Shown: in pieces, positions 1 to 64,000 of the stretch
Layout: each line of letters begins with the position of its first letter
Numbering within the stretch: the stretch's first letter is position 1
Assembly: GCF_004363095.1 (NCBI RefSeq)
Contig: NZ_SNYO01000003.1
Coordinates: 62,001-126,000, forward strand
Length of the DNA stretch: 64,000 nt
DNA from: Actinomycetospora succinea
GTDB taxonomy: Bacteria; Actinomycetota; Actinomycetes; Mycobacteriales; Pseudonocardiaceae
Direction: 5' to 3'
Translations under genes and position numbers: made by a program
Notes under the pieces: generated by a model
What the model saw: the letters and a program-made list of their open reading frames with translations, nothing else
What the model was told of the DNA's origin: nothing
Databases searched by the model: none

Positions 1-1709
1 ACGGCGCCCGCCGCGCGGGACACGGCGTTGACCGCGAGACCCGAGAACATGAACACGACGGCCGCGCCGATGAGGACGCCGACCAGGATGTTCGGGGCGG
101 TGATGTTGTAGATGTCGCCGATCGCCTGGCCCGCCTCGCTGTAGGCCTGGGTGATCGCGTCGTTGTACGACCCGAACAGCGCCGTCGCGGCGAGCACCGC
201 GGTGGCGATGGCGATGCCCTTGGTGATCGCCTTGGTCGTGTTCCCGACCGCGTCCAGCTCGGTGAGGATGTCGGCGCCGGCGCCCTCGACGTCACCGGAC
301 ATCTCGGCGATGCCCTGCGCGTTGTCGGAGACCGGACCGAAGGTGTCCATGGCGACGATGACGCCGACCGTGGTCAGCAGCCCGGTGCCCGCGAGGGCCA
401 CGGCGAACAGGGCGACGAACACGGAGCCCGAGAGCAGGAACGCGCCGTACACGGCCGCGCCGATGACGATCGCGGTGTAGACCGCCGACTCGAAGCCGAC
501 CGAGATGCCGGCGAGGATGACCGTCGCGGCACCGGTGAGCGAGCTCGTGCCGACGTCCTTGACCGGCTGGGTCTCGGTGCCGGTGTAGTAGCCCGTCAGC
601 GACAGGATGATGATCGCGAGCACGATGCCGATGACCACGGCGACGGCGGCGATGACCTGCGGGTTGCCGGCGACGGCGAGGTCGCCGATGCGGTCGGCGT
701 CGACGCCGGGCAGCTCCGCGAAGCTCGACGGCAGGTAGTAGAACGCCGCGAACGAGCAGGCGATGATCGAGATGATCGCCGAGATGTAGAAGCTGCGGTT
801 GATGGCGCGCAGCGCGTTCTCGCCCTCGCGGGTGCGGGTGATGAACACACCGACGATGGCGGTGAGGACACCGATCGCCGGGATGATCAGCGGGAACGTC
901 AGGCCCAGCGTGCCGAACGCGACCGAGCCCAGGATCAGCGCGGCGACCAGCGTGACGGCGTAGGACTCGAAGAGGTCCGCGGCCATGCCGGCGCAGTCAC
1001 CGACGTTGTCGCCCACGTTGTCCGCGATGGTGGCGGCGTTGCGGGGGTCGTCCTCGGGGATGTTCTGCTCGACCTTGCCGACGAGGTCGGCGCCGACGTC
1101 CGCGGCCTTGGTGAAGATGCCGCCGCCGACACGCATGAACATGGCGAGCAGGGCGGCACCGAGACCGAAGCCCTCGAGGACGCGCGGGGCCTCCTCGACG
1201 AAGATCAGCACGACGATCGCCGCGCCCAGGAGGCCGAGGCCGACGGTGGCCATGCCGACCACGCCGCCGGTGCGGAACGCGATCTTCGCGCCCTTGTCGC
1301 GCCCGCCGGGCTCGTTGGCCGCCGCGGCGACGCGGATGTTGGCCTGGGTCGCGAGGTTCATGCCCAGCGCGCCGATGGCCATGGAGAACAGGGCGCCGAC
1401 GACGAAGGCCACCGACCGCCCGATCAGCTCGCCCGTGCTGTTCGCCGGCAGGGCGAAGAGCACGAGGAAGACCACGACGATGAACGGCGCGAGCGTCTTG
1501 AACTGGCGCGTGAGGAAGGCGCTCGCGCCCTCCTGCACCGCGCGGCCGATGTCACGCATCCCTTGCGTGCCCTCGTCGGCCGCCAGGACCTGCTGGCGCA
1601 GCACGACGCCGATGACCAGCGCGATGACGGCCACCACCGCCACCACGACGACCACGATGTTGTCGCCGGCGGAGAACGAGATCCCCGCGGCGAGGACGGA
1701 CGCTTGCAT
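1..1709 (-). CDS. hppA: K+-insensitive proton-pumping pyrophosphatase, N-terminal part (cut by window edge)
   Basis: Membrane-integral H+-translocating inorganic pyrophosphatase, which couples PPi hydrolysis to proton export. About 569 residues are visible, against roughly 750-780 for the family, so the C-terminus lies left of the window. The pyrophosphate-binding segment DVGADLVGK...DNVGDNVGDCAGMAADLFESY lies at about residues 200-250. The motif GNTTKAITKG (about residue 488) has Lys after GNTT, which in this family marks the K+-independent type; K+-dependent enzymes have Ala there. Many hydrophobic helices are evident. The start is ATG at 1709, with GGGAGG four bases upstream. The helicase gene is divergent. 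Confidence 0.96.
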   Translation of the reverse strand, partial: MQASVLAAGISFSAGDNIVVVVVAVVAVIALVIGVVLRQQVLAADEGTQGMRDIGRAVQEGASAFLTRQFKTLAPFIVVVFLVLFALPANSTGELIGRSVAFVVGALFSMAIGALGMNLATQANIRVAAAANEPGGRDKGAKIAFRTGGVVGMATVGLGLLGAAIVVLIFVEEAPRVLEGFGLGAALLAMFMRVGGGIFTKAADVGADLVGKVEQNIPEDDPRNAATIADNVGDNVGDCAGMAADLFESYAVTLVAALILGSVAFGTLGLTFPLIIPAIGVLTAIVGVFITRTREGENALRAINRSFYISAIISIIACSFAAFYYLPSSFAELPGVDADRIGDLAVAGNPQVIAAVAVVIGIVLAIIILSLTGYYTGTETQPVKDVGTSSLTGAATVILAGISVGFESAVYTAIVIGAAVYGAFLLSGSVFVALFAVALAGTGLLTTVGVIVAMDTFGPVSDNAQGIAEMSGDVEGAGADILTELDAVGNTTKAITKGIAIATAVLAATALFGSYNDAITQAYSEAGQAIGDIYNITAPNILVGVLIGAAVVFMFSGLAVNAVSRAAGA

Positions 1710-1918
1710 CCAGCCTCCCGGTTGGCACTTCCTACGACGCGCCTCGCCAGGCCTCGCGGCGGCTGCGGCGCGTGATGATTCAGGCCACCGACCCGACGAC
1801 ACCGGGTGGTGGACAGGTGCCGCAGTGTAGGAGGTGCGTGTCACCTGGTCGCACGGCAGTTCCCCCGGACGCTGTGAGGTGTGTTTCTTTCACGAACGAG
1901 AGCGGGGGTGGGAGGGCT

Positions 1919-4279
1919 GTGTCAGGGTCGGAGCGCGTGGGGCTCTCCGGTGACGTCGAGGTGCTCTCCGGCGAGACCCGCGGCGCCCAGCTGCTGCGTC
2001 GCGTGCTCGCCGGCACCCCGTCCGGCGAGAGCCCGCTGACCCACGCCGAGATCGTCCCGGCGCGCGACGGACGCACCACCGGCTGGCCCGAGTGGGTCCC
2101 GGAGGCGGTGCGCGCCCCGTTCCTCGCGCGGGGCGTCGAGCGGCCGTGGGGCCACCAGGTCGCCGCCGCCGAGCACGCCTGGGCCGGCGAGCACGTCGTC
2201 GTCTCGACGGGCACCGCCTCGGGAAAGTCGCTGGCCTACCAGCTGCCGGTGATCACACGCCTGCACACGGACCCGCGCGCGACCGCCCTGTACCTCTCGC
2301 CGACCAAGGCGCTGGGCGCCGACCAGCTGCGCACCGTCCACGATCTGCGCGTCGACGGCGTGCGCGCCGCGTCCTACGACGGCGACACCCCGATCCCCGA
2401 GCGCGACTGGGTCCGCCAGCACGCCAACTGGGTGTTCACCAACCCCGACATGCTCCACCGCGGCGTCCTGCCGCGGCACGGTCGCTGGACGACGTTCCTG
2501 CGCCGCCTGCGCTACGTCGTGATCGACGAGTGCCACTCCTACCGCGGGCTCTTCGGCTCGCATGTGGCGTTGCTCATGCGGCGACTCCGGCGGGTCTGCG
2601 CGCGCTACGGCGCGCACCCGACGTTCGTGCTCGCCTCGGCGACGGTGTCCGAGCCCGCCGCCTCGGCCTCGGTGCTGACCGGGCTGGACGTGGTGGAGGT
2701 CACCGACGACGGGTCGCCGCGCGGGGCGCGGGCCGTCGCGCTGTGGGAGCCGCCGCTGCTCGACGAGGTCACCGGCGAGAACGGGGCGCCCGTGCGGCGC
2801 TCGGCGGGCGCCGAGACCGCGCGGATGCTCGCCGACCTCGTGCTCGAAGGGGCCCGGTCGCTGGCGTTCGTCCGGTCGCGGCGCGGAGCGGAGCTGACCG
2901 CGCTGGGGGCGCGGCGGGTGCTGTCGGAGGTGGATCCGGCGCTGGCGTCCCAGGTGGCCGCGTACCGGGCCGGCTATCTCCCCGAGGAGCGCCGGGAGCT
3001 GGAGCAGGCGCTGCTCACCGGGGCACTGCGCGGCGTGGCGACGACGAACGCGCTCGAGCTCGGGGTCGACATCGCGGGTCTCGACGCCGTCGTCGTCGCC
3101 GGGTTCCCGGGGACGCGGGCGTCGTTCTGGCAGCAGGCGGGACGCGCCGGGCGCTCGGGGGACGACGCGCTCGTCGTGCTCGTGGCCCGCGACGACCCGC
3201 TCGACACCTACCTCGTGCACCACCCGCAGGCGATGCTCGGCGCGCCGCTCGAGCGCTGCGTGCTCGACCCGACCAACCCGTACGTTCTCGCGCCGCACCT
3301 GGCGTGCGCGGCGTCGGAGATCCCGTTGACGCGGGAGGACGTGTCTCTGCTCGGGGGCGACGCCGCGCTCTCCGTGGTCGACGACCTCGTGGCCGAGGGG
3401 CTGCTGCGGCGCCGGCGCGGCGGTTGGTTCTGGTCGCACCCCACCGACCGGCCGCACGCCGGCGTCGACATCCGGGGCAGCGGCGGTGAGCAGGTCGTGC
3501 TGGTCGAGTCCGAGACCGGGCGCATGCTCGGCACCGTCGACCCCGGGACCGCGCCCGCGACCGTCCATCCGGGCGCGGTGCACCTGCACCAGGGCGAGAG
3601 CTACGTGGTCGACACGCTCGACCTCGACGAAGGCCTGGCGCACGTGCACGCCGAGGACCCGGAGTGGACGACCCAGGCCCGGACGGTGATCGACATCTCG
3701 GTGGAGGAGACCGAGCAGTGCGCGGGCTTCGGCGAGCTGCAGGTCTGCCTGGGCTCGGTCGAGGTGACCGAGCAGGTGGTCGGCTACCTGCGCAAGCTCC
3801 CCTCCGGGCGGGTGCTGGACTCGACGCCGCTGGACATGCCGGCGCGATCGCTGCGGACGCGGGCGGTCTGGTACACGCTCACCGAGTCGGCGCTCTTGCG
3901 CGCGGGGCTCGAGCCCGCGCAGTGGCCGGGCGCGCTGCACGCCGCCGAGCACGCGGCGATCGGGCTGCTCCCGCTCGTGGCGACCTGCGACCGCTGGGAC
4001 ATCGGCGGCGTGTCGACGGCCCTGCACCCCGACACCGGGCACCCGACCGTCTTCGTGCACGACGGCCACCCCGGCGGCGCGGGGTTCGCCGACCGGGCGC
4101 ACGAGGCGCTGCGGGAGTGGCTGGCGGCGACCCGGGCGGCGATCTCGGACTGCGAGTGCCCCTCGGGGTGCCCGTCGTGCGTGCAGTCGCCGAAGTGCGG
4201 GAACGGCAACGACCCGCTCGACAAGGCGGGCGCGATCCTCGTCCTCGACGCGGTGCTGGGGCGGCTGGCGGAGGGCTGA
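1919..4279 (+). CDS. DEAD/DEAH-box helicase with C-terminal DUF1998 (MrfA/YprA type)
   Basis: Superfamily 2 helicase of 786 residues. Visible motifs are Walker A GTASGKSLAYQLP (about residue 98), DECH (about 203), the SAT motif SATVSEP, and motif VI QQAGRAGRSGD (about 405). A C-terminal DUF1998 region carries four clustered cysteines, CECPSGCPSCVQSPKCGNG, typical of the metal-binding site in Bacillus MrfA. By family it unwinds DNA 3'-5' and may act in repair of crosslinks or alkylation; that role is inferred. GTG at 1919 follows GGGAGG. The frame stays open upstream to 1772, so a longer N-terminus is possible. Mycobacteria have the same gene near their Tad locus (Rv3649). Confidence 0.93.
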   Translation: MSGSERVGLSGDVEVLSGETRGAQLLRRVLAGTPSGESPLTHAEIVPARDGRTTGWPEWVPEAVRAPFLARGVERPWGHQVAAAEHAWAGEHVVVSTGTASGKSLAYQLPVITRLHTDPRATALYLSPTKALGADQLRTVHDLRVDGVRAASYDGDTPIPERDWVRQHANWVFTNPDMLHRGVLPRHGRWTTFLRRLRYVVIDECHSYRGLFGSHVALLMRRLRRVCARYGAHPTFVLASATVSEPAASASVLTGLDVVEVTDDGSPRGARAVALWEPPLLDEVTGENGAPVRRSAGAETARMLADLVLEGARSLAFVRSRRGAELTALGARRVLSEVDPALASQVAAYRAGYLPEERRELEQALLTGALRGVATTNALELGVDIAGLDAVVVAGFPGTRASFWQQAGRAGRSGDDALVVLVARDDPLDTYLVHHPQAMLGAPLERCVLDPTNPYVLAPHLACAASEIPLTREDVSLLGGDAALSVVDDLVAEGLLRRRRGGWFWSHPTDRPHAGVDIRGSGGEQVVLVESETGRMLGTVDPGTAPATVHPGAVHLHQGESYVVDTLDLDEGLAHVHAEDPEWTTQARTVIDISVEETEQCAGFGELQVCLGSVEVTEQVVGYLRKLPSGRVLDSTPLDMPARSLRTRAVWYTLTESALLRAGLEPAQWPGALHAAEHAAIGLLPLVATCDRWDIGGVSTALHPDTGHPTVFVHDGHPGGAGFADRAHEALREWLAATRAAISDCECPSGCPSCVQSPKCGNGNDPLDKAGAILVLDAVLGRLAEG

Positions 4280-4670
4280 CGGCGACGCGAGCGGGGAGTT
4301 CGGACGCGTCGAGGCAGCGAACAGCGCGTTCGCTGCGAAGCCGGGGGCTTGGGCTCCGCCGCGGGTCGGGGGTTCGGGGTCCGCCCGACCCGCGGCGAGG
4401 TCTGTCACGCCGCAGGCCGAGGAGCGTCTCGACCCGGCCTGCGGCGCGGTTTGTGGCGGCGGTGGGCGACTCGGTCGCGCGCGGCCCACCGCCGCGGGGT
4501 CCTCCCCTGGCCCGGACCGTCGGCCGGTCGCGACGGGTGGACCGGCGCGTCGGCCTTCGGTGGTCCGGGTGGGGCGGCGGGCGCGCGGCTCGTGGTGGCC
4601 TCGCTGGTCCGGCGTCGCCCCGAGGGGACCCGAAGTGTGTGTAGTTGTGGTGGTGTCGTCGGCGGGAGCG
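4280..4670. repeat. ORF-free convergent intergenic tract with serial perfect inverted repeats
   Basis: There is no credible gene in these 391 bp between the helicase (+) and the prim-pol-like gene (-). Five stem-loops follow one another: 4314-4336 (9-bp arms GCAGCGAAC/GTTCGCTGC, 5-nt loop); 4357-4397 (14-bp arms, 13-nt loop); 4408-4446 (12-bp arms, 15-nt loop); 4456-4495 (12-bp arms GCGGCGGTGGGC/GCCCACCGCCGC, 16-nt loop); and 4511-4569 (8-bp arms CCCGGACC/GGTCCGGG, with a nested 6-bp stem at 4524-4545). The first may end helicase transcription. None has a T tract. The rest, 4570-4670, is unremarkable. Confidence 0.8.
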
Positions 4671-5315
4671 CTAGGAGCGGACCCCGGTGGCGACGGTGGC
4701 GAGGCGGTAGGTCGACCCGCCGCCGGCGACGGCCGGACGCTGGGCGACGGCCTCGGCCAGCGCGTCCTGGACGCGGAACGGGTCGGGCAGGGCCCAGCCG
4801 CACGCGGCGGGGCGGACCCGCCAGTGCACCGATCCCTGCGGGTGGGTCGAGGGCGGCGCGGCGAACCAGCTGCCGCGCCCGTGCAGGACGATGCCCGCGC
4901 GCTCGGCGAGGTCGGGCCGCAGGGGCTCGCCCGCGCCGACGGGGAACAGCCACTCGCCGGTCGGGGTCGCCGCGATCGGCACCGGGACGCCGACCGCGCG
5001 CAGCACGGCGGCGGCGCGCCGGCCGACCGTGGCGGGGACCTCGAGCACGTCGAAGGTCAGCCCGGTCGGTAGCAGGATCGAGTACGGCAGGCCGGACCAC
5101 CAGTCGGCGATCTGGTCGCAGTCGGTCGACGCCCGGCGCGCCCAGTCGTCGAGGACCGGGCACGGACCGTCCTGGGAGGCGTCGGAGCAGCCGCTCCACA
5201 CCTCGCCCTGCGGGAACGTGCCCGGGACGACCGCCCAGCCGTGGTCGGCGAGCACCATGGCCTCAGCGCGGAGCTCCGTGCCGTAGACGGCTCGATAGCT
5301 GTCCCACCACTGCAT
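4671..5315 (-). CDS. prim-pol-like protein (N-terminal bifunctional primase/polymerase domain)
   Basis: 214-residue protein beginning MQWWDSYRAVYGTELRAEAMVLADHGWAVVPG, the start of the prim-pol fold (PF09250-like) that is widespread as an orphan in actinomycetes. Other family-like stretches are CPVLDDWARRASTDCDQIADWWSG, LFPVGAGEPLRPDLAERAGI, and GSWFAAPPSTHPQGSVHWRV. Where replicative prim-pols have an acidic DxD, this protein reads TFDVLEVP, with only one Asp aligned, so catalysis is doubtful. There is no helicase or replicon nearby. ATG at 5315 has AGGAGG six bases upstream; ATG at 5321 would sit directly on the RBS, so 5315 is preferred. Confidence 0.75.
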   Translation of the reverse strand: MQWWDSYRAVYGTELRAEAMVLADHGWAVVPGTFPQGEVWSGCSDASQDGPCPVLDDWARRASTDCDQIADWWSGLPYSILLPTGLTFDVLEVPATVGRRAAAVLRAVGVPVPIAATPTGEWLFPVGAGEPLRPDLAERAGIVLHGRGSWFAAPPSTHPQGSVHWRVRPAACGWALPDPFRVQDALAEAVAQRPAVAGGGSTYRLATVATGVRS

Positions 5316-5503
5316 CGGCATCCTCCTGGACCGGTTCCTGCTCCCGGTGTGCTGTATCCAGTAACGGCACGCGCACGTCGCTTCGCCACCCGTCATCGCC
5401 CATCGGCCGTGATCACACGCTGAGCGTCACGGTCGGCCCCGTCGAGCGGGCGAGCGCGCGATGAGTAGCAGGGCGGTCACCGATTGCTCCGGCGGGTCGC
5501 CGC

Positions 5504-5962
5504 TCACCCGGGACCGCCCTCCGCTCGTCCCGGTGTGTTCACCTCGCGGTCGCCGCCGGTCACCCGGGCACGGCCGGACGGGGGCCCGCCCACCGCCACC
5601 GGACCGGCCCGCGCTCGCCCGGTCGCCTCACCGGACACGCTCGGCAGGCAGCGGCACGGGTAGGTCGTGATCACTGTCACGGTCCACCCCTCGACGGCGC
5701 AGTCCGCGACGTCGGCTCCGTTGCCCGCGGCGACCTCACGGGCCCGCGCACAGGCCACGTCGGCCCCACGCACGGCCTCGCGGGCCCCGGCGAGCGCCGC
5801 GAGGTCGGCGGCGGTCTCGGCCCGGTGCCGGGCGAGCGTCGCCGCGCCCAGCTGCAGGCCCAGCCCCAACAGGCACACCAGGACACCCACCGCGGCCGCC
5901 GCGAGCACGGTGGCCGAACCGGCGTCCCCGACCGCTCGCCGACCGCCCGCCGTACCGCTCAT
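5504..5962 (-). CDS. Rv3654c-like Tad-locus membrane protein
   Basis: 152 residues. The N-terminus (GDAGSATVLAAAAVGVLVCLLGLGLQLGA) is a pseudopilin-like hydrophobic helix after Gly-Ser-Ala-Thr. A region rich in Ala and Arg with four Cys follows, typical of the Rv3654c/TadG-like helicase-secretion family that closes actinobacterial Tad operons. The tail after ATGRARAGP (about 35 Gly/Pro/Arg residues) is longer than in typical members and may be disordered. ATG at 5962 overlaps the tadE stop by 4 bp (ATGA), so translation is probably coupled. It is the last gene of the operon. Function beyond pilus or secretion association is unknown. Confidence 0.75.
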   Translation of the reverse strand: MSGTAGGRRAVGDAGSATVLAAAAVGVLVCLLGLGLQLGAATLARHRAETAADLAALAGAREAVRGADVACARAREVAAGNGADVADCAVEGWTVTVITTYPCRCLPSVSGEATGRARAGPVAVGGPPSGRARVTGGDREVNTPGRAEGGPG

Positions 5963-6450
5963 CGCGCACGACCGATCTCGGCGGCCGTGACGGGCGGCGG
6001 AGACCCGCCGGAGGCGGGCGGGGACTGCCCGGAGGCCGACGCCGGGTCCTGCGCGACGTCGGCCTCCGGCGTCCCGCCGGGGAGCGGATCGGGGCCCTCG
6101 CCCGGCGCCACCGGCGAGGGTTCGCGGGCCGCCGAGGCCTCCGCGCCGATGCGCAGGCCCGGGAGCGCCGAGCCGAGCGGTACCGCGCGGACGCGGACCA
6201 CGACGTCGTCGCCGCGGACGTCGACGCCGACCTCCGAGCCGCCGGGGAGCAGCTGCTCCGCGGCCCGCCGGGCGCCCTCGGCGTCGCCGCGGGCCGCAAG
6301 GCGCGCCGCCTCGGTGGCCGCGTCGAGGCAGCGCAGCTGGAGCACCACCGCGCCCATCGCCGCGAGCACGATCCCCAGCACCACGACGAGCGTGCCGACC
6401 GCGAACGCGGCCTCGACCGTCACCGAGCCGGCGTCGCTCGTAAGGCTCAG
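5959..6450 (-). CDS. TadE-family minor pseudopilin, probable CTG start
   Basis: 163 residues when started at CTG 6450. The N-terminus reads MSLTSDAG/SVTVEAAFAVGTLVVVLG: Gly, cleavage site, then Glu at +5 and a hydrophobic helix, the class III prepilin signature of TadE/TadF. The rest is a soluble domain and a Pro-rich tail. No ATG, GTG or TTG exists in frame upstream before other coding sequence. The first GTG (6423) would delete the Gly-Ser cleavage site, so CTG is favoured. It overlaps the DUF4244 stop as CTGA, matching the ATGA/GTGA couplings elsewhere in the operon. Probable role: minor pilin of a Tad-like surface fibre. Confidence 0.78.
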   Translation of the reverse strand: MSLTSDAGSVTVEAAFAVGTLVVVLGIVLAAMGAVVLQLRCLDAATEAARLAARGDAEGARRAAEQLLPGGSEVGVDVRGDDVVVRVRAVPLGSALPGLRIGAEASAAREPSPVAPGEGPDPLPGGTPEADVAQDPASASGQSPPASGGSPPPVTAAEIGRAR

Positions 6451-6680
6451 AAGGCGGTGTCGAGCGCCCGCTGCACGATCCCGGTGAGGCCGGCGACGAT
6501 GTTCTGCCCGGTCACCACGCTGTAGAGGATCGCGCCGAACGCCGCGGCCGCGACCGTGCCGATCGCGTACTCGGCCGTCGACATCCCGGCGTCGTCGTCG
6601 CGCAGGTGCGCGAGGCGGTCGCGCAGGCGTGCTCGCGCGGTGGGTGCGTTCGGTGCTGACGGTGCTGACGGTGCTGACAT
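6447..6680 (-). CDS. DUF4244 Flp/Tad-like pilin
   Basis: 77-residue small protein. A leader containing three SAP tripeptides (from a 9-bp DNA repeat, 6659-6679) and basic residues precedes DDDAG/MSTAEYAIGTVAAAAFGAILYSVV. This is a class III prepilin cleavage site with Glu at +5 followed by Tyr, and one hydrophobic helix, so it is the likely major pilin subunit. ATG at 6680 has a strong purine-rich RBS (GGGAGGAGAGGAG). The gene sits between tadC and tadE; the 42-bp gap to tadC is the longest inside the operon, in keeping with higher expression of a pilin. No prepilin peptidase gene is present nearby. Confidence 0.88.
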   Translation of the reverse strand: MSAPSAPSAPNAPTARARLRDRLAHLRDDDAGMSTAEYAIGTVAAAAFGAILYSVVTGQNIVAGLTGIVQRALDTAF

Positions 6681-6722
6681 GGGGTTCTCCTCTCCTCCCA
6701 CGCCCCGGCGGGGCGGGCGGCG

Positions 6723-7442
6723 TCATCGCTGCTCCAGCAGCGGGCCGGCGAGCCCCACGACCACCGGGATGATGCCCAGGGCCAGGAACGCCGGCAGGAA
6801 GCACAGGCCGAGCGGCCCGGTGACGAGCACGCCCGCCCGCTCGGCGCGGGACTCGACGGCGTCGGCGGCCTCGGCGCGCAGGTCGGCGGCGACGGACTCG
6901 ACGACGTCGGCGACCGCGGCGCCGGACCGCGACGAGCGCCGGGCGGCGCGGGCGAGGCGGGCCGTGTCGGGCGTATCGAGGGCGGGCGCCCAGGCCGCGG
7001 CCGGGTCCGCGCCCAGCGCGACGAGGTCGGCCACGCGCCCCAGGGCCTCGCCGGCCGCCGCGGGCAGCACCGGCACGACGGCCCGGGCGGCGCGGTCGAG
7101 CGAGAGCCCGGCACGCAGGCACGCCGCGAGCTGGTCCCACGCCCCGGCGAGGCCCAGCGGGTCGGGCCGGGGGCGCGCCCGGTGCGCCTGCCACCGCGGC
7201 AACAGGGCCACCACGGCGACGCCGGCGGCGATCGTGAGCACGCCCGGGGTCCCCGCGCCGGCGGTCAGCAGCGCGAGGCCGACGGCGACCAGGGCGAGTC
7301 CGGCCACCAGGCCCTCGCGGGCGGGGCGCCGGGCCGGGGCGGGCGGGGCGACCCGGTGGTGCGCGGCGACCGGGCCCGGCGCCACCACGAGTGCGGCGGC
7401 GACCGCAAGCAGGGCGAGGGCGACGCCGGCGGACACGCTCAC
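6723..7442 (-). CDS. Type II secretion F-domain protein, TadC-like
   Basis: 239 residues. The first about 70 residues are two membrane helices, then a cytoplasmic T2SF domain (WDQLAACLRAGLSLDRAARAVVPVLP...SRSGAAVADVVESVAADLRAEAADAVESRAERAGVLVTGPLGLCFLPAFLALGIIPVVVGL), ending in hydrophobic segments. It forms the inner-membrane platform together with TadB. GTG at 7442 overlaps the tadB stop (GTGA), so the pair is translated as a unit. Identification rests on the F-domain pattern and operon position. Confidence 0.88.
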   Translation of the reverse strand: MSVSAGVALALLAVAAALVVAPGPVAAHHRVAPPAPARRPAREGLVAGLALVAVGLALLTAGAGTPGVLTIAAGVAVVALLPRWQAHRARPRPDPLGLAGAWDQLAACLRAGLSLDRAARAVVPVLPAAAGEALGRVADLVALGADPAAAWAPALDTPDTARLARAARRSSRSGAAVADVVESVAADLRAEAADAVESRAERAGVLVTGPLGLCFLPAFLALGIIPVVVGLAGPLLEQR

Positions 7443-8260
7443 CGGGTCACCCCCGCCACGATCCGCTCCGTCCACGCCAGCCCGGCGCACACCAGCCCGA
7501 CGCCGACGACGAGGAGCACCTGACCGACCACGCCGGTCGTGAGCACCGCCCAGGGCCGCGCGCCGATGCCCTCGCCGAGCAGCAGGCCGAGCACCGGCAG
7601 CCCGCCCAGCACCGCGGCCGTGGCGCGCGGTCCGGCCAGGCGTGCCCGCAGGCCGCCGGCCATCCGCGCGCGGGCCCGCAGGTCGTGCGCCACGGCGCCC
7701 GCAGGACCGGCGAGCGCGATGCCGTGCCGGTCGGCGAGCGCCCACGCCCCGGCGAGGCGGTCGAGGTGCACGGCGACGGCCGGTTCCCGCGTCCGCGCGG
7801 CGCGCAGGGCGGCGGGGACGTCGCCCCCGAGGTGCGCGGTGGACCCGATCAGCGTCATCACGCGGGCCGCGACCGGGTGCGCGTCGGTGCCCGCCGACGC
7901 CGCGGCCGCGGTGGGCGGAGCGCCGGCGCGGATCTCCGCGGCGAACGACGACAGGGCCTCGGCGAGCCCGGCGGTCGCGGCCGTGCGGTCGCGCTCGGCA
8001 CCCGCCGCCGTGCGGTGGCGGTGCAGCGTCGCGGTGAGGGCCAGCGCGGCGAGGGCACCGCCGGGGCCGGCGACCCCGATCCCGACGACGACGGCGCCGG
8101 GCAGCAGGACGGCCCGGCGACGCAGGAGCGCCGGCAGACCGGACAGCGACACCCGCCACGAAGGCGCAGCGGGCACGGCCACGCGCAGCGGCGCGGTGGG
8201 AGCCGGCCAGCACACGAGCGCCGCGGCGAGGAGCACCAGGGCGACGCCCACCGCGCTCAC
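7439..8260 (-). CDS. Type II secretion F-domain protein, TadB-like
   Basis: 273 residues with an N-terminal membrane helix (VSAVGVALVLLAAALVCW), a second hydrophobic stretch near residue 50, a central soluble T2SF region (GLAEALSSFAAEIRAGAPPTAAAASAG...VHLDRLAGAWALADRHGIALAGPAGAVAHDLRARARMAGGLRARLAGPRATAAVLGGLPVLGLLLGEGIG), and C-terminal membrane helices. It would pair with TadC as the platform contacting the CpaF ATPase. GTG at 8260 overlaps the cpaF stop by 4 bp. A longer upstream frame exists but lies inside cpaF and is rejected. Confidence 0.88.
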   Translation of the reverse strand: MSAVGVALVLLAAALVCWPAPTAPLRVAVPAAPSWRVSLSGLPALLRRRAVLLPGAVVVGIGVAGPGGALAALALTATLHRHRTAAGAERDRTAATAGLAEALSSFAAEIRAGAPPTAAAASAGTDAHPVAARVMTLIGSTAHLGGDVPAALRAARTREPAVAVHLDRLAGAWALADRHGIALAGPAGAVAHDLRARARMAGGLRARLAGPRATAAVLGGLPVLGLLLGEGIGARPWAVLTTGVVGQVLLVVGVGLVCAGLAWTERIVAGVTR

Positions 8261-9561
8261 GCCGGCTCCCGGTGCAGCACGGCCACTCCGGCGGCGACCG
8301 ACACGGCGCGCGGCGGTCGGGCGGGCACGAGCGACGGCGGCGCGGGCTCGGGCGGCTCGGGCGGGCCCTGGGGGTCGGGCGCGCCCTCCCACGGCGGCGC
8401 CACCCCGCGCTCACGCAGCATCGCCGCGAGGTCGGCGCGCCCGACCGCCCAGCCGTCGCCGCGGGTCCAGGCCGGCACCACGACGACCTCGCCCGCCCCG
8501 TCGCGGCGGCGCAGGATGCCGACCGCGTCGAGCGTGCGCGCGCCGTCGCCCCCGCGCCGCACCTGCAGGATCACCTGCACCGCGGCGGCGAGCTGGCTGT
8601 GCAGGGCCGCCGGGCCGAGCCCGCCGAGCGCCGCGAGGGCCTCCAGGCGCGCGGGCACCTCGCGGGGCGCGTTGGCGTGCACCGTGCCCGCGCCGCCGTC
8701 GTGGCCCGTGTTCAGCGCCGCGAGGAGCTCCACGACCTCGCCGCCGCGCACCTCGCCGACCACGAGCCGGTCGGGGCGCATCCGCAGCGCCTGGCGCACG
8801 AGGTCGCGCAGGAGCACCTGGCCCGCGCCCTCGACGTTCGCCGGGCGGGACACCATCCGCACGACGTGGGGGTGCACGGGCCGGAGCTCCTCGGCGTCCT
8901 CGACGCACACGATGCGCTCGCTCGGCGCCACCTCGCCGAGCAGCGCCGAGAGCAGCGTCGTCTTGCCCGAGCCCGTCCCGCCCACCACGAGGAAGGCCAG
9001 CCGGGCGGCCACCACAGCGCGCAGCAGGGCCGCGCCCTCGGCGTCGACCGTGCCGGTGGCCGCCAGCGTCGCGAGGTCGTGGCGGGCGGGGCGCAGCACC
9101 CGCAGCGACACGCACGTGCCGTCGGCGGCGACCGGGGCGAGCACCGCGTGCAGCCGCACCCCGGAACCGGGCAAGCGGGCGTCGACGTAGGGGCTGGCGT
9201 CGTCCAGGCGCCGCCCGGCCGCGCTCGCGAGGCGCTGGGCCAGGCGGCGCACGGCGTCCTCGTCGGGGAACGACACCGCGGTGCGCTCGAGGCCGGCGCC
9301 GCGGTCGATCCACACGGCGTCGGGCGCGGTGACGAGCACGTCCGAGGTGCCCGGCTCGCGCAGCAGCTCCTCGAGCGGCCCGGCCCCCACCAGCTCGCGC
9401 TGCAGGCCGCGTACCGCCGTCAGGACGTCCGCGTCGCCGACCACGCCGCGCGCCTCGGCCCGCACCGCCGCGGCGAGCTCGCCGGCCCCGGCCTGCCCGC
9501 CGGAGGTGACGAGGCGCGTCCGGACCCGCTCGACCAGCGGCGTCTCCGGCGCGGCGCTCAT
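8257..9561 (-). CDS. TadA/CpaF-family secretion ATPase
   Basis: 434-residue type II/IV secretion ATPase. The N-terminal domain contains PLEELLREPGTSDVLVTAPDAVWIDRG. Then come the His/Arg region, Walker A GGTGSGKTTLLSALLGEV, the Asp-box CVEDAEEL, Walker B RPDRLVVGEVRGGEV, and the His-box region GHDGGAGTVHAN. A Pro-rich tail of about 60 residues follows. It powers pilus assembly from the cytoplasmic face. ATG at 9561 overlaps the upstream gene (ATGA). Position between the CpaE/Ssd-like ATPase and TadB matches the mycobacterial Rv3659c locus. Confidence 0.94.
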   Translation of the reverse strand: MSAAPETPLVERVRTRLVTSGGQAGAGELAAAVRAEARGVVGDADVLTAVRGLQRELVGAGPLEELLREPGTSDVLVTAPDAVWIDRGAGLERTAVSFPDEDAVRRLAQRLASAAGRRLDDASPYVDARLPGSGVRLHAVLAPVAADGTCVSLRVLRPARHDLATLAATGTVDAEGAALLRAVVAARLAFLVVGGTGSGKTTLLSALLGEVAPSERIVCVEDAEELRPVHPHVVRMVSRPANVEGAGQVLLRDLVRQALRMRPDRLVVGEVRGGEVVELLAALNTGHDGGAGTVHANAPREVPARLEALAALGGLGPAALHSQLAAAVQVILQVRRGGDGARTLDAVGILRRRDGAGEVVVVPAWTRGDGWAVGRADLAAMLRERGVAPPWEGAPDPQGPPEPPEPAPPSLVPARPPRAVSVAAGVAVLHREPA

Positions 9562-10658
9562 GCCGCCCGTCCCCGGTCGGCGACGGCGTCGAGCGCATCG
9601 ACCACGGCCCGTGCGGCGTCCTGCAGCGGCCCGCGGCGCACTCCCGGCACCCTGCCCTGCTCGAGCGCCCGGTCCAGGCCCGGCTCGGCGTCCACGGACG
9701 CGAGGACGTCGAGGCCGAGCGCGTGCGTCACGTCCTCGGCGTCGAGCCCGCCGGGCGCGGGCCCGCGGACGACAAGCCGCAGCACCACCCCGCGCTCGGC
9801 CAGCGGCTCGATCACGCGGGTCGCCGCGGCCACCGCACGGACCTCCGCCGGTACGACCACCACGACCAGGTCGGCGACGTCGGCCACCGCCAGCGCGGTG
9901 TCGGTGGGGTGGCGCGGGAGGTCGCAGACCACGACCTCGCCGGCCCGCCGCCCGGCCTCGACGACGGCGACCGCCGCGCCGGGATCGGGGCCCGCGCCGG
10001 CGCGGTCGCACGCCAGCACCGTGAGCATCCCGCCCGGCGAGGGCAGCGCCTCGTGCAGCGACGCGGCGGCGACCCGGCCACCGCCCCCGCCGCCGAGGGC
10101 GAGCCCGCTCCAGCGCAGGCCCTCGAGCTCCTCGGCGCCCGCGACGAGGTCGAGCCCTCCGCCGAGCGGATCGCAGTCGACGAGCAGCACCCGCTCGTCC
10201 CGGGAGCCGGCGTGGGCCGCGACGGCGACCGCGAGCACCGACGCCCCGGCACCGCCGCGTCCGCCGACCACGGCGACCACCCGCCCGGGCCCGGCGTCGT
10301 CGCGCGGCCCGGTGTCGGCGAGCTCGGCGACGAGCCAGTCCTCGCCCTCGGGCAGCGAGACGACGTGCTCGGCGCCCACCCCGACCGCGTGCTCCCAGAG
10401 CGTCCCCGGCGGATCGCTCCGGCACAGGAGCACCACGCCGTCACGCCGCCCGAGCCGCAGCGGCCCGACGGCGCGCGCGGCAGCCTCGTCGACCAGCACG
10501 AGCGCGGCGGTGTGCCAGCGCCGCCGCAGGCCCGGCGCGTCCGGCACCCGTTCGAGCTCGACCTCGGCGGCGGCCGCGAGCCGCACGACCTCGTCGAGGA
10601 GCTCCTCGTCGTCGGTCATCACGACCACGCGCCGGTCGTTCGCGCCAGCCATCCCCAT
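9558..10658 (-). CDS. Ssd/CpaE-like MinD-family ATPase
   Basis: 366 residues. A degenerate receiver-like N-terminal domain (DRRVVVMTDDEELLDEVVRLAAAAEVELERV) is followed by a MinD/ParA P-loop domain. The P-loop is VVGGRGGAGASVLAVAVA, a deviant Walker A lacking the usual GK[ST] lysine position, as reported for Rv3660c-type Ssd proteins. Other features are LLVDCDPLGGGLD and VVCDLPRHPTD. Family members localise Tad machinery or affect septation; which applies here is unknown. ATG 10658 lies eight bases after GGGGAGGG; ATG 10652 is possible. It is the first gene of the Tad operon. Confidence 0.85.
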   Translation of the reverse strand: MGMAGANDRRVVVMTDDEELLDEVVRLAAAAEVELERVPDAPGLRRRWHTAALVLVDEAAARAVGPLRLGRRDGVVLLCRSDPPGTLWEHAVGVGAEHVVSLPEGEDWLVAELADTGPRDDAGPGRVVAVVGGRGGAGASVLAVAVAAHAGSRDERVLLVDCDPLGGGLDLVAGAEELEGLRWSGLALGGGGGGRVAAASLHEALPSPGGMLTVLACDRAGAGPDPGAAVAVVEAGRRAGEVVVCDLPRHPTDTALAVADVADLVVVVVPAEVRAVAAATRVIEPLAERGVVLRLVVRGPAPGGLDAEDVTHALGLDVLASVDAEPGLDRALEQGRVPGVRRGPLQDAARAVVDALDAVADRGRAA

Positions 10659-10847
10659 CGCCCGTGCCCTCCCCGTCCACCGCCTGACGAGGAGCACGTT
10701 GCCGGGTCGGGAGCCGGTGCCGTGAGCAGCGGTTCGCCGCCTGTGGACCGAGGGCGGGGGTGGGGACGACCGCGCCGCACGATGGGCCGCGATCCGCGCC
10801 CGGACGCCGCAACGGAGGCGCCCGGGCGGCCGTCCTGCGCGCCTGAC

Positions 10848-11585
10848 CTACGCGGCGGCCGCGTCCGCGATGCCCAGGCCCTCGCGGGCGCCGACCTGCC
10901 AGGCCGCGGCGCAGTGCGCGAACCAGCGCGCGAGTCCGTCGGGCTCGCCGGTGGCGAAGGCGGCGGCGGACGCGCGGTACTCGTCGGCCGCGCGGTAGTG
11001 GCCGACCTCGGGGACGGCGAGGCCCTTGGGGTCGAGGCCCGTCCCGACGGCGGTGAGGCGGGCCGCGGCGCGCGCGACGACCCCGGTCGCGGACCGGAAC
11101 GGCGCGAGGGCGAGCAGCTCGCCGTGGACGACGGCGACGAGGACGGGCGCGGGCACCGACGTCCCGCCCGTCACGAGCCCGGCGAGGGCGTCGAGGCGCT
11201 CGCCCACGCCGGCGTCGAGGCGGGGCCGGCCGAGGTCGTCGTCGGTGACCCCCGGCAGGTCGGCGGCGGCGAGCACGTGCAGGCGGGCGAGCGCCTGCCG
11301 CGGCGCCGATCGCCAGGCGGACAGGAGCCCGCCGAGCGCCTCGGCGACGCGGATCGAGCCGGCGAGCACGGGGTCGTCGACCGGCCCGTCGGTGGGCAGT
11401 TCGGCGGAGCCGCCGTCGAGGCTCGCCGACGCCCGCGCCGCGCGCACGGAGGCCTCCGCGGCGGTGGCGGGCCAGCCGCGGCGGTTGGTGCGGTGGTTGT
11501 GCACCCGGGTCAGCGCCTCGCGGACGGCGTCGGCGTCGTCGGCGACGCCCGGCAGGCGGGTCAGGGGCTCCAGCGGGTCGGCCAC
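10848..11585 (-). CDS. Fic-fold-like protein with degenerate catalytic motif
   Basis: 245 residues, mostly helical and Ala-rich. The segment VAVVHGELLALAPFRSATGVVARAAARLTAVGTGLDPKGLAVPEVGHYR resembles the Fic core (HxFx(D/E)GNGRxxR). The His-Pro-Phe and Gly-Asn-Gly-Arg elements are reduced to His...PFRSATGV.AR, so AMPylation chemistry is unlikely. In actinomycete genomes the homologue is often labelled oxidoreductase without a clear basis. Start GTG 11585 gives VADPLEPLTRLPG. No good Shine-Dalgarno is seen. It stands alone between the Tad operon and the divergent acetate transporter. Function unknown. Confidence 0.65.
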   Translation of the reverse strand: MADPLEPLTRLPGVADDADAVREALTRVHNHRTNRRGWPATAAEASVRAARASASLDGGSAELPTDGPVDDPVLAGSIRVAEALGGLLSAWRSAPRQALARLHVLAAADLPGVTDDDLGRPRLDAGVGERLDALAGLVTGGTSVPAPVLVAVVHGELLALAPFRSATGVVARAAARLTAVGTGLDPKGLAVPEVGHYRAADEYRASAAAFATGEPDGLARWFAHCAAAWQVGAREGLGIADAAAA

Positions 11586-11776
11586 GGCGGGACATGGTCG
11601 CAGGACGATCCCGGGGGCCCACGTCACAGCCCATCCCACACGGCCGAACGGTCCTGCTGGCAAGGGCCGGACGGCCCTGTATCGGTCCGGTCCGTTGTTT
11701 TCGATTATCCGGATCGCGAACACGGGCAGCCCCTGCCCCACGTGACCCGCAACACAGCCGACGGAGTGGAGCACCC

Positions 11777-12430
11777 ATGTCCAGCACGACCGAGATGCGC
11801 GAGGAGCGCACCACGCGGACGACCCCGGAACGTGCTCCCGCCGACCCCACCCAGAACATCGCGGACCCCGGTCCGCTCGGGCTGGCGGCGTTCGCCCTCA
11901 CCACGTTCGTGCTCAGCCTCTTCAACGCCGGCCTGGCCCCCGAGTCCCTGGAACCCGCCGTCCTGCCGTTGGCGCTGTTCTACGGCGGCATCGCGCAGTT
12001 CGTCGCGGGACTGTGGGAGTTCCGCAAGGCCAACACGTTCGGCGCCACCGCGTTCTGCTCCTACGGCGCGTTCTGGCTCGCCTTCGCCGCCTATGTGCAG
12101 TTCATCGAGCCGGAGATGGAGGCCTCGGGCGTCCCCGAGGCCGGGATCACCACGGCCACCGGTCTCTTCCTCGTCGGCTGGGCCGTCTTCACGCTCTACA
12201 TGCTGATCGCCTCGCTGCGCACCACGAGCGCGCTGGTCGGCGTGTTCGCCACCCTGTTCCTGACGTTCTCGCTGCTCGCCGTCGGTGACCTCACCGGCGC
12301 CGACGCCATCGCCACCGTCGGCGGCTTCGTGGGTCTGCTGTCCGCGCTGATCGCCTGGTACGCCTCCGCGGCGGTCGTCACCAACGCCACGTGGGGCCGC
12401 ACGGTGCTGCCCGTGGGTCCGCGCAGCTGA
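11777..12430 (+). CDS. Acetate uptake transporter (GPR1/FUN34/SatP family)
   Basis: 217-residue polytopic membrane protein. The family motif appears as DPGPLGLAAFALTTFVLSLFNAG (usually NPAPLGL), followed by FYGGIAQFVAGLWEFRKANTFGATAFCSYGAFWLAF, the SatP signature, and four further helices. Members import acetate or succinate with protons. The N-terminal 35 residues are polar and charged. ATG at 11777 follows GGAG. The divergent upstream region contains an unusually AT-rich patch at 11692-11712, a plausible promoter area. In mycobacteria an acetyl-CoA synthetase gene lies in this neighbourhood, but none is present here. Confidence 0.93.
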   Translation: MSSTTEMREERTTRTTPERAPADPTQNIADPGPLGLAAFALTTFVLSLFNAGLAPESLEPAVLPLALFYGGIAQFVAGLWEFRKANTFGATAFCSYGAFWLAFAAYVQFIEPEMEASGVPEAGITTATGLFLVGWAVFTLYMLIASLRTTSALVGVFATLFLTFSLLAVGDLTGADAIATVGGFVGLLSALIAWYASAAVVTNATWGRTVLPVGPRS

Positions 12431-12449
12431 ACCGGGGCATCCTCCGGGT

Positions 12450-12896
<447 letters not shown>

Positions 12897-13075
12897 CCCC
12901 GTTCGGGGGAACCGCCGGAGTACCGACCGGCGTGCGGGGGAAGACCCGGGCCGAGCGTGATCAGCGCGCGGCACACCGTGTGGCGCGGAGTACCGCCGGT
13001 GACGTGGCACGATGACCGACCTCAGCACCCGCTCGACGATCCGACCCGAGCGACCGAACACCGCCAGGAGCGCCC

Positions 13076-13555
13076 GTGACCCGCCCCGAGCAGCCCGCCA
13101 GCGGCTCGTCCACCCCGCCGGTCGTCCCGTCGATCCCCCTCAACGCCGAGCCCGTGCGGCAGGACGGCGACGCCTCCGTCGGGTCGCTGGTCAAGGAGGT
13201 CTCGACCCACGTCTCGACCCTGGTCCGCGCCGAGGTCGAGCTCGCGAAGACCGAGATCACCGCCGAGGTCAAGAAGGGCGTGCAGGGCAGCGTCTTCTTC
13301 GTCGTCGCCGGCGTCGTCGCGCTGTTCAGCCTGTTCTTCTTCTTCATCGCGGTGTCCGAGGCCTTCAACCTGATCTGGCCGACCCAGCAGTGGGCGGGGT
13401 ACGCGGTCACCTTCGGCCTGATGATCCTCTTCGCCGGGATCATGGGCCTGCTCGGCTACCTGAAGGTCCGCAAGATCAAGGCGCCGGAGCGGACCATCGA
13501 GTCCGCGAAGGAGTCGGTGGCGGTCTTCAGTCGCGGCCGCTCCGACGCCGCCTGA
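13076..13555 (+). CDS. Putative actinobacterial holin-X / DUF1469 membrane protein
   Basis: 159 residues. A polar N-terminus leads to an amphipathic helix (GSLVKEVSTHVSTLVRAEVELAKTEITAEVKKGVQG), then two membrane helices (VFFVVAGVVALFSLFFFFIAVSEAF and AGYAVTFGLMILFAGIMGLLGYL) and a basic tail. This matches the phage-holin-3-like family common in actinomycetes as housekeeping proteins; lysis activity is not implied. GTG at 13076 follows CCAGGAGC. The hydrolase gene begins 15 bp downstream. The pair corresponds to Rv3669-Rv3670 next to marP in M. tuberculosis. Confidence 0.85.
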   Translation: MTRPEQPASGSSTPPVVPSIPLNAEPVRQDGDASVGSLVKEVSTHVSTLVRAEVELAKTEITAEVKKGVQGSVFFVVAGVVALFSLFFFFIAVSEAFNLIWPTQQWAGYAVTFGLMILFAGIMGLLGYLKVRKIKAPERTIESAKESVAVFSRGRSDAA

Positions 13556-13569
13556 ACACCGTCCCGGGC

Positions 13570-14484
13570 GTGACCTCCGGGTCCGCCGTCGACATCGCCG
13601 GCCCCTGGACCCACCGGACCGTCTCGGCCAACGGCGTCCAGCTGCACGTCGCCGAGGCCGGTCCCGACTCCGGGCCGCTCGTGCTGCTGCTGCACGGGTT
13701 CCCGGGCTTCTGGTGGGCCTGGCGCCACCAGCTGCCCGCCCTCGCGGCGGCCGGCTACCGGGTCGCCGCCGCCGACCTGCGCGGTTACGGCGACTCCGAC
13801 CGGCCGCCCCGCGGCTACGACCTGTGGACGCTGGCCGGTGACGCCGCCGGCCTCGTCCGGTCGCTGGGGGCGCGCGAGGCGACGGTCGTCGGACACGGCT
13901 GGGGCGGCGCCGTCGCGTGGACGCTCGCGACGCTGCGCCCCGGCGTCGTCTCGCGGGTGGGCGTCCTCGCGGCGCCGCACCCGCGGGCGCTGCGGGCCGC
14001 GGCACGTCGGCGGCCGTGGGGTCCGGCGCTGCGCACGCTGATGTCGCTGCAGCCGCCGCGGCTGCCGGAGCGGCGGGTGCGCCGCCACGAGGGCGCCTGG
14101 GTCGCCGACCTGCTCCGCGCCGGCTCCGGGCCGGACTGGGTCGCCGCGCCGGAGTTCGGGGAGGTCGCCGACCACCACCGCGCCGCCATGCTCCTGCCCC
14201 GCGTGCCGCACACCGCGATCGAGGGCTTCCGCTGGAGCGTGCGCTCGCAGTTCCGGCCGGACGGGGCGCGCTACGCCACGACGATGAAGCGCCGCGTCAC
14301 GGTGCCGGTGCTGCAGATCCACGGCGGCGCCGACCCGTGGGTGCCCGACCGCGTCGCCCGCGCCTCGGCGCGCTGGTGCGACGCCGGGCACGAGCACCGG
14401 ACGCTCGACGGCGTCGGGCACTTCCCGCACCAGGAGGCGCCGCAGCACGTCACCGACGCGCTGCTGGACTTCCTCGACGGGTGA
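13570..14484 (+). CDS. Alpha/beta hydrolase, EphE/epoxide-hydrolase-like, nucleophile replaced by Gly
   Basis: 304-residue alpha/beta-fold protein. The HGFPGFWWAWRHQLPALAAAGYRV oxyanion region and LRGYGDSDRP loop fit the epoxide hydrolase class. The nucleophile elbow reads GHGWGG, where epoxide hydrolases have GHDWGG and serine hydrolases GHSxGG, so the expected Asp or Ser is Gly. The acid (GGADPWVP) and base (VGHFPHQE) positions are retained. It may be inactive or use another residue. GTG at 13570 lies 15 bp after the holin-like gene, in the Rv3670 position. Confidence 0.88.
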   Translation: MTSGSAVDIAGPWTHRTVSANGVQLHVAEAGPDSGPLVLLLHGFPGFWWAWRHQLPALAAAGYRVAAADLRGYGDSDRPPRGYDLWTLAGDAAGLVRSLGAREATVVGHGWGGAVAWTLATLRPGVVSRVGVLAAPHPRALRAAARRRPWGPALRTLMSLQPPRLPERRVRRHEGAWVADLLRAGSGPDWVAAPEFGEVADHHRAAMLLPRVPHTAIEGFRWSVRSQFRPDGARYATTMKRRVTVPVLQIHGGADPWVPDRVARASARWCDAGHEHRTLDGVGHFPHQEAPQHVTDALLDFLDG

Positions 14485-14513
14485 TCGTGGGGGCTTTCCT
14501 GACGTTCAACGCG

Positions 14514-14617
14514 AGCGTGGCCGCCACGCTGACACACGGCGTGTCGCGCTAGCGAGGATGTGGCGATCCTGGCGTCAGACGCCAGCAAAGCCGCATCGCT
14601 CGCACACCTCGTGTGCG
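14514..14617. repeat. Cluster of four small hairpins in a convergent intergenic region
   Basis: Between the hydrolase (+) and marP (-) are AGCGTGG-CCG-CCACGCT (14514-14530), GACAC-ACGGC-GTGTC (14531-14545), CTGGCGTC-A-GACGCCAG (14569-14585) and CGCACAC-CTC-GTGTGCG (14601-14617). All are perfect and most have 1-3 nt loops. They may serve as a bidirectional terminator or be a dispersed intergenic repeat. There is no T tract. Confidence 0.7.
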
Positions 14618-14630
14618 CTGGCCCGACGAC

Positions 14631-15827
14631 TCAGGCCGCGCAGGAGCCGGTGCTGACGCGGCCGGTGGCGGTCGGGGAGGCGTCGAGGGCCGGCTTGACC
14701 TGGTCGGCGGTGAGGACGAAGCCCGTGTCGCCCTGGTCGACCGCGGCACCGAAGACGACGCCGATGACCCGGCCCTCGGGGTCGACGAGCGGGCCGCCGG
14801 AGTTCCCGGACCGGACCTGCCCGCGGATCGTGTACACGTCGCGGGTGACGGTCTCGCTCTCGTAGATGTTCGGTCCGCGCAGCTGGATCCGCTGACGGAC
14901 CTTCGCGGGCGACGACGAGAACGGGCCGTCGAGCGGGTAGCCGAGCGCCACCGCGTTGTCGCCGGTCTCGGCGCTGGCGAAGTCGAACTCCAGCGGGTCG
15001 GCGTCCAGCCCGGGCACCGCGAGCACGGCGACGTCGACCTCGTCGTCGTAGTAGACGACGCGCGCCGAGCGGGTGCGGGCGTCGCCGTCGGAGGTCGGGA
15101 CCTCCACCGACACCTCGTCGGTGCCGGCGACGACGTGGGCATTGGTCATCACCCGGTCCTCGCCGATGACGAAGCCGGTGCCCTCGAGCGCGCGCTGGCA
15201 CGACGGCGCGCGCCCGCGGACCTTGAGCACGCTGGAGCGGGCCTGCTGCACCACGGGGTCCTCGACGAGCGCCTGCTCGGGCGGCGGCACGTCCGCGATC
15301 GGCGTCGAGGAGAACGGGCTCAGGACGTCCGGGAAGCCCGACGCGTCGAACAGCGCGCGCAGCTCGTTGGGCAGCTGGCGCAGCGGGGCGGGCATGACCG
15401 TGTCGACGCCGGCGAGCACCCGCGAGTCGCGCAGCGAGGACGCCAGCGCGGTCTCCGACGAGCCCGCCAGCGGCAGCGCGATCAGCCAGGCGACGATCAG
15501 CGCGGTGATCGCCTGCAGGATCGAGCCGAAGAACGAGTCGACGGTGCGCACGGCGGGCAGGCGCATCCGGTCGCGCAGCGCCCGACCCAGGTAGACCCCG
15601 AGCGTCTCGCCCAGCGCGACCAGCGCGACGACGAGCAGGACGCTCACGACGATCTTCGAGGTGGTGCCCTCGAAGTTGTCGACGAGCGCCGGCGCGATCT
15701 TCAGGCCCAGCAGCGCGCCGCCGAGCACGCCGAGGAAGCTCAGGGCGGCCACGGCGAGACCGTGGCGCCAGCCCGAGATGCCCGCCGCGATCGCGAGGAG
15801 CACGACGACCACGTCGACCCAGCTCAC
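14631..15827 (-). CDS. marP: MarP-type periplasmic serine protease with CvpA-like membrane domain
   Basis: 398 residues, close to the 397 of M. tuberculosis MarP (Rv3671c). The N-terminal about 160 residues form four membrane helices of the CvpA/colicin V type. A linker follows, then a chymotrypsin-like protease domain with His in MTNAHVVAG (about 227), Asp in DDEVDVAVLAV (about 265) and Ser in RSGNSGGPLV (about 342). The two Cys that form the regulatory disulfide in the family are represented by C in APSCQRALEGTGF and the C-terminal GSCAA. In mycobacteria it protects against acid and oxidative stress. GTG at 15827 overlaps the Nudix stop (GTGA), making it last in the nth operon. Confidence 0.95.
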   Translation of the reverse strand: MSWVDVVVVLLAIAAGISGWRHGLAVAALSFLGVLGGALLGLKIAPALVDNFEGTTSKIVVSVLLVVALVALGETLGVYLGRALRDRMRLPAVRTVDSFFGSILQAITALIVAWLIALPLAGSSETALASSLRDSRVLAGVDTVMPAPLRQLPNELRALFDASGFPDVLSPFSSTPIADVPPPEQALVEDPVVQQARSSVLKVRGRAPSCQRALEGTGFVIGEDRVMTNAHVVAGTDEVSVEVPTSDGDARTRSARVVYYDDEVDVAVLAVPGLDADPLEFDFASAETGDNAVALGYPLDGPFSSSPAKVRQRIQLRGPNIYESETVTRDVYTIRGQVRSGNSGGPLVDPEGRVIGVVFGAAVDQGDTGFVLTADQVKPALDASPTATGRVSTGSCAA

Positions 15828-16567
15828 CGGATCGGCCCTCCTTCGGCCGTGTCCGGCCGGCTCGGCGCAGGGTGTGCGCTGCTCAGATCGTGCCGCTGCG
15901 CCCACACCTCGTCGAGGTCACGCACGTCGGAACCGTCCCAGGGTCTCGCCCACCCGCCCAGGGTGAGCATCCAGTCCACGAGCCCGGCCGTGAAGCCCCA
16001 GACGAGCAATCCTCCTGCGGCGAACGCAGGACCCGTGTAACCGGAGGGCCCGGTGACGCGGAACCGCGTCGCCGGGTCGGCCAGCGTCGCCACCGGCACG
16101 CGCACCACCGCGGCGGTCTCGCCGGGGTCGACGACGTGCACCGGGGACGGGTGCGACCAGTGCGCCAGCACGGGCGTCACGGCGAAGCCGGTGACCGGGA
16201 TGGTCAGCGGCGGCAGGGTCACCAGCGGGACGACGCCGCCCGGCTCGAGCCCGGTCTCCTCCTGGGCCTCGCGCAGCGCCGCACCCACGGGGCCGGTGTC
16301 CTCGGGGTCGATCGACCCGCCGGGGAACGCCGCCTGGCCCGCGTGCGAGCGCATCTCGGCGGCGCGCTCGGTGAGCAGCAGCTCGGGGCCCGCGCCGTCG
16401 TCGACGAACAGCATGAGCACCGCGGCGGCGCGCCCGTTCGGTGCGGTGCCGGCGAGGCGGCGGCGGAACGGGACGTCGTCGGGACCGAGACGACGGCACG
16501 CGTCCACGAGCGGCGCGAGCCAGCCCGGCGCGGCGTCGGGGCGGACGTCCTCGCAGGTGGTCCTCAC
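15824..16567 (-). CDS. Nudix hydrolase, CoA pyrophosphatase type
   Basis: 247 residues. The pattern LLLTERAAEMRSHAGQAAFPGGSIDPEDTGPVGAALREAQEETGL combines the CoA-pyrophosphatase (NudL/PCD1-like) signature upstream of the Nudix box with the metal-binding REAQEETGL helix. These enzymes cleave CoA and its derivatives to 4'-phosphopantetheine and ADP. GTG at 16567 overlaps the TlpA-like gene (GTGA) and the end overlaps marP. It corresponds to Rv3672c. Substrate is inferred from the motif only. Confidence 0.9.
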   Translation of the reverse strand: MRTTCEDVRPDAAPGWLAPLVDACRRLGPDDVPFRRRLAGTAPNGRAAAVLMLFVDDGAGPELLLTERAAEMRSHAGQAAFPGGSIDPEDTGPVGAALREAQEETGLEPGGVVPLVTLPPLTIPVTGFAVTPVLAHWSHPSPVHVVDPGETAAVVRVPVATLADPATRFRVTGPSGYTGPAFAAGGLLVWGFTAGLVDWMLTLGGWARPWDGSDVRDLDEVWAQRHDLSSAHPAPSRPDTAEGGPIR

Positions 16568-17211
16568 CGGGCCGCCCCTCGCGCCGCGTCGACGGCCGCG
16601 CGCACCTGCTCGGGCGTGCGCAGCACCTGCGGCGGGATGTCGACGACGCTGCCGTCGGCGCGCACGAGCACGCTCGCCGGCAGGATCGGCGGCGCGCCGA
16701 GCTTCGGGCCGACGACCTGGTCGGGGTCGCTCACCGACGGGTACCGGGCGCCGAGGCTCTCGACCAGCGCGAGCGCGGTCGTGGCGCGGTCGGCGGCGTC
16801 GACACCGAGCACCGCGACGGCGCCGGGCTGCTCGGCGTAGGCCTGCAGCGCCGGGATCTCGTCGCGGCACGGCCCGCACCACGACGCCCAGAGGTTGACC
16901 AACGTGTCGCGCCCGCCGAGCGCGGTGGCGAGGTCGACCCGGCCCGGCGCTCCCAGGCAGTCCAGCGTCACGCCCGCGAGTGCGCCGACGGGGGCCGCGC
17001 CCGGCACCGGGGCCGGGCAGGGCTCGAGCTCGGCCGCCGCCCGGGCGTCGGCGAGCGCGCCCGGGTCGTCGGGGCCCGCGTCCGGCGCCGGCTGGAGCAC
17101 CGACGAGGACTCGGCGGCGGGCGGCGCGGCGTCGCGCGGCCACAGCGCGATGACCCCGACGACGGCCAGCACCACGACCACGAGCGTGGCCCGGATCTCG
17201 GCGCGGGTCAC
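16564..17211 (-). CDS. TlpA/ResA-like membrane-anchored thioredoxin
   Basis: 215 residues. It has an N-terminal signal anchor ([23 protein letters not shown]), an Ala/Pro-rich linker, then a thioredoxin fold with [21 protein letters not shown] as the CXXC redox site. Two further Cys (ELEPCPAPV and VTLDCLG) could form a structural disulfide. It probably acts outside the membrane in thiol reduction or cytochrome maturation. GTG at 17211 overlaps the nth stop. It corresponds to Rv3673c and may serve the redox control of neighbouring MarP, which is an inference. Confidence 0.9.
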
Positions 17212-17960
17212 CGCTCGAGGCCGACGAGGGCGAGGAGGTGGTCGGCGTCCGGGCCCTTGACGAGCTTGGCGGCCTTGACCGGATCGAGCTCGCCGGTCTG
17301 CGACGACGGGCAGTCGCGCCGCAGCGAGCAGGCGCCGCACGCGGGCTTCTTGGCGTGGCAGACACGGCGCCCGTGGAAGATCAGCCGGTGGGACAGCATC
17401 GTCCAGTCCTTGCGCGGGATGAGCTCGCCCACCTCCTTCTCCACCTGGACCGGGTCCTCCGACGCCGTCCACGCGAAGCGGCGCGCGAGGCGCCCGAAGT
17501 GCGTGTCGACGGTGATCCCGGGGACGCCGAAGGCGTTGCCGAGCACGACGTTGGCGGTCTTGCGCCCGACGCCGGGCAGCGTCACGAGGTCCTCGAGGCG
17601 CCCGGGCACGACGCCGCCGAAGCGCTCGACGAGCGCGGCGCCCAGCTTCGTCACCGACTCGGCCTTCGCGCGGAAGAAGCCGGTGGGCCGCAGGATCTCC
17701 TCGAGCTCCGTGCGGTCGGCGGCCGCGAAGGCCGCGGCGTCCGGGTAGCGGGCGAACAGGCCCGGCGTCACCCGGTTGACCGTCACGTCGGTGGTCTGCG
17801 CCGAGAGGACGGTGGCGACGAGCAGCTCGAGCGGTGACGTGAAGTCCAGCTCGCAGTGCGCGTCGGGGTGCGCGACCGCGAGCTCGCGGTCCATCCGCCG
17901 GGCCCGCCGCACCAGGGCGAGTCGGCTCTCGTCCCCGACGGCGCGGGCTGCCCTGCTCAC
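17208..17960 (-). CDS. nth: Endonuclease III (DNA glycosylase/AP lyase)
   Basis: 250 residues. The helix-hairpin-helix [13 protein letters not shown] carries the catalytic Lys, followed by the catalytic Asp in [13 protein letters not shown]. The [4Fe-4S] cluster motif is C-x6-C-x2-C-x5-C ([17 protein letters not shown]). It removes oxidised pyrimidines in base excision repair. The start is GTG 17960, six bases after a TACCCT -10-like hexamer, so the mRNA is probably leaderless. It is the first gene of the nth-tlpA-nudix-marP operon, all joined by 4-bp overlaps. Confidence 0.96.
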
Positions 17961-17966
17961 CCACCC

Positions 17967-17972
17967 AGGGTA
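17967..17972 (-). promoter_or_regulatory. Candidate -10 element of the nth-marP operon
   Basis: On the minus strand TACCCT ends six bases before the GTG of nth. With transcription starting 6-7 nt after the hexamer, the start codon would be at or next to the RNA 5' end. No Shine-Dalgarno is present. Confidence 0.6.
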
Positions 17973-18106
17973 GGACGCGGCCCCGCGGCGCTCGGCCGGG
18001 CCCGGTGCCCCTGAGATCGGAAGCGCTGGTGGGAGCGTTCCCGCGACACGCCCGACGGGCCCCCGGTGCGTGACGCCACAGGTCGGTGCGGGACGATGCG
18101 CTCACC

Positions 18107-18355
18107 ATGACCGCCTGGCTCGCCATCCTCATCCCCCTGCTGGTGATGGTCTTCGCGCTCGGCATGGAGCGCCTCGAGACCCGACTGCGGTCGGGCACCG
18201 TGCGCGAGGACGAGGTCGAGGACTTCCTCGAGCGCGCCCGCCCGGACGAGGTCAAGGCGCTGTTCCGTCAAGGGATCGGCGGCGCGCTCCAGTTGTTCCG
18301 CCTCCGCAATCTCGGGAAGCGCGGCGGTCCCCGACGAACCAAGGAACGGGCCTGA
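18107..18355 (+). CDS. Small single-helix membrane protein (Rv3675-like)
   Basis: 82 residues. The N-terminal helix MTAWLAILIPLLVMVFALGMERLE is followed by an acidic segment (RSGTVREDEVEDFLERARPDEVKALF) and a basic tail (GKRGGPRRTKERA). It sits between nth and crp, exactly as Rv3675 does in M. tuberculosis. ATG 18107 places the helix at the N-terminus; an upstream in-frame GTG (18086) adds seven residues. Function unknown. Confidence 0.8.
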   Translation: MTAWLAILIPLLVMVFALGMERLETRLRSGTVREDEVEDFLERARPDEVKALFRQGIGGALQLFRLRNLGKRGGPRRTKERA

Positions 18356-18493
18356 CGCTCACGCACGGCAGCGACGCCTCGGAGATCCCGGGGGCTATGA
18401 TGGTCCGATCGGGCGAATGCGCGGCGCGAGCTCGAGGGATCGACCCCGATGCGGTGAGTCCCGAGGGCCTCCCGCAGCGAGATCATGGGTAGA

Positions 18494-18524
18494 AACGTGA
18501 CTATGCTGCTGGCGCGAACGTGAC
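18494..18524 (+). promoter_or_regulatory. Direct repeat and candidate promoter upstream of crp
   Basis: AACGTGAC occurs at 18494-18501 and again at 18517-18524, 23 bp apart, flanking TATGCT (18502-18507), a plausible -10 hexamer about 95 bp before the crp start. No perfect TGTGA-N6-TCACA Crp site is visible. Regulatory meaning is inferred. Confidence 0.35.
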
Positions 18525-18603
18525 CGGCGACACAGAGGTGCGGACGCGGGCCGACGGCCCGGGGCCCGCGCGCAGGTGAACGAGAGTGGGCGAGGAGCGC
18601 ACG

Positions 18604-19278
18604 GTGGACGAGGTACTGGCGCGGGCCGGGATCTTCCAGGGGGTCGACCCCGCCGCGATCGAGGTGCTCACCGAGTCCCTCGAGCGCGTGGAGTTCCCCC
18701 GCGGGACGGTCATCTTCAACGAGGGTGAGCCCGGCGACAGGCTCTACATCGTGTCGACCGGCAAGGTGAAGATCGGCCGCCGTTCCCCGGACGGTCGCGA
18801 GAACCTGCTGTCGATCTTCGGCCCGTCCGACATGTTCGGCGAGCTCTCGATCTTCGACCCGGGCCCGCGCACCTCGACGGCCACGACCGTCACCGACGTG
18901 CGCGCCTACACGATGGACCGCAACGCGCTCCGCGAGTGGATCGCCCAGCGACCCGAGATCGCCGAGCAGCTCCTGCGCGTCGTCGCCCGCCGGCTGCGCC
19001 GCACGAACAACCTGCTGGCCGACCTCATCTTCACCGACGTGCCCGGTCGCGTCGCCAAGGCGCTGCTGCAGCTCGCGCAGCGCTTCGGCTCGCAGGAGGC
19101 CGGCCTGCTGCGCGTCACCCACGACCTCACGCAGGAGGAGATCGCCCAGCTCGTCGGCGCCTCCCGCGAGACCGTGAACAAGGCGCTGGCCGACTTCGCC
19201 GCCCGCGGCTGGCTGCGCCTCGAGGGCAAGAGCGTCCTCATCCTCGAGCCGGACCGTCTGGCGCGCCGGGCCCGCTAG
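18604..19278 (+). CDS. crp: Crp/Fnr-family cAMP receptor protein
   Basis: 224 residues, the length of M. tuberculosis Crp (Rv3676). The cyclic-nucleotide domain contains [20 protein letters not shown] and the phosphate-binding cassette [17 protein letters not shown]. The dimer helix ends in the hinge [20 protein letters not shown]. The winged helix-turn-helix is [29 protein letters not shown]. It is a global transcription regulator. GTG 18604 ([13 protein letters not shown]) is chosen because GAGGAG stands six bases upstream and mycobacterial Crp begins at the same residue; GTG 18586 is an alternative. Its stop codon overlaps the convergent MBL gene's stop. Confidence 0.96.
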
Positions 19279-20093
19279 GAGTCGACCCGGCGCAGGTGCT
19301 CGAGCTGGGCGGCCACCGACTGGTCGGCCGCCGGCCAGAGCGACTGGTCGACGTCGGCGTAGACGATCTCGACGACCTGGCGCGGCGCGGGCTCCGGACC
19401 GAGCTCGCGCAGCGCCGCGCGCACCTGGTCGAGCCGCTCCTCACGGTGGCGCAGGTAGTAGCGCGCCGTGTCGCCGGCGTCGGGGAGGTCCGGGCCGTGC
19501 CCGGGCAGCAGCGTCGTGCCCGGCGGCAGCTCGGCGAGGTACCGCAGCGAGGCGAGGTAGTCGGTGAGCGCGCCCTCGTAGTCCCCGAGCACGGTGGTGC
19601 CCCGCCCGAGCACCGTGTCGCCGGTGAGCACGCTGCCGTCGTCGTCGACCACCAGGCACAGCGAGTCGTCGGTGTGGCCCGGGGTCACGAGCACGCGCAG
19701 GTCGAGCCCCGCGACCGCGAGGCGCTCCCCCGCGCCGAGCCCCTCGGCGCCCAGGGTCAGCTCCGGGTCGAGCGCGCGGACCGGCGCGCCGACACGCTCG
19801 GCGAACGTGCGGGCGGCCTCGGTGTGGTCGAGGTGGCGGTGGGTCAGCACGACGAGCTCGACGGGCCCGCAGGCGGCGAGGCGGTCGAGGTGGACCGTGT
19901 CCTCGGGACCCGGGTCGACCACCACACAGCCCGGCTGGCCCGGCGCGCGGAGGATCCAGGTGTTCGTGCCGTCGAGCGTCATCGGCGACGGGTTCTCGGC
20001 GAGCACCACCGACGCGGCCTCGGTGACCGGACGCAGCTCCTCGTAGGCCGGGTGCTCCGGCGCGGCGGGCCCGGGGACGACGCGCCCGCTCAC
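19275..20093 (-). CDS. Metallo-beta-lactamase-fold hydrolase (Rv3677c-like)
   Basis: 272 residues. The metal-binding motif [11 protein letters not shown] (HxHxDH) is followed by [25 protein letters not shown] and LLPGHGPDL, the remaining ligands of a dinuclear zinc site as in glyoxalase II or LACTB2-like enzymes. The C-terminal region resembles the winged DNA/RNA-binding extension of LACTB2-type proteins. The substrate is unknown. GTG 20093 overlaps the upstream Nudix stop (GTGA). It ends head-on against crp, with the two stop codons sharing two bases. Confidence 0.9.
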
Positions 20094-20905
20094 GCCTGCC
20101 CCCCGAACGCGTGCGCCGGCACCGCGATCCCGACCCGCTCGTCGCCCGGGCGCAGGCTCGGGGTGATCGGCTCCGGGCGGCGGCCGGCCGCCGACGCCAG
20201 CAGGGTGGCGACGTCGGGGGCGGCGGCCAGTTCGGTCAGCACCGCCCAGGTCGGCGGCATCAGGCCCCGCTCCTTCGCGTCCCACTCCCGCAGCGCGCGC
20301 GACGGCGCGCACCAGCCGGCGCCGACCGCCTCGCTCGTCTCGCCGTCGGGCTCCTGGCCCTCCGGGACGGCGGCGACGAAGAACGCGGTGTCGTAGCGCT
20401 TGGGCATGACCTCCGGGGTCAGCCAGCGCGCCCAGGGCCGCAGCCGGTCGGCGGCGACGCGTCCGGCGACGTCGCGCAGCCCGACCTCGCGCGCCACCAG
20501 GCGCTCCCGGGTACCGGCCGCCGGCGCGTCGACGTCGGCGAACAGGACCCCGGTCTCCTCGTAGGTCTCGCGCACCGCGCACGCGAGCAGCGCGGCGGCC
20601 TCCTCGGGCGTGGTCCCCCAGCTCGCCGCGGCCTCCACCGCCGCGCCGGTGTCGACGAGCCCGTCGGCCAGCGCCGTGCGGTCGCCCCCGTCGAGGCCGC
20701 CGCCGGGGAACACCGACATGCCGGCCCCGAACGCCATGCTGTCGGCGCGCTGGAGCAGGAAGACCTCGAGGCCCTCGGCGCCGTCCCGCGCCAGGATCAC
20801 CGACGTCGCCGCTCGCAGCTCGCCCGGCGGTCGGCTCCCGAGCTTGTCGAAGGCGGGCCGGTCCATCCCGAACCGCGGGGGCAGGTCGACGAGATCGGTG
20901 GTCAC
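20090..20905 (-). CDS. Nudix hydrolase (NUDT19/RppH-like long form)
   Basis: 271 residues. The region ATSVILARDGAEGLEVFLLQRADSMAFGAGMSVFPGGGLD, then ACAVRETYEETGVLF, forms a Nudix box whose two halves are separated by a longer insertion than in standard Nudix enzymes, as in NUDT19-type proteins. Later sequence includes WARWLTPEVMPKRYDTAFFVAAVP. The substrate is unknown; NUDT19 relatives cleave CoA derivatives. GTG 20905 lies seven bases after TAGGGT, so it is a likely leaderless start. It is the first gene of a two-gene operon with the MBL hydrolase. Confidence 0.85.
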   Translation of the reverse strand: MTTDLVDLPPRFGMDRPAFDKLGSRPPGELRAATSVILARDGAEGLEVFLLQRADSMAFGAGMSVFPGGGLDGGDRTALADGLVDTGAAVEAAASWGTTPEEAAALLACAVRETYEETGVLFADVDAPAAGTRERLVAREVGLRDVAGRVAADRLRPWARWLTPEVMPKRYDTAFFVAAVPEGQEPDGETSEAVGAGWCAPSRALREWDAKERGLMPPTWAVLTELAAAPDVATLLASAAGRRPEPITPSLRPGDERVGIAVPAHAFGGQA

Positions 20906-20912
20906 CCGCAAG

Positions 20913-20918
20913 ACCCTA
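20913..20918 (-). promoter_or_regulatory. Candidate -10 element for the Nudix-MBL operon
   Basis: TAGGGT on the minus strand lies seven bases before GTG 20905, with no Shine-Dalgarno between them. The 71-bp tandem repeat begins only three bases further upstream, so the repeat would overlap the -35 and upstream promoter region. Confidence 0.55.
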
Positions 20919-20920
20919 GG

Positions 20921-21058
20921 CGCGGGAACGGTCGGGCAGCGCGACGGAGGAGCGCTGTCGGGCCGTCTCCTCGTCGCCGGAACGGCTCCGGCGCGGGAAC
21001 GGTCGGGCAGCGCGACGGAGGAGCGCTGTCGGGCCGTCTCCTCGTCGCCGGAACGGCT
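20921..21058. repeat. Perfect tandem repeat, 71-bp period, two copies
   Basis: The unit at 20921-20991 is repeated from 20992, and the second copy matches for 67 bp to 21058. Each unit contains an inverted repeat, GCGACGGAGGAG...CTCCTCGTCGC (20941-20952 with 20967-20977; one-base bulge), and begins CGCGGGAACGGTCGGGCAGC. The array fills the space between the stop of the 889-residue gene and the promoter of the Nudix gene. It could be terminator hairpins duplicated by slippage or a regulator-binding array. Confidence 0.9.
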
Positions 21059-23727
21059 CAAGCTCCTTGCGTCGGGCCGTCCTCGTCGTCGTGATCCGCC
21101 CGACGCGGCAGGCCGTGCCCGTTGACGGGGCCGTGCCCGTTGGTGCCCGCGGCCCCGGGCGGCGGGCCCTGCCACGAGCCGGTGCGGCCCGGTCCCTGCG
21201 GACCGGTCGGGCGGGGCCGGGGCGCGGTGGCCTCCTCGGACCCGGGTGGTGCCGCCGGCGGGCCCGCGGGCGGGCGCCCGAGCAACGGGTCCGGGCTCTC
21301 GGGCGCGAGGCGCTCCCGCGAGGCCAGCTCCTCGTGCAGGCGCGCCAGGAGCTCGCGCTCGCGCTCGGAGAGCTGCACGTCGAAGGAGTCGGGGCCCGAC
21401 GAGGCGGGCGGGCGCGGTGCGGACGGCGCGGACGTCTCGGGCGGGGCCTGCTCGGGACGCTCCACGGGGCCGGTCGCGGCGTCGCCGGAACGGTCGTGTC
21501 CGTCGGCCTCCGGGCCGTGGCGGTGGCCGTTGGTCGGCGCGGGCGCGGCCTGGGTCGGCGGGTCGACCGGCATCTCGAACTCACCGGTCTCGCTGCGGCT
21601 GTGCCGGGCGCGCCGCACCTGGCCGTCCGCGGCGGCGGGCGTGGTCCGCGGGCCGACGACGGGCATGTCGCCGGTGGCCGCGTCGGGGTCGACCGGCGCC
21701 TCGGCGGACGCGTCCCGCCCGGGCGCCTCGTCCAGCGGCGACCCGGGGAACTGCTGGGCCGTCGTGACGGGCTCGTCCTCGCCGGGTCCGAAGGTCGGGC
21801 CGACCGGGCCCTCGCTCCACCTCGAGATCGGGTGCTGATCGGAGAGGATCTCGTCGGGCGGCGGCACGCGCCAGAGCGCCGCGATGCGCTCCGCGGTGAC
21901 GTCGGGGTCGAGGTCGACCGGTGCCGGCTCGGGCGGCGCGACGGGCTCGGGAGCGGCGGGCGCGGAGGGGGTCTCCTCGCGCGGGGCGCTCGCGGCCGGT
22001 GGCGTGACCGGCGGCGTGACGGGTGCCTTCGCGATCGACGGGCGGTCGCTCTGACCGGTGGTGTCGCGCTGTGGGAGCCGCGGCTCGGCGCGCTCCAGCG
22101 GATCGCGACCCGCGGAGGCGACCGTGCGGTACTCCTCGTCGGCGGCCTCGACCGGGGCCGCGGCCGCCTCGACCTCCGGCTCGTCCGCGGGCGTGGCGGC
22201 AGCCGCGGGCGTGGGCACACCGAACGGCGGCACCTCGTCGCCGGCCGGGGCCCCGAACGCCGGGACCTCCTCGCCGCGGCGCGCGGACGGTGCGGGGTCC
22301 GGCCGGCGGGGGCGCAGCGGCGTCGCCGGGCCGGACGGCGCGAACGTCGACGACCCGGGGACGACGCGGGCGGACAGGCCCGGCGAGCGCACGGCCGCGG
22401 TCTCGCCGGACGCGGGCGCGGCGTCGAGCGGGCGGGCGGCGCGGACCGCGGCCCGGTGGTAGGCGGGGAGCTCGGCCCCGGCCGCGAACACCTCGACCGA
22501 CACGGCCCCGTGCTCGCGCGCGGCGTGCGCCACGTGGTGGGCGACGTGCTCGCAGTCGTCGACCGAGTGGGTCTCGACGAGCACGACCCGGTGGGGCACC
22601 GGGCCGGGCGCGGTGCCCGCCGGGGTGGTGCGCCAGCACTGGTGCACGCGCTGCACGCCGGGCAGGCGCGCGGCGGCCCGGGCCACGGCCTCGCCCGCGC
22701 CGCCCGCCCCGGCGGGGCCCGACGGGGGGTCGGCGGTGAAGCGGTGCTCGTCGCGCCGGTCGGCCTCGGGGTCGCGGGGCAGGGCGTCGACCAGCTCGGG
22801 GTCGACGCGGGACGCCGCGAACCAGCGCCCCAGCACGGCGTGCTCGCGTGCGGTGACGCCGGCGCCGGCCGCCAGGAGGCAGCCGCCGAGCAGCTCCGCC
22901 GCGGCGGCCTCGTCCTCGACGGCGACGAGCTCGCGCACCGAGGTCAGGGCGTCGTCGTCGATCCGGCCGGCCAGCGAGAGCAGCACCTCGTGGCGCCCGC
23001 CCGGCTCGGAGGGACCGCCGCCGGGGCGCGGGTCGTGCCCGCCGCGGGCGGCCGGTGGCCCGGACGGCCGCCCGGGCGGGCCGGCGTGCGGGTCGCGGAC
23101 CTCGGCCTCGACGGGGCGGGTCCCGAGCCACGGCTCGAGCCCCTCGTCGCCGGTGGACCGGTCGTCGGGGTCGGGATCGGCGTCGGCGACGGCCGCGGCG
23201 ACGCCGGCGAACACCCCGGCGTCGTCGTCGCGGGGCGGCTCGACCGGCTCGTCGACGGCCGCCGGGATCACGGGCGGCTCGTCGACGACCTCCGGCACCA
23301 GGGGCGGCCCGTCCTCCACCGCCGCCCGCTCCAGCGCCGCGAGGGCCTGCTCGGCCAGCGCCCGCTGGGAGACGGGCTGCTCGGGCACATCCTCCACCGG
23401 CTCGGACGGCTCCGGGGTCAGCGCTGCGGACGCCGCCGACGCCCGCTGCCGCCGCCGCTCGGCCACCCGGCGCCACGCGGCGAGCGCGACCGGGTCGCGG
23501 TCGGGCCGCTCGGTCCCCGCGCTCTCGGCGCCGTCGTCGCGGACCGACCAGGGCGGGAGGTTCGCGAGATCGCCGCCACCGCCGGCGAGGCCGCCGAGCT
23601 CACCGAGCCCGCCCAGCTCGCCGAACCCGAACCGCCCGATGCGCGGCGGGTCCTCGGCGCGGCGGCGCGCGAGCCCGGGCGCCTCGAGGTCCTGGTGGTC
23701 CTCGCCGGTCATGTCACGCTCAGCCAT
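21058..23727 (-). CDS. Large disordered protein containing the module shared with the adjacent gene
   Basis: 889 residues. Most is low-complexity Pro/Ala/Glu sequence without signal peptide or membrane helix. A folded-looking block at about residues 245-435 has RHEVLLSLAGRIDDDALTSVRELV...REHAVLGRWFAAS and VHQCWRT...HRVVLVETHSVDD...VSVEVFAAGAELPAYHRAAVRAAR. The same two-part block forms nearly all of the next gene upstream. The C-terminus has SFDVQLSERERELLARLHEELASRERLAPE, a helical heptad-like segment. ATG 23727 overlaps the upstream stop; ATG 23712 is an alternative start. No known family is recognised. Confidence 0.8.
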   Translation of the reverse strand: MAERDMTGEDHQDLEAPGLARRRAEDPPRIGRFGFGELGGLGELGGLAGGGGDLANLPPWSVRDDGAESAGTERPDRDPVALAAWRRVAERRRQRASAASAALTPEPSEPVEDVPEQPVSQRALAEQALAALERAAVEDGPPLVPEVVDEPPVIPAAVDEPVEPPRDDDAGVFAGVAAAVADADPDPDDRSTGDEGLEPWLGTRPVEAEVRDPHAGPPGRPSGPPAARGGHDPRPGGGPSEPGGRHEVLLSLAGRIDDDALTSVRELVAVEDEAAAAELLGGCLLAAGAGVTAREHAVLGRWFAASRVDPELVDALPRDPEADRRDEHRFTADPPSGPAGAGGAGEAVARAAARLPGVQRVHQCWRTTPAGTAPGPVPHRVVLVETHSVDDCEHVAHHVAHAAREHGAVSVEVFAAGAELPAYHRAAVRAARPLDAAPASGETAAVRSPGLSARVVPGSSTFAPSGPATPLRPRRPDPAPSARRGEEVPAFGAPAGDEVPPFGVPTPAAAATPADEPEVEAAAAPVEAADEEYRTVASAGRDPLERAEPRLPQRDTTGQSDRPSIAKAPVTPPVTPPAASAPREETPSAPAAPEPVAPPEPAPVDLDPDVTAERIAALWRVPPPDEILSDQHPISRWSEGPVGPTFGPGEDEPVTTAQQFPGSPLDEAPGRDASAEAPVDPDAATGDMPVVGPRTTPAAADGQVRRARHSRSETGEFEMPVDPPTQAAPAPTNGHRHGPEADGHDRSGDAATGPVERPEQAPPETSAPSAPRPPASSGPDSFDVQLSERERELLARLHEELASRERLAPESPDPLLGRPPAGPPAAPPGSEEATAPRPRPTGPQGPGRTGSWQGPPPGAAGTNGHGPVNGHGLPRRADHDDEDGPTQGA

Positions 23728-24412
23728 GGCCCACCAGCTCCCCGGCCTGCGCGCCGAGCCCGGCGCGGGTGGGCGAGGGCACGCGGCCCTCGCTGGAGCG
23801 CCACAGCACCTCGGAGGCGGCGAGCGCGGCGCGGTGGTACGGCGCGCCGGCGCTCGACGCGCCGAGCACCTCGACGCACGGATCGGCCTCGCCGCGTGCC
23901 CGCAGCGCGCGCTGCACGGCGCCGGCGAGGGCCGCGCGGTCGGCGGTGCCGTCGGCGGCGACGAGCACGATGCGCACCGGCCCGTGGGACCCGGAGCGCC
24001 AGGCCCGGCGGATCGCGGTGACGCCGGCGGTCACGGGGGCGAGGGCGCGCAGCACCAGGTCGGTGTCGTCCCACCCGGGCCCGGCGGCCGGCTCGACGAA
24101 GGTCGCGGCCGGCTCCGGCGCGGCGTCGACGTGCAGCACCGCGTCGACCAGCCGCGCGGGCCCGCCCCAGGCGAGGACCGCGGCGCGCAGGCGCGCCCGC
24201 TCGTCCTCGGTGACCCCGACGCGGTGGCGCAGCAGCGCGCGGGGCAGCGCGGTGCGCAGCGCGACGTGGGCGCCGCAGGACAGCCAGTCGCGCAGGCGCC
24301 AGAGCAGGCGGTCCGGCAGTCGCCCGGCCATGGCCAGCAGGACGTCGTGACACGCCCTCTCGGCATCGCTGGACGACGCGGTCCCGGATCCGGTCCCGGT
24401 CCTCGATTCCAC
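23720..24412 (-). CDS. Uncharacterised protein, compact form of the shared module
   Basis: 230 residues. An N-terminal helical part (CHDVLLAMAGRLPDRLLWRLRDWLSCGAHVALRTAL) precedes a Rossmann-like part (PVRIVLVAADGTADRAALAGAVQRALRARGEADPCVEVLGASSAGAPYHRAALAASEVLW). The ending PYHRAALAA matches AYHRAAVRA in the downstream 889-residue protein, and the order of both parts is the same. GTG 24412 is preceded by GGAG; an upstream start at 24511 would overlap the ridA-like gene and is less likely. It overlaps the next gene by 8 bp. Function unknown. Confidence 0.75.
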   Translation of the reverse strand: MESRTGTGSGTASSSDAERACHDVLLAMAGRLPDRLLWRLRDWLSCGAHVALRTALPRALLRHRVGVTEDERARLRAAVLAWGGPARLVDAVLHVDAAPEPAATFVEPAAGPGWDDTDLVLRALAPVTAGVTAIRRAWRSGSHGPVRIVLVAADGTADRAALAGAVQRALRARGEADPCVEVLGASSAGAPYHRAALAASEVLWRSSEGRVPSPTRAGLGAQAGELVGHG

Positions 24413-24485
24413 GCTCTGCGCTCCGATCCGCCCGCGGCGTCCGCCGCCCGACCCGCCCGGGGTGCCGGGTGGGTCCGCTTCCAGC

Positions 24486-24953
24486 TCACGTGAGGTCGAC
24501 GACGACCTCAACCTCGACCGGGGCGTTCAGCGGCAGCGCCGCGACTCCGATCGCCGAGCGGGCGTGCTCGCCCGCCGAACCGAAGACCGCACCCAGGAGC
24601 TCCGACGCACCGTTGACCACACCGGGCTGACCGCCGAACCCGGGCGCGGAGGCCACGAAGCCGACGACCTTGACCACCGACGCCACCGCCTCGAGCCCCA
24701 CGAGGGCGTCGATCGCGGCCAGGGCGTTCAGCGTGGCGATGCGGGCGTAGGCGGCCGCGTCGTCGGGGTCGACCTCGGCCCCGACGAGCCCGGTGGCCGG
24801 GAGCTCGCCGCCGACCAGCGGCAGCTGGCCCGAGGTCCACACCTGGTTGCCGGTGCGCTTCGCCGGGACGTAGACGCCCTTCGGCGCCGCGACGGGCGGG
24901 AGCTCCAGCCCGAGCGACCGCAGCGCCTCCCGGGGACCGCCCGCTCCGGTCAT
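24486..24953 (-). CDS. RidA/YjgF-family protein (Rv3678c-like)
   Basis: 155 residues, of the longer YjgF subfamily. Typical segments are [69 protein letters not shown] and [25 protein letters not shown]. The Arg that binds enamine/imine substrates in RidA is represented by [11 protein letters not shown]. Members deaminate reactive enamines or bind small molecules. ATG 24953 overlaps the DUF4177 stop (ATGA), so translation is coupled. It corresponds to Rv3678c beside the ArsA pair. Confidence 0.92.
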
Positions 24954-25117
24954 GGACGAGGCTTTTTCAGGTACGCGACGTGCTGCTCACCCGTCGGCCC
25001 CGGGAGCACGGTGACCAGCTCCCAGCCGTCCTCACCCCACTGGTCGAGGATCTGCTTGGTGGCGTGGGTGAGCAACGGCACCGTCGCGTACTCCCACTTC
25101 ACGGCGTCCGCAGTCAT
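24950..25117 (-). CDS. DUF4177 small protein (Rv3678A-like)
   Basis: 55 residues: [40 protein letters not shown] and a basic tail. The pattern KWEY...[13 protein letters not shown] is typical of DUF4177. ATG 25117 lies seven bases after TACCCT, so the transcript is probably leaderless and longer upstream starts are unlikely. It is the first gene of an operon with ridA and the two module genes. Function unknown. Confidence 0.88.
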
Positions 25118-25124
25118 GTCCGCG

Positions 25125-25130
25125 AGGGTA
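25125..25130 (-). promoter_or_regulatory. Candidate -10 element of the DUF4177-ridA operon
   Basis: TACCCT on the minus strand stands seven bases upstream of ATG 25117. Together with the opposing element at 25200-25205 it forms a compact divergent promoter pair of under 100 bp. Confidence 0.6.
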
Positions 25131-25199
25131 GAGAAGTCCCCCGACGCCGCTGTGACCCGGACCCCGTGCACACCGCCCGCGAGGCTCGCCGACCGGGCC

Positions 25200-25205
25200 T
25201 AGGGT
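25200..25205 (+). promoter_or_regulatory. Candidate -10 element of the ArsA-type ATPase operon
   Basis: TAGGGT is followed by six bases and then GTG 25212, with no Shine-Dalgarno, so a leaderless start is likely. Confidence 0.6.
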
Positions 25206-25211
25206 GGATAC

Positions 25212-26228
25212 GTGACCGATCAGCACTGGCCCGCCGCCCTCGCCGAGGCCCGGCTGCACGTGGTGAGCGGCAAGGGCGGCACGGGCAAGACGACGCTGGC
25301 CGCGGCGCTGGCCCTGGCGCTCGCCGCCGGCGGCCGCCGCACCCTGCTCGTCGAGGTCGAGGGCCGGCAGGGCATCGCCCAGGTCTTCGACACCCCGCCC
25401 CTGCCCTACGCCGAGCAGCGCATCGCCGTCGCCCCCGACGGCGGCGAGGTCCGCGGGCTGTCGGTGGACGCCGAGGCGGCCCTGCTCGAGTACCTCGAGA
25501 TGTTCTACAACCTGGGTCTCGCCGGGCGGAGCCTGCGGCGCATGGGCGCGATCGAGTTCGCGACGACGCTGGCGCCGGGCCTGCGCGACGTCCTGCTGAC
25601 CGGGAAGGTCAAGGAGTGCGTCGGGCGCACCGTCGGCGACGGGCGCGGCGGACGGGGCCGCGTGCCGCTCTACGACGCCGTCGTGCTGGACGCGCCGCCC
25701 ACCGGCCGCGTCGTCAAGTTCCTCGACGTCACCAAGGCGATGGGCACGCTTGCGCGCACCGGGCCGATCCGCACCCAGAGCGAGGGCGTCGTCGAGCTGC
25801 TGCACTCGTCGCGCACCGCCGTGCACCTGGTGACCCAGCTGGAGGACCTGCCGGTGCAGGAGACGCTCGACACCGTCTCCGAGATCACCGAGGCCGGGCT
25901 GCCGATGGGCGCGGTGCTGGTCAACCGCGTCCGGCCCTCGCGCCTGCCGGCCACCGCGCTCGCCGGGGCCGCCACCGGTGCCGGCCTCGGCGCGGGGCTG
26001 CGCTCCGGGCTGGAGGCCGCGGGGCTGTTCCTCAAGGACGAGGAGGTGGACGGCCTCGTGAGCGAGACCGTCGAGCACGCCGAGCGCGTGCAGGTCGAGA
26101 AGGCCGTCCGCTCCGGGCTCGACGCCGCCGGGCTGCCGCAGCTCGAGCTGCCCGAGCTCACCGAGGGCGTCGACCTGGGCGGGATCTACGAGCTCGCCGA
26201 GCTGCTGCGCGAGCAGGGGGTGCGCTGA
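25212..26228 (+). CDS. ArsA-type anion-transporting/GET3-like ATPase, subunit 1 (Rv3679-like)
   Basis: 338 residues. Walker A is the deviant P-loop [22 protein letters not shown]; switch-like motif [19 protein letters not shown]; other conserved elements are [16 protein letters not shown] and [14 protein letters not shown]. In mycobacteria this ATPase pairs with the next gene product in a complex implicated in redox or glycerol-linked stress. Arsenite transport is not implied: no ArsB or ArsR lies nearby. GTG 25212 is probably leaderless. The stop overlaps the start of subunit 2 (TGATG). Confidence 0.92.
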
Positions 26229-27379
26229 TGGCCGACACGGCACGGTCGGGACGGCCCCGCCACCTCGACCTCGACGCGCTGCTCGCCGACCGCGCCACCA
26301 AGGTGCTCGTGTGCTGCGGCTCCGGCGGCGTCGGCAAGACGACCACCGCGGCGTCGCTCGCGCTGCGGGCCGCCGAGCAGGGCCGGCGGGTCGTGGTGCT
26401 GACCATCGACCCCGCGCGCCGGCTCGCCCAGTCGCTCGGGCTCGAGGAGCTCGACAACGAGCCGCGCACCGTGCCGGGCGCGCTGTCGCCGGGGTCCGGG
26501 ACGGGCGAGCTCCAGGCGATGATGCTGGACATGCGCCGGACCTTCGACGAGATGGTCTCCGGGCACACCACGCCCGATCGCGCGCAGGCGATCTTCGACA
26601 ACCCCTTCTACCAGACCATCTCCACGTCGTTCTCCGGGACGCAGGAGTACATGGCGATGGAGAAGCTGGGGCAGCTCACGGCCGCGGGCGATTGGGACCT
26701 CATCGTCGTCGACACCCCGCCCTCGCGCTCCGCGCTGGACTTCCTCGACGCCCCGCAGCGGCTCTCGTCGTTCCTCGACGGGCGCATGATCCGGCTGCTC
26801 TCCGCGCCCGCCCGCGCCGGCGGCAACGCGTTCCGCAAGATCGTCGGGTCGACGTTCAACCTGTTCGCCAAGGCCGTCTCGACGATCCTGGGCGGGCAGA
26901 TGCTGGCGGACGCGTCGGCGTTCGTGCAGGCCTTCGACACGCTCTTCGGCGGTTTCCAGGAGCGCGCGAACCGGACCTACCAGCTGCTGCGCGCCCCGGG
27001 CACCTCGTTCGTCGTGGTGGCCGCGCCCGAGCCCGACGCCCTGCGCGAGGCGAGCTACTTCGTCGAACGCCTCTCGGACGAGCGCATGCCGCTCGCGGGC
27101 CTGGTGCTCAACCGGACCCACCCAGTGCACGCCACGCTCTCGGGCGCCCGCGCCCGCGAGGGCGCCGAGACGCTCGAGGCCTCGCGCGGCGACGAAGTGG
27201 CCGCCGCCGTGCTCCGGCTGCACGCCGACCGCGTCGAGACCGCGGAGCGCGAGCGCAGGGTGCTGGGCCGCTTCACGCGCGCGCACCCGACGGTGCCGAT
27301 CATCGACGTGCCCGCCATGGCCACCGACGTGCACGACCTCGACGGTCTGCGCGAGATCGGGCGCCGCCTGGCGTCCTGA
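26228..27379 (+). CDS. ArsA-type ATPase, subunit 2 (Rv3680-like)
   Basis: 383 residues. P-loop [25 protein letters not shown], then [14 protein letters not shown] and [30 protein letters not shown], all typical of the ArsA/Get3 family. A helical insertion ([42 protein letters not shown]) could bind hydrophobic clients. ATG 26228 shares bases with the preceding stop, indicating translational coupling and a stoichiometric complex. It lies next to whiB4 and ponA2, as in M. tuberculosis. Confidence 0.93.
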
Positions 27380-27388
27380 CGGTCGCGC

Positions 27389-27787
27389 TCAGCCCGCCTG
27401 TCGGCGGCCGGTGTCCGGCTTCGCCTCCGGGGCGGGGCGGGGCGCCCGGCGCTCGCGGGCCGCCGGGGCCTGCGGGTTCGCCGGCGGGCTCGCGGCCGCT
27501 GCGCGCCGCGCGGACTCGAGCAGCGCCGCCCACGAGATGACGTCCGGGCGCCGCTTGAGCAGCGCGCGCCGCTCGCGCTCGGTCATGCCGCCCCAGACCC
27601 CGAAGCGGATGCGGTTGTCCAGTGCGTGCGCCAGGCACTCGGTGCGCACCGGGCAGGACCGGCACACCTCGCGGGCGTCGCGCTGCAGGGCACCCTGCAC
27701 GAACAGGGTCTCCGGGTCCTCGTCACGGCAGCGCGCGGAGTGCCGCCAGTCGATCGAGGTCGCCGCGGCCGTCGACTCACCTGTCAC
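27389..27787 (-). CDS. whiB4: WhiB-family iron-sulfur regulator, WhiB4-like
   Basis: 132 residues. The four cluster cysteines are C20 (HSARC), C42, C45 and C51 (EVCRSCPVRTEC), followed by RFGVWGGMTERERRALLKRRP, the WhiB G[VI]WGG turn and basic segment. The Ala/Pro-rich C-terminal extension is longer than in compact WhiB proteins. In mycobacteria WhiB4 is a redox-sensitive DNA-binding protein. GTG 27787 is chosen to match the family N-terminus. It ends 9 bp from the converging ArsA gene and is divergent from ponA2. Confidence 0.93.
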   Translation of the reverse strand: MTGESTAAATSIDWRHSARCRDEDPETLFVQGALQRDAREVCRSCPVRTECLAHALDNRIRFGVWGGMTERERRALLKRRPDVISWAALLESARRAAAASPPANPQAPAARERRAPRPAPEAKPDTGRRQAG

Positions 27788-28028
27788 GTCGTGTCCCCAC
27801 CCTCTGTTCCCCGTGCGGGCCCCTCGTCCGTGGACACACCTCCCCGCAGGTGGTCCCCGTGCGCGCTCCGGATCGGTCCCCGGGCGCGGCCGGCCCGTCA
27901 TCGGGGTCTGACGCAGACTAGGAGCGCGCGGTTCCCCTCACAACGGAATCGGAAGGATCCGTGACGATGCGTGCGCGTGGGGCCACGCCGGGCCTGCCGC
28001 ACCGACAGGCCCCATACGACGCACCGCG

Positions 28029-28034
28029 TACCCT
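28029..28034 (+). promoter_or_regulatory. Candidate -10 element of ponA2
   Basis: TACCCT is separated by seven bases from GTG 28042, with no Shine-Dalgarno. This supports GTG 28042 as the real start rather than the open upstream frame from 27961. Confidence 0.55.
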
Positions 28035-28041
28035 CGTCGCC

Positions 28042-30414
28042 GTGGCGAGGGGCGGAAGAAGCGTCGGTGCGAAGGTTCGGCCGATCACGAAGCTCCTGGC
28101 GGTCTGCCTGGTCGCCGGCGTGATCGCGGCGGGGATGGCCTTCCCGTTCGTGGGCGGCGTGGGGCTGCTCTCCAACGACGCGAGCGACACCGTCAACGCG
28201 ACGTCGTCGGACCTCGCGGCGGGTCAGCTGCCCGGGGTCACCACCGTCACCGACAACCAGGGCGCCCCGGTCGCCTACCTCTACGAGCAGAACCGCACGC
28301 CGGTCTCGCTGCAGCAGATGTCGCCCGCCATGCGCGGCGCGATCGTCGCCATCGAGGACCGCCGGTTCTACGAGCACGACGGCGTCGACTGGACCGGCAC
28401 GCTGCGCGCGCTGGTGACCAACCAGACCGCGGGCTCCACCCAGCAGGGCGCCTCGACGCTGACGCAGCAGTACATCAAGAACTACCAGCTCTACGTCACC
28501 GCGCAGACCGAGTCCGAGCGCCTGCAGGCCACCGAGCCGACGTACGCCCGCAAGCTGCGCGAGGTCCGCGTCGCCCTGCAGCTCGAGCGCGAGCTCGCCA
28601 GCGGGCGCACCAAGCGCGACGCCAAGGACGAGGTGCTCGAGCGCTACCTCAACATCGTCTTCCTCGGCAACAACTCCTACGGCGTCGCCGCCGCCGCGCG
28701 GACCTACTTCAACACCACGCCCGACCGCCTGACGATCCCGCAGTCGGCGATGCTCGCCGGGATGGTGCAGTCGACGACCCAGTTCGACCCGACGCGCCAC
28801 CCGCAGGCCGCGACCGGCCGGCGCAACGAGGTCATCAACCAGATGCTGGGCCAGGGCATGATCACCCAGCAGCAGGCGCAGGAGGCCGTTGCCGCGCCGC
28901 TGGGGATCGTCGAGCCGCTGGCGACGCCGCCCAACGGCTGCATCGGCGCCGGCAACGCCGCCTTCTTCTGCAAGTACGTCGTCGACTACCTGGGCGAGTC
29001 GGGCATCTCGTCCGAGCAGGTCAACCGGGGCGGCTACACGATCCGCACCACGCTCGACCGCAACGCCATGAACGCCATGCAGCAGGCGCTCGACAGCGAG
29101 GTCCCGGCGCGGCAGCGCAACGTCGCCGACGTCATGGCGACGGTGCAGCCGGGCCGCGAGAAGCACCGCGTCGTCGCGATGGGCGCCAACCGCGTCTTCG
29201 GCGTGGACGGCAGCGCCCTGCAGACCAGCTACGGGCTGCCGTGGGAGCCGGTGAACCTCGGCGCCGGCTCGACGTACAAGATCTTCACCGCGGCCGCGGC
29301 CCTGCAGGAGGGGCTGGGCATCAACTACCAGATGCCGATCCCGCCCGACGGCTACGCGTCGCCGATCTACCGCGACGGCTCTGGGCGCCCGTTCCCGGTG
29401 CGCAACGCCGAGGAGGGCCTCGCCCCGTTCCTGAGCATGACCGACGCGCTCGCGCAGTCGCCGAACACCGGGTTCGTCAAGCTCATGGAGACCACGGGCG
29501 TGCCCCCGGTGGTCGACATGGCGGTGAAGCTCGGCCTGCGCTCGCTCGCCGACCCCGGCCCGAACGGGGTGTCGATCGCCGACACCGCCCGCGCGCAGAA
29601 CCAGGGCTCGTTCACCCTCGGCGTCACGCCCACCAGCCCGCTCGAGCTCGCCAACGTCGGCGCCACGCTGGGCTCCAGCGGCATGTGGTGCCCGCCGAGC
29701 CCCATCGAGTCGATCACCGACACGAGCGGCGCCCCGGTCCCGGTGGCCGAGCAGCCCTGCGAGCAGGTCGTCGACCCGGCGCTCGCCGACACCCTGATGA
29801 CCGGCCTCAGCAAGGACGACCAGCCCGGCGGCACCGCGGCCTCCGCCGCCGGCGCCAACGGCTGGAACCGCCCGCTGTCGGGCAAGACCGGGACCACGCA
29901 GAACAACCGCTCCGCCGCGTTCGTCGGCTTCAACCAGCAGTACGCGGGCGCGGTCATCACGTTCGACGACTCCTCGTCCCCGCGGACGCTCTGCGACGGC
30001 GGCGGCGACAGCCCGCCGTTCCCGTGCGGCGACGGCAACCTCTTCGGCGGCACCACCCCGGCCCGCACGTGGTTCAAGGCCATGAACCCGCTGTTCGCGC
30101 CGCTCCCGGTGGCCCCGCTGCCGCCGACGAGCCCCCGCTACCTGCAGGGCGGGTCGAACGAGCAGATCCCCGAGGTCGTCGGCGACCAGGCCGACGAGGC
30201 CACCGAGGAGCTGCAGGACGCCGGGTTCCGGGTGTCGCAGCAGGCCGTCGGCAACCGGGCGCCCGCGGGCACCGTGGTCGGCCAGAACCCGCGCGGTTCG
30301 GTGCTGCCCGACCAGGTCGTGACCCTGCAGGTGTCCAACGGGACGGTGCCCGCGGCGCCGTCGCCGCCGGCCGGTCCGCCGCTCGCCGGCGCCGCGAACG
30401 GAGGAGGCGGATGA
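28042..30414 (+). CDS. ponA2: Bifunctional penicillin-binding protein PonA2 with PASTA domain
   Basis: 790 residues. A membrane anchor at about 15-35 is followed by a glycosyltransferase 51 domain with the catalytic Glu in AIVAIEDRRFYEHDGVDW (101-117) and STLTQQYIKNY. The transpeptidase domain has SxxK at STYK (410), SxN at SPN (473) and KTG at SGKTGTT (615). One C-terminal PASTA domain (QIPEVVGDQADEATEELQDAGF) and a Pro-rich end complete it. It polymerises and crosslinks peptidoglycan outside the membrane. GTG 28042 aligns with the start of M. tuberculosis PonA2 (Rv3682). It overlaps the phosphoesterase gene (ATGA). Confidence 0.96.
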   Translation: MARGGRSVGAKVRPITKLLAVCLVAGVIAAGMAFPFVGGVGLLSNDASDTVNATSSDLAAGQLPGVTTVTDNQGAPVAYLYEQNRTPVSLQQMSPAMRGAIVAIEDRRFYEHDGVDWTGTLRALVTNQTAGSTQQGASTLTQQYIKNYQLYVTAQTESERLQATEPTYARKLREVRVALQLERELASGRTKRDAKDEVLERYLNIVFLGNNSYGVAAAARTYFNTTPDRLTIPQSAMLAGMVQSTTQFDPTRHPQAATGRRNEVINQMLGQGMITQQQAQEAVAAPLGIVEPLATPPNGCIGAGNAAFFCKYVVDYLGESGISSEQVNRGGYTIRTTLDRNAMNAMQQALDSEVPARQRNVADVMATVQPGREKHRVVAMGANRVFGVDGSALQTSYGLPWEPVNLGAGSTYKIFTAAAALQEGLGINYQMPIPPDGYASPIYRDGSGRPFPVRNAEEGLAPFLSMTDALAQSPNTGFVKLMETTGVPPVVDMAVKLGLRSLADPGPNGVSIADTARAQNQGSFTLGVTPTSPLELANVGATLGSSGMWCPPSPIESITDTSGAPVPVAEQPCEQVVDPALADTLMTGLSKDDQPGGTAASAAGANGWNRPLSGKTGTTQNNRSAAFVGFNQQYAGAVITFDDSSSPRTLCDGGGDSPPFPCGDGNLFGGTTPARTWFKAMNPLFAPLPVAPLPPTSPRYLQGGSNEQIPEVVGDQADEATEELQDAGFRVSQQAVGNRAPAGTVVGQNPRGSVLPDQVVTLQVSNGTVPAAPSPPAGPPLAGAANGGGG

Positions 30415-31397
30415 GCGGGCTCCTGCGCCGCACCGTGCAGCTCGGGGCCGGCGTGACCGCGGCCGGCGCGCTCGGGCTCGGCTACGCCGTCGGGGTCGAG
30501 CGGCAGTGGTTCGCGCTGCGCCGGGCCCGCCTCGAGGTGCTGGACCCGGTGACGGCGGCCGGACGCACCCTGCGCGTGCTGCACATCTCCGACCTGCACC
30601 TGCGGCCCGGACAGCGCCTCGAGCGCCGGTTCGTCGAAGGTCTCGCGGCCCTCGAGCCGGACCTCGTCGTCGACACCGGCGACAACCTGTCCCACACCCG
30701 CGCCGTGCCCGAGGTGCTCCGCGCGCTCGGCTCGCTGCTCGACCGGCCCGGCGTGGTCGTCTGGGGCAGCAACGACTACCACGGGCCGAAGCCGAAGAAC
30801 CCCAGCCACTACCTGTTCCGCCCCCAGCACCGGGTCCTCGGCCCCGAGCTGCCGTGGCGCGACCTGCGGGCGGCGTTCCTCGAGCACGGCTGGCTCGACG
30901 CGACCCACGCCCGGCACACGCTGACGGTCGGCGGCGTGCGGATCGCCGTCGCCGGCGTCGACGACCCCCACATCGGCCGCGACGACCACGACCGCATCGC
31001 CGGCCCCGTCGACGAGCCGTGTGACCTGCGCCTGGGCCTGACCCACTCCCCCGAGCCGCGGGTGCTCGACGCGTTCGCCGCGGACGGCTACGACCTCGTG
31101 CTCGCCGGGCACACCCACGGCGGCCAGCTGCGCCTGCCCGGCTACGGCGCGATCGTCACCAACTGCGGCGTCGACCGCTCCCGCGCCCGCGGTGCGTCCC
31201 GCTGGGGCGAGCGCATGCGCCTGCACGTCTCGGCCGGTCTGGGGACCTCGCCGTACGCGCCCGCGCGCTTCGCCTGCCGCCCCGAGGCGACACTGCTCGA
31301 GCTCGTGCCACGGCCGCAGGGCGCCGGCGCGGCCCGCCCGGGCGCGCCCGCCCGGGAGGGGCATCCCCCGTCGGCCCGCTCGGGGGCGGACGGGTAG
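30411..31397 (+). CDS. Calcineurin-like metallophosphoesterase, membrane anchored (Rv3683-like)
   Basis: 328 residues with an N-terminal hydrophobic segment (LGAGVTAAGALGLGYAVGV) followed by metal-site motifs HISDLHL, DLVVDTGDNL, WGSNDY (usually GNHD) and LAGHTHGGQLRLPGYG. This is the YkuE/LpxH-like class of membrane phosphoesterases; the substrate is unknown. ATG 30411 overlaps the ponA2 stop and has GGAGGAGG just upstream. The tail (about 25 residues after LELVPRPQG) is Pro/Ala-rich. tRNA-Pro follows 23 bp downstream. Confidence 0.92.
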   Translation: MSGLLRRTVQLGAGVTAAGALGLGYAVGVERQWFALRRARLEVLDPVTAAGRTLRVLHISDLHLRPGQRLERRFVEGLAALEPDLVVDTGDNLSHTRAVPEVLRALGSLLDRPGVVVWGSNDYHGPKPKNPSHYLFRPQHRVLGPELPWRDLRAAFLEHGWLDATHARHTLTVGGVRIAVAGVDDPHIGRDDHDRIAGPVDEPCDLRLGLTHSPEPRVLDAFAADGYDLVLAGHTHGGQLRLPGYGAIVTNCGVDRSRARGASRWGERMRLHVSAGLGTSPYAPARFACRPEATLLELVPRPQGAGAARPGAPAREGHPPSARSGADG

Positions 31398-31420
31398 AGT
31401 CTGTCCTGCGCGATCGCCTC

Positions 31421-31494
31421 CGGGGTGTGGCGCAGCTTGGTAGCGCGCCTCGTTCGGGACGAGGAGGCCGTGGGTTCGAATCCCGCCACCCCGA
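31421..31494 (+). tRNA. tRNA-Pro (anticodon CGG)
   Basis: 74-nt cloverleaf. Acceptor arms are CGGGGTG (31421-31427) and CACCCCG (31487-31493), with discriminator A and no encoded CCA. Anticodon stem CCTCG/CGAGG holds loop TTCGGGA with anticodon CGG. The T arm is TGGGTTCGAATCCCG. A strong terminator follows within 12 bp. Confidence 0.95.
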
Positions 31495-31505
31495 CACCGC
31501 CGCAG

Positions 31506-31542
31506 AAGGCCCCCATCCACCGCGTGGATGGGGGCCTTTCGT
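31506..31542 (+). terminator. Intrinsic terminator after tRNA-Pro
   Basis: 15-bp perfect stem AAGGCCCCCATCCAC / GTGGATGGGGGCCTT with a CGC loop, followed by a short T-rich end (TTTCGTCGTT). It ends tRNA-Pro transcription. Confidence 0.9.
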
Positions 31543-31678
31543 CGTTCCGGACCAGTGAGTTGGTTCCCTCGTCAGCACTAAGCACTTGGCGGTCTCTGTC
31601 CGGTAACGACACGATGTCGCTCGACGATGGCCCTTGTGCATCACCCTGTCGGGGGGCTGTCACACGATCGGGGACCTC

Positions 31679-32953
31679 ATGCGACACGGACGGGCATCAC
31701 TTCCGCCCGCGGGACGGCACGCCGCGTCGGCGGAGCCGGCGCTGCCGCCTGCGCACGACACGGACGCTCCGGCGCCGCCAGCCGGCGGACGGCACTCGCG
31801 GCCCGGCACGGCCGACGCCGCCGACGGGTCCGACCGGCGTCTGCGCGCGGTGCCGGACCTCGGCGAGACGCCCGGCGACCGCCGCCGCGACGACGAGCCC
31901 CGCCGCACCCCGCGCCTGGCCGACATCCTCGCCGCCTCGTCGGCCGAGTCGCCCGCGCCGCCGGCCGCCGACCGCCGCTCCGGCGCGCGCCCGTGGCTCG
32001 ACGTCCTCGACGCCCCCGACGGCGCGAGCTCCGTGCCCGCGCCCCGCCGCGCCCCCGAGCCCCGCTCGCCCGGTCGCGCCGCCCCTCCCGTGCCCCCCGC
32101 GGACCACCCCTCGGTGCCGAGCATGGCGCCGGCCCCCCGCACCGCCGCCCGTCCCGCCGGCCCCGCGCGTCCCGCCCCGGCCGACACGACCGCCGTCGTG
32201 CCCCCGCGGACGGCGATGACGACCGCGCACCGGCCCGCGCCCGCCGCGCCCACGGCCGCCACGCGCACCACGGCAACCGCCACCACGACCACCCAGAAGG
32301 TCGACGAGCCCGCCGCGCCCGCCCGGCGCCCCGCCGCGCGCCGGTCGGACCCGTCCGAGATCGCCGCGCGGGCCACGACCACGCTGATCAGCTCCTCGCC
32401 GAGCGGGCGCCGCCGGGCGAACCGGACCGAGCGGGCGGTCATCGTCCCGCCCGCTCCGCCGCTGGAGAGCGCGACGCAGGGCCCGGCGACGCCGGTCTTC
32501 GCCGACGGCACCGGGCGCCGCGCCAAGCGCTGGCGCACGGCCGCGATCGCCGCCACGGCCATCTGCGCGTCCTACGTCGGCGTGGTGGCCGTCGGTGCCG
32601 TGGCGGGCCCGGTCGGGCCGACCGCGGCGCCGACCCTGCTCCCGCCGCCGACCCTGGCCCCGCCCGCGCCGACCGTCGCGCCGCCGTCCGTCGACGCCCG
32701 CAACATCGCCGAGGTCGAGCCGACGACCACCGCCAAGCGCTCGGCCCGCGCGACGACGACGAAGCGCCCGACGCCGAAGACCACCACGCCGCGGGCGCAG
32801 CGGGTGACGCCGCGGACCGCCGTCGTGGCGCCCGCGCCCGTGGTCCCGGTCGCCCCGCAGCGCCAGGCGCCGCAGGTCCAGCAGGACGACGACGAGGACC
32901 GGGGCGGCGGCCAGCAGGAGGGCGTCGCGGCGAACGGCGCCCAGGCGACCTGA
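31679..32953 (+). CDS. Pro/Ala/Thr-rich single-pass membrane protein, unknown function
   Basis: 424 residues. A long disordered N-terminal cytoplasmic part (about 280 residues) contains TPRLADILAAS and RPWLDVLDAPDG, similar short motifs that may be docking sites. One membrane helix (AAIAATAICASYVGVVAVGAVAGPVG) follows, then an extracellular Pro/Thr-rich stretch (APTLLPPPTLAPPAPTVAPP, TTTAKRSARATTTKRPTPKTTTP) and an acidic-Gln tail. The topology suits a cell-wall spanning protein. ATG 31679 is used; the upstream context is poor. The stop overlaps the start of the GH18-like gene, implying they work together. Confidence 0.7.
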   Translation: MRHGRASLPPAGRHAASAEPALPPAHDTDAPAPPAGGRHSRPGTADAADGSDRRLRAVPDLGETPGDRRRDDEPRRTPRLADILAASSAESPAPPAADRRSGARPWLDVLDAPDGASSVPAPRRAPEPRSPGRAAPPVPPADHPSVPSMAPAPRTAARPAGPARPAPADTTAVVPPRTAMTTAHRPAPAAPTAATRTTATATTTTQKVDEPAAPARRPAARRSDPSEIAARATTTLISSSPSGRRRANRTERAVIVPPAPPLESATQGPATPVFADGTGRRAKRWRTAAIAATAICASYVGVVAVGAVAGPVGPTAAPTLLPPPTLAPPAPTVAPPSVDARNIAEVEPTTTAKRSARATTTKRPTPKTTTPRAQRVTPRTAVVAPAPVVPVAPQRQAPQVQQDDDEDRGGGQQEGVAANGAQAT

Positions 32954-34044
32954 GCCGCGCCCGGCGCCGGTCGATCCGCCCCTCGGCCCGACCGTCCCTG
33001 CGCGCCGTCCTGCTCGCCACGCTGATCACGGTGCTCGTCACGGTCCCCGCGGTCACCGGCGAGACCCCGACGCCGGAGCCGGCCCTCGCTGAGGTCGCGG
33101 CGGCGGGACCGCCCCGCCCGGGCGTCGCCGCCCCGGACGGCCCGCTGCCCACGGTCGCGTTCGCCCCCTACGTCGACCTGACCACCCCGCCGCTGCCCAC
33201 GATGACCGACATGGCCGACGCGACCGGCCACGCCGACGTCGTGCTCGCCTTCGTCCTCGCCGGCAGCGACGGCTCGTGCGCGCCGACCTGGGGCGGCACG
33301 ACGGCCCTGCGCGACCCCGCCGTGACGGCCCGGATCGCCGGTCTGAAACAGCGCGGCGGCCGGATGACCGTCTCCTCGGGCGGCGCGCTCGGCGACTACC
33401 TCGAGAAGGCCTGCCCCGACGCGCCCTCGCTCGCGCGGGCCTACGCGACCGCGCTCGACGCCGTCGGCGCCGACCACCTCGACGTCGACGTCGAGACCGA
33501 CCGCGGCCGCACCGTGTCCTCGCAGCGCATCGCCGAGGCCCTCGCGCTGCTCCAGCACCAGCGCGGCACGCGGGTCACGCTCACCGTGCAGGTCGAGGGC
33601 GTCGCCGAGGGCCTCAGCGACGACGCCCGCGACCTCGTGCAGGCGGCCACGACCGCCGGCGTCGCGGCGCGCGTGAACCTCATGGTCATGAACTTCGAGT
33701 ACCAGGGCTCGTGGGCCGACGCGATGATCGGCGCCGCCCGCACGGCCGTCGGCCAGCTCGAGGCGATGTGGCCCGGCAGCGAGCCCGCCGACGTGCGCCA
33801 GCGCACCGGGGTCACGTTCATGCTCGGGCGCAACGACATGGACATGACCACCTCGCCCGACGACGCCCGCGCGGTCGTCGACGACGCCCGCGGCAACGGC
33901 TACGGCGGCGTCGGGTTCTGGGCGCTCGCCCGCGACAACGGCTCGTGCCCGGGCACCGAGGACGAGGCCGACGACTGCAGCGGCATCGCGCAGGCGCCCT
34001 GGGCGTTCACGAGGATCGCCCAGGGCTTCACCGCGCCGGCCTGA
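32950..34044 (+). CDS. Secreted GH18 chitinase-like protein, probable CTG start
   Basis: 364 residues from CTG 32950. The N-terminus is Arg-rich, then hydrophobic (LRAVLLATLITVLVTVPAVTG), a signal peptide with cleavage near Ala-Val-Thr-Gly. The GH18 catalytic motif DxxDxDxE appears as DHLDVDVE; supporting barrel segments are VVLAFVLAG, GGRMTVSSGG, LMVMNFEYQG and GGVGFWALARDNG. Four Cys suggest disulfides. No ATG, GTG or TTG lies in frame near the signal peptide except GTG 33031, which would destroy it. CTG overlaps the previous stop as CTGA. The substrate could be chitin or another GlcNAc polymer. Confidence 0.78.
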   Translation: MSRARRRSIRPSARPSLRAVLLATLITVLVTVPAVTGETPTPEPALAEVAAAGPPRPGVAAPDGPLPTVAFAPYVDLTTPPLPTMTDMADATGHADVVLAFVLAGSDGSCAPTWGGTTALRDPAVTARIAGLKQRGGRMTVSSGGALGDYLEKACPDAPSLARAYATALDAVGADHLDVDVETDRGRTVSSQRIAEALALLQHQRGTRVTLTVQVEGVAEGLSDDARDLVQAATTAGVAARVNLMVMNFEYQGSWADAMIGAARTAVGQLEAMWPGSEPADVRQRTGVTFMLGRNDMDMTTSPDDARAVVDDARGNGYGGVGFWALARDNGSCPGTEDEADDCSGIAQAPWAFTRIAQGFTAPA

Positions 34045-34047
34045 CCG

Positions 34048-35070
34048 TCACTGCCCCGTGGTGAGCACCATCCGGAACCGCGCGTCGTTGCTCATCATCC
34101 GGTCGTACGCCTCGGCGGCCTTCTCCAGCGGCATCGTCTCGATCATCGGACGGACGTCGGTGAGCCGCGCGAAGCGCAGGGTGTCCTCGGAGTCGATCGA
34201 GGTGCCCGACGCGTAGCCGGCGATGCTCGCGACCGGGCCGATGAGGCTCATCGCGTCGACCGTCAGCGGGCTCTCGGCCGCGCCGACGACGAGCAGCTGC
34301 CCGCGGCGGTCGAGGCCCGGGATCAGCCCGGAGATCGCCTTGCCGCTGGTGGCGGTGGCGAGCACGACCGCGCAGCCGCCCTTCTCGGCGAGGGCCTGCC
34401 CGGGGTCGGTGGCCTCGCTGTCGACGTAGTCGTGCGCCCCGAGCTTGCGGGCGAGGTCCTCCTTGTCGCGGCCGCGGGAGACGGCGACGACCTCGAAGCC
34501 CATCCGCGCCGCGAACTGGATGCCGAGGTGGCCGAGGCCGCCGACGCCCTGCACCGCGACCCGGTCGCCCGGACGGGCCGGGCTCGAGCGCAGCGCATGG
34601 TACGTCGTCACGCCCGCGCACATCAGCGGGGCGGCCTCCTCCGACGACAGCTCGTCGGGGACGTGGGCGAGCGCGTCGGCGGGCACGACGACGGCGTCCG
34701 CGTAGCCGCCGTCGAAGGTGACGCCGGGGATCCGGCCGTTCTCGCAGGTGATGAAGTCCCCGCGGCGGCACGCGTCGCAGTGGTGGCAGGCGCCGCCGAA
34801 CCAGCCGACGCCGACGCGGTCGCCGGCGTCCCAGTCGCCGAGCACGTCGGGGCCGACCTCGTCGACGCGGCCGACGACCTCGTGGCCGGGCACGATCGGG
34901 AACGGCGTCGAGGGCATGACGCCCTCCTTGGCGAACATGTCGCTGTGGCAGACCCCGCAGGCCTCGACGCGGACGCGGACCTCGCCGCGCCCGGGCGTCG
35001 GGACCTCCCGCTCGACGAGCTCGAGGTCTCCCCCGGCCCGGGTGACCTGGACGGCGCGCATGGTGGCCAC
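34048..35070 (-). CDS. Zinc-dependent alcohol dehydrogenase
   Basis: 340-residue medium-chain dehydrogenase. Catalytic zinc ligands lie in EACGVCHSD and GHEVVG. The structural zinc lobe is GGACHHCDACRRGDFITC, with four Cys. The Rossmann motif is VQGVGGLGHLGIQFA. The AdhP/AdhA-like family oxidises primary alcohols with NAD(P). GTG 35070 has AGGAGG six bases upstream; the internal ATG 35061 is a weaker choice. It converges on the GH18-like gene and is divergent from plsB. Confidence 0.94.
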   Translation of the reverse strand: MATMRAVQVTRAGGDLELVEREVPTPGRGEVRVRVEACGVCHSDMFAKEGVMPSTPFPIVPGHEVVGRVDEVGPDVLGDWDAGDRVGVGWFGGACHHCDACRRGDFITCENGRIPGVTFDGGYADAVVVPADALAHVPDELSSEEAAPLMCAGVTTYHALRSSPARPGDRVAVQGVGGLGHLGIQFAARMGFEVVAVSRGRDKEDLARKLGAHDYVDSEATDPGQALAEKGGCAVVLATATSGKAISGLIPGLDRRGQLLVVGAAESPLTVDAMSLIGPVASIAGYASGTSIDSEDTLRFARLTDVRPMIETMPLEKAAEAYDRMMSNDARFRMVLTTGQ

Positions 35071-35107
35071 GATCGGCCTCCTCCGGTGCTTCGACGATCA
35101 ACGATCA

Positions 35108-35133
35108 CCGGATGCGTACCCGCGCATGTCCGG
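35108..35133. promoter_or_regulatory. Dyad in the adh/plsB divergent region
   Basis: CCGGATGCG (35108-35116) and CGCATGTCCGG (35123-35133) form an interrupted inverted repeat with a six-base spacer. A second palindrome, GCGATCGATCGC, lies at 35140-35151. Either could be an operator for the dehydrogenase or the acyltransferase operon. Confidence 0.4.
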
Positions 35134-35166
35134 ACGCACGCGATCGATCGCCACCACTCCACCGGG

Positions 35167-35172
35167 TAGGGT
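35167..35172 (+). promoter_or_regulatory. Candidate -10 element of the plsB operon
   Basis: TAGGGT, about 76 bp before the plsB GTG. Transcription from about 35179 would exclude the upstream ATG 35177 and leave a leader with the GGAGG at 35237-35241. Confidence 0.45.
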
Positions 35173-35248
35173 CCGGATGGACCAGGAGCTGCGGCGACGG
35201 GCAGCTCCGTCGCCGGGCACGCGACGTCGCGAGGGCGGAGGTGCGGCG

Positions 35249-37630
35249 GTGAGCACGCTGGTGGACGACACGGCGACGCTCCCGGACCCGGGGGACCGGC
35301 CGCTGGTCGTCCTCGTCGACGCCCCGTCGGGTGTCGAGCGCCGCCTGGTCGACCGCTGGCTCGCGGGGATCCGCCCCGGGATGCGGGGCAGCCGGGGCGT
35401 CGAGGTGCTCCCGGCCGAGGGCGAGCAGCTCGCCGGGCGCCTGACCCGGGGCGACAACCCGCTGCTCGTGCCGGTGCGCGTGGTCTGGTCCGCCGAGCCG
35501 GAGCCCGACCGCACGCTGCTGCGCCTCGCCGACGTCCTCACGCGCGGCTGGGCGCTCCGCGCCCGTGCCCGGGCGGCGCGCAGGGGCCCGCAGCAGCACC
35601 GCGTGGTCGTCGGACGCCCCGCGACGGTGCGCGAGCTCATGCGCCGCCACCGCCGCGAGCGCTCGGCCACCGACACCGCCGACTTCGTGCGCTTCGTCGC
35701 GCGCCAGGCCACGCTCGCGCTCGACCGCGCCGAGCGCGCGCTGACGGGCAACCGCTTCAAGGTGCCGCGCGAGGTCGCCGGCCAGATCGTCGGGTCGGCG
35801 CACTTCAGCCGCGAGATCCAGCGCCTCGCCGCGTCGACCGGGCGCCCCGAGGACGAGGTGGCCACCGAGGCCGCCGCCGACCTCGAGAGCATCGTCGCCT
35901 CGCTCGACCCGGCCGCGGTGGACCTGTTCTCCGGGGTCCTGCGCCCGATGCACGAGAAGGCGTGGACGGTGCACGCCGACACCGCCGGGCTCGAGCCGCT
36001 CCGGGAGCTCAACGCCGAGCACGCGCTCGTGTTCCTGCCGTCGCACCGCTCGTACACCGACCCGTTCGTGCTGGCCGACGTGCTGCGCAGCAACGACTTC
36101 CCGCGCAACCACGTGCTCGGCGGCGACAACCTGCGGATCATGGGTCTCGAGGCGCTGGCCCGGCGCAGCGGGATCATCTTCATCCGCCGCAGCTTCGGCG
36201 GCGACCCGGTCTACAAGGCCGTGGTGCGCGAGTACTTCTCCTGGCTGTGCGCCAAGCGCTTCAACCTCGAGTGGTACATGGAGGGCGGCCGCACCCGCAC
36301 CGGCAAGCTGCGCCCGCCGAAGTACGGGCTGCTCGCCGACGTCGCCAGCGCCGTGGAGCGCCGCCGCACCGAGGACGTCTACCTCGTCCCGGTGTCGATC
36401 ATCCACGACCAGCTCCAGGAAGTGCACCAGATGGCCGCCGAGCAGACCGGCGCCCAGAAGACCCCGGAGGGCCTGCGCTGGCTGATGGGCTACGCCCGCG
36501 CGCAGCGGCGGCCCGTCGGCGGGGTGCACGTGAGCTTCGGGCGGCCCCTGTCGCTGCGGGCCGCGCTCACCGCGGCCAACGACCCTGCCCTCGACGCCCG
36601 CGCCGAGTCCGACCCCGACGCGGCCGTCGAGGACCAGCCGGCCCGCCGGCTCGCGCTGCAGAAGACCGCGTTCGAGGTGTTCGTGCGCATCAACCGGGTC
36701 ACGCCGGTGACGCCGATCGCGCTCGCGGCGCTGGCCCTGCTCGGGGTGCGCGACCGCGCGCTGACGCTGTCGCAGGTGCGCCGGGTCGTCGAGCCCGTCC
36801 TCGACTACGTCGACGCCCGCGGCCTGCCGCACACCGGGATCGCGTCGCTGCGCACCAACGGCGGCGTCGCCGAGGCCCTGCTCTCGCTGCGCCGGGAGAA
36901 GGTGGTCAGCGCCTACACCGAGGGCTCCGAGCCGGTGTTCTCGGTGGAGAGCGGCCACCACATCGTCGCGGCGTTCTACCGCAACTCGGCGATCCACCAC
37001 TTCGTCAACCGGGCGATCCTCGAGCTCGCGATCCTCGACGTCGGCGAGGCCACCGGCCGCGACGCGCTGGCCAAGGGCTTCCAGGCCGCGCTCGACCTGC
37101 GCGACCTGCTGAAGTACGAGTTCTTCTTCCCCGACAAGGAGACCTTCCGCGCCGAGCTGATCGACGAGCTCACGCTCATCGACCCCGACTGGCGCTCCGA
37201 CGACAACGACATCGCGCGCACCCGCAAGCTGCTGCGCCAGAGCCGCTTCCTGTGCGCGCACCGCGTGCTGCGCTCGTTCGTCGACGCCCAGTGGGTGGTG
37301 GCCGAGCGCCTCGCGGAGCACGACCCCGACACCCCCGTCGACGAGGACCGGCTGCTCGAGCGCTGCGCCGCCGTCGGGCAGCAGCTGCTGCTGCAGGGCA
37401 AGCTGCACGGGCCGGAGTCGCTGTCGCGGGAGCTGTTCGCGTCGGCGCTGCGGCTGGCCTCCAACCGGGGGCTGCTGGCCCCGAACACCGCCCCCGCCGA
37501 CGGGGGCCCCGACCTCGCGACCCGGCGCCGCGCGTTCGCCGCCGAGATCCGCGGCGTGGTGGAGCGGGTCGTGGCCATCGACGAGACCGACGCGACGAAC
37601 CGACAGGAGTCCGCGGGTGTCCGACCCTGA
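35249..37630 (+). CDS. plsB: Glycerol-3-phosphate acyltransferase PlsB
   Basis: 793 residues, near the 789 of M. tuberculosis PlsB2. Acyltransferase motifs are FLPSHRSYTDPFVLADVL (HX4D, about 265), NHVLGGDNLRIMGL, GIIFIRRSFGGDPVYK and EWYMEGGRTRTGKLRPPKYG (about 345), then VYLVPVSIIHD. A long C-terminal domain follows, as in bacterial PlsB. It adds the first acyl chain to glycerol-3-phosphate at the inner membrane. GTG 35249 follows GGAGG by seven bases. The end overlaps the HAD-AGPAT gene by 14 bp, so the two acylation steps are co-expressed. Confidence 0.95.
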   Translation: MSTLVDDTATLPDPGDRPLVVLVDAPSGVERRLVDRWLAGIRPGMRGSRGVEVLPAEGEQLAGRLTRGDNPLLVPVRVVWSAEPEPDRTLLRLADVLTRGWALRARARAARRGPQQHRVVVGRPATVRELMRRHRRERSATDTADFVRFVARQATLALDRAERALTGNRFKVPREVAGQIVGSAHFSREIQRLAASTGRPEDEVATEAAADLESIVASLDPAAVDLFSGVLRPMHEKAWTVHADTAGLEPLRELNAEHALVFLPSHRSYTDPFVLADVLRSNDFPRNHVLGGDNLRIMGLEALARRSGIIFIRRSFGGDPVYKAVVREYFSWLCAKRFNLEWYMEGGRTRTGKLRPPKYGLLADVASAVERRRTEDVYLVPVSIIHDQLQEVHQMAAEQTGAQKTPEGLRWLMGYARAQRRPVGGVHVSFGRPLSLRAALTAANDPALDARAESDPDAAVEDQPARRLALQKTAFEVFVRINRVTPVTPIALAALALLGVRDRALTLSQVRRVVEPVLDYVDARGLPHTGIASLRTNGGVAEALLSLRREKVVSAYTEGSEPVFSVESGHHIVAAFYRNSAIHHFVNRAILELAILDVGEATGRDALAKGFQAALDLRDLLKYEFFFPDKETFRAELIDELTLIDPDWRSDDNDIARTRKLLRQSRFLCAHRVLRSFVDAQWVVAERLAEHDPDTPVDEDRLLERCAAVGQQLLLQGKLHGPESLSRELFASALRLASNRGLLAPNTAPADGGPDLATRRRAFAAEIRGVVERVVAIDETDATNRQESAGVRP

Positions 37631-39065
37631 AGCCACGGTGCAGGGCCTGATGGACGCGGTGGAGGCCGCGCCCGACGGCCCCGAGGTGGGCGCGTTCTTC
37701 GACTTCGACGGCACGGTGATCGCCGGCTACTCGGTCACCGCGTTCATGCGCCACCACGTCAAGCACCTCGACCTGCACCCGCGCACGACGCTCGAGACGC
37801 TGGCCAGCGGCTGGCAGGGCCTGCACGGCGAGGAGGACTTCCGCAAGTTCCTCGGCATCACGCTGCGGACGTGGGCGGGCCGCACGCCCGAGGAGCTCGA
37901 GAAGATCGGCAACCAGCTCTTCCGCGACGAGATCGGCCCGAGCGTCTACCCGGAGTCGTGGCGGCTGATCCGGGCGCACCTGGAGAAGGGCCACACGGTC
38001 GTCCTGGCGAGCTCGGCGACCCGGTTCCAGGTCGAGCCCGCGGCGAAGGCGCTCGGCGTCGAGCACACGATCTACACGGCCGTCGAGGTGGGCGAGGACG
38101 GCACGCTCACCGGCCGCCCCGACGGGCGCTCCCCGTACGGCGAGGGCAAGGCCGCCGCGGTCAAGGAGTTCGCCGCCGCGCACGGCGTCGACCTCGACGC
38201 GAGCTTCGCCTACTCCAACGGCGGCGAGGACGTGCCGTTCCTCGCGACCGTCGCCCACCCCGCCGCGGTCAACCCGTCCGCCGGGCTGCGCCGGGCCGCC
38301 GCCGAGCGGGGCTGGCCCGCGCTGGACTTCACCGGCCGGCCGTGGACGACGCCGGTGGAGATCGCGCGCACCGCGGCGACCTTCGCCGGGATGATGGGCG
38401 GCTTCGCCACCGGCCTGGGCCTGGGCCTGCTCGGCGGGTCACGGCGCGCCGGGCTCAACCTCGGCATCGGTCTCGGCGGCGACCTGTCGCTGATGGCCTC
38501 CGGGGTCTCGCTCGACGTGCACGGCGCGCGCCACATCTGGGAGGCCCAGCCGGCGGTCTTCCTGTTCAACCACCAGAGCCAGCTCGACGTCCTCGTGCTG
38601 GGCGGGCTGCTGCGCGGCAACTTCGCCCCGGTGGCGAAGAAGGAGCTCGCCAACGACCCGCTGTTCGGCGGACTCATGCGCCTGCTCGAGACGGCCTTCA
38701 TCGACCGCGCCGACAACGCCCAGGCCCGCAAGGCCCTCGAGCCGGCGGTCGAGCGCCTGCGCGCCGGGACGTCGATCGTCATCGCGCCCGAGGGCACCCG
38801 CTCGCCCACCCCGACGCCCGGGAAGTTCAAGAAGGGCGCGTTCCACCTGGCCATGCAGGCCGGCGTGCCGATCGTCCCGCTGGTCTTCCGCAACACCGGC
38901 GAGCTGATGAGCCGCAACGCGATGATCATCCATCCGGGCGTCGTGCAGGTGGCCGCGCTGCCGCCGATCGACGTCTCGGACTGGACGCGCGACGACCTGG
39001 ACGAGCGCATCGAGGGCGTGCGCCAGCAGTACATCCGGACGCTGGCGCACTGGCCCGGGGACTAG
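37617..39065 (+). CDS. plsC: Fusion of HAD-IB phosphatase and 1-acylglycerol-3-phosphate acyltransferase
   Basis: 482 residues in two domains. Residues about 20-230 are a HAD subfamily IB hydrolase (FFDFDGTVIAGYS, VLASSATRF, GKAAAVKEF, YSNGGEDVPFL). A hydrophobic linker (TFAGMMGGFATGLGLGLLGG) leads to a PlsC domain with NHQSQLDVL (HX4D, about 318), FIDRADNAQ and IAPEGTRSPT (about 391). PlsC makes phosphatidic acid; the phosphatase might dephosphorylate it or a related lipid, which is an inference. It matches Rv2483c, also beside plsB2. GTG 37617 lies inside the plsB end. Confidence 0.94.
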   Translation: MSDPEATVQGLMDAVEAAPDGPEVGAFFDFDGTVIAGYSVTAFMRHHVKHLDLHPRTTLETLASGWQGLHGEEDFRKFLGITLRTWAGRTPEELEKIGNQLFRDEIGPSVYPESWRLIRAHLEKGHTVVLASSATRFQVEPAAKALGVEHTIYTAVEVGEDGTLTGRPDGRSPYGEGKAAAVKEFAAAHGVDLDASFAYSNGGEDVPFLATVAHPAAVNPSAGLRRAAAERGWPALDFTGRPWTTPVEIARTAATFAGMMGGFATGLGLGLLGGSRRAGLNLGIGLGGDLSLMASGVSLDVHGARHIWEAQPAVFLFNHQSQLDVLVLGGLLRGNFAPVAKKELANDPLFGGLMRLLETAFIDRADNAQARKALEPAVERLRAGTSIVIAPEGTRSPTPTPGKFKKGAFHLAMQAGVPIVPLVFRNTGELMSRNAMIIHPGVVQVAALPPIDVSDWTRDDLDERIEGVRQQYIRTLAHWPGD

Positions 39066-39131
39066 ACCCCCCACCGCCGGCGACCTGCCCGTGGCGCGAC
39101 GCAGGAGCGCGACGGGCCGTCGCTTCGGAGG

Positions 39132-39863
39132 CTAATGACCCCGGAACTGCGGGGAACGCTTCTCCTCCCGCGCCCGGCGCCCCTCGACGAGGTCCTCGCT
39201 CGCCCAGCACGCGTCGAACGCCGCGGCGACCTCGTCGGGCACCGGCGCGTCCTCGAGCAGGCGGGCGACGGCGAGCTTGTTGTAGGCGAGCGTCAGCGGG
39301 GCGAGCGCGGCGATCTCGGTCGCCCAGGCGAGCGCGGTCTCCCGGTCGCCGACGCGGTCGACGAGCCCGGCGGCGCGGGCGGCGTCGTGGTCGAGGCGCT
39401 CGCAGGCGAGCAGGATCCGCCGGGCCGCGCCACCGCCGGCGACGAGGGCGAGCCGGCGCACGGTCCACGGGTCGACGGCGAGGCCGAGGGCGGCCGTGGG
39501 CAGCCCGAACACGCCCGGGGTGTCGACGACGCGCAGGTCCGCGGCCAGCGCGAGCTGCGTGCCCGCGCCGATCGCCGGGCCGTGCACCGCGGCGATCACC
39601 GGCACCGGGATCCCGGCGAGCCGGTGGAGCATGCCGTAGAGGGCGGCGAGGAAGTCCGGGTCGCCGACGGTGTCGAGGTCGGCGCCGGAGCAGAAGGCGG
39701 TGCCCTCGCCGGTCAGCACGAGTGCCCGCGCCCCGTCGGCGACGGCCGCGTCGACCGCGGCGTGCAGGTCGCGGCAGTGCGCGGTGTCGAGGGCGTTGCG
39801 GCGCTCGGTGCGGGCGAGGCGGATCTCGTGCACGGCGGCGTCGTGGCGGAAGGTCCCGATCAC
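39132..39863 (-). CDS. Enoyl-CoA hydratase/isomerase-family protein lacking both catalytic Glu
   Basis: 243-residue crotonase fold: ARTERRNALDTAHCRDLHAAV, GEGTAFCSGADLDTV (oxyanion hole), VHGPAIGAGTQLALAADLRV and GVFGLPTAALGLAVDPW. In enoyl-CoA hydratases two Glu act in water addition; the equivalent positions here read Gln (GAGTQLALAAD, usually GGGxELAxxxD) and Thr (LPTAALGL, usually xPExxLG). Hydratase activity is therefore doubtful; CoA-thioester binding is likely kept. GTG 39863 (VIGTFRHD) is chosen by family alignment. The gene converges on plsC. Confidence 0.87.
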   Translation of the reverse strand: MIGTFRHDAAVHEIRLARTERRNALDTAHCRDLHAAVDAAVADGARALVLTGEGTAFCSGADLDTVGDPDFLAALYGMLHRLAGIPVPVIAAVHGPAIGAGTQLALAADLRVVDTPGVFGLPTAALGLAVDPWTVRRLALVAGGGAARRILLACERLDHDAARAAGLVDRVGDRETALAWATEIAALAPLTLAYNKLAVARLLEDAPVPDEVAAAFDACWASEDLVEGRRAREEKRSPQFRGH

Positions 39864-39870
39864 GGGGCCA

Positions 39871-40674
39871 TCATCCCCGCCGCGCGACCACACCCCACAG
39901 CCCGCTGCCTGTGACCTCCGCCCCCGGGGCCGGTCCCTGCGGCCGCCAGTCGGGCGCGGACACCCAGCCGGGCCCGACCACCGCCCAGCCGTCGAGCCAG
40001 GGCGTCATCTCGACGGGCCCCCGCAGCCGCGGCGCGTAGCTCCAGCCGCCGTGGTTCATCGTCGCCCAGGCGTGGATGTCGGGCCGCCCGACGGAGGTGA
40101 GGTGCGAGATGGCGAACCCGCTGCCCGGGGCGAGCGCGTCGGTGTAGGCGCGCACGGCCCGCGCGGCGAGCGCGTCGTCGTGGAGGTAGTGCAGGACGCC
40201 GACGGCGAGCAGGCCGACGGGACGCGAGAGGTCCAGGACGTCGCGGACCTCGGGCGCGGCGAGCACCGCCGCGGCGTCCCCCGCGTCGGCGTGCAGGACC
40301 GACACGCCCTCGTGCCCGGCGACCAGGCGCCGGGCGTGCTCGACGGTCCGCGGGTCCCAGTCGACGTAGGCGACCCGGGCGTCGGGGTGCACGCGGCGGG
40401 ACCGGGTGTGCACGTGGTCGACGGTCGGCAGGCCGGACCCCAGCTCGAGGAACTGGTCGATGCCCTCGGCGCACCAGTGGTCGACGACGGCCCGCGAGAA
40501 CGACCGGTGGTCGCGACACAGCGCGCTCATCCCCGGCATCATCGCGTCGACCTCGACGGAGAACTCCCTGTCGACCTCGAGGTTCTCGGTGCCGCCGAGG
40601 TTGTAGTCGAACACGCGCGCCATGTTCGGCGGCGTCTCCTCGTCGTCCCCGTCAGCAGGATCCAGCTCGTCCAC
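39871..40674 (-). CDS. DUF574 SAM-dependent methyltransferase
   Basis: 267 residues. Features are NMARVFDYNLGGTENLEVDREF, DQFLELGSGLPTVDHVHTRSRRVHPDARVAYVDWDPRTVEHARRLV (glycine-rich SAM loop and acidic strand ends) and VGLLAVGVLHYLHDD, the pattern of the actinomycete S-adenosyl methyltransferase family PF04672. The substrate is unknown. GTG 40674 has GGGGGGAGGG upstream. It lies 7 bp upstream of the crotonase gene and is probably co-transcribed with it. The S9 peptidase is divergent. Confidence 0.9.
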   Translation of the reverse strand: MDELDPADGDDEETPPNMARVFDYNLGGTENLEVDREFSVEVDAMMPGMSALCRDHRSFSRAVVDHWCAEGIDQFLELGSGLPTVDHVHTRSRRVHPDARVAYVDWDPRTVEHARRLVAGHEGVSVLHADAGDAAAVLAAPEVRDVLDLSRPVGLLAVGVLHYLHDDALAARAVRAYTDALAPGSGFAISHLTSVGRPDIHAWATMNHGGWSYAPRLRGPVEMTPWLDGWAVVGPGWVSAPDWRPQGPAPGAEVTGSGLWGVVARRG

Positions 40675-40754
40675 GGTCCCTCCCCCCGTGACCATCCTCG
40701 CCCACGCCCCCTCCGGGCCGTCGTCCCGGCACCCCGCGAGGCAGGATCCGGGAC

Positions 40755-42623
40755 ATGACCCCGACCTCCCCGCGCCGCTCGGACCCGGCTCCGGAGATCC
40801 CCGACGCCCTCTTCGCCGACCCCGCGGCCGAGGCGAGGTGGCGGGGACGCTTCACCGCGGCGCGTGTCTCGGTGCCCGACTGGGCCCGCGACGCCCCGGA
40901 CCGCAGCGTCTACTCGTCGAACGCCACGGGCACCTGGGAGATCTACGCCTGGGACCGCGCGAGCGACACGCACCGGCGCGTGACCGACCGCCCGCAGGGC
41001 ACCCGCGGCGGCGCGGCGAGCACCGACGGCACGGCGATCTGGTGGTTCGACGACACCGACGGCGACGAGTTCGGGGTCTGGGTCGCCGAGCCGTTCGACG
41101 GTGGCGCGGCGTCGCCCGCGGTCGCCGGCGCGTCGCCGGGCTATCCCGCCGGGCTCGAGCTCGGCCGCCGCACGGTCGCCGTCGGCTGGTCGACCGACGA
41201 CGGCTCGACGCTGGCGGTGAGCGAGGACGGTGCCGAGGCGCGGGTCGTCTACACCCACACCGAGGACGCCGGGATCGGGGCGCTCTCGCGTGACGAGACG
41301 CTGCTGGCGATCTCGCACGCCGAGCACGGCGACTCCCGCCACCCGGCGATCCGGGTGCTGCGCCTCGCCGACGGCGCGACCGTGGGCGAGCGTCACGACG
41401 GCGTGGGGCCTGATGGGAACGGACGCGGGCTGGACCCCATCGAGTTCGCGCCCGTCGAGGGCGACCAGCGCCTGCTCGTCGGGCACGAGCGCCGGGGCCG
41501 CGACGAGCTGCTGATCTGGGACCTCGCCACGGACACCGAGTCCGAGGTGGCGATCGACCTGCCCGGCGACCTCTCCGCCGGCTTCTACCCGGACGCGTCC
41601 GCCCTGCTCGTCGCCCACACCCGCGCGGGCCGCACGACGCTGCACCGCTACGACCTCGCGACCGGCGAGCTCAGCGACCTGCCCACCGCGCCCGGCTCGG
41701 TCGGGGGCGCGGACGTCCGCCCGGACGGGACCGTGGAGTACGGCTGGTCGTCGGCGGCGTACCCGTCGTCGGTGCGCGCGCTGCGCCCCGACGGCACCGA
41801 CACCGAGCTGCTCGCCCCGCCCGGCGACCGGCCCGCGCCGTCGGTGGCGCTCGAGGACGCCTGGGTCGACGGCCCCGCGGGCGCGGTGCACGCGCTGTGG
41901 ACCCGCCCCGAGGGCACCACCGGCCCGGTGCCGACCGTCTTCATGATCCACGGGGGACCCCAGGCGGCCGACGAGGACCGCTGGTCGCCGGTGCGCGCGG
42001 TGTGGGTGGACGCCGGCTTCGCGGTCGTGCACGTCAACTACCGCGGCTCCTCGGGCTACGGCTCGGCGTGGCGCGACGCCATCGAGGGACGCCCGGGCAC
42101 CACGGAGCTCGAGGACATCGCCGCCGTGCACGAGTGGGCCGTGTCCACGGGGCTCGCGGACCCGGCCGCCTGTGTGCTCGAGGGCTGGTCGTGGGGCGGG
42201 TACCTGACGCTCCTGGGCCTGGGCCGCCAGCCCGAGCGCTGGGCGGTCGGCTGCGCGGGCGTGCCCGTGGCCGACTACCTCGCCGCCTACGCCGACGAGA
42301 TGGAGCCGCTGCGCGCCTTCGACCGCTCGCTGTTCGGCGGCTCGCCCGAGGAGGTCCCGGCCCGCTACTCGGAGGCCTCGCCGCTGACGTGGGTGGACGC
42401 GGTCCGCGCGCCGGTGCTGGTGCTGGCCGGCGAGAACGACCCGCGCTGCCCCATCCGCCAGATCGACAACTACCTCGACGCCCTCGCCGAGCGCGGGGTG
42501 CCCTACGCGATGGTGCGCTACGACGCCGGCCACGGGTCGCTCGTCGTCGCCGAGACGCTCAAGCACACGGTCGCCGAGATCGCCTTCACCCGCGAGGCCC
42601 TGGGCCTTCCGGTCCCCGCCTGA
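40755..42623 (+). CDS. S9-family prolyl-oligopeptidase-like serine peptidase
   Basis: 622 residues. The N-terminal about 380 residues look like a beta-propeller (repeated strands such as IYAWDRASDTHRRVTDRP and LLIWDLATDTESEVAIDLP). The C-terminal alpha/beta hydrolase has HGGPQAADEDRW (oxyanion), nucleophile GWSWGGYL, acid AGENDPRCP and base YDAGHGSL. No signal peptide is seen, so it is cytoplasmic. It cleaves short peptides by family. ATG 40755 lies seven bases after CAGGAT, a possible weak -10 for a leaderless start. A paralogue lies at 53251. Confidence 0.93.
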   Translation: MTPTSPRRSDPAPEIPDALFADPAAEARWRGRFTAARVSVPDWARDAPDRSVYSSNATGTWEIYAWDRASDTHRRVTDRPQGTRGGAASTDGTAIWWFDDTDGDEFGVWVAEPFDGGAASPAVAGASPGYPAGLELGRRTVAVGWSTDDGSTLAVSEDGAEARVVYTHTEDAGIGALSRDETLLAISHAEHGDSRHPAIRVLRLADGATVGERHDGVGPDGNGRGLDPIEFAPVEGDQRLLVGHERRGRDELLIWDLATDTESEVAIDLPGDLSAGFYPDASALLVAHTRAGRTTLHRYDLATGELSDLPTAPGSVGGADVRPDGTVEYGWSSAAYPSSVRALRPDGTDTELLAPPGDRPAPSVALEDAWVDGPAGAVHALWTRPEGTTGPVPTVFMIHGGPQAADEDRWSPVRAVWVDAGFAVVHVNYRGSSGYGSAWRDAIEGRPGTTELEDIAAVHEWAVSTGLADPAACVLEGWSWGGYLTLLGLGRQPERWAVGCAGVPVADYLAAYADEMEPLRAFDRSLFGGSPEEVPARYSEASPLTWVDAVRAPVLVLAGENDPRCPIRQIDNYLDALAERGVPYAMVRYDAGHGSLVVAETLKHTVAEIAFTREALGLPVPA

Positions 42624-42636
42624 GCCCCTCCGGGAA

Positions 42637-42690
42637 CGAACGAACGGCGCTCTCGCTGCTTCGGAAGCAGCGAAAGCGCCGTTCGTTTCT
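42637..42690. terminator. Bidirectional terminator between the S9 peptidase and dps
   Basis: Arms at 42641-42662 (CGAACGGCGCT...TCGCTGCTTC) and 42664-42685 pair over about 22 positions with one mismatch and a one-base turn. A-rich and T-rich flanks on the two sides fit termination of both converging genes. Confidence 0.85.
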
Positions 42691-42732
42691 GCAGGTCGGC
42701 GGCATCCGGCCGCCGGCGTCAGCCCATCCGGA

Positions 42733-43212
42733 TCAGGCGGTCTTGGCCTGCCACATCCAGTGGGCCTCCTCGAGCTTCGCCGTGTGGGCGATGAGCAGGT
42801 CCTGGGTGACCGGGTCCGGCTCGTCGGTGACCGCGATGCGCTCGCGCATGCGCGCGATGAGCGTCGCGAGGGTCTCGACGACGGCCTGGTTGACGTCCTC
42901 GACCGTGCGCCACCCCTCGTCGGTGGTGGGCAGGCCGCTGCTCTTCGCGACGGTCTCGGCGCGCCCGTCGGGCGAGACGCCCAGGGCGGCGGCGCGCTCG
43001 GCGACCTCGTCGGAGTAGGTGCGCGCGAGGTCGGTCAGCTCGTCGAGGTGCAGGTGCGCGTCGCGGAAGGTGGTGCCGACGACGTTCCAGTGCCACTGCT
43101 TCGCCGTCAGGGACAGGTCGACGTAGTCCGCGAGCGAGTCCTGCAGGACGGTGCCGACGGTCTGCTTGGCGTCGTCGGAGAGCGGGCTCGTGATGGGCGT
43201 GGTGGTGGCCAT
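42733..43212 (-). CDS. dps: Dps-family ferritin-like DNA-protection protein
   Basis: 159 residues. The inter-subunit ferroxidase site is seen in LTAKQWHWNVVGTTFRDAHLHLDELTDLARTYSDEVAERAAALG (His, His, Asp and Glu ligands). Dps dodecamers oxidise Fe(II) with H2O2 and store iron. ATG 43212 has AAGGAG nine bases upstream; the N-terminus is short and polar without a clear Lys-rich DNA-binding tail. A perfect 7-3-7 dyad lies 27-43 bp upstream. katA is next on the same strand, separated by a terminator. Confidence 0.94.
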   Translation of the reverse strand: MATTTPITSPLSDDAKQTVGTVLQDSLADYVDLSLTAKQWHWNVVGTTFRDAHLHLDELTDLARTYSDEVAERAAALGVSPDGRAETVAKSSGLPTTDEGWRTVEDVNQAVVETLATLIARMRERIAVTDEPDPVTQDLLIAHTAKLEEAHWMWQAKTA

Positions 43213-43238
43213 GCCGTTCAGCTCCTTCGCTGCCGTTT

Positions 43239-43255
43239 TCTGGAATGGTTCCAGA
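43239..43255. promoter_or_regulatory. Perfect palindromic operator upstream of dps
   Basis: TCTGGAA-TGG-TTCCAGA, 17 bp. A copy matching at 13 of 17 positions lies in the fur promoter (45450-45466) in the same orientation relative to the gene. It is a likely binding site for the Fur-family regulator encoded nearby. Confidence 0.7.
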
Positions 43256-43280
43256 TACAGGATGCCCCTGGAGCGGGGTG

Positions 43281-43326
43281 GAAAACCGCCACGCGGCCCG
43301 TCTCGACGTGTGAGACGGGCCGCGTG
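43281..43326 (-). terminator. Intrinsic terminator of the fur-katA operon
   Basis: 15-bp perfect stem (CACGCGGCCCGTCTC at 43290-43304 with GAGACGGGCCGCGTG at 43312-43326), a seven-base loop, and on the minus strand a TTTT run at 43282-43285. It separates katA from dps transcription. Confidence 0.85.
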
Positions 43327-43357
43327 AGGTGAGGCTGGGCTACGGGACCAGCAGGTC

Positions 43358-44842
43358 CTAGCTCTGGCTGAGCACCTTGTCCTGCTTGCCGGTGAGCTCG
43401 CGGACGCGGTCCTCGACGCGCTGGCCCATGCCCTCGTCGATCGACTTCCAGTAGTCGAACGCGCGGGCCAGGACGTCGTCACCGACGCCGTCGGCGAGGT
43501 GACCGGAGACGTTCTCGACGAAGCGGTCGCGCTGGGCGTCGTCCCAGACCTCGAGCATCATCGTGCGGGCCTGACCCTCGTCGGAGTCCTCCGGGTGCGC
43601 GACGTAGGCGACGCGCTGGATCTCCCCGTCGGAGTACCACGACGGCGGCTGGATCGTCTCCGTCGTCTGCGGGCCGCCCTTGGTGTTGGGCGCGTAGACC
43701 GGGTCCGGCGCGTTCACGACGCGCATGGCGCCGGCGACCGTGTACGGGTGCGCGTCGGTGCCCCGCGGCGAGTTCACCGGGATCTGCTTGTAGTTGACGC
43801 CGAGACGGGCGCGGTGGGCGTCGGCGTAGGAGAACCCGCGCGCCAGCAGCATCTTGTCCGGCGAGAGGCCGAGCCCCGGGGGCTGGTTGTTCGGCTCGAA
43901 CGCGGCCTGCTCGATCTCGGTGTGGAAGTCGACCGGGTTGCGGTTCAGCGTCAGCTTCCCGACCTCCTGCAGGGGGTAGTCGCTGTGCGGCCACACCTTG
44001 GTCAGGTCGAACGGGTTGAACCGGTAGGTCTTGGCGTCCTCGAAGGGCATGATCTGCACCTTCAGGGTCCAGGTCGGGAAGTCCCCGCGCTCGATGGCCT
44101 CGTAGAGGTCGCGGCGGTGGTAGTCGGCGTCCGCCCCGGCGAGGCGGTCGGCCTCGTCCTGGGTCAGGCACTCGATGCCCTGGTCCGAGATGAAGTGGTA
44201 CTTGACCCAGAACTCCTCGCCGGCGGCGTTGATCCACATATAGGTGTGGCTGCCGTAGCCGTTCATGTGGCGCCAGTCCTGGGGCACACCGCGGTCACCC
44301 ATGAGCCAGGTGACCTGGTGCTTCGACTCCGGGGAGAGCGTCCAGAAGTCCCACTGCATGTCGTGGTCGCGCAGCCCGTTGCGGGCCAGCCGCTTCTGCG
44401 AGCGGATGAAGTTCTGGAACTTCATGGGGTCACGGATGAAGAAGACCGGCGTGTTGTTGCCGACCATGTCCCAGTTGCCCTCGCGCGTGTAGAGCTTCAG
44501 CGAGAAGCCGCGCGGGTCGCGCCAGGTGTCGGGGCTGCCCCGCTCACCGGCGACCGTCGAGAAGCGGATGAGTCCCTCGGTCGTCTCGCCGGGCTGGAAC
44601 ACGGCGGCCTTCGTGTACGCGGTGACGTCCTGCGTGACCTCGAACGTCGTGAACGCGCCGGCACCCTTCGCGTGCGGCTGGCGCTCGGGGATCCGCTCCC
44701 GGTTGAAGTTCGCCATCTGCTCGATCAGGTAGTGGTCCTGGAGCACCAGGGGCCCGTTGGTCCCGACCGTGGCGGAGAACTCGTGGCTCGGCGCCGGGAT
44801 GCCGGCGTCGTCGGTGGCGTAGGAGCGATTCGTAGTGGTCAC
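43358..44842 (-). CDS. katA: Monofunctional haem catalase
   Basis: 494 residues, clade 3 (small subunit) size. The distal His is in [15 protein letters not shown], Asn in [14 protein letters not shown], and the proximal Tyr in [25 protein letters not shown], with Arg four residues before Tyr as in the family. It decomposes H2O2 in the cytoplasm. GTG 44842 lies 9 bp after the fur stop, so fur and katA form an operon resembling furA-katG and catR-catA pairs. A perfect terminator follows. Expression probably rises when the Fur-type repressor is oxidised (inference). Confidence 0.96.
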
Positions 44843-44851
44843 GTTCGCCTC

Positions 44852-45427
44852 TCAGCGTGGTGGTGTGCTCTCGTGCAGGACCGCGACGGCGCCGCGCACG
44901 GCTCGCCGGGATTCCCGGTTACCCACTCCGGCCGCAACGCACGTCGGGCATGTCCCCCAGAAGACGACCTCGGCCTCGTCGACGACGAAGCCCCCGGTGT
45001 CGGAGGGGGTCAGGCACGGACGCTCGTCGACGACGCAGTCGACGTCGGCCGTCGTGCCGCAGGACCGACAGACGACGTGGTGGTGGTTGTCGCCGGTCCG
45101 CGTCTCGTACAGCGCCGCCGACCCCGCGGGCTCGATGCGGCGCACCAGGCCGGCGTCCACGCACGCGGCGAGCACGTCGTAGACGGCCTGGGTGCTCACC
45201 GACCCCAGCCGGGAGCGCACCGTCGACGCCACGGTCTCGGCCGTGGAGTGCGGGAACTCGCCCAGGACGCCGAGCACCGCCTGGCGTGGGGCGGTGACGC
45301 GCAGGCCCGCGGCGCGCAACCGCGCACGCGGGTCGGCGACGTGGTGTCGCGGATCCGGGGCCGGTCCGGCCTCAGGAACGGTCGCGGGGGTGGCCGCGTC
45401 GTCCTGGGAACCGGTCGGGGACGTCAT
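44852..45427 (-). CDS. furA: Fur-family peroxide/iron regulator (FurA/CatR-like)
   Basis: 191 residues. The winged helix is ARLRAAGLRVTAPRQAVLGVLGEFPHSTAETVASTVRSRLGSVSTQAVYDVLAACVDAGLVRRI. The metal region has DNHHHVVCRSCGTTADVDC and FWGTCPTC, giving a structural CXXC...CXXC zinc site plus regulatory His ligands. Its operon position before katA points to a peroxide sensor. ATG 45427 is eight bases after a CAACGT -10-like element, so the longer frame starting at 45445 is unlikely. Autoregulation through the overlapping dyad at 45450-45466 is likely. Confidence 0.93.
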   Translation of the reverse strand: MTSPTGSQDDAATPATVPEAGPAPDPRHHVADPRARLRAAGLRVTAPRQAVLGVLGEFPHSTAETVASTVRSRLGSVSTQAVYDVLAACVDAGLVRRIEPAGSAALYETRTGDNHHHVVCRSCGTTADVDCVVDERPCLTPSDTGGFVVDEAEVVFWGTCPTCVAAGVGNRESRRAVRGAVAVLHESTPPR

Positions 45428-45435
45428 ATCGACCC

Positions 45436-45466
45436 ACGTTGCCACCCAGACTGGAACGGGTCAAGA
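45436..45466 (-). promoter_or_regulatory. fur-katA promoter with overlapping Fur-type operator
   Basis: On the minus strand TTGACC (-35) and CAACGT (-10, 45436-45441) are 17 bases apart, with ATG eight bases beyond. The spacer and -35 coincide with the 17-bp element read on the plus strand as ACTGGAACGGGTCAAGA (45450-45466), an imperfect copy of the dps dyad. Confidence 0.65.
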
Positions 45467-45488
45467 AAAGCGCCGCCGGTCACGCCGA

Positions 45489-46541
45489 TCAGCGCCGGAC
45501 GAGCTCCTCGGCGATCTCGTAGGTGTTCAGCGCCGCGCCCTTGCGCAGGTTGTCGCCGCACACGAAGAAGTCGAGGGTGTTGGGGAAGTCGAGCGCCTGG
45601 CGGACGCGGCCCACGTAGGTCGGGTCCTCGCCGACGACGTCCGCGGGCGTCGGGAAGCGCTTGGCCTCCGGCTCGTCGACCAGCACGATCGACGGCTGGG
45701 CCGCGAAGACCTGGTGGGCGGTGGCGACGTCCACCTCGTTCTCGAAGGTCGCGTGGACCGAGAGCGAGTGGGTGGTCACGACCGGGACGCGCACGCAGGT
45801 CGCCGACACCTTGAGCTCGGGCAGCCCGAGGATCTTCCGCGACTCGTTGCGGACCTTGAGCTCCTCGGAGGTCCAGCCCGCCTCCTTGGGCGACCCGGCG
45901 AACGGCACGACGTTCAGCGCGAGCGGGGCGTTGAACGGCGACTCGGGCGGCAGCCCCGCGGACGCGATGGCCTCCGCGACGTCCCCGCGCCGGTACCCGA
46001 CGCCCTTGCCGGCGACCGCGGCGAGCTCGGCCTGCAGCCGGTCGATGCCCTCCTGGCCGGCGCCGGACGCCGCCTGGTAGCTCGCGACCACGAGCTCGCG
46101 CAGCCCGAACGCACGGTGCAGCGCACCGAGCGCCGCCATCATCGACAGCGTCGTGCAGTTCGGGTTGGACACGATGCCCTTGGGTCGCTCGTGGGCCTGG
46201 TCGGCGTTGACCTCCGGCACCACCAGCGGCACGTCGGGGTCCATGCGGAACGCGCCCGAGTTGTCGACCGCGACGGCCCCGCGCGACACCGCGACCGGCG
46301 CCCACTCCGCGCTCACGGCGTCGGGGACGTCGAACATCGCGATGTCGACGCCGTCGAACGCCTCCGGCGAGAGCGCGACGACCTCGATCTCCTCGCCGCG
46401 GACCCGCAGCCGCTTGCCGGCGGACCGGGGCGAGGCGATGAGCCGGATCTCGCTCCACGGCACGCTCTCGCGCGCGTCGATGATGTCGATCATGACGGAG
46501 CCGACCGCGCCGGTGGCTCCGACGATGGCGAGTGTGGTCAC
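45489..46541 (-). CDS. asd: Aspartate-semialdehyde dehydrogenase
   Basis: 350 residues. NADP-binding [10 protein letters not shown] at the N-terminus, [11 protein letters not shown], catalytic Cys129 in IVSNPNCTT, and [12 protein letters not shown]. It reduces aspartyl phosphate to the semialdehyde in the Lys/Met/Thr/diaminopimelate pathway. GTG 46541 is four bases after the aspartokinase stop, forming the ask-asd operon typical of actinobacteria. No transmembrane or extra domains. Confidence 0.96.
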
Positions 46542-46545
46542 GGAA

Positions 46546-47811
<1,266 letters not shown>

Positions 47812-47850
47812 CGCGACGGACCTCCGGGAAGTGGTCGGTGAATCCCGTCG

Positions 47851-47856
47851 ACCCTA
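47851..47856 (-). promoter_or_regulatory. Candidate -10 element of the ask-asd operon
   Basis: TAGGGT on the minus strand, 39 bases before the GTG. It leaves a leader containing the GGAGG ribosome-binding site. No clear -35. Confidence 0.4.
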
Positions 47857-47913
47857 TCCGAGGCGTGGTGGATCACGGGGTGGGAGCAACCCCACTCCGC
47901 GCGCGTGCGGTTC

Positions 47914-48273
47914 CTACGGCGCGAGGGCGTTGAGCAGCTTCGACACGACGATCCCGATGACGATCCACACGACGGCGGCGAGACCGAAGTTGAGGATGAT
48001 CCGCAGCGACTCGCTCGCCGGGATGAAGAGGTCGCCGATGCCCAGCGTGAGGTTGTTCGCGAGGTCGTTGAAGAACACCGTGATGCTGTTGGCGGGGTTC
48101 GCGCCGGCCACCGCGAGGACCACGTGGATGACCAGGATCGCCGCGAAGATCACGGTCAGGATGCGGATGACCGAGGCGGCAACCGTCAGGACCTTACGGG
48201 TGAGCGCACGCAGGTCCTCTCCGGTGTGCGAACGCCGCTGTTCGGCCGTCTCCGTGCTCGCGTCCTGCGCCAT
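47914..48273 (-). CDS. Small two-helix membrane protein, unknown
   Basis: 119 residues. A polar N-terminus (MAQDASTETAEQRRSHTGEDLRAL) precedes a first membrane helix (VLTVAASVIRILTVIFAAILVIHVVLAVAG). A loop NPANSITVFFNDLANNLTLGIGDLFIPASES follows, then a second helix (RIILNFGLAAVVWIVIGIVVSKLL). It resembles YGGT-like small membrane proteins only superficially. Upstream in-frame ATGs at 48282 and 48285 are alternatives; none has a good RBS. It stands between ask and the divergent leuA leader. Confidence 0.78.
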   Translation of the reverse strand: MAQDASTETAEQRRSHTGEDLRALTRKVLTVAASVIRILTVIFAAILVIHVVLAVAGANPANSITVFFNDLANNLTLGIGDLFIPASESLRIILNFGLAAVVWIVIGIVVSKLLNALAP

Positions 48274-48425
48274 GCGGGTCATCATGGCACGGCAAGTGAC
48301 CCGTCGGTAGCCAAGGGTGCGACCTGAGTCACGAGCGGCTCGTCCGGGCAGTTCAGCGGCATGATCAGCACGTCGGGAGGCCCTCGGTCGGGCGCCCGGG
48401 GTACCGACGCGGCGCGCCACGGGTC

Positions 48426-48431
48426 TACCGT
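48426..48431 (+). promoter_or_regulatory. Candidate -10 element of leuL-leuA
   Basis: TACCGT, with the leader-peptide GTG-ATG pair starting six bases downstream (48437/48440). The leader is therefore probably translated from a leaderless RNA end. Confidence 0.6.
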
Positions 48432-48439
48432 GGGGCGTG

Positions 48440-48489
48440 ATGTCTCGCGCGCACGCAGCTTCCGGGCTGCTCCTTCGCCGCCGCGGCGG

Positions 48490-48496
<7 letters not shown>
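48440..48496 (+). CDS. leuL: leu operon leader peptide
   Basis: An 18-residue ORF, MSRAHAASGLLLRRRGGV, with three consecutive Leu codons (CTG CTC CTT) followed by three Arg codons. It lies 81 bp before leuA. An in-frame GTG directly before the ATG could also start it. The stop codon is inside a short hairpin that competes with a longer one downstream, the layout of ribosome-mediated attenuation responding to leucyl-tRNA. Confidence 0.75.
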
Positions 48497-50389
<1,893 letters not shown>

Positions 50390-50390
50390 G

Positions 50391-50590
50391 CAAGATCGCG
50401 ATCTCGGTGACGGATCCCCTCAGATCTGCGGGGGTTCGTCATCGAGACGGCGATCACGGATGTGCCGGCGCAGCAAGATCCGGATGCGTGGCGCGAATGT
50501 CTCGCTCAGCGGAGCGCTCGCTCCACCAATCCGGATCTTGCTGATCCGACGGCGGATCCCCTATCGGGCGGGGGACCCGCCGCCGGGGCC
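50391..50590. repeat. Inverted-repeat element downstream of leuA
   Basis: AGCAAGATCCGGAT (50472-50485) and ATCCGGATCTTGCT (50529-50542) are perfect 14-bp inverted arms. A partial third copy, AGCAAGATC, begins at 50391. Flanking each side is a GGATCCCC...GGGGG hairpin (about 50414-50440 and 50553-50577), so the segment looks like two related, oppositely arranged units. It carries no ORF. It may be a terminator pair or a decayed MITE/REP-like element. Confidence 0.65.
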
Positions 50591-50610
50591 ACGACCGAGG
50601 CCGTGACCGG

Positions 50611-50823
50611 TCAGCGGGGGAGATCGAACTCCCCGGCCTTGACGCCCGCGACGAACGCCGTCCACTCCGCGGGCGTGAACTGCAGCGCCTCGGAGGACTT
50701 GGTGTCGACGACGCGCACCTCGTCGCCGTCGATCGCGACGCCAACGCAATCGCCGTCGGAGCAGAAGCTGCTCGTGCGGAGGCGCAGGTCACGACGCGGT
50801 CGAGGCGAGGTCACGCGCGGCAT
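50611..50823 (-). CDS. DUF397 small protein, partner of the adjacent XRE regulator
   Basis: 70 residues: LRTSSFCSDGDCVGVAIDGDEVRVVDTKSSEALQFTPAEWTAFVAGVKAGEFDLP, the complete DUF397 pattern (W/SSFC..G.CV.V...VRDSK, then FTxxEWxAFV.GVKxGEFD). In actinomycetes such proteins are encoded next to XRE-DUF5753 regulators and act with them in development or toxin-antitoxin-like control. ATG 50823; it lies 40 bp after the regulator stop, probably one operon. Confidence 0.9.
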   Translation of the reverse strand: MPRVTSPRPRRDLRLRTSSFCSDGDCVGVAIDGDEVRVVDTKSSEALQFTPAEWTAFVAGVKAGEFDLPR

Positions 50824-50863
50824 CTTGTCGGATTGCCTCGGTGACCTTCACGTCGACCCACGA

Positions 50864-51736
50864 TCAGGCGTCGCCGATGCGCCGAAGGGCACGCTTCATC
50901 AGAGGAACGGACTCGTCCTCGGAGAGCGAAGCGGCAACCAATGCCGCCATCCGTCGGTCGTGCAGGCTCACTTCGTTGCGGTCGGCCAAGAACTCGCTCG
51001 CAGTGCCTGGGCGCTCGACGTAGACGATGCCGTGCTCTATCCCTGCCGTGAACTGCAGCTTGGCGAACGACTCCCTGCTCGCCGGAACGAGACCCGCGCT
51101 GAAGGGGAGCACGCGGACATCGACGTGCTCGGCCTCGGCGATGTGGATGAGGTGCTCGACCTGGTGCGCGAGCACTTCCGCGCTCTCTACAACGCGGTAG
51201 AGCGTTGACTCGTCGAGCACGCAGCGAAAGGTGAGGCCGTGGTCGGCGGTGAGGGCTCCCTGGCGGCGCATCCGCACCTCGGCGAGCCGCTCGATCTGGG
51301 CCACGCTATGCGTTCCACCCCACGCCGAGCGCAACACGCCTCGCGCGTAGTCACGGGTCTGCAGCAGGCCGTGGACGATGTGGGCCTCGTAGGCATCGAT
51401 CCGTGCCGCGTCCCACTCGTACTCGACGTACATCGCCATGTCCGGCGCGAGCACGTCGGAGTAGTCCGACCACCACATCGGCGTGCGACCGGTACGCGCC
51501 CAGTCGAGCAGGCGCTCGCGTTCGTCGCCCTCCGGCACCCGGTAGACGTCGAGCATGTCCCGGACGTCCCGCCAGCGGGGCACGCCCTTGCCGTTCTCGA
51601 GTCGGCTGATCTTCGACGGCGAGCAGTCAAGGTTGCGGGCGACGTCCTCGAGCTTGAGCCCCAAGCCATCGCGGAGTCGTCGGAGCTCGCCGCCGAGGCG
51701 GCGGCGAGTCACCACAGGTCCTGGTGACTGGCTCAT
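50864..51736 (-). CDS. XRE-family regulator with DUF5753 domain
   Basis: 290 residues. The N-terminal helix-turn-helix is LGGELRRLRDGLGLKLEDVARNLDCSPSKISRLENGKGVPRWRDVRDML. The C-terminal DUF5753 region runs from WWSDYSDVLAPDMAMYVEYEWDAARIDAYEAHIVHGLLQTRDYARGVL to GIVYVERPGTASEFLADRNEV. BldB/WhiJ-like pairs of this type are abundant in Streptomyces and Pseudonocardiales. ATG 51736 follows GGAGG with a seven-base spacer. The minus-strand promoter TGACGA-N17-TACCGT (51801-51829) lies upstream, next to a run of palindromes. Confidence 0.92.
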   Translation of the reverse strand: MSQSPGPVVTRRRLGGELRRLRDGLGLKLEDVARNLDCSPSKISRLENGKGVPRWRDVRDMLDVYRVPEGDERERLLDWARTGRTPMWWSDYSDVLAPDMAMYVEYEWDAARIDAYEAHIVHGLLQTRDYARGVLRSAWGGTHSVAQIERLAEVRMRRQGALTADHGLTFRCVLDESTLYRVVESAEVLAHQVEHLIHIAEAEHVDVRVLPFSAGLVPASRESFAKLQFTAGIEHGIVYVERPGTASEFLADRNEVSLHDRRMAALVAASLSEDESVPLMKRALRRIGDA

Positions 51737-51830
51737 CCACACGCCTCCCGAGGGTCGGGGTCGTAGGCCAGCTTCCCCCCGGGCCGGCGTCTGTCCGTAC
51801 ACGGTAGACGTCGGACGGCCATGTCGTCAC

Positions 51831-51873
51831 GCAATCGTTGCGTGCAATTGCACGTGGCACTTGTGCAGCTGCA
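51831..51873. promoter_or_regulatory. Run of three palindromes in the XRE divergent region
   Basis: GCAA-TCG-TTGC (51831-51841), CGTGCAATTGCACG (51841-51854, perfect) and TGCAGCTGCA (51864-51873, perfect). They lie directly upstream of the XRE promoter and before the two small plus-strand ORFs, a natural place for an autoregulatory operator. Confidence 0.55.
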
Positions 51874-51956
51874 TGGCACACGGCACTCTCATCCTCGGGG
51901 GGACGGGGACAACCCTCGGACCTCCCACCGAAGCGACCCGGAGGAGGCACGACCCC

Positions 51957-52019
51957 ATGACCGGATCGAGGAACGCGCGCCAGCAGCGCCGTCGCGGGAC
52001 CGTCCGCGAAGACCGATGA
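51957..52019 (+). CDS. 20-residue basic leader-like ORF
   Basis: MTGSRNARQQRRRGTVREDR, strongly basic, preceded by GGAGGAGG. Its stop overlaps the ATG of the 65-residue membrane protein (ATGA). It could be a real microprotein or a coupling ORF that delivers ribosomes to the next gene. Confidence 0.4.
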   Translation: MTGSRNARQQRRRGTVREDR

Positions 52020-52213
52020 CCGCCATGACGATCATCATCACGGTGGTCGTCTTCTGGACCCTGTTCGTGGTGGGTGTGCTCGTGGGCATCTCGGTGCACC
52101 GCGAGGCGACGCGACGTCGCAGCGCCCGCCTCCACCGCGCCGAGATGGCGCTCGACCACGATGTGCTCATCGCCGGCCGGACCCCCGCGCGGGGCCGGGA
52201 CTTCCGGGTCTGA
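52016..52213 (+). CDS. 65-residue single-helix membrane protein
   Basis: MTAMTIIITVVVFWTLFVVGVLVGISVHREATRRRSARLHRAEMALDHDVLIAG: one N-terminal membrane helix followed by a basic cytoplasmic tail. It is translationally coupled to the 20-residue ORF and divergent from the XRE/DUF397 pair. It converges with recR, ending 3 bp before its stop. No family recognised. Confidence 0.65.
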   Translation: MTAMTIIITVVVFWTLFVVGVLVGISVHREATRRRSARLHRAEMALDHDVLIAGRTPARGRDFRV

Positions 52214-52216
52214 GAG

Positions 52217-52825
52217 CTAGAGGGCGCGGCGACCCGCGAGCGCGCGGCCGAGCGTGAGCTCGTCGGCGAACTCGAGGTCGCCGCCCATGGGCAGGCCGGA
52301 CGCCAGCTTGGTGACGGTCAGGCCCGGGAAGTCGCGCAACAGACGCACGAGATAGGTGGCCGTGGCCTCGCCCTCGGTGTTGGGGTCCATGGCCAGGATG
52401 ACCTCGGTGATCTCCGGCTCGTCGCCGGCGCCACCGATGCGGGTGAGCAGCTCGCGGACCCGCAGCTGGTCGGGTCCGATGCCCGAGAGCGGATCGAGCG
52501 CCCCGCCCAGCACGTGGTAGCGACCGCGGAACTCGCGGGTGCGCTCGACGGCCATGACGTCCTTGGGCTCCTCGACCACGCACACCAGCGCGCCGTCACG
52601 CCGCGCGTCGCTGCAGATGCGGCACCGGGTCTTCTCGGAGACGTTGCCGCAGACCTCGCAGAACACGACGCCGACCTTGACCTTCTGCAGGGCCTCCTGC
52701 AGGCGGGTCACGTCGGCCTCCTCGGTAGCGAGGAGGTGGAACGCGATGCGCTGGGCGCTCTTCGGCCCGATGCCGGGCAGCCGGCCCAGCTCGTCGATGA
52801 GGTCCTGGACCGGCCCCTCGAACAC
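52217..52825 (-). CDS. recR: Recombination protein RecR
   Basis: 202 residues. The helix-hairpin-helix is [23 protein letters not shown]. The zinc finger is C-x2-C-x8-C-x2-C ([16 protein letters not shown]). A TOPRIM domain ([35 protein letters not shown]) follows. It works with RecFO to load RecA at gaps. GTG 52825 lies 6 bp after the ybaB stop, in the conserved ybaB-recR pair. Confidence 0.97.
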
Positions 52826-52831
52826 CGCCGT

Positions 52832-53185
52832 CTACTGCCCGGGCAGGCCCAGCCCGCCGCCCATGTCCCCGAGCCCGCCGGCGAGCGGGCCCATCTTCTC
52901 GGCCTGCAGGTCCTGCGCCGCGCGGGCCGCGTCGGCGAGCGCGCCGACCACGAGGTCCTGCAGCGTCTCGACGTCGTCCGGGTCGACGACCTTCGGGTCG
53001 ATCTTGACGGAGCGGATCTCGCCGGCGGCGGTCTGGGTGACGGTGACCAGGCCGTTGCCGGCCTGGCCCGTGACCTCGGCCTCGGCCAGCTCCGCCTGGG
53101 CGGACATCAGCTGCTCCTGCATCGCCTGCGCCTGCTGCAGCAGCGCGCCCATGTCCATGCCTTCAGGGTTCTGACCGGGTTGCAC
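52832..53185 (-). CDS. YbaB/EbfC nucleoid-associated protein
   Basis: 117 residues. The core is [56 protein letters not shown], then [34 protein letters not shown], the full YbaB pattern. It binds DNA as a dimer. GTG 53185 lies six bases after TACGCT, so a leaderless start is likely. dnaX, its usual partner in other bacteria, is 4 kb away here. Confidence 0.94.
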
Positions 53186-53191
53186 GTCACC

Positions 53192-53197
53192 AGCGTA
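53192..53197 (-). promoter_or_regulatory. Candidate -10 element of ybaB-recR
   Basis: TACGCT on the minus strand, six bases before GTG 53185, without a Shine-Dalgarno between them. Confidence 0.55.
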
Positions 53198-53250
53198 ACC
53201 ACGCCGCCGCGCTCGCCGCCGCACCCCGCGACCAGGCAGGCTCGTCACCG

Positions 53251-55062
53251 ATGACCACCGCGCGCGACACCCTGCTGCACCGCCTCCTCGACGCGACCAC
53301 CTGGCGCGCCTTCGACGTCGACGCCGAGGGCCGCATCCTCGCCGGCCACGACGCCTCCGGGTCCGTCCAGCTCGTCGAGCTGCGACCCGACGGCACGCGG
53401 GTCCCGCTGACCGCGCTGCCCGGCGCCGTCGGAGGCCGCTACCTCCCGGGACGGCGCAGCGTCGTCGTGTCGCACGACGCCGGCGGCAACGAGCGCGCGC
53501 AGCTCTCGCTGCTCGACCCCGACGCCGTCGACGAGCCCGTCGGCGAGGACGGCCTGACGCCGCTCGTGCACGACCCCGACCACATCCACGGGCTCGTCGA
53601 GGTCCTCGAGGGCGGCCGCGTCGTCTACGCCACCAACCGCCGCAACGGCGTCGACTTCGACCTCGTCGTCCGCGACGTCGACGCCGGGACCGAGACCGTG
53701 CTCTACGACGGCGGCGGGATGGTCGGCAACGCGGCGATCGCGCCCGACGGGACGCGGGCCCTCATGACCCGCCCCGGCCGCCCGGCCCTGAGCTCCCAGG
53801 TCCTGCTGCTCGCCGGCGACACCGTCACCGAGCTCACCGACGCCGACGAGCACGCCCGCCACCTCTCCCCCGAGTGGCTGCCGGACGGGAACGCGGCCCT
53901 GCTCACCACCGACGCGGGCCGCGACCACCTCGGCGTCGCGCGCCTCGACGTCGCCACCGGCGCGCTGACGTGGCTGGTCACCGACGATGCCCACGACGTC
54001 GCCGCGCACCTGTCGCCCGACGGCCGCCTGCTCCTCGTCCTCACCGACGACGACGGCGCGAGCCGCCTCGCGGTGCACGACGTCGACGGCACGTTCCTGC
54101 GCGCGATCGCCCTGCCGCCCGAGCTCCGCGGCGGGGTCGCCGACTTCCTCTCCACCCCCCGCTGGTCGCCGGACTCGACGGGGCTCGCGGTCACGTGGAC
54201 CGACCCCGCGACGCCCGCCGACGTCCTCATCGTCGACGCCGCCCGCGGGCGCGCGGCCGTGGCCGCCTCGTCGCGGGAGCCGCTGGCGGACCTCGACCTC
54301 GTCGACCCCACCAGCCACGGGGTGCCGACGCCGGACGGCGAGACCGTGCCGTGCTTCGTCTACGCGCCGCGCGAGCCGTCCGGGTCGAGCGTGACGATCG
54401 TGCACGGCGGGCCGGAGGGGCAGTCGGTGCGCTCGTTCTCGGCGATCGTCCAGGCGCTCGTCGGCGACGGCCACACGGTGCTCGTGCCCAACGTCCGCGG
54501 CTCGGTGGGCTACGGGAAGCGCTGGTACTCCCTCGACGACGTCGAGCGCCGCCTCGACTCGGTGGCCGACCTCGCCGCCCTGCACGCCTACCTGCCCCAC
54601 CTCGGGCTCGACCCGGCCCGCGCGGCGCTCTGGGGCGGCTCGTACGGCGGCTACATGGTGCTGGCGGGCGTCGCCTTCCAGCCCGGTCTCTGGGCCGCGG
54701 GCGTCGACATCGTCGGCATCTCCTCGCTCGTCACGTTCCTCGAGAACACCTCGCCCTACCGCCGCGCCCACCGCGAGCGCGAGTACGGCTCGCTCGAGCG
54801 CGACCGCGACTTCCTCGAGCGCGCCTCACCCCTCAACCGGATCGGCGACGTGCGGGCGCCGCTGTTCGTCATCCACGGCGCCAACGACCCGCGCGTGCCG
54901 CTCTCCGAGGCCGAGCAGGTCGCCGCGGCGGTGCGCGCCAACGGCGTCGAGGTCGAGATGGCGGTCTACGACGACGAGGGCCACGGGCTCGCGAAGCGCG
55001 TCAACCGGCTCGACGCCTACCCGCGGGCGGTCGCGTTCCTGGGACGGGTGCTCGCCGGCTGA
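53251..55062 (+). CDS. S9-family serine peptidase (dipeptidyl-aminopeptidase/acylaminoacyl-peptidase-like)
   Basis: 603 residues. The N-terminal part is a beta-propeller; the C-terminal hydrolase domain has [14 protein letters not shown], nucleophile [13 protein letters not shown], acid [16 protein letters not shown] and base [11 protein letters not shown]. No signal peptide. It is related to, but clearly distinct from, the S9 peptidase at 40755; both have GCACCCCGCGA just upstream and a CAGGNT hexamer 7-8 bases before ATG. Peptide turnover is the likely role. Confidence 0.92.
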
Positions 55063-55151
55063 CGCCCCGCGGGGTCACCCGCCACGCGATCTATCGTTGG
55101 CGCTCACCGCGCGTTCATCCCCTGACCCGACGGCTGGGTTGGGGTGTCGAC

Positions 55152-56264
55152 GTGTCTCGACGACCCCGGGTGCTCGTGCTCAGCGCCGCGATCGGCCAGG
55201 GCCACGACGGCGCGGCGCGCGAGCTCGTGCGGCGGCTCGACCGCCGTGGCGTGTCCGCGCACGTGCTCGACTGGACCGACCTGCTCCCCACCTGGGGCCG
55301 CCGGGCGCTGCGTGACCTGTACGCACCCTCGGTGCACCACACGCCCGCGCTCTTCGACCGCATCTTCACCGACCTCGAGCACCCGCGCCGGCCGGCGAGC
55401 GTCGTCACCGCACGGCTGATCACGGTCGCCGAGGAGCCCGTCCTGGAGGCCGCGCGCGACGTCGACGCGGTCGTCACGACCTACCCGCTCGCCGGCCAGA
55501 CGCTCGGCGCGCTGCGCGCCGACGGGCGCCTCGACGTCCCGGCGCTGACCTACCTCACCGACCCCGCCGCGCACCGCCTCTGGTGCCACCCCGGGCTCGA
55601 CGAGCACCTCACGGTCACCGACGCCACGGCGGCCGACGGCGCCCGCTACGGCGTCGCGCTGCGCAGCGTCGGACCGCTGTGCGCGCCGCGCTTCTCGCGC
55701 CCGATGCCCGTCGCGACGCGGGGCCGGGTGCGGGCGGAGCTCGGCGTGCCCGACGACGCCCCGCTGGCCCTGCTCGTCTCCGGCTCGCTGGGGATGGGCG
55801 AGGTCGAGAAGGCCGTCGACGCGCTCGGCCGGCACCCGCGGGCGTGGTCGGTCGTCGCGTGCGGGCGCAACACGAAACTGCGCGCCCGGCTCGCCGACCG
55901 GGAGCGGGTGGTGACGCTCGGCTGGCGCGACGACGTGCCCGAGCTGATGGCGGCGGCCGACGTGCTCGTGCACAACGCGGGCGGGCTGTCGTTCACCGAG
56001 GCGCTGGTCGCCGGGCTCCCGGCCGTGACCTACCGCCCCATCCCCGGGCACGGCCGCGCCAACGCCGCGGTCCTCGACGAGGCCGGGATCGCGCCCTGGT
56101 TGCACGGGCCCGAGGAGCTCGTCGCCGCCATCGACCGCTTCGGGGCGCGTCCCCTGCGCCGCCGCCCGCCGCGGCCGTGGTGGACCGAGGAGCGCGACGC
56201 GTCGGCCGTCGTCGCCCGGTACGCGGGCGCGCTCGCCGAACCGGCTCTGTCCGCGGCGGGGTAG
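55152..56264 (+). CDS. MGDG-synthase-like glycosyltransferase (GT28 family)
   Basis: 370 residues, GT-B fold. The N-terminus RPRVLVLSAAIGQGHDGAARELVRRLDRRG has the GxGHxxAA acceptor loop of monogalactosyldiacylglycerol synthases and MurG. A middle part contains LTYLTDPAAHRLWCHPGLDEHLTVTD. The donor domain has LLVSGSLGMGEVEKAVDAL, VVACGRNTKLRARL and VHNAGGLSFTEALVAGLPAVTYRPIPGHGRANA. It probably transfers a sugar from UDP-sugar to a membrane lipid. GTG 55152 lacks a strong RBS. It is 4 bp upstream of the transporter gene. Confidence 0.85.
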   Translation: MSRRPRVLVLSAAIGQGHDGAARELVRRLDRRGVSAHVLDWTDLLPTWGRRALRDLYAPSVHHTPALFDRIFTDLEHPRRPASVVTARLITVAEEPVLEAARDVDAVVTTYPLAGQTLGALRADGRLDVPALTYLTDPAAHRLWCHPGLDEHLTVTDATAADGARYGVALRSVGPLCAPRFSRPMPVATRGRVRAELGVPDDAPLALLVSGSLGMGEVEKAVDALGRHPRAWSVVACGRNTKLRARLADRERVVTLGWRDDVPELMAAADVLVHNAGGLSFTEALVAGLPAVTYRPIPGHGRANAAVLDEAGIAPWLHGPEELVAAIDRFGARPLRRRPPRPWWTEERDASAVVARYAGALAEPALSAAG

Positions 56265-56268
56265 CACC

Positions 56269-57108
56269 GTGCTCGCCGAGGTGCTCGCTGTCGGCTCGGC
56301 CGTGGCGGCCGGGTCGGCGGTGGTCGCCCAGCAGCGGGCGACGCACGAGCTCGGCGGTGCCGCGGACCGGCGGCTCCTGCGCCGGCCCTGGTGGCTCGCG
56401 GGGACGGGCGCGTCGATCGTGGCGAGCGCGCTGCAGGCCGTCGCGCTCGCCGAGGGCGCCGTGGTCGTGGTGCAGGCCCTGCTCGCGACGGCGGTCGCGT
56501 GGACGACGGTCGGCGAGTCGTTGCTCGCCCGCCGGCGACCGGGACGCGGGCCGCTGCTCGGGGTCGTGCTCGCGATGGCCGGCCCGGTCCTGGTCGTCGT
56601 GCTGCTCGGGGACGTCGCGGGCGAGGGACCGGTGGACCTCACGAGCACCCCGGTCCTGCTCAGCCTGCTGGGCGTCGGCGTGGTCGTGGCCGCCGGGCTG
56701 GCGGGGGCGCGGCTGCGGCCGGGCCCGCCCGGGGCGCTGGGCCTGGCGCTCGCCTGCGGGGCGGGCTACGGGCTCGCCGCCTCCCTGCTCGCCGTGGTCG
56801 CCCGCGATCCCGGGGCCGTGCTGACCGACCCGCAGCACGCCCTGGCCGCGGTGCTGCTGGTGATCGTCGGCCCGGCGTCGTTCGTGACGAGTCAGCGCGC
56901 GCTCGCCCGCGCCCGGCGCGCCGGGCCGGTGGTGACCGTGATCCTGCTCGTCGACCCGCTGGTGGCCACGGTCATCGGCGCGACGTGGTTCGGGGAGCGC
57001 ATCGCCCTCGACGCCCCGACGACCACGGGCATCGTGCTGGCCGCGGGCCTCGCGGTGCTGGGCGTCCGGCTCCTCGACCCCGCGCCGGACCCCGTCCCGG
57101 CGCGCTGA
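56269..57108 (+). CDS. DMT-superfamily (EamA/NIPA-like) membrane transporter
   Basis: 279 residues with about nine hydrophobic helices, including EVLAVGSAVAAGSAVVAQQRAT, ALQAVALAEGAVVVVQALLATAVAWTTVGESLLARR and the internal repeat VVTVILLVDPLVATVIGATWFGERI, typical of DMT transporters built from two halves. The substrate is unknown. GTG 56269 lies 4 bp after the glycosyltransferase stop, so they are co-transcribed; export of a lipid-linked product is a speculative link. Confidence 0.83.
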   Translation: MLAEVLAVGSAVAAGSAVVAQQRATHELGGAADRRLLRRPWWLAGTGASIVASALQAVALAEGAVVVVQALLATAVAWTTVGESLLARRRPGRGPLLGVVLAMAGPVLVVVLLGDVAGEGPVDLTSTPVLLSLLGVGVVVAAGLAGARLRPGPPGALGLALACGAGYGLAASLLAVVARDPGAVLTDPQHALAAVLLVIVGPASFVTSQRALARARRAGPVVTVILLVDPLVATVIGATWFGERIALDAPTTTGIVLAAGLAVLGVRLLDPAPDPVPAR

Positions 57109-57111
57109 GCC

Positions 57112-59199
57112 CTACCGCCCGTCGACCCGCCGCGCGCCGAGCTGCGAGGTCAGCAGCTCCATCGCCGCCTCCTCGGGGTCGACGCGCGCCCCACCAGAGG
57201 CGCCACCCGGGTCGGCGGCGGCCTCGTTGTACATGTCCTCCTCGGTGACCTCGCCGTCCTCGGGCGGGGGCTCCGGGGGCGGCGGGACGTCGGAGGGCCC
57301 CGGCGCGGGGCGACTCGGACGCTGCGGGGGCGCGGACGCCTGCCCCGCGTCGCGCGGCTTCTCCGCCGGCCGCTCGGGCGCCGGCTGCTGCTCCTGGCGC
57401 GGGCGCTCGGGGCGGCGCGGCGGATCGGCACGCTGGCGGGCGGGCGGCTCCGGACGCGCGGCGCCCCCGCCGTCCCCAGTGCCGTGCACCGCCTCCACCC
57501 GCCACTGCCCCGACAGCACGGTCCCGAGCGCCGCGGCGACGTGGTCGGCCCGGTTGGGCTGGGAGAGCTGGCGCGCCAGCGGCGGCGTCGGCATCCCGAG
57601 CGTCACCGTGGTGCCCTCGACCGCCGTGACCGTGGCGTTCTGCAGCAGTGCGTGGGTGGGCTTGTTGCGCTCGCGGACCTGGTTCATGACCTCCGGCCAC
57701 ACCCGCCGCAGGCCCGCCGCGTCCATGCTGCCGGGGGCCGACGCGGCAGGGGCCGGGGCGGGCTCGGCGGGCGCCGGGGCCTCCTGGCGCGCCGGCGGCT
57801 CGGGCCGGGCCGGAGGACGCTGGGGCTCACGGGGCGCTTCACGGGGTGCTTCCCGAGGAGCCTCGTGCGGCACGTCGCGCGGCGGGTCGTCGCGGCTCGC
57901 GACGGTGGCCGTCGGCCGGTCGGTGGGCGGCTCCACGGTGGCGTCGAGGTCGTCGGCGCGCTGCTGCGACGGCCGGGTGAAGCGCGCCGGCTCGTCGGCA
58001 CCCTCGGCGCCCGCGCCCACGGGCGGCCCCGACGCCCCCAGCGCCAGGCGCCGCTCGACACCTTCGAGGCGCTGCACCATCGCCGCGTCCTCGGACGACG
58101 CCGCGGGCAGGAGCATGCGGGCGCAGACCAGCTCGAGCAGCAGGCGCGGCGCCGTGGCGCCCCGCATCTCGGTGAGCGCGGTGTGCACGAGCTCCGCGTG
58201 CCGCGCCAGCGCCGCCGGCCCGAGGCGCTGGGCCTGGTCGACCATGCGCTCCATCTCGTCGGCGGGCACGTCGACCAGCCCGCGCTCCCCGGCGTCGGGG
58301 ACGGCTTGCACGAGGATGAGGTCGCGCAGGCGCTGGAGCAGGTCGGCGGCGAAGCGCCGCGGGTCGTGCCCGGCCTCGACGAGCCGGTCGACCGCGCCGA
58401 ACACCGCCGGGCCGTCCTGGGCCCCGAGCGCGTCGACGACGTCGTCGAGGATCGCCACGTCGGTGACGCCGAGCAGGCCCACGGCGTTCGCGTAGGTGAC
58501 CCCGGCCTCGTCGGCGCCGGCGAGGAGCTGGTCGAGCACCGAGAGCGAGTCACGGGCGGACCCCCCGCCGGCCCTGACGACCAGCGGGTAGACGGCCGGC
58601 TCGACCGTCACGCCCTCCTCGGTGCAGATGCGCTCGAGCAGCCCCCGCAGCGTGCTCGGCGGCAGCAGGCGGAAGGGGTAGTGGTGGGTGCGCGAGCGGA
58701 TGGTGGTGAGCACCTTGTCCGGCTCGGTGGTGGCGAAGACGAAGATCAGGTGCTCGGGCGGCTCCTCGACCACCTTGAGCAGCGCGTTGAACGCCGCCGT
58801 CGTCACCATGTGCGCCTCGTCGATGATGAAGACGCGGTAGCGGGAGCTGACCGGGGCGTACGCCGCCTTGTCGCGCAGGTCGCGCGCCTCGTCGACGGTG
58901 CCGTGGCTCGCCGCGTCCATCTCGGTGACGTCGAGGGAGCCGGGGCCGTTGGGTGCGAGGGCCACGCACGACTCGCAGACGCCGCACGGGTCGGGCGTCG
59001 GGCCCTGCACGCAGTTCAGCGACCGGGCGAGGATGCGCGCACTGGAGGTCTTGCCGCAGCCGCGGGGCCCGGAGAAGAGGTAGGCGTGGTTGACACGCCC
59101 CGCCGACAGCGCCGTGCGCAACGGATCGGTGACGTGCTCCTGGCCGACGACCTCGGCGAACGTCGATGGCCGATACCTGCGGTACAGCGCCAGAGCCAC
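57112..59199 (-). CDS. dnaX: DNA polymerase III subunit gamma/tau
   Basis: 695 residues. AAA+ clamp-loader domain: Walker A SGPRGCGKTSS (44-52), zinc-binding Cys 63, 72, 75 and 78 (CVQGPTPDPCGVCESC), DEAH at 127-130, sensor 1 ATTEPDKVLTTIRSR, then the lid and collar. A long Pro/Glu/Arg-rich linker separates this from the C-terminal tau-like region (GLRRVWPEVMNQVRERNKPTHALLQNATVTAVEG), which binds the polymerase. No slippery frameshift heptamer is evident, so only the tau form is predicted. GTG 59199. The SRP RNA gene is directly upstream on the same strand. Confidence 0.96.
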   Translation of the reverse strand: MALALYRRYRPSTFAEVVGQEHVTDPLRTALSAGRVNHAYLFSGPRGCGKTSSARILARSLNCVQGPTPDPCGVCESCVALAPNGPGSLDVTEMDAASHGTVDEARDLRDKAAYAPVSSRYRVFIIDEAHMVTTAAFNALLKVVEEPPEHLIFVFATTEPDKVLTTIRSRTHHYPFRLLPPSTLRGLLERICTEEGVTVEPAVYPLVVRAGGGSARDSLSVLDQLLAGADEAGVTYANAVGLLGVTDVAILDDVVDALGAQDGPAVFGAVDRLVEAGHDPRRFAADLLQRLRDLILVQAVPDAGERGLVDVPADEMERMVDQAQRLGPAALARHAELVHTALTEMRGATAPRLLLELVCARMLLPAASSEDAAMVQRLEGVERRLALGASGPPVGAGAEGADEPARFTRPSQQRADDLDATVEPPTDRPTATVASRDDPPRDVPHEAPREAPREAPREPQRPPARPEPPARQEAPAPAEPAPAPAASAPGSMDAAGLRRVWPEVMNQVRERNKPTHALLQNATVTAVEGTTVTLGMPTPPLARQLSQPNRADHVAAALGTVLSGQWRVEAVHGTGDGGGAARPEPPARQRADPPRRPERPRQEQQPAPERPAEKPRDAGQASAPPQRPSRPAPGPSDVPPPPEPPPEDGEVTEEDMYNEAAADPGGASGGARVDPEEAAMELLTSQLGARRVDGR

Positions 59200-59251
59200 A
59201 CGGCGAGGCTACGCGGGGGGTCCGACGGCCGGGGAAGCGTCCCGGAGACGA

Positions 59252-59343
59252 AAGGGGACCCCGCGCACCCGCCAGAGCCCGCTGACCCTTGCTGCCTTCC
59301 GGCCCTGGGGGAGTTCACAGGATGGACGCCGCGCGGGGTCCGG
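59252..59343 (-). ncRNA. ffs: Signal recognition particle RNA (small, 4.5S type)
   Basis: Read on the minus strand, the conserved apical domain GGGCCGGAAGGCAGCAAGGG (SRP54/Ffh-binding loop with the asymmetric internal loop) sits inside a long hairpin closed by GGACCCCGCGC (5') and GCGCGGGGTCC (3'). TACAGT (59349-59354) ends seven bases before the predicted 5' end, a good -10. The dnaX-ffs-tRNA-Ser cluster is common in actinobacteria. The exact ends are approximate. Confidence 0.92.
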
Positions 59344-59418
59344 TGCCCACTGTAACGGAGAGAGCGGGCGGGACCCGGCCCCCGGGTCGGCCCACCCGGG
59401 AGCTGTATCGTCTCCCGC

Positions 59419-59503
59419 GGAGGATTGGCCGAGCGGCCTAAGGCGCACGATTGGAAATCGTGTTGGGCTCACACCCTCACGGGTTCGAATCCCGTATCCT
59501 CCG
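59419..59503 (+). tRNA. tRNA-Ser (anticodon GGA)
   Basis: 85-nt tRNA with a long variable arm (TTGGGCTCACACCCTC). Acceptor arms are GGAGGAT and ATCCTCC, discriminator G. The anticodon stem CACGA/TCGTG holds loop TTGGAAA with GGA. CCA is not encoded. TATCGT at 59406-59411 is seven bases upstream of the mature 5' end and is a good -10 candidate. Confidence 0.96.
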
Positions 59504-59522
59504 CACCCGCTGAACTGCGGAA

Positions 59523-59555
59523 ACGCCGGCCGGACCCTCGTGGCCCGGCCGGCGT
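59523..59555. terminator. Terminator after tRNA-Ser
   Basis: 11-bp perfect stem ACGCCGGCCGG / CCGGCCGGCGT with an 11-base loop, 20 bp after the tRNA and just before the stop of the converging gene; it may serve both strands. Confidence 0.7.
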
Positions 59556-59562
59556 CCGTGTC

Positions 59563-60417
59563 TCAGCCCGACGTCCCGCGGGTGCCCGACGTCGCGCGGC
59601 GCGTGGGCCGCGACGACCCGGAGCTCTTCTTCGTCCCGGAGGCCCGGCGCCGCGGCGCGCCGTTGGCGCCCGCCGAGCCGGTGGCTCGTTCGTCGGCGCC
59701 GTTCTCGGTGGCCGGCCCGGTCCTGGTCTCCGGGTCGCCGCCGGAACCGGCCTCCTCGCCGTCCTCGACCCCGCCGGCCGTGACGGTCTCGCCGGTGTCC
59801 CCGAGATCGGCCTCGACGTCGGCGACGGCGGTGAGCTCGGCCGGCTGCTCGGTGGTGTCGTCGGCGGTGTCCTCGGTGGCATCCGCGGTGGTGTCCTCGC
59901 CACCGTCCGTGTCGTCGAGGTCGTCGACGACCTCCGGCTCCTCGCCGTCGAGGACGTCGGCGATCTCCTCGTCCCCGACGTCGATGCCGTCGACCTCGCC
60001 GCCGCTCGGCTCGACGGCGCCCTCCACACCGGCGCCCTCCACACCGACGCCCTCCACACCGACGCCGATGCCGGACTCCTCGCGCCCGCCGGCGACGACC
60101 CCGGTGTCCACGACAGCGCCGCCCCCGTCGTCGGCGCTCTCGCGGGCCGGGGCCGCGTCGGTGACCCGCGGGGCGTCGTCATCTCGCGGGGCCTCCCGCC
60201 GCGCCTGCACCCTCGCGGACAGGCGCTCGGCACCGGAGGCGGCCTTCTCGCCGGCCCGCTCCCCCACGTCGAGCACCGGCGCGGCCGAGTGGATCAGGGC
60301 GACCGCGAGGCGGCGCTGCGAGTCCACCACCTCGCCGTAGATGCGGAACACGTCGTCGAACCAGTGCGCGACAGCGTCGGAGATCATCGGTGTGCCGGTA
60401 CTCATGTCGGAGGCCAT
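59563..60417 (-). CDS. Acidic low-complexity protein with Gly-Val-Glu repeats, unknown
   Basis: 284 residues. The first about 70 are folded-looking (MISDAVAHWFDDVFRIYGEVVDSQRRLAVALIHSAAPVLDVGERAGEKAA), an amphipathic helix similar to phasin-like or membrane-associating segments. The rest is acidic and disordered, with three GVEGV/A pentapeptides coded by a 15-bp tandem repeat (60021-60060), ending in a basic tail (RRRASGTKKSSGSSRPTRR). ATG 60417 has GGGAGG six bases upstream. No family recognised. Confidence 0.7.
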   Translation of the reverse strand: MASDMSTGTPMISDAVAHWFDDVFRIYGEVVDSQRRLAVALIHSAAPVLDVGERAGEKAASGAERLSARVQARREAPRDDDAPRVTDAAPARESADDGGGAVVDTGVVAGGREESGIGVGVEGVGVEGAGVEGAVEPSGGEVDGIDVGDEEIADVLDGEEPEVVDDLDDTDGGEDTTADATEDTADDTTEQPAELTAVADVEADLGDTGETVTAGGVEDGEEAGSGGDPETRTGPATENGADERATGSAGANGAPRRRASGTKKSSGSSRPTRRATSGTRGTSG

Positions 60418-60649
60418 GGGCGCCCTCCCGTCCTCGTGCTGCTGCCGTCCGCGGGGTTCCAGACGGCCAGGAACGCCGCGTGGTGCCCGGCGGGTCCGCC
60501 CGACACGCCGGACGCGCGGGAATCGGTCCGGAGTCAGGCCGAACGGCGCAGCGGCCCCCACCGCCCGCCCCGGCGGTCGGGCGCCACCCGCCGGGTCGCG
60601 CGGGTCCCGGTCCGCCCCACACGCCGGGACAACGGACACCGATGACACC

Positions 60650-61471
60650 GTGTCCTCCGTGCGCGGATGCCTCATCACCCTGCTCGTGATCGTCGCCGTG
60701 GTCGTCGGCGTCGACTTCGGCGCGCGGTGGATCGCCGAGGACCGCGTCGGGGCCGCGCTGCAGGACGCCCTGTCGCTGCCGAACCAGCCGGACGTCGACG
60801 TTCGCGGCTTCCCCTTCATCACCCAGGCCCTGTCGGGGCAGTACGACGACGTCGGGCTCTCGGCGCCGGGCATCCAGTACGGCCAGCTGCGCGACATCAC
60901 GCTGACCGCCGACCTGTCCGGGGTGTCGGTGCCGACGGCGAACCTGCTGAACGGGCAGGTCCGCGAGATCCCCGTCGACCAGGTCGTCGCCTCGGCCCGG
61001 GTGAACCCCACCGACCTCGCCCGCCTGCTCGACGTCGGCGACCTGACGATCGAGCCGCTCACCGCGGCCGACCTCGAGCAGCTGCGCGCCGACGCCGCGG
61101 CCGACGACTCGGGCGCGTCGGGCAGCGCCAGTGCCCTCGCCGACGTCGACCCCGCCAACGCGGTCCGCCTGACCTCGACGCGGACGATCGGCGGGCAGTC
61201 CGTGCAGGTCCAGGTCGTCGCGACGTTCCGGCTCTCCGGCGGGACGATCTCGCTGCAGGCGCGCGACATCCGCGCCGAGGGCGGGTCGGGCCAGGCCGGC
61301 CAGGTGGCCGCCGCCGCGCTGCGCCGCCAACTCTCGGGCTTCTCGACGAGCGTCGACCCCGGCCAGCTCCCGTTCGACATCACCGCGACCGAGCTGCGCG
61401 CGGAGAACGGCGAGCTGGTGGTGTCCGGGACCGCCCGGGACGTCGACCTGCTGGCCCGCCCGGGGTCGTAG
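60650..61471 (+). CDS. LmeA-like phospholipid-binding protein (DUF2993)
   Basis: 273 residues. An N-terminal signal anchor (RGCLITLLVIVAVVVGVDFGARWIAEDRV) precedes a DUF2993 domain: DVDVRGFPFITQALSGQYDDVGLSAPGI, LRDITLTADLSGVSVP, GTISLQARDI and LPFDITATELRAENGELVVSGTARDVDL. Mycobacterial LmeA is a periplasmic protein needed for mannan elongation of lipoglycans. GTG 60650 is used; GTG 60659 is also possible. The Gfo/Idh/MocA gene begins 26 bp downstream. Confidence 0.9.
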   Translation: MSSVRGCLITLLVIVAVVVGVDFGARWIAEDRVGAALQDALSLPNQPDVDVRGFPFITQALSGQYDDVGLSAPGIQYGQLRDITLTADLSGVSVPTANLLNGQVREIPVDQVVASARVNPTDLARLLDVGDLTIEPLTAADLEQLRADAAADDSGASGSASALADVDPANAVRLTSTRTIGGQSVQVQVVATFRLSGGTISLQARDIRAEGGSGQAGQVAAAALRRQLSGFSTSVDPGQLPFDITATELRAENGELVVSGTARDVDLLARPGS

Positions 61472-61497
61472 ACGGCCGCGCTGAGAAGGTGAGCCGC

Positions 61498-62511
61498 ATG
61501 CCAGAGAACCGGCCCGACATCCGCTGGGGCATCGCCGGGCCCGGCCGCATCGCCGAGAAGGTCGCCGAGGACCTCGCCCTGGTCGAGGGTGCCGCCCTCG
61601 CCGCGGTCGGCTCGCGCTCGGAGGAGCGCGCCCGCGCCTTCGCCGAGACCCACGGCGCGCCCAACGCGCGGGCCCACGGCAGCTACCGGGCGCTCGTCGA
61701 CGACCCCGAGGTCGACGTCGTCTACATCGCCACGCCGCACCCGCAGCACGCGGAGCTCGCGGTGGCCTGCCTCGAGGCCGGCAAGGGCGTGCTGGTGGAG
61801 AAGGCGTTCACCGCGACGCTCGCGGGCGCGTGGCGGGTCGTCGACACCGCGCGCACCGGCGGGGTGTTCGCGATGGAGGCGATGTGGACGCGCTTCCAGC
61901 CCGCCGTGGTCCGGATGCGCGAGCTCATCGCCGAGGGCGCGATCGGCGAGCCGCGCTCGGTGCAGGCCGACCTCGGCACGGTGCGCGACGTCGACCCCAC
62001 CGACCGGCTCTTCGCCCCCGAGCTCGGTGGCGGCGCGCTGCTCGACCTCGGCGTCTACCCCGTGTCCTTCGCGCAGATGGTGCTGGGCACGCCGGACCGC
62101 GTCACGGCCGTCGCGTCCCGCGAGACCACCGGCGTCGACGCCGACGGGGCGATGCTGCTGGCGTTCCAGGACGGGCGCTACGCCACGCTGCAGACGTCGT
62201 TCCACAGCCCCTCGCCGGGCCAGGCGCGGGTGTTCGGGACGACGGGCTGGATCGACGTGCTGCCCCGCTTCCACCACCCGAGCACGATCGTCCTGCACCA
62301 CGACACGAACGACCCCGGCGAGACCATCGAGCTGCCGGCGACGGGCGCGGGCTACTTCCACGAGCTGGTCGAGGTCACCGAGTGTCTGCGCGCCGGGCGC
62401 ACCGAGAGCACCGTGATGCCCCTCGACGACACGCTCGCGGTCCAGGGCGTCCTCGCCGAGGCGGCCGACCAGCTCGGCCTCGTCTTCCGGGAGGACGACA
62501 CGTCCGTGTGA
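61498..62511 (+). CDS. Gfo/Idh/MocA-family oxidoreductase
   Basis: 337 residues. Rossmann N-terminus RWGIAGPGRIAEKVAEDLALVEGA (GxGxIA), VDVVYIATPHPQHAELAVACLEAGKGVLVEKAFTATLAGAWRVVDTA (the EKP motif appears as EKA), FAMEAMWTRFQPAVVRMRELI and ELGGGALLDLGVYPVSFAQMVLG with the catalytic-region Asp and Tyr. It resembles trans-dihydrodiol/sugar dehydrogenases. The substrate is unknown; the adjacent ROK protein suggests a sugar. ATG 61498 follows AAGGTGA. Confidence 0.92.
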   Translation: MPENRPDIRWGIAGPGRIAEKVAEDLALVEGAALAAVGSRSEERARAFAETHGAPNARAHGSYRALVDDPEVDVVYIATPHPQHAELAVACLEAGKGVLVEKAFTATLAGAWRVVDTARTGGVFAMEAMWTRFQPAVVRMRELIAEGAIGEPRSVQADLGTVRDVDPTDRLFAPELGGGALLDLGVYPVSFAQMVLGTPDRVTAVASRETTGVDADGAMLLAFQDGRYATLQTSFHSPSPGQARVFGTTGWIDVLPRFHHPSTIVLHHDTNDPGETIELPATGAGYFHELVEVTECLRAGRTESTVMPLDDTLAVQGVLAEAADQLGLVFREDDTSV

Positions 62512-62520
62512 CGCGACCCC

Positions 62521-62526
62521 TACCCT
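62521..62526 (+). promoter_or_regulatory. Candidate -10 element of the ROK-family gene
   Basis: TACCCT ten bases after the dehydrogenase stop and 23 bases before the ROK ATG, leaving room for the GGAGGTG ribosome-binding site. It suggests separate transcription. Confidence 0.4.
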
Positions 62527-62549
62527 GCACGCGAACGGCAGGAGGTGTC

Positions 62550-63656
62550 ATGGCCGATCGTGAGCAGGAGACAGGGCGCAGCACGTCCCCCCACAGTGGC
62601 CTGCGTCGGGCGACCACGGAGCGGGCGATCCTCGACTGTCTCGCCGCCGAGGACGGCCCCCTGACCCGTGCCGAGCTGTCGCGGCGGACCGCCATCTCGC
62701 CGCCGGCCATCAGCGAGGCGGTGCGTCGTCTCGAGGCCGACCAGATCCTCGTCGCCGTCGGCCCGCGCTCCGGGGTGCCGGGGGCCGTCGCGACGCTCTA
62801 CGACCTGGCCCCTGGGGCCGGCGTCGTCGTCGCCGTCGAGATCAACCGGCGCGTGGTGCGCACGGCCGTCGGCGACCTCGCCGGGCGCAGCCTCGAGCGC
62901 GCCGACCACGACCCGCCCGACGACGGCCGCGTCGCCCCGCGCCTGCACGAGGTCCTCGCCACGCTGTCCGAGCGCTGGCGCGCCGACGGCAGGCCGGTGC
63001 GGGCGGTCGCGGTGTCGATCGCCAACCCCGTCGACCCGGCGACGGGCCGGGTGGTCGAGCTGCACGAGTCCGCCTTCCCCGCAGGCGTGGTGGGCGTCGA
63101 GGACGTGCACGACGTCGACCCGTCGATGGTGGTGCTCGACAACGACGTGAACTTCGCGGCGCTCGCCGAGCGCGACCACGGCGCCGCGGTCGGCACCGCG
63201 ACCTTCGCCTACCTCTACGTCGGCGAACGGCACAGCGTCGGCCTCGGGCTCGTGGTCGACGGGGTGCTGGTCCGCGGCGCTCGCGGGCTCGCCGGCGAGA
63301 TCGGCTACCTCCCGCTCGGCGAGGGCTCCGGGCGCTTCCGGTTCGGCGACGCCGTCGCCGCGCAGGCGCTGACCACCGGCGGCACGGTCGACGACGCGAC
63401 CCTGCAGCGCGCCGGCCGCACGCTGGGCGAGGCGGCCGTGGCGGTGTGCGCGTGCGTCGACCCGGCGCTGCTCGTCCTCGGCGGGCCGGTGGGCCTCATC
63501 CCCGGGCTGCGCCCGCACGTCGAGGCCACGGTGGCCGAGCTCGCGCCCCGCGAGGTGCCCGTCGTCGCCGGCGCGCTCGGGGAGACCGCGCCGCTGTGGG
63601 GCGCGCTGGCCGAGGCGCGGCGCCGGGCGTGGGAGAGCCTGGTCTCAGGACGCTAG
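62550..63656 (+). CDS. ROK-family transcriptional regulator
   Basis: 368 residues. The N-terminal winged helix is SGLRRATTERAILDCLAAEDGPLTRAELSRRTAISPPAISEAVRRLEADQIL. The ROK sugar-kinase-like domain includes VVVAVEINRRVVRTAVGDLAG, VVLDNDVNFAALAERDHGAA, GLGLVVDGVLVRGARGLAGEIGYLPLG and LVLGGPVGLIPGLRPHV. The cysteine zinc motif is absent and the usual GEIGH His is Tyr (GEIGYLPLG), so it is a repressor rather than a kinase. ATG 62550 sits three bases after GGAGGTG. It probably controls the adjacent dehydrogenase. Confidence 0.9.
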   Translation: MADREQETGRSTSPHSGLRRATTERAILDCLAAEDGPLTRAELSRRTAISPPAISEAVRRLEADQILVAVGPRSGVPGAVATLYDLAPGAGVVVAVEINRRVVRTAVGDLAGRSLERADHDPPDDGRVAPRLHEVLATLSERWRADGRPVRAVAVSIANPVDPATGRVVELHESAFPAGVVGVEDVHDVDPSMVVLDNDVNFAALAERDHGAAVGTATFAYLYVGERHSVGLGLVVDGVLVRGARGLAGEIGYLPLGEGSGRFRFGDAVAAQALTTGGTVDDATLQRAGRTLGEAAVAVCACVDPALLVLGGPVGLIPGLRPHVEATVAELAPREVPVVAGALGETAPLWGALAEARRRAWESLVSGR

Positions 63657-64000
63657 CCAGCCCGCCGCGTCCTCGACGATTGCCCGCAGCGCGGCGTGGT
63701 CGTCGCGCGCCGCCGACGCCGCATCGCGGTGGGTGTCGAGCAGGACGTGGGTGGCGCCGAGCTCGCGCAGCGCGTCGAGGTCGGCGCGGATCTGGTCGGG
63801 CCGGCCCTCGCCGGTGAGGCGGTCGTCGTCGGGACGCAGCTCGGCGGTGGGATGCAGGACCACGCGCGGGGCGAGCGCGGGCACCGGGGCCCCGGCCTCC
63901 TCGGCGGCCGCGCGAAGACCCGGCAGCCCGACCGCCGCCAGCCACCCGGCGGGCGTCCGCAGCGGGTGCCACGCGTCCCCGAACCGGACGGCTCGCCGCC
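63645..64000 (-). CDS. LLM-class flavin-dependent oxidoreductase, C-terminal part (cut by window edge)
   Basis: About 118 C-terminal residues are visible, open to the right edge. RFGDAWHPLRTPAGWLAAVGLPGLRAAAEEAG is the luciferase-like monooxygenase signature (usually RxGDGWxP), followed by APRVVLHPTAELRP and an LREL-GATHVLLDT strand typical of F420- or FMN-dependent LLM enzymes. The end overlaps the convergent ROK gene by 12 bp. Cofactor and substrate cannot be judged from this fragment. Confidence 0.85.
   Translation of the reverse strand, partial: RRAVRFGDAWHPLRTPAGWLAAVGLPGLRAAAEEAGAPVPALAPRVVLHPTAELRPDDDRLTGEGRPDQIRADLDALRELGATHVLLDTHRDAASAARDDHAALRAIVEDAAGWLAS

Follow-up and report, generated by a model that had tools for sequence, protein, structure and literature searches.

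What is an array of long perfect inverted repeats doing between two genes that run head-on into each other in Actinomycetospora succinea? The array came to attention through an earlier note on a stretch of 64,000 nucleotides of this genome (the window, to which all plain coordinates refer), which described five consecutive perfect stem-loops at 4314..4569 in an ORF-free convergent spacer and proposed a structured noncoding RNA, a multi-hairpin barrier to transcription, or a condensin or recombination site. The spacer, 4280-4670, is indeed convergent: a helicase gene on the plus strand ends at 4279, and the stop codon of a PrimPol gene on the minus strand lies at 4671. The two genes are as follows.

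1772..4279, plus strand: MrfA/HRQ1-like DEAD-box helicase (Pfam PF00270, PF09369, PF22982, PF00271); longest ORF, start uncertain
4671..5327, minus strand: PrimPol-domain protein (Pfam PF09250, E 3.1e-16), upstream of the candidate RNA on this strand

The closest named relatives of the PrimPol-domain protein, from A. lutea, A. lemnae, A. straminea and others, are 93-96% identical to it. Open frames cross the spacer, and three of them were checked and lack a Pfam match. Between genomes, the loops change in length by steps other than multiples of three, and a coding explanation was rejected on these grounds. All five stems exist. Stem 1 pairs 4314-4322 with 4328-4336 (9 bp, loop of 5 nt), stem 2 (H2) 4357-4370 with 4384-4397 (14 bp, loop of 13 nt), stem 3 (H3) 4408-4419 with 4435-4446 (12 bp, loop of 15 nt) and stem 4 (H4) 4456-4467 with 4484-4495 (12 bp, loop of 16 nt). 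Stem 5, absent from the stem listing that contained the other four, was read directly from the sequence (4511-4518 with 4562-4569, 8 bp, arms 43 nt apart). The array also exceeds what chance would give. A sample of 864 kb of the same genome, made up of the window and 40 stretches of 20 kb, holds 67 perfect stems of at least 12 bp with loops of 3-20 nt. Three non-overlapping perfect stems of at least 12 bp within 200 nt occur only in the target spacer, and two such stems at three other places. First-order Markov controls on 264 kb of this sample gave 2, 2, 2 and 5 stems versus 18 observed. When the 391-nt spacer was folded, the z-score was -6.76 on the minus and -2.38 on the plus strand, and none of 100 shuffles was as good on either. 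Rfam 15 covariance models did not match the spacer at the gathering score, nor at E 5.

The reading of the five stems as a single array had to be given up. Stem 1 belongs to a dispersed repeat and stands apart from stems 2-5; thus, the five stems represent two features, and a single five-stem unit was rejected. Searched against its own genome, with 40 of 404 candidates scored, the spacer yields 19 additional places with E of 1.8e-4 or lower, the best at 1.1e-13, all through its first 70 bases, while the best second match of the remainder has E 6.2e-4 and, among the same 40 of 404, no strong copy was found. The core GCGAACN{3,9}GTTCGC occurs at 41 places of the host genome versus none in a reversed control. 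A stricter pattern of the repeat unit is found in 11 of the 18 genomes of the genus, with match counts from 0 to 66, and in the target spacer a CGAAC/GTTCG hairpin occurs in three genomes only (G000, G004, G017). The repeat is REP-like in that it shares with REP/BIME repeats a short palindromic unit in many copies, some of which are arranged as pairs or inverted pairs; the likeness applies to stem 1 only. Two repeat pairs in inverted orientation, at L009:2371-2505 and L009:3618-3749 (G000:C3 about 363,870-365,250), flank approximately 1.1 kb with an ORF, and this segment could be a mobile unit. A palindrome type with AACGAACGGCGCTTTCGCTGCTT or AACGAACGGCGCTCTCG and its complement, by eye akin to the stem-1 family, forms perfect stems of 17-23 bp in convergent spacers (L115:12051-12099, L137 spacer 9906-10068, L129:7355-7403).

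What remains of the array is a conserved block that extends from a short motif near the PrimPol gene to the end of stem 2. The features of the spacer are listed below.

4287..4345, plus strand: REP-like repeat copy containing stem 1 (hairpin 4314-4336), outside the conserved element
4345..4650, minus strand: conserved structured element (candidate RNA), bounded by CACAACT and by stem 2 and seen in alignment and folds
4357..4397, minus strand: H2, 14-bp stem
4398..4407, minus strand: H2-H3 linker, largely conserved in the alignment, AGACCT on the minus strand
4408..4446, minus strand: H3, 14-bp stem (here 12 perfect bp followed by a single G-U, minus-strand reading)
4456..4495, minus strand: H4, 12-bp stem; inside part 15-24 nt in clade A and 38-74 nt in clade B
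4496..4631, minus strand: D1, domain closed by GGGUC...GACCC (minus strand) that holds the fifth stem; RNAalifold, both clades, pairing less certain
4643..4649, minus strand: CACAACT motif, start of the conserved block (CACAA in all 16 genomes)

This architecture emerged from homologous spacers, which were fetched from 18 Actinomycetospora genomes via the C-terminus of the helicase. H2, H3 and H4 occur in the same order in all 17 readable spacers. One genome whose contig ends inside H2 (G011) was left out of all stem counts, and another whose contig ends before PrimPol (G015) was left out of the counts of spacer length, z-scores and four-fold sites. The 16 complete spacers are 308 to 572 nt long. 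RNAalifold applied jointly to all 17 sequences misplaced H4, and stems were therefore located per genome and the two clades folded separately. In A. succinea itself, the gaps are 10 nt between H2 and H3 and 9 nt between H3 and H4. H2 is doubled as a unit of 56-57 nt in two spacers (L035 of G002 and L040 of G014). Thus, the hairpin array can expand by tandem duplication.

Are these stems maintained by selection? For the 28 pairs of H3 and H2, 98.4% of the cells pair, against at most 52.5% in slid controls. Fourteen cells carry two-sided changes versus 5.7 in shuffles, and the covariation score is 0.089 versus 0.043; in none of 500 shuffles was the share of paired cells, the count of two-sided cells or the covariation score as high. 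Other measures discriminate less: 31 of the 500 shuffles attained the three pairs (of 28) with a two-sided change, and 491 attained the six pair types. The compensatory changes whose absence the earlier note had named as refutation are present in stems 2 and 3, although they mostly reflect one clade split and few independent events, and the shuffles ignore relatedness. Between clades A and B, the paired differences are C-G to G-C in H3 and U-A to C-G in H2, and one genome has G-C to A-U in H2 as well. In sum, conservation of the structure is good; covariation is real, if thin.

Conservation of the stems goes further than pairing. Mean stem identity is 98.7% among clade-A genomes, 97.9% among those of clade B and 92.2% from one clade to the other; the corresponding values for four-fold sites of the PrimPol gene, from a codon alignment, are 66.9%, 65.2% and 57.3%. 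The loops vary between genomes in sequence and in length (10, 11, 13, 14, 15 or 16 nt in H2, 11-14 nt in H3). These comparisons show strong constraint on the stems, with conserved pairing and free loops. Since pairing alone would permit drift by paired changes, the stems must be held in sequence too. A structured noncoding RNA, as suggested in the earlier note, thus gains support where stems 2-4 are concerned; the support is weaker for the domain that holds stem 5, and stem 1 has no part in it.

The element has a narrow distribution. A covariance model of H3 and H2 matches 17 of the 18 genomes of the genus, at a single place each, and one genome shows an additional weak, overlapping match on the opposite strand. 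With stricter filters, which can lose weak matches, the same model found nothing in 279 genomes of other genera among the 297 Pseudonocardiaceae genomes searched. A search with laxer filters in 40 genomes, one per genus, gave outside the own genome eight that reached only E 0.19-0.94, which was taken as chance. All 14 named Actinomycetospora loci examined, probably for the most part of the same species as the genomes above, have H2-H4 as well, and the locus of Pseudonocardia spinosispora lacks them. Among the genomes searched, the element is restricted to Actinomycetospora. Its absence from those of other genera indicates that it arose in, or entered, the Actinomycetospora lineage. The gene order is shared more widely: the helicase lies convergently downstream of PrimPol at 23 of 24 further Pseudonocardiaceae loci, with gaps of approximately 8-45 nt at 12, approximately 107 nt at two and 349-1093 nt at nine of the 23. 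None of the stems listed at these 23 loci contains the H2-H4 arms. Hence, neither the helicase nor PrimPol needs the array in general. An origin from a plasmid or phage was rejected, because blastn against plasmid and phage collections gave no match to the element and no viral contig carried the exact H3 pattern.

Several observations bear on the strand from which the element may act. With 40 dinucleotide shuffles each, all 16 spacers fold better than the shuffle mean on both strands, so that the second refuting outcome named in the earlier note was not found either, with z-scores of -5.5 to -11.0 on the minus and -1.9 to -5.7 on the plus strand. The minus-strand value is the lower one in 16 of 16 genomes, if only slightly in G012 (-5.6 versus -5.4), but the gap between the strands is partly an effect of composition. 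Counting the 14 outer pairs each of H2 and H3 and the outer 12 of H4, all five one-sided changes give G-U on the minus and A-C on the plus strand, a count that omits seven clade-B non-pairs at the second H2 pair (A-G or G-G, unpaired on either strand). Over the whole element, with all pairs predicted on both strands, there are 9 G-U cells, 7 A-C cells and 15 others. As this wider count shows no clear minus-strand surplus of G-U, either the pairing of D1 or the strand may be wrong. In each of the 16 complete spacers, the conserved motif follows the stop codon of PrimPol by 13-37 nt, whereas on the helicase side the first H2 may stand anywhere from 9 to 248 nt past the stop; this fits an association of the element with the PrimPol side. 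A search for a sigma-70-like promoter near the element found none.

On balance, we lean towards a genus-specific, single-copy structured RNA element of approximately 300 nt, located 3' of PrimPol on the minus strand and equipped with sequence-specific stems. Read in this direction, the element would begin with the closed 5' domain D1, followed by H4, H3 and H2. Minus-strand transcription would yield it either at the 3' end of the PrimPol transcript or as a small RNA, processed or independent. It would then function at the RNA level, most likely through double-stranded stems whose sequence a protein recognises. Given its place between two genes that face each other, the element probably blocks read-through from either side as well.

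The main rival to this structured-RNA reading is a pure terminator. According to this alternative, which we regard as possible but rather unlikely, the array is only a strong bidirectional cluster-of-hairpins terminator for both head-on genes, and the conservation of its stems reflects an unusually strong need for insulation. Hairpins are common at such places: in the own-genome sample, analysed with a crude gene caller, stems of at least 12 bp occur in 27 of 72 convergent spacers versus 14 of 288 tandem and 8 of 130 divergent ones, and hairpins at convergent ends probably terminate transcription. The genome also contains a family of perfect hairpins of 18-21 bp that carry GTGAG(T/C) towards their outer end and close on a loop of four bases (TATA in 4 of 10); eight of the ten lie at the junction of convergent genes, and their arms vary between copies while complementarity stays perfect (L112:3539, L115:5498, L117:11259, L117:16364, L120:10639, L126:15250, L127:19640, L131:19459, L137:15757, L147:76). 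A classical intrinsic terminator, that is a G+C-rich stem followed by a T run, was found on neither strand of 4200-4900 in a scan limited to loops of 3-8 nt. PMC8355165 describes clusters of GC-rich hairpins less than 15 nt apart as terminators that lie downstream of genes, do without a U-tract and are relatively commoner in GC-rich genomes. The gaps between H2, H3 and H4 fall below the 15 nt given there.

Distances to the stop codons give a divided picture: the first H2 lies within 80 nt of the helicase stop, approximately the limit for a cluster terminator, in 9 of 16 genomes and 100-248 nt away in the other seven, and the end of H4 is 114-205 nt from the PrimPol stop. In other respects, the array differs from these terminators. 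It is not tied to the helicase stop, it contains the additional domain D1, and its arms are conserved throughout the genus whereas the hairpins at control convergent ends turn over. For the latter comparison, four other convergent ends were followed across species, which are few, and the loci used were 18 of 20 fetched for C1, 17 of 20 for C2, 15 of 19 for C3 and 10 of 15 for C4 after weak paralogues had been left out. At C2, where the adjacent protein is 86-100% identical, a perfect stem of at least 10 bp is found in 11 of 17 genomes, but the type of the own genome is recognisable in only five and the others have different types. At C4 (protein 80-100% identical), 4 of 10 genomes have a perfect stem, with three arm types. 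The hairpin of C1 is confined to the own genome and absent even where the protein is 90% and 86% identical. The mildest case is C3, where the own arm type is still recognisable in 4 of 15 genomes; the proteins at C1 and C3 are less conserved further out. The GTGAG(T/C)-type hairpins are likewise gained and lost between species. Hairpins at the other convergent ends are thus lost, gained or exchanged for different ones (C1, C2, C4), whereas the target arms are kept in 17 of 17 genomes, which is unusual for a convergent end and argues that the array is not an ordinary terminator. The multi-hairpin barrier of the earlier note accordingly stays plausible as far as the enrichment of hairpins at convergent ends goes, but the frozen target array does not behave like the hairpins that turn over elsewhere.

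A more far-reaching variant of the RNA reading, which we regard as unlikely, is that the frozen stems, free in their loops, form a lineage-specific tandem array of variable number that captures a sequence-specific dsRNA-binding protein, as a scaffold or sponge, or that switches between neighbouring stems. Compared as arm duplexes, the H3 3' arm with the H2 5' arm has a predicted energy of -30.6 kcal/mol, and the native stems have -34.0 and -33.4 kcal/mol. Such a device would have arisen in the ancestor of Actinomycetospora between genes that lie only approximately 8-45 nt apart in 12 of 24 outgroup loci.

A different alternative, and a distinctly improbable one, is that the element acts as DNA, either with protein bound to the paired arms or through cruciforms involved in chromosome organisation or recombination. 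The frozen arm sequence and the single-copy location would suit this explanation. However, the spacing of the arms runs out of helical phase (H2 loop 10-16 nt, inside H4 15-74 nt), which makes an operator of duplex DNA unlikely, as there the spacing would be held in phase. The one-sided changes in H2-H4 that all give G-U on one strand also speak against a role as DNA, and a distributed chromosome-organising site is hard to reconcile with the lack of a second such array in 864 kb. The condensin or recombination site suggested previously gained no positive evidence.

Least probable of all, to a degree that makes it barely worth entertaining, is that the element is the genus's version of Ms1, the 6S-related RNA of Actinobacteria that binds the RNA polymerase core, at a moved position. 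6S RNA has the shape of one long rod with a bubble, and the element consists of separate hairpins instead. It was also not found in the 279 family genomes from outside Actinomycetospora. Its length near 300 nt and high degree of structure would fit, and PMC9130861 reports Ms1 candidates from Pseudonocardia and many related genera, found through HAD hydrolase, CpaE or oxidoreductase neighbours. With helicase and PrimPol as the wrong neighbours, identity with Ms1 was rejected. What the element shares with Ms1/scr3559 is the character of a noncoding actinobacterial RNA of a few hundred nucleotides, in the present case a candidate; it differs in flanking genes and architecture, in not being found outside Actinomycetospora, and in that the RNA is predicted. 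A CpaE-type septum site-determining protein, Ssd, is encoded at 9561-10697 on the minus strand of the window, not adjacent to the element, and tests of three further neighbours identified no HAD hydrolase.

The structured RNA element proposed here resembles candidates from comparative genomics such as those in PMC2864571, which likewise combine conserved intergenic structure and covariation with no known function; the difference is that the present element matches no Rfam 15 model even at the permissive threshold. In the literature searched, no paper was found that names Actinomycetospora together with non-coding or noncoding RNA, and a co-mention with 'small RNA' concerns a Streptomyces strain. 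Of 20 papers that mention both the genus and a transcriptome, the eight listed have no title that concerns transcripts of Actinomycetospora itself. For Actinomycetospora, the locus thus provides a candidate structured RNA without an Rfam relative, set apart by its frozen stems and free loops from the hairpins found where other genes converge in these genomes. Comparing turnover at such ends is an inexpensive means of distinguishing functional hairpin arrays from ordinary terminators.
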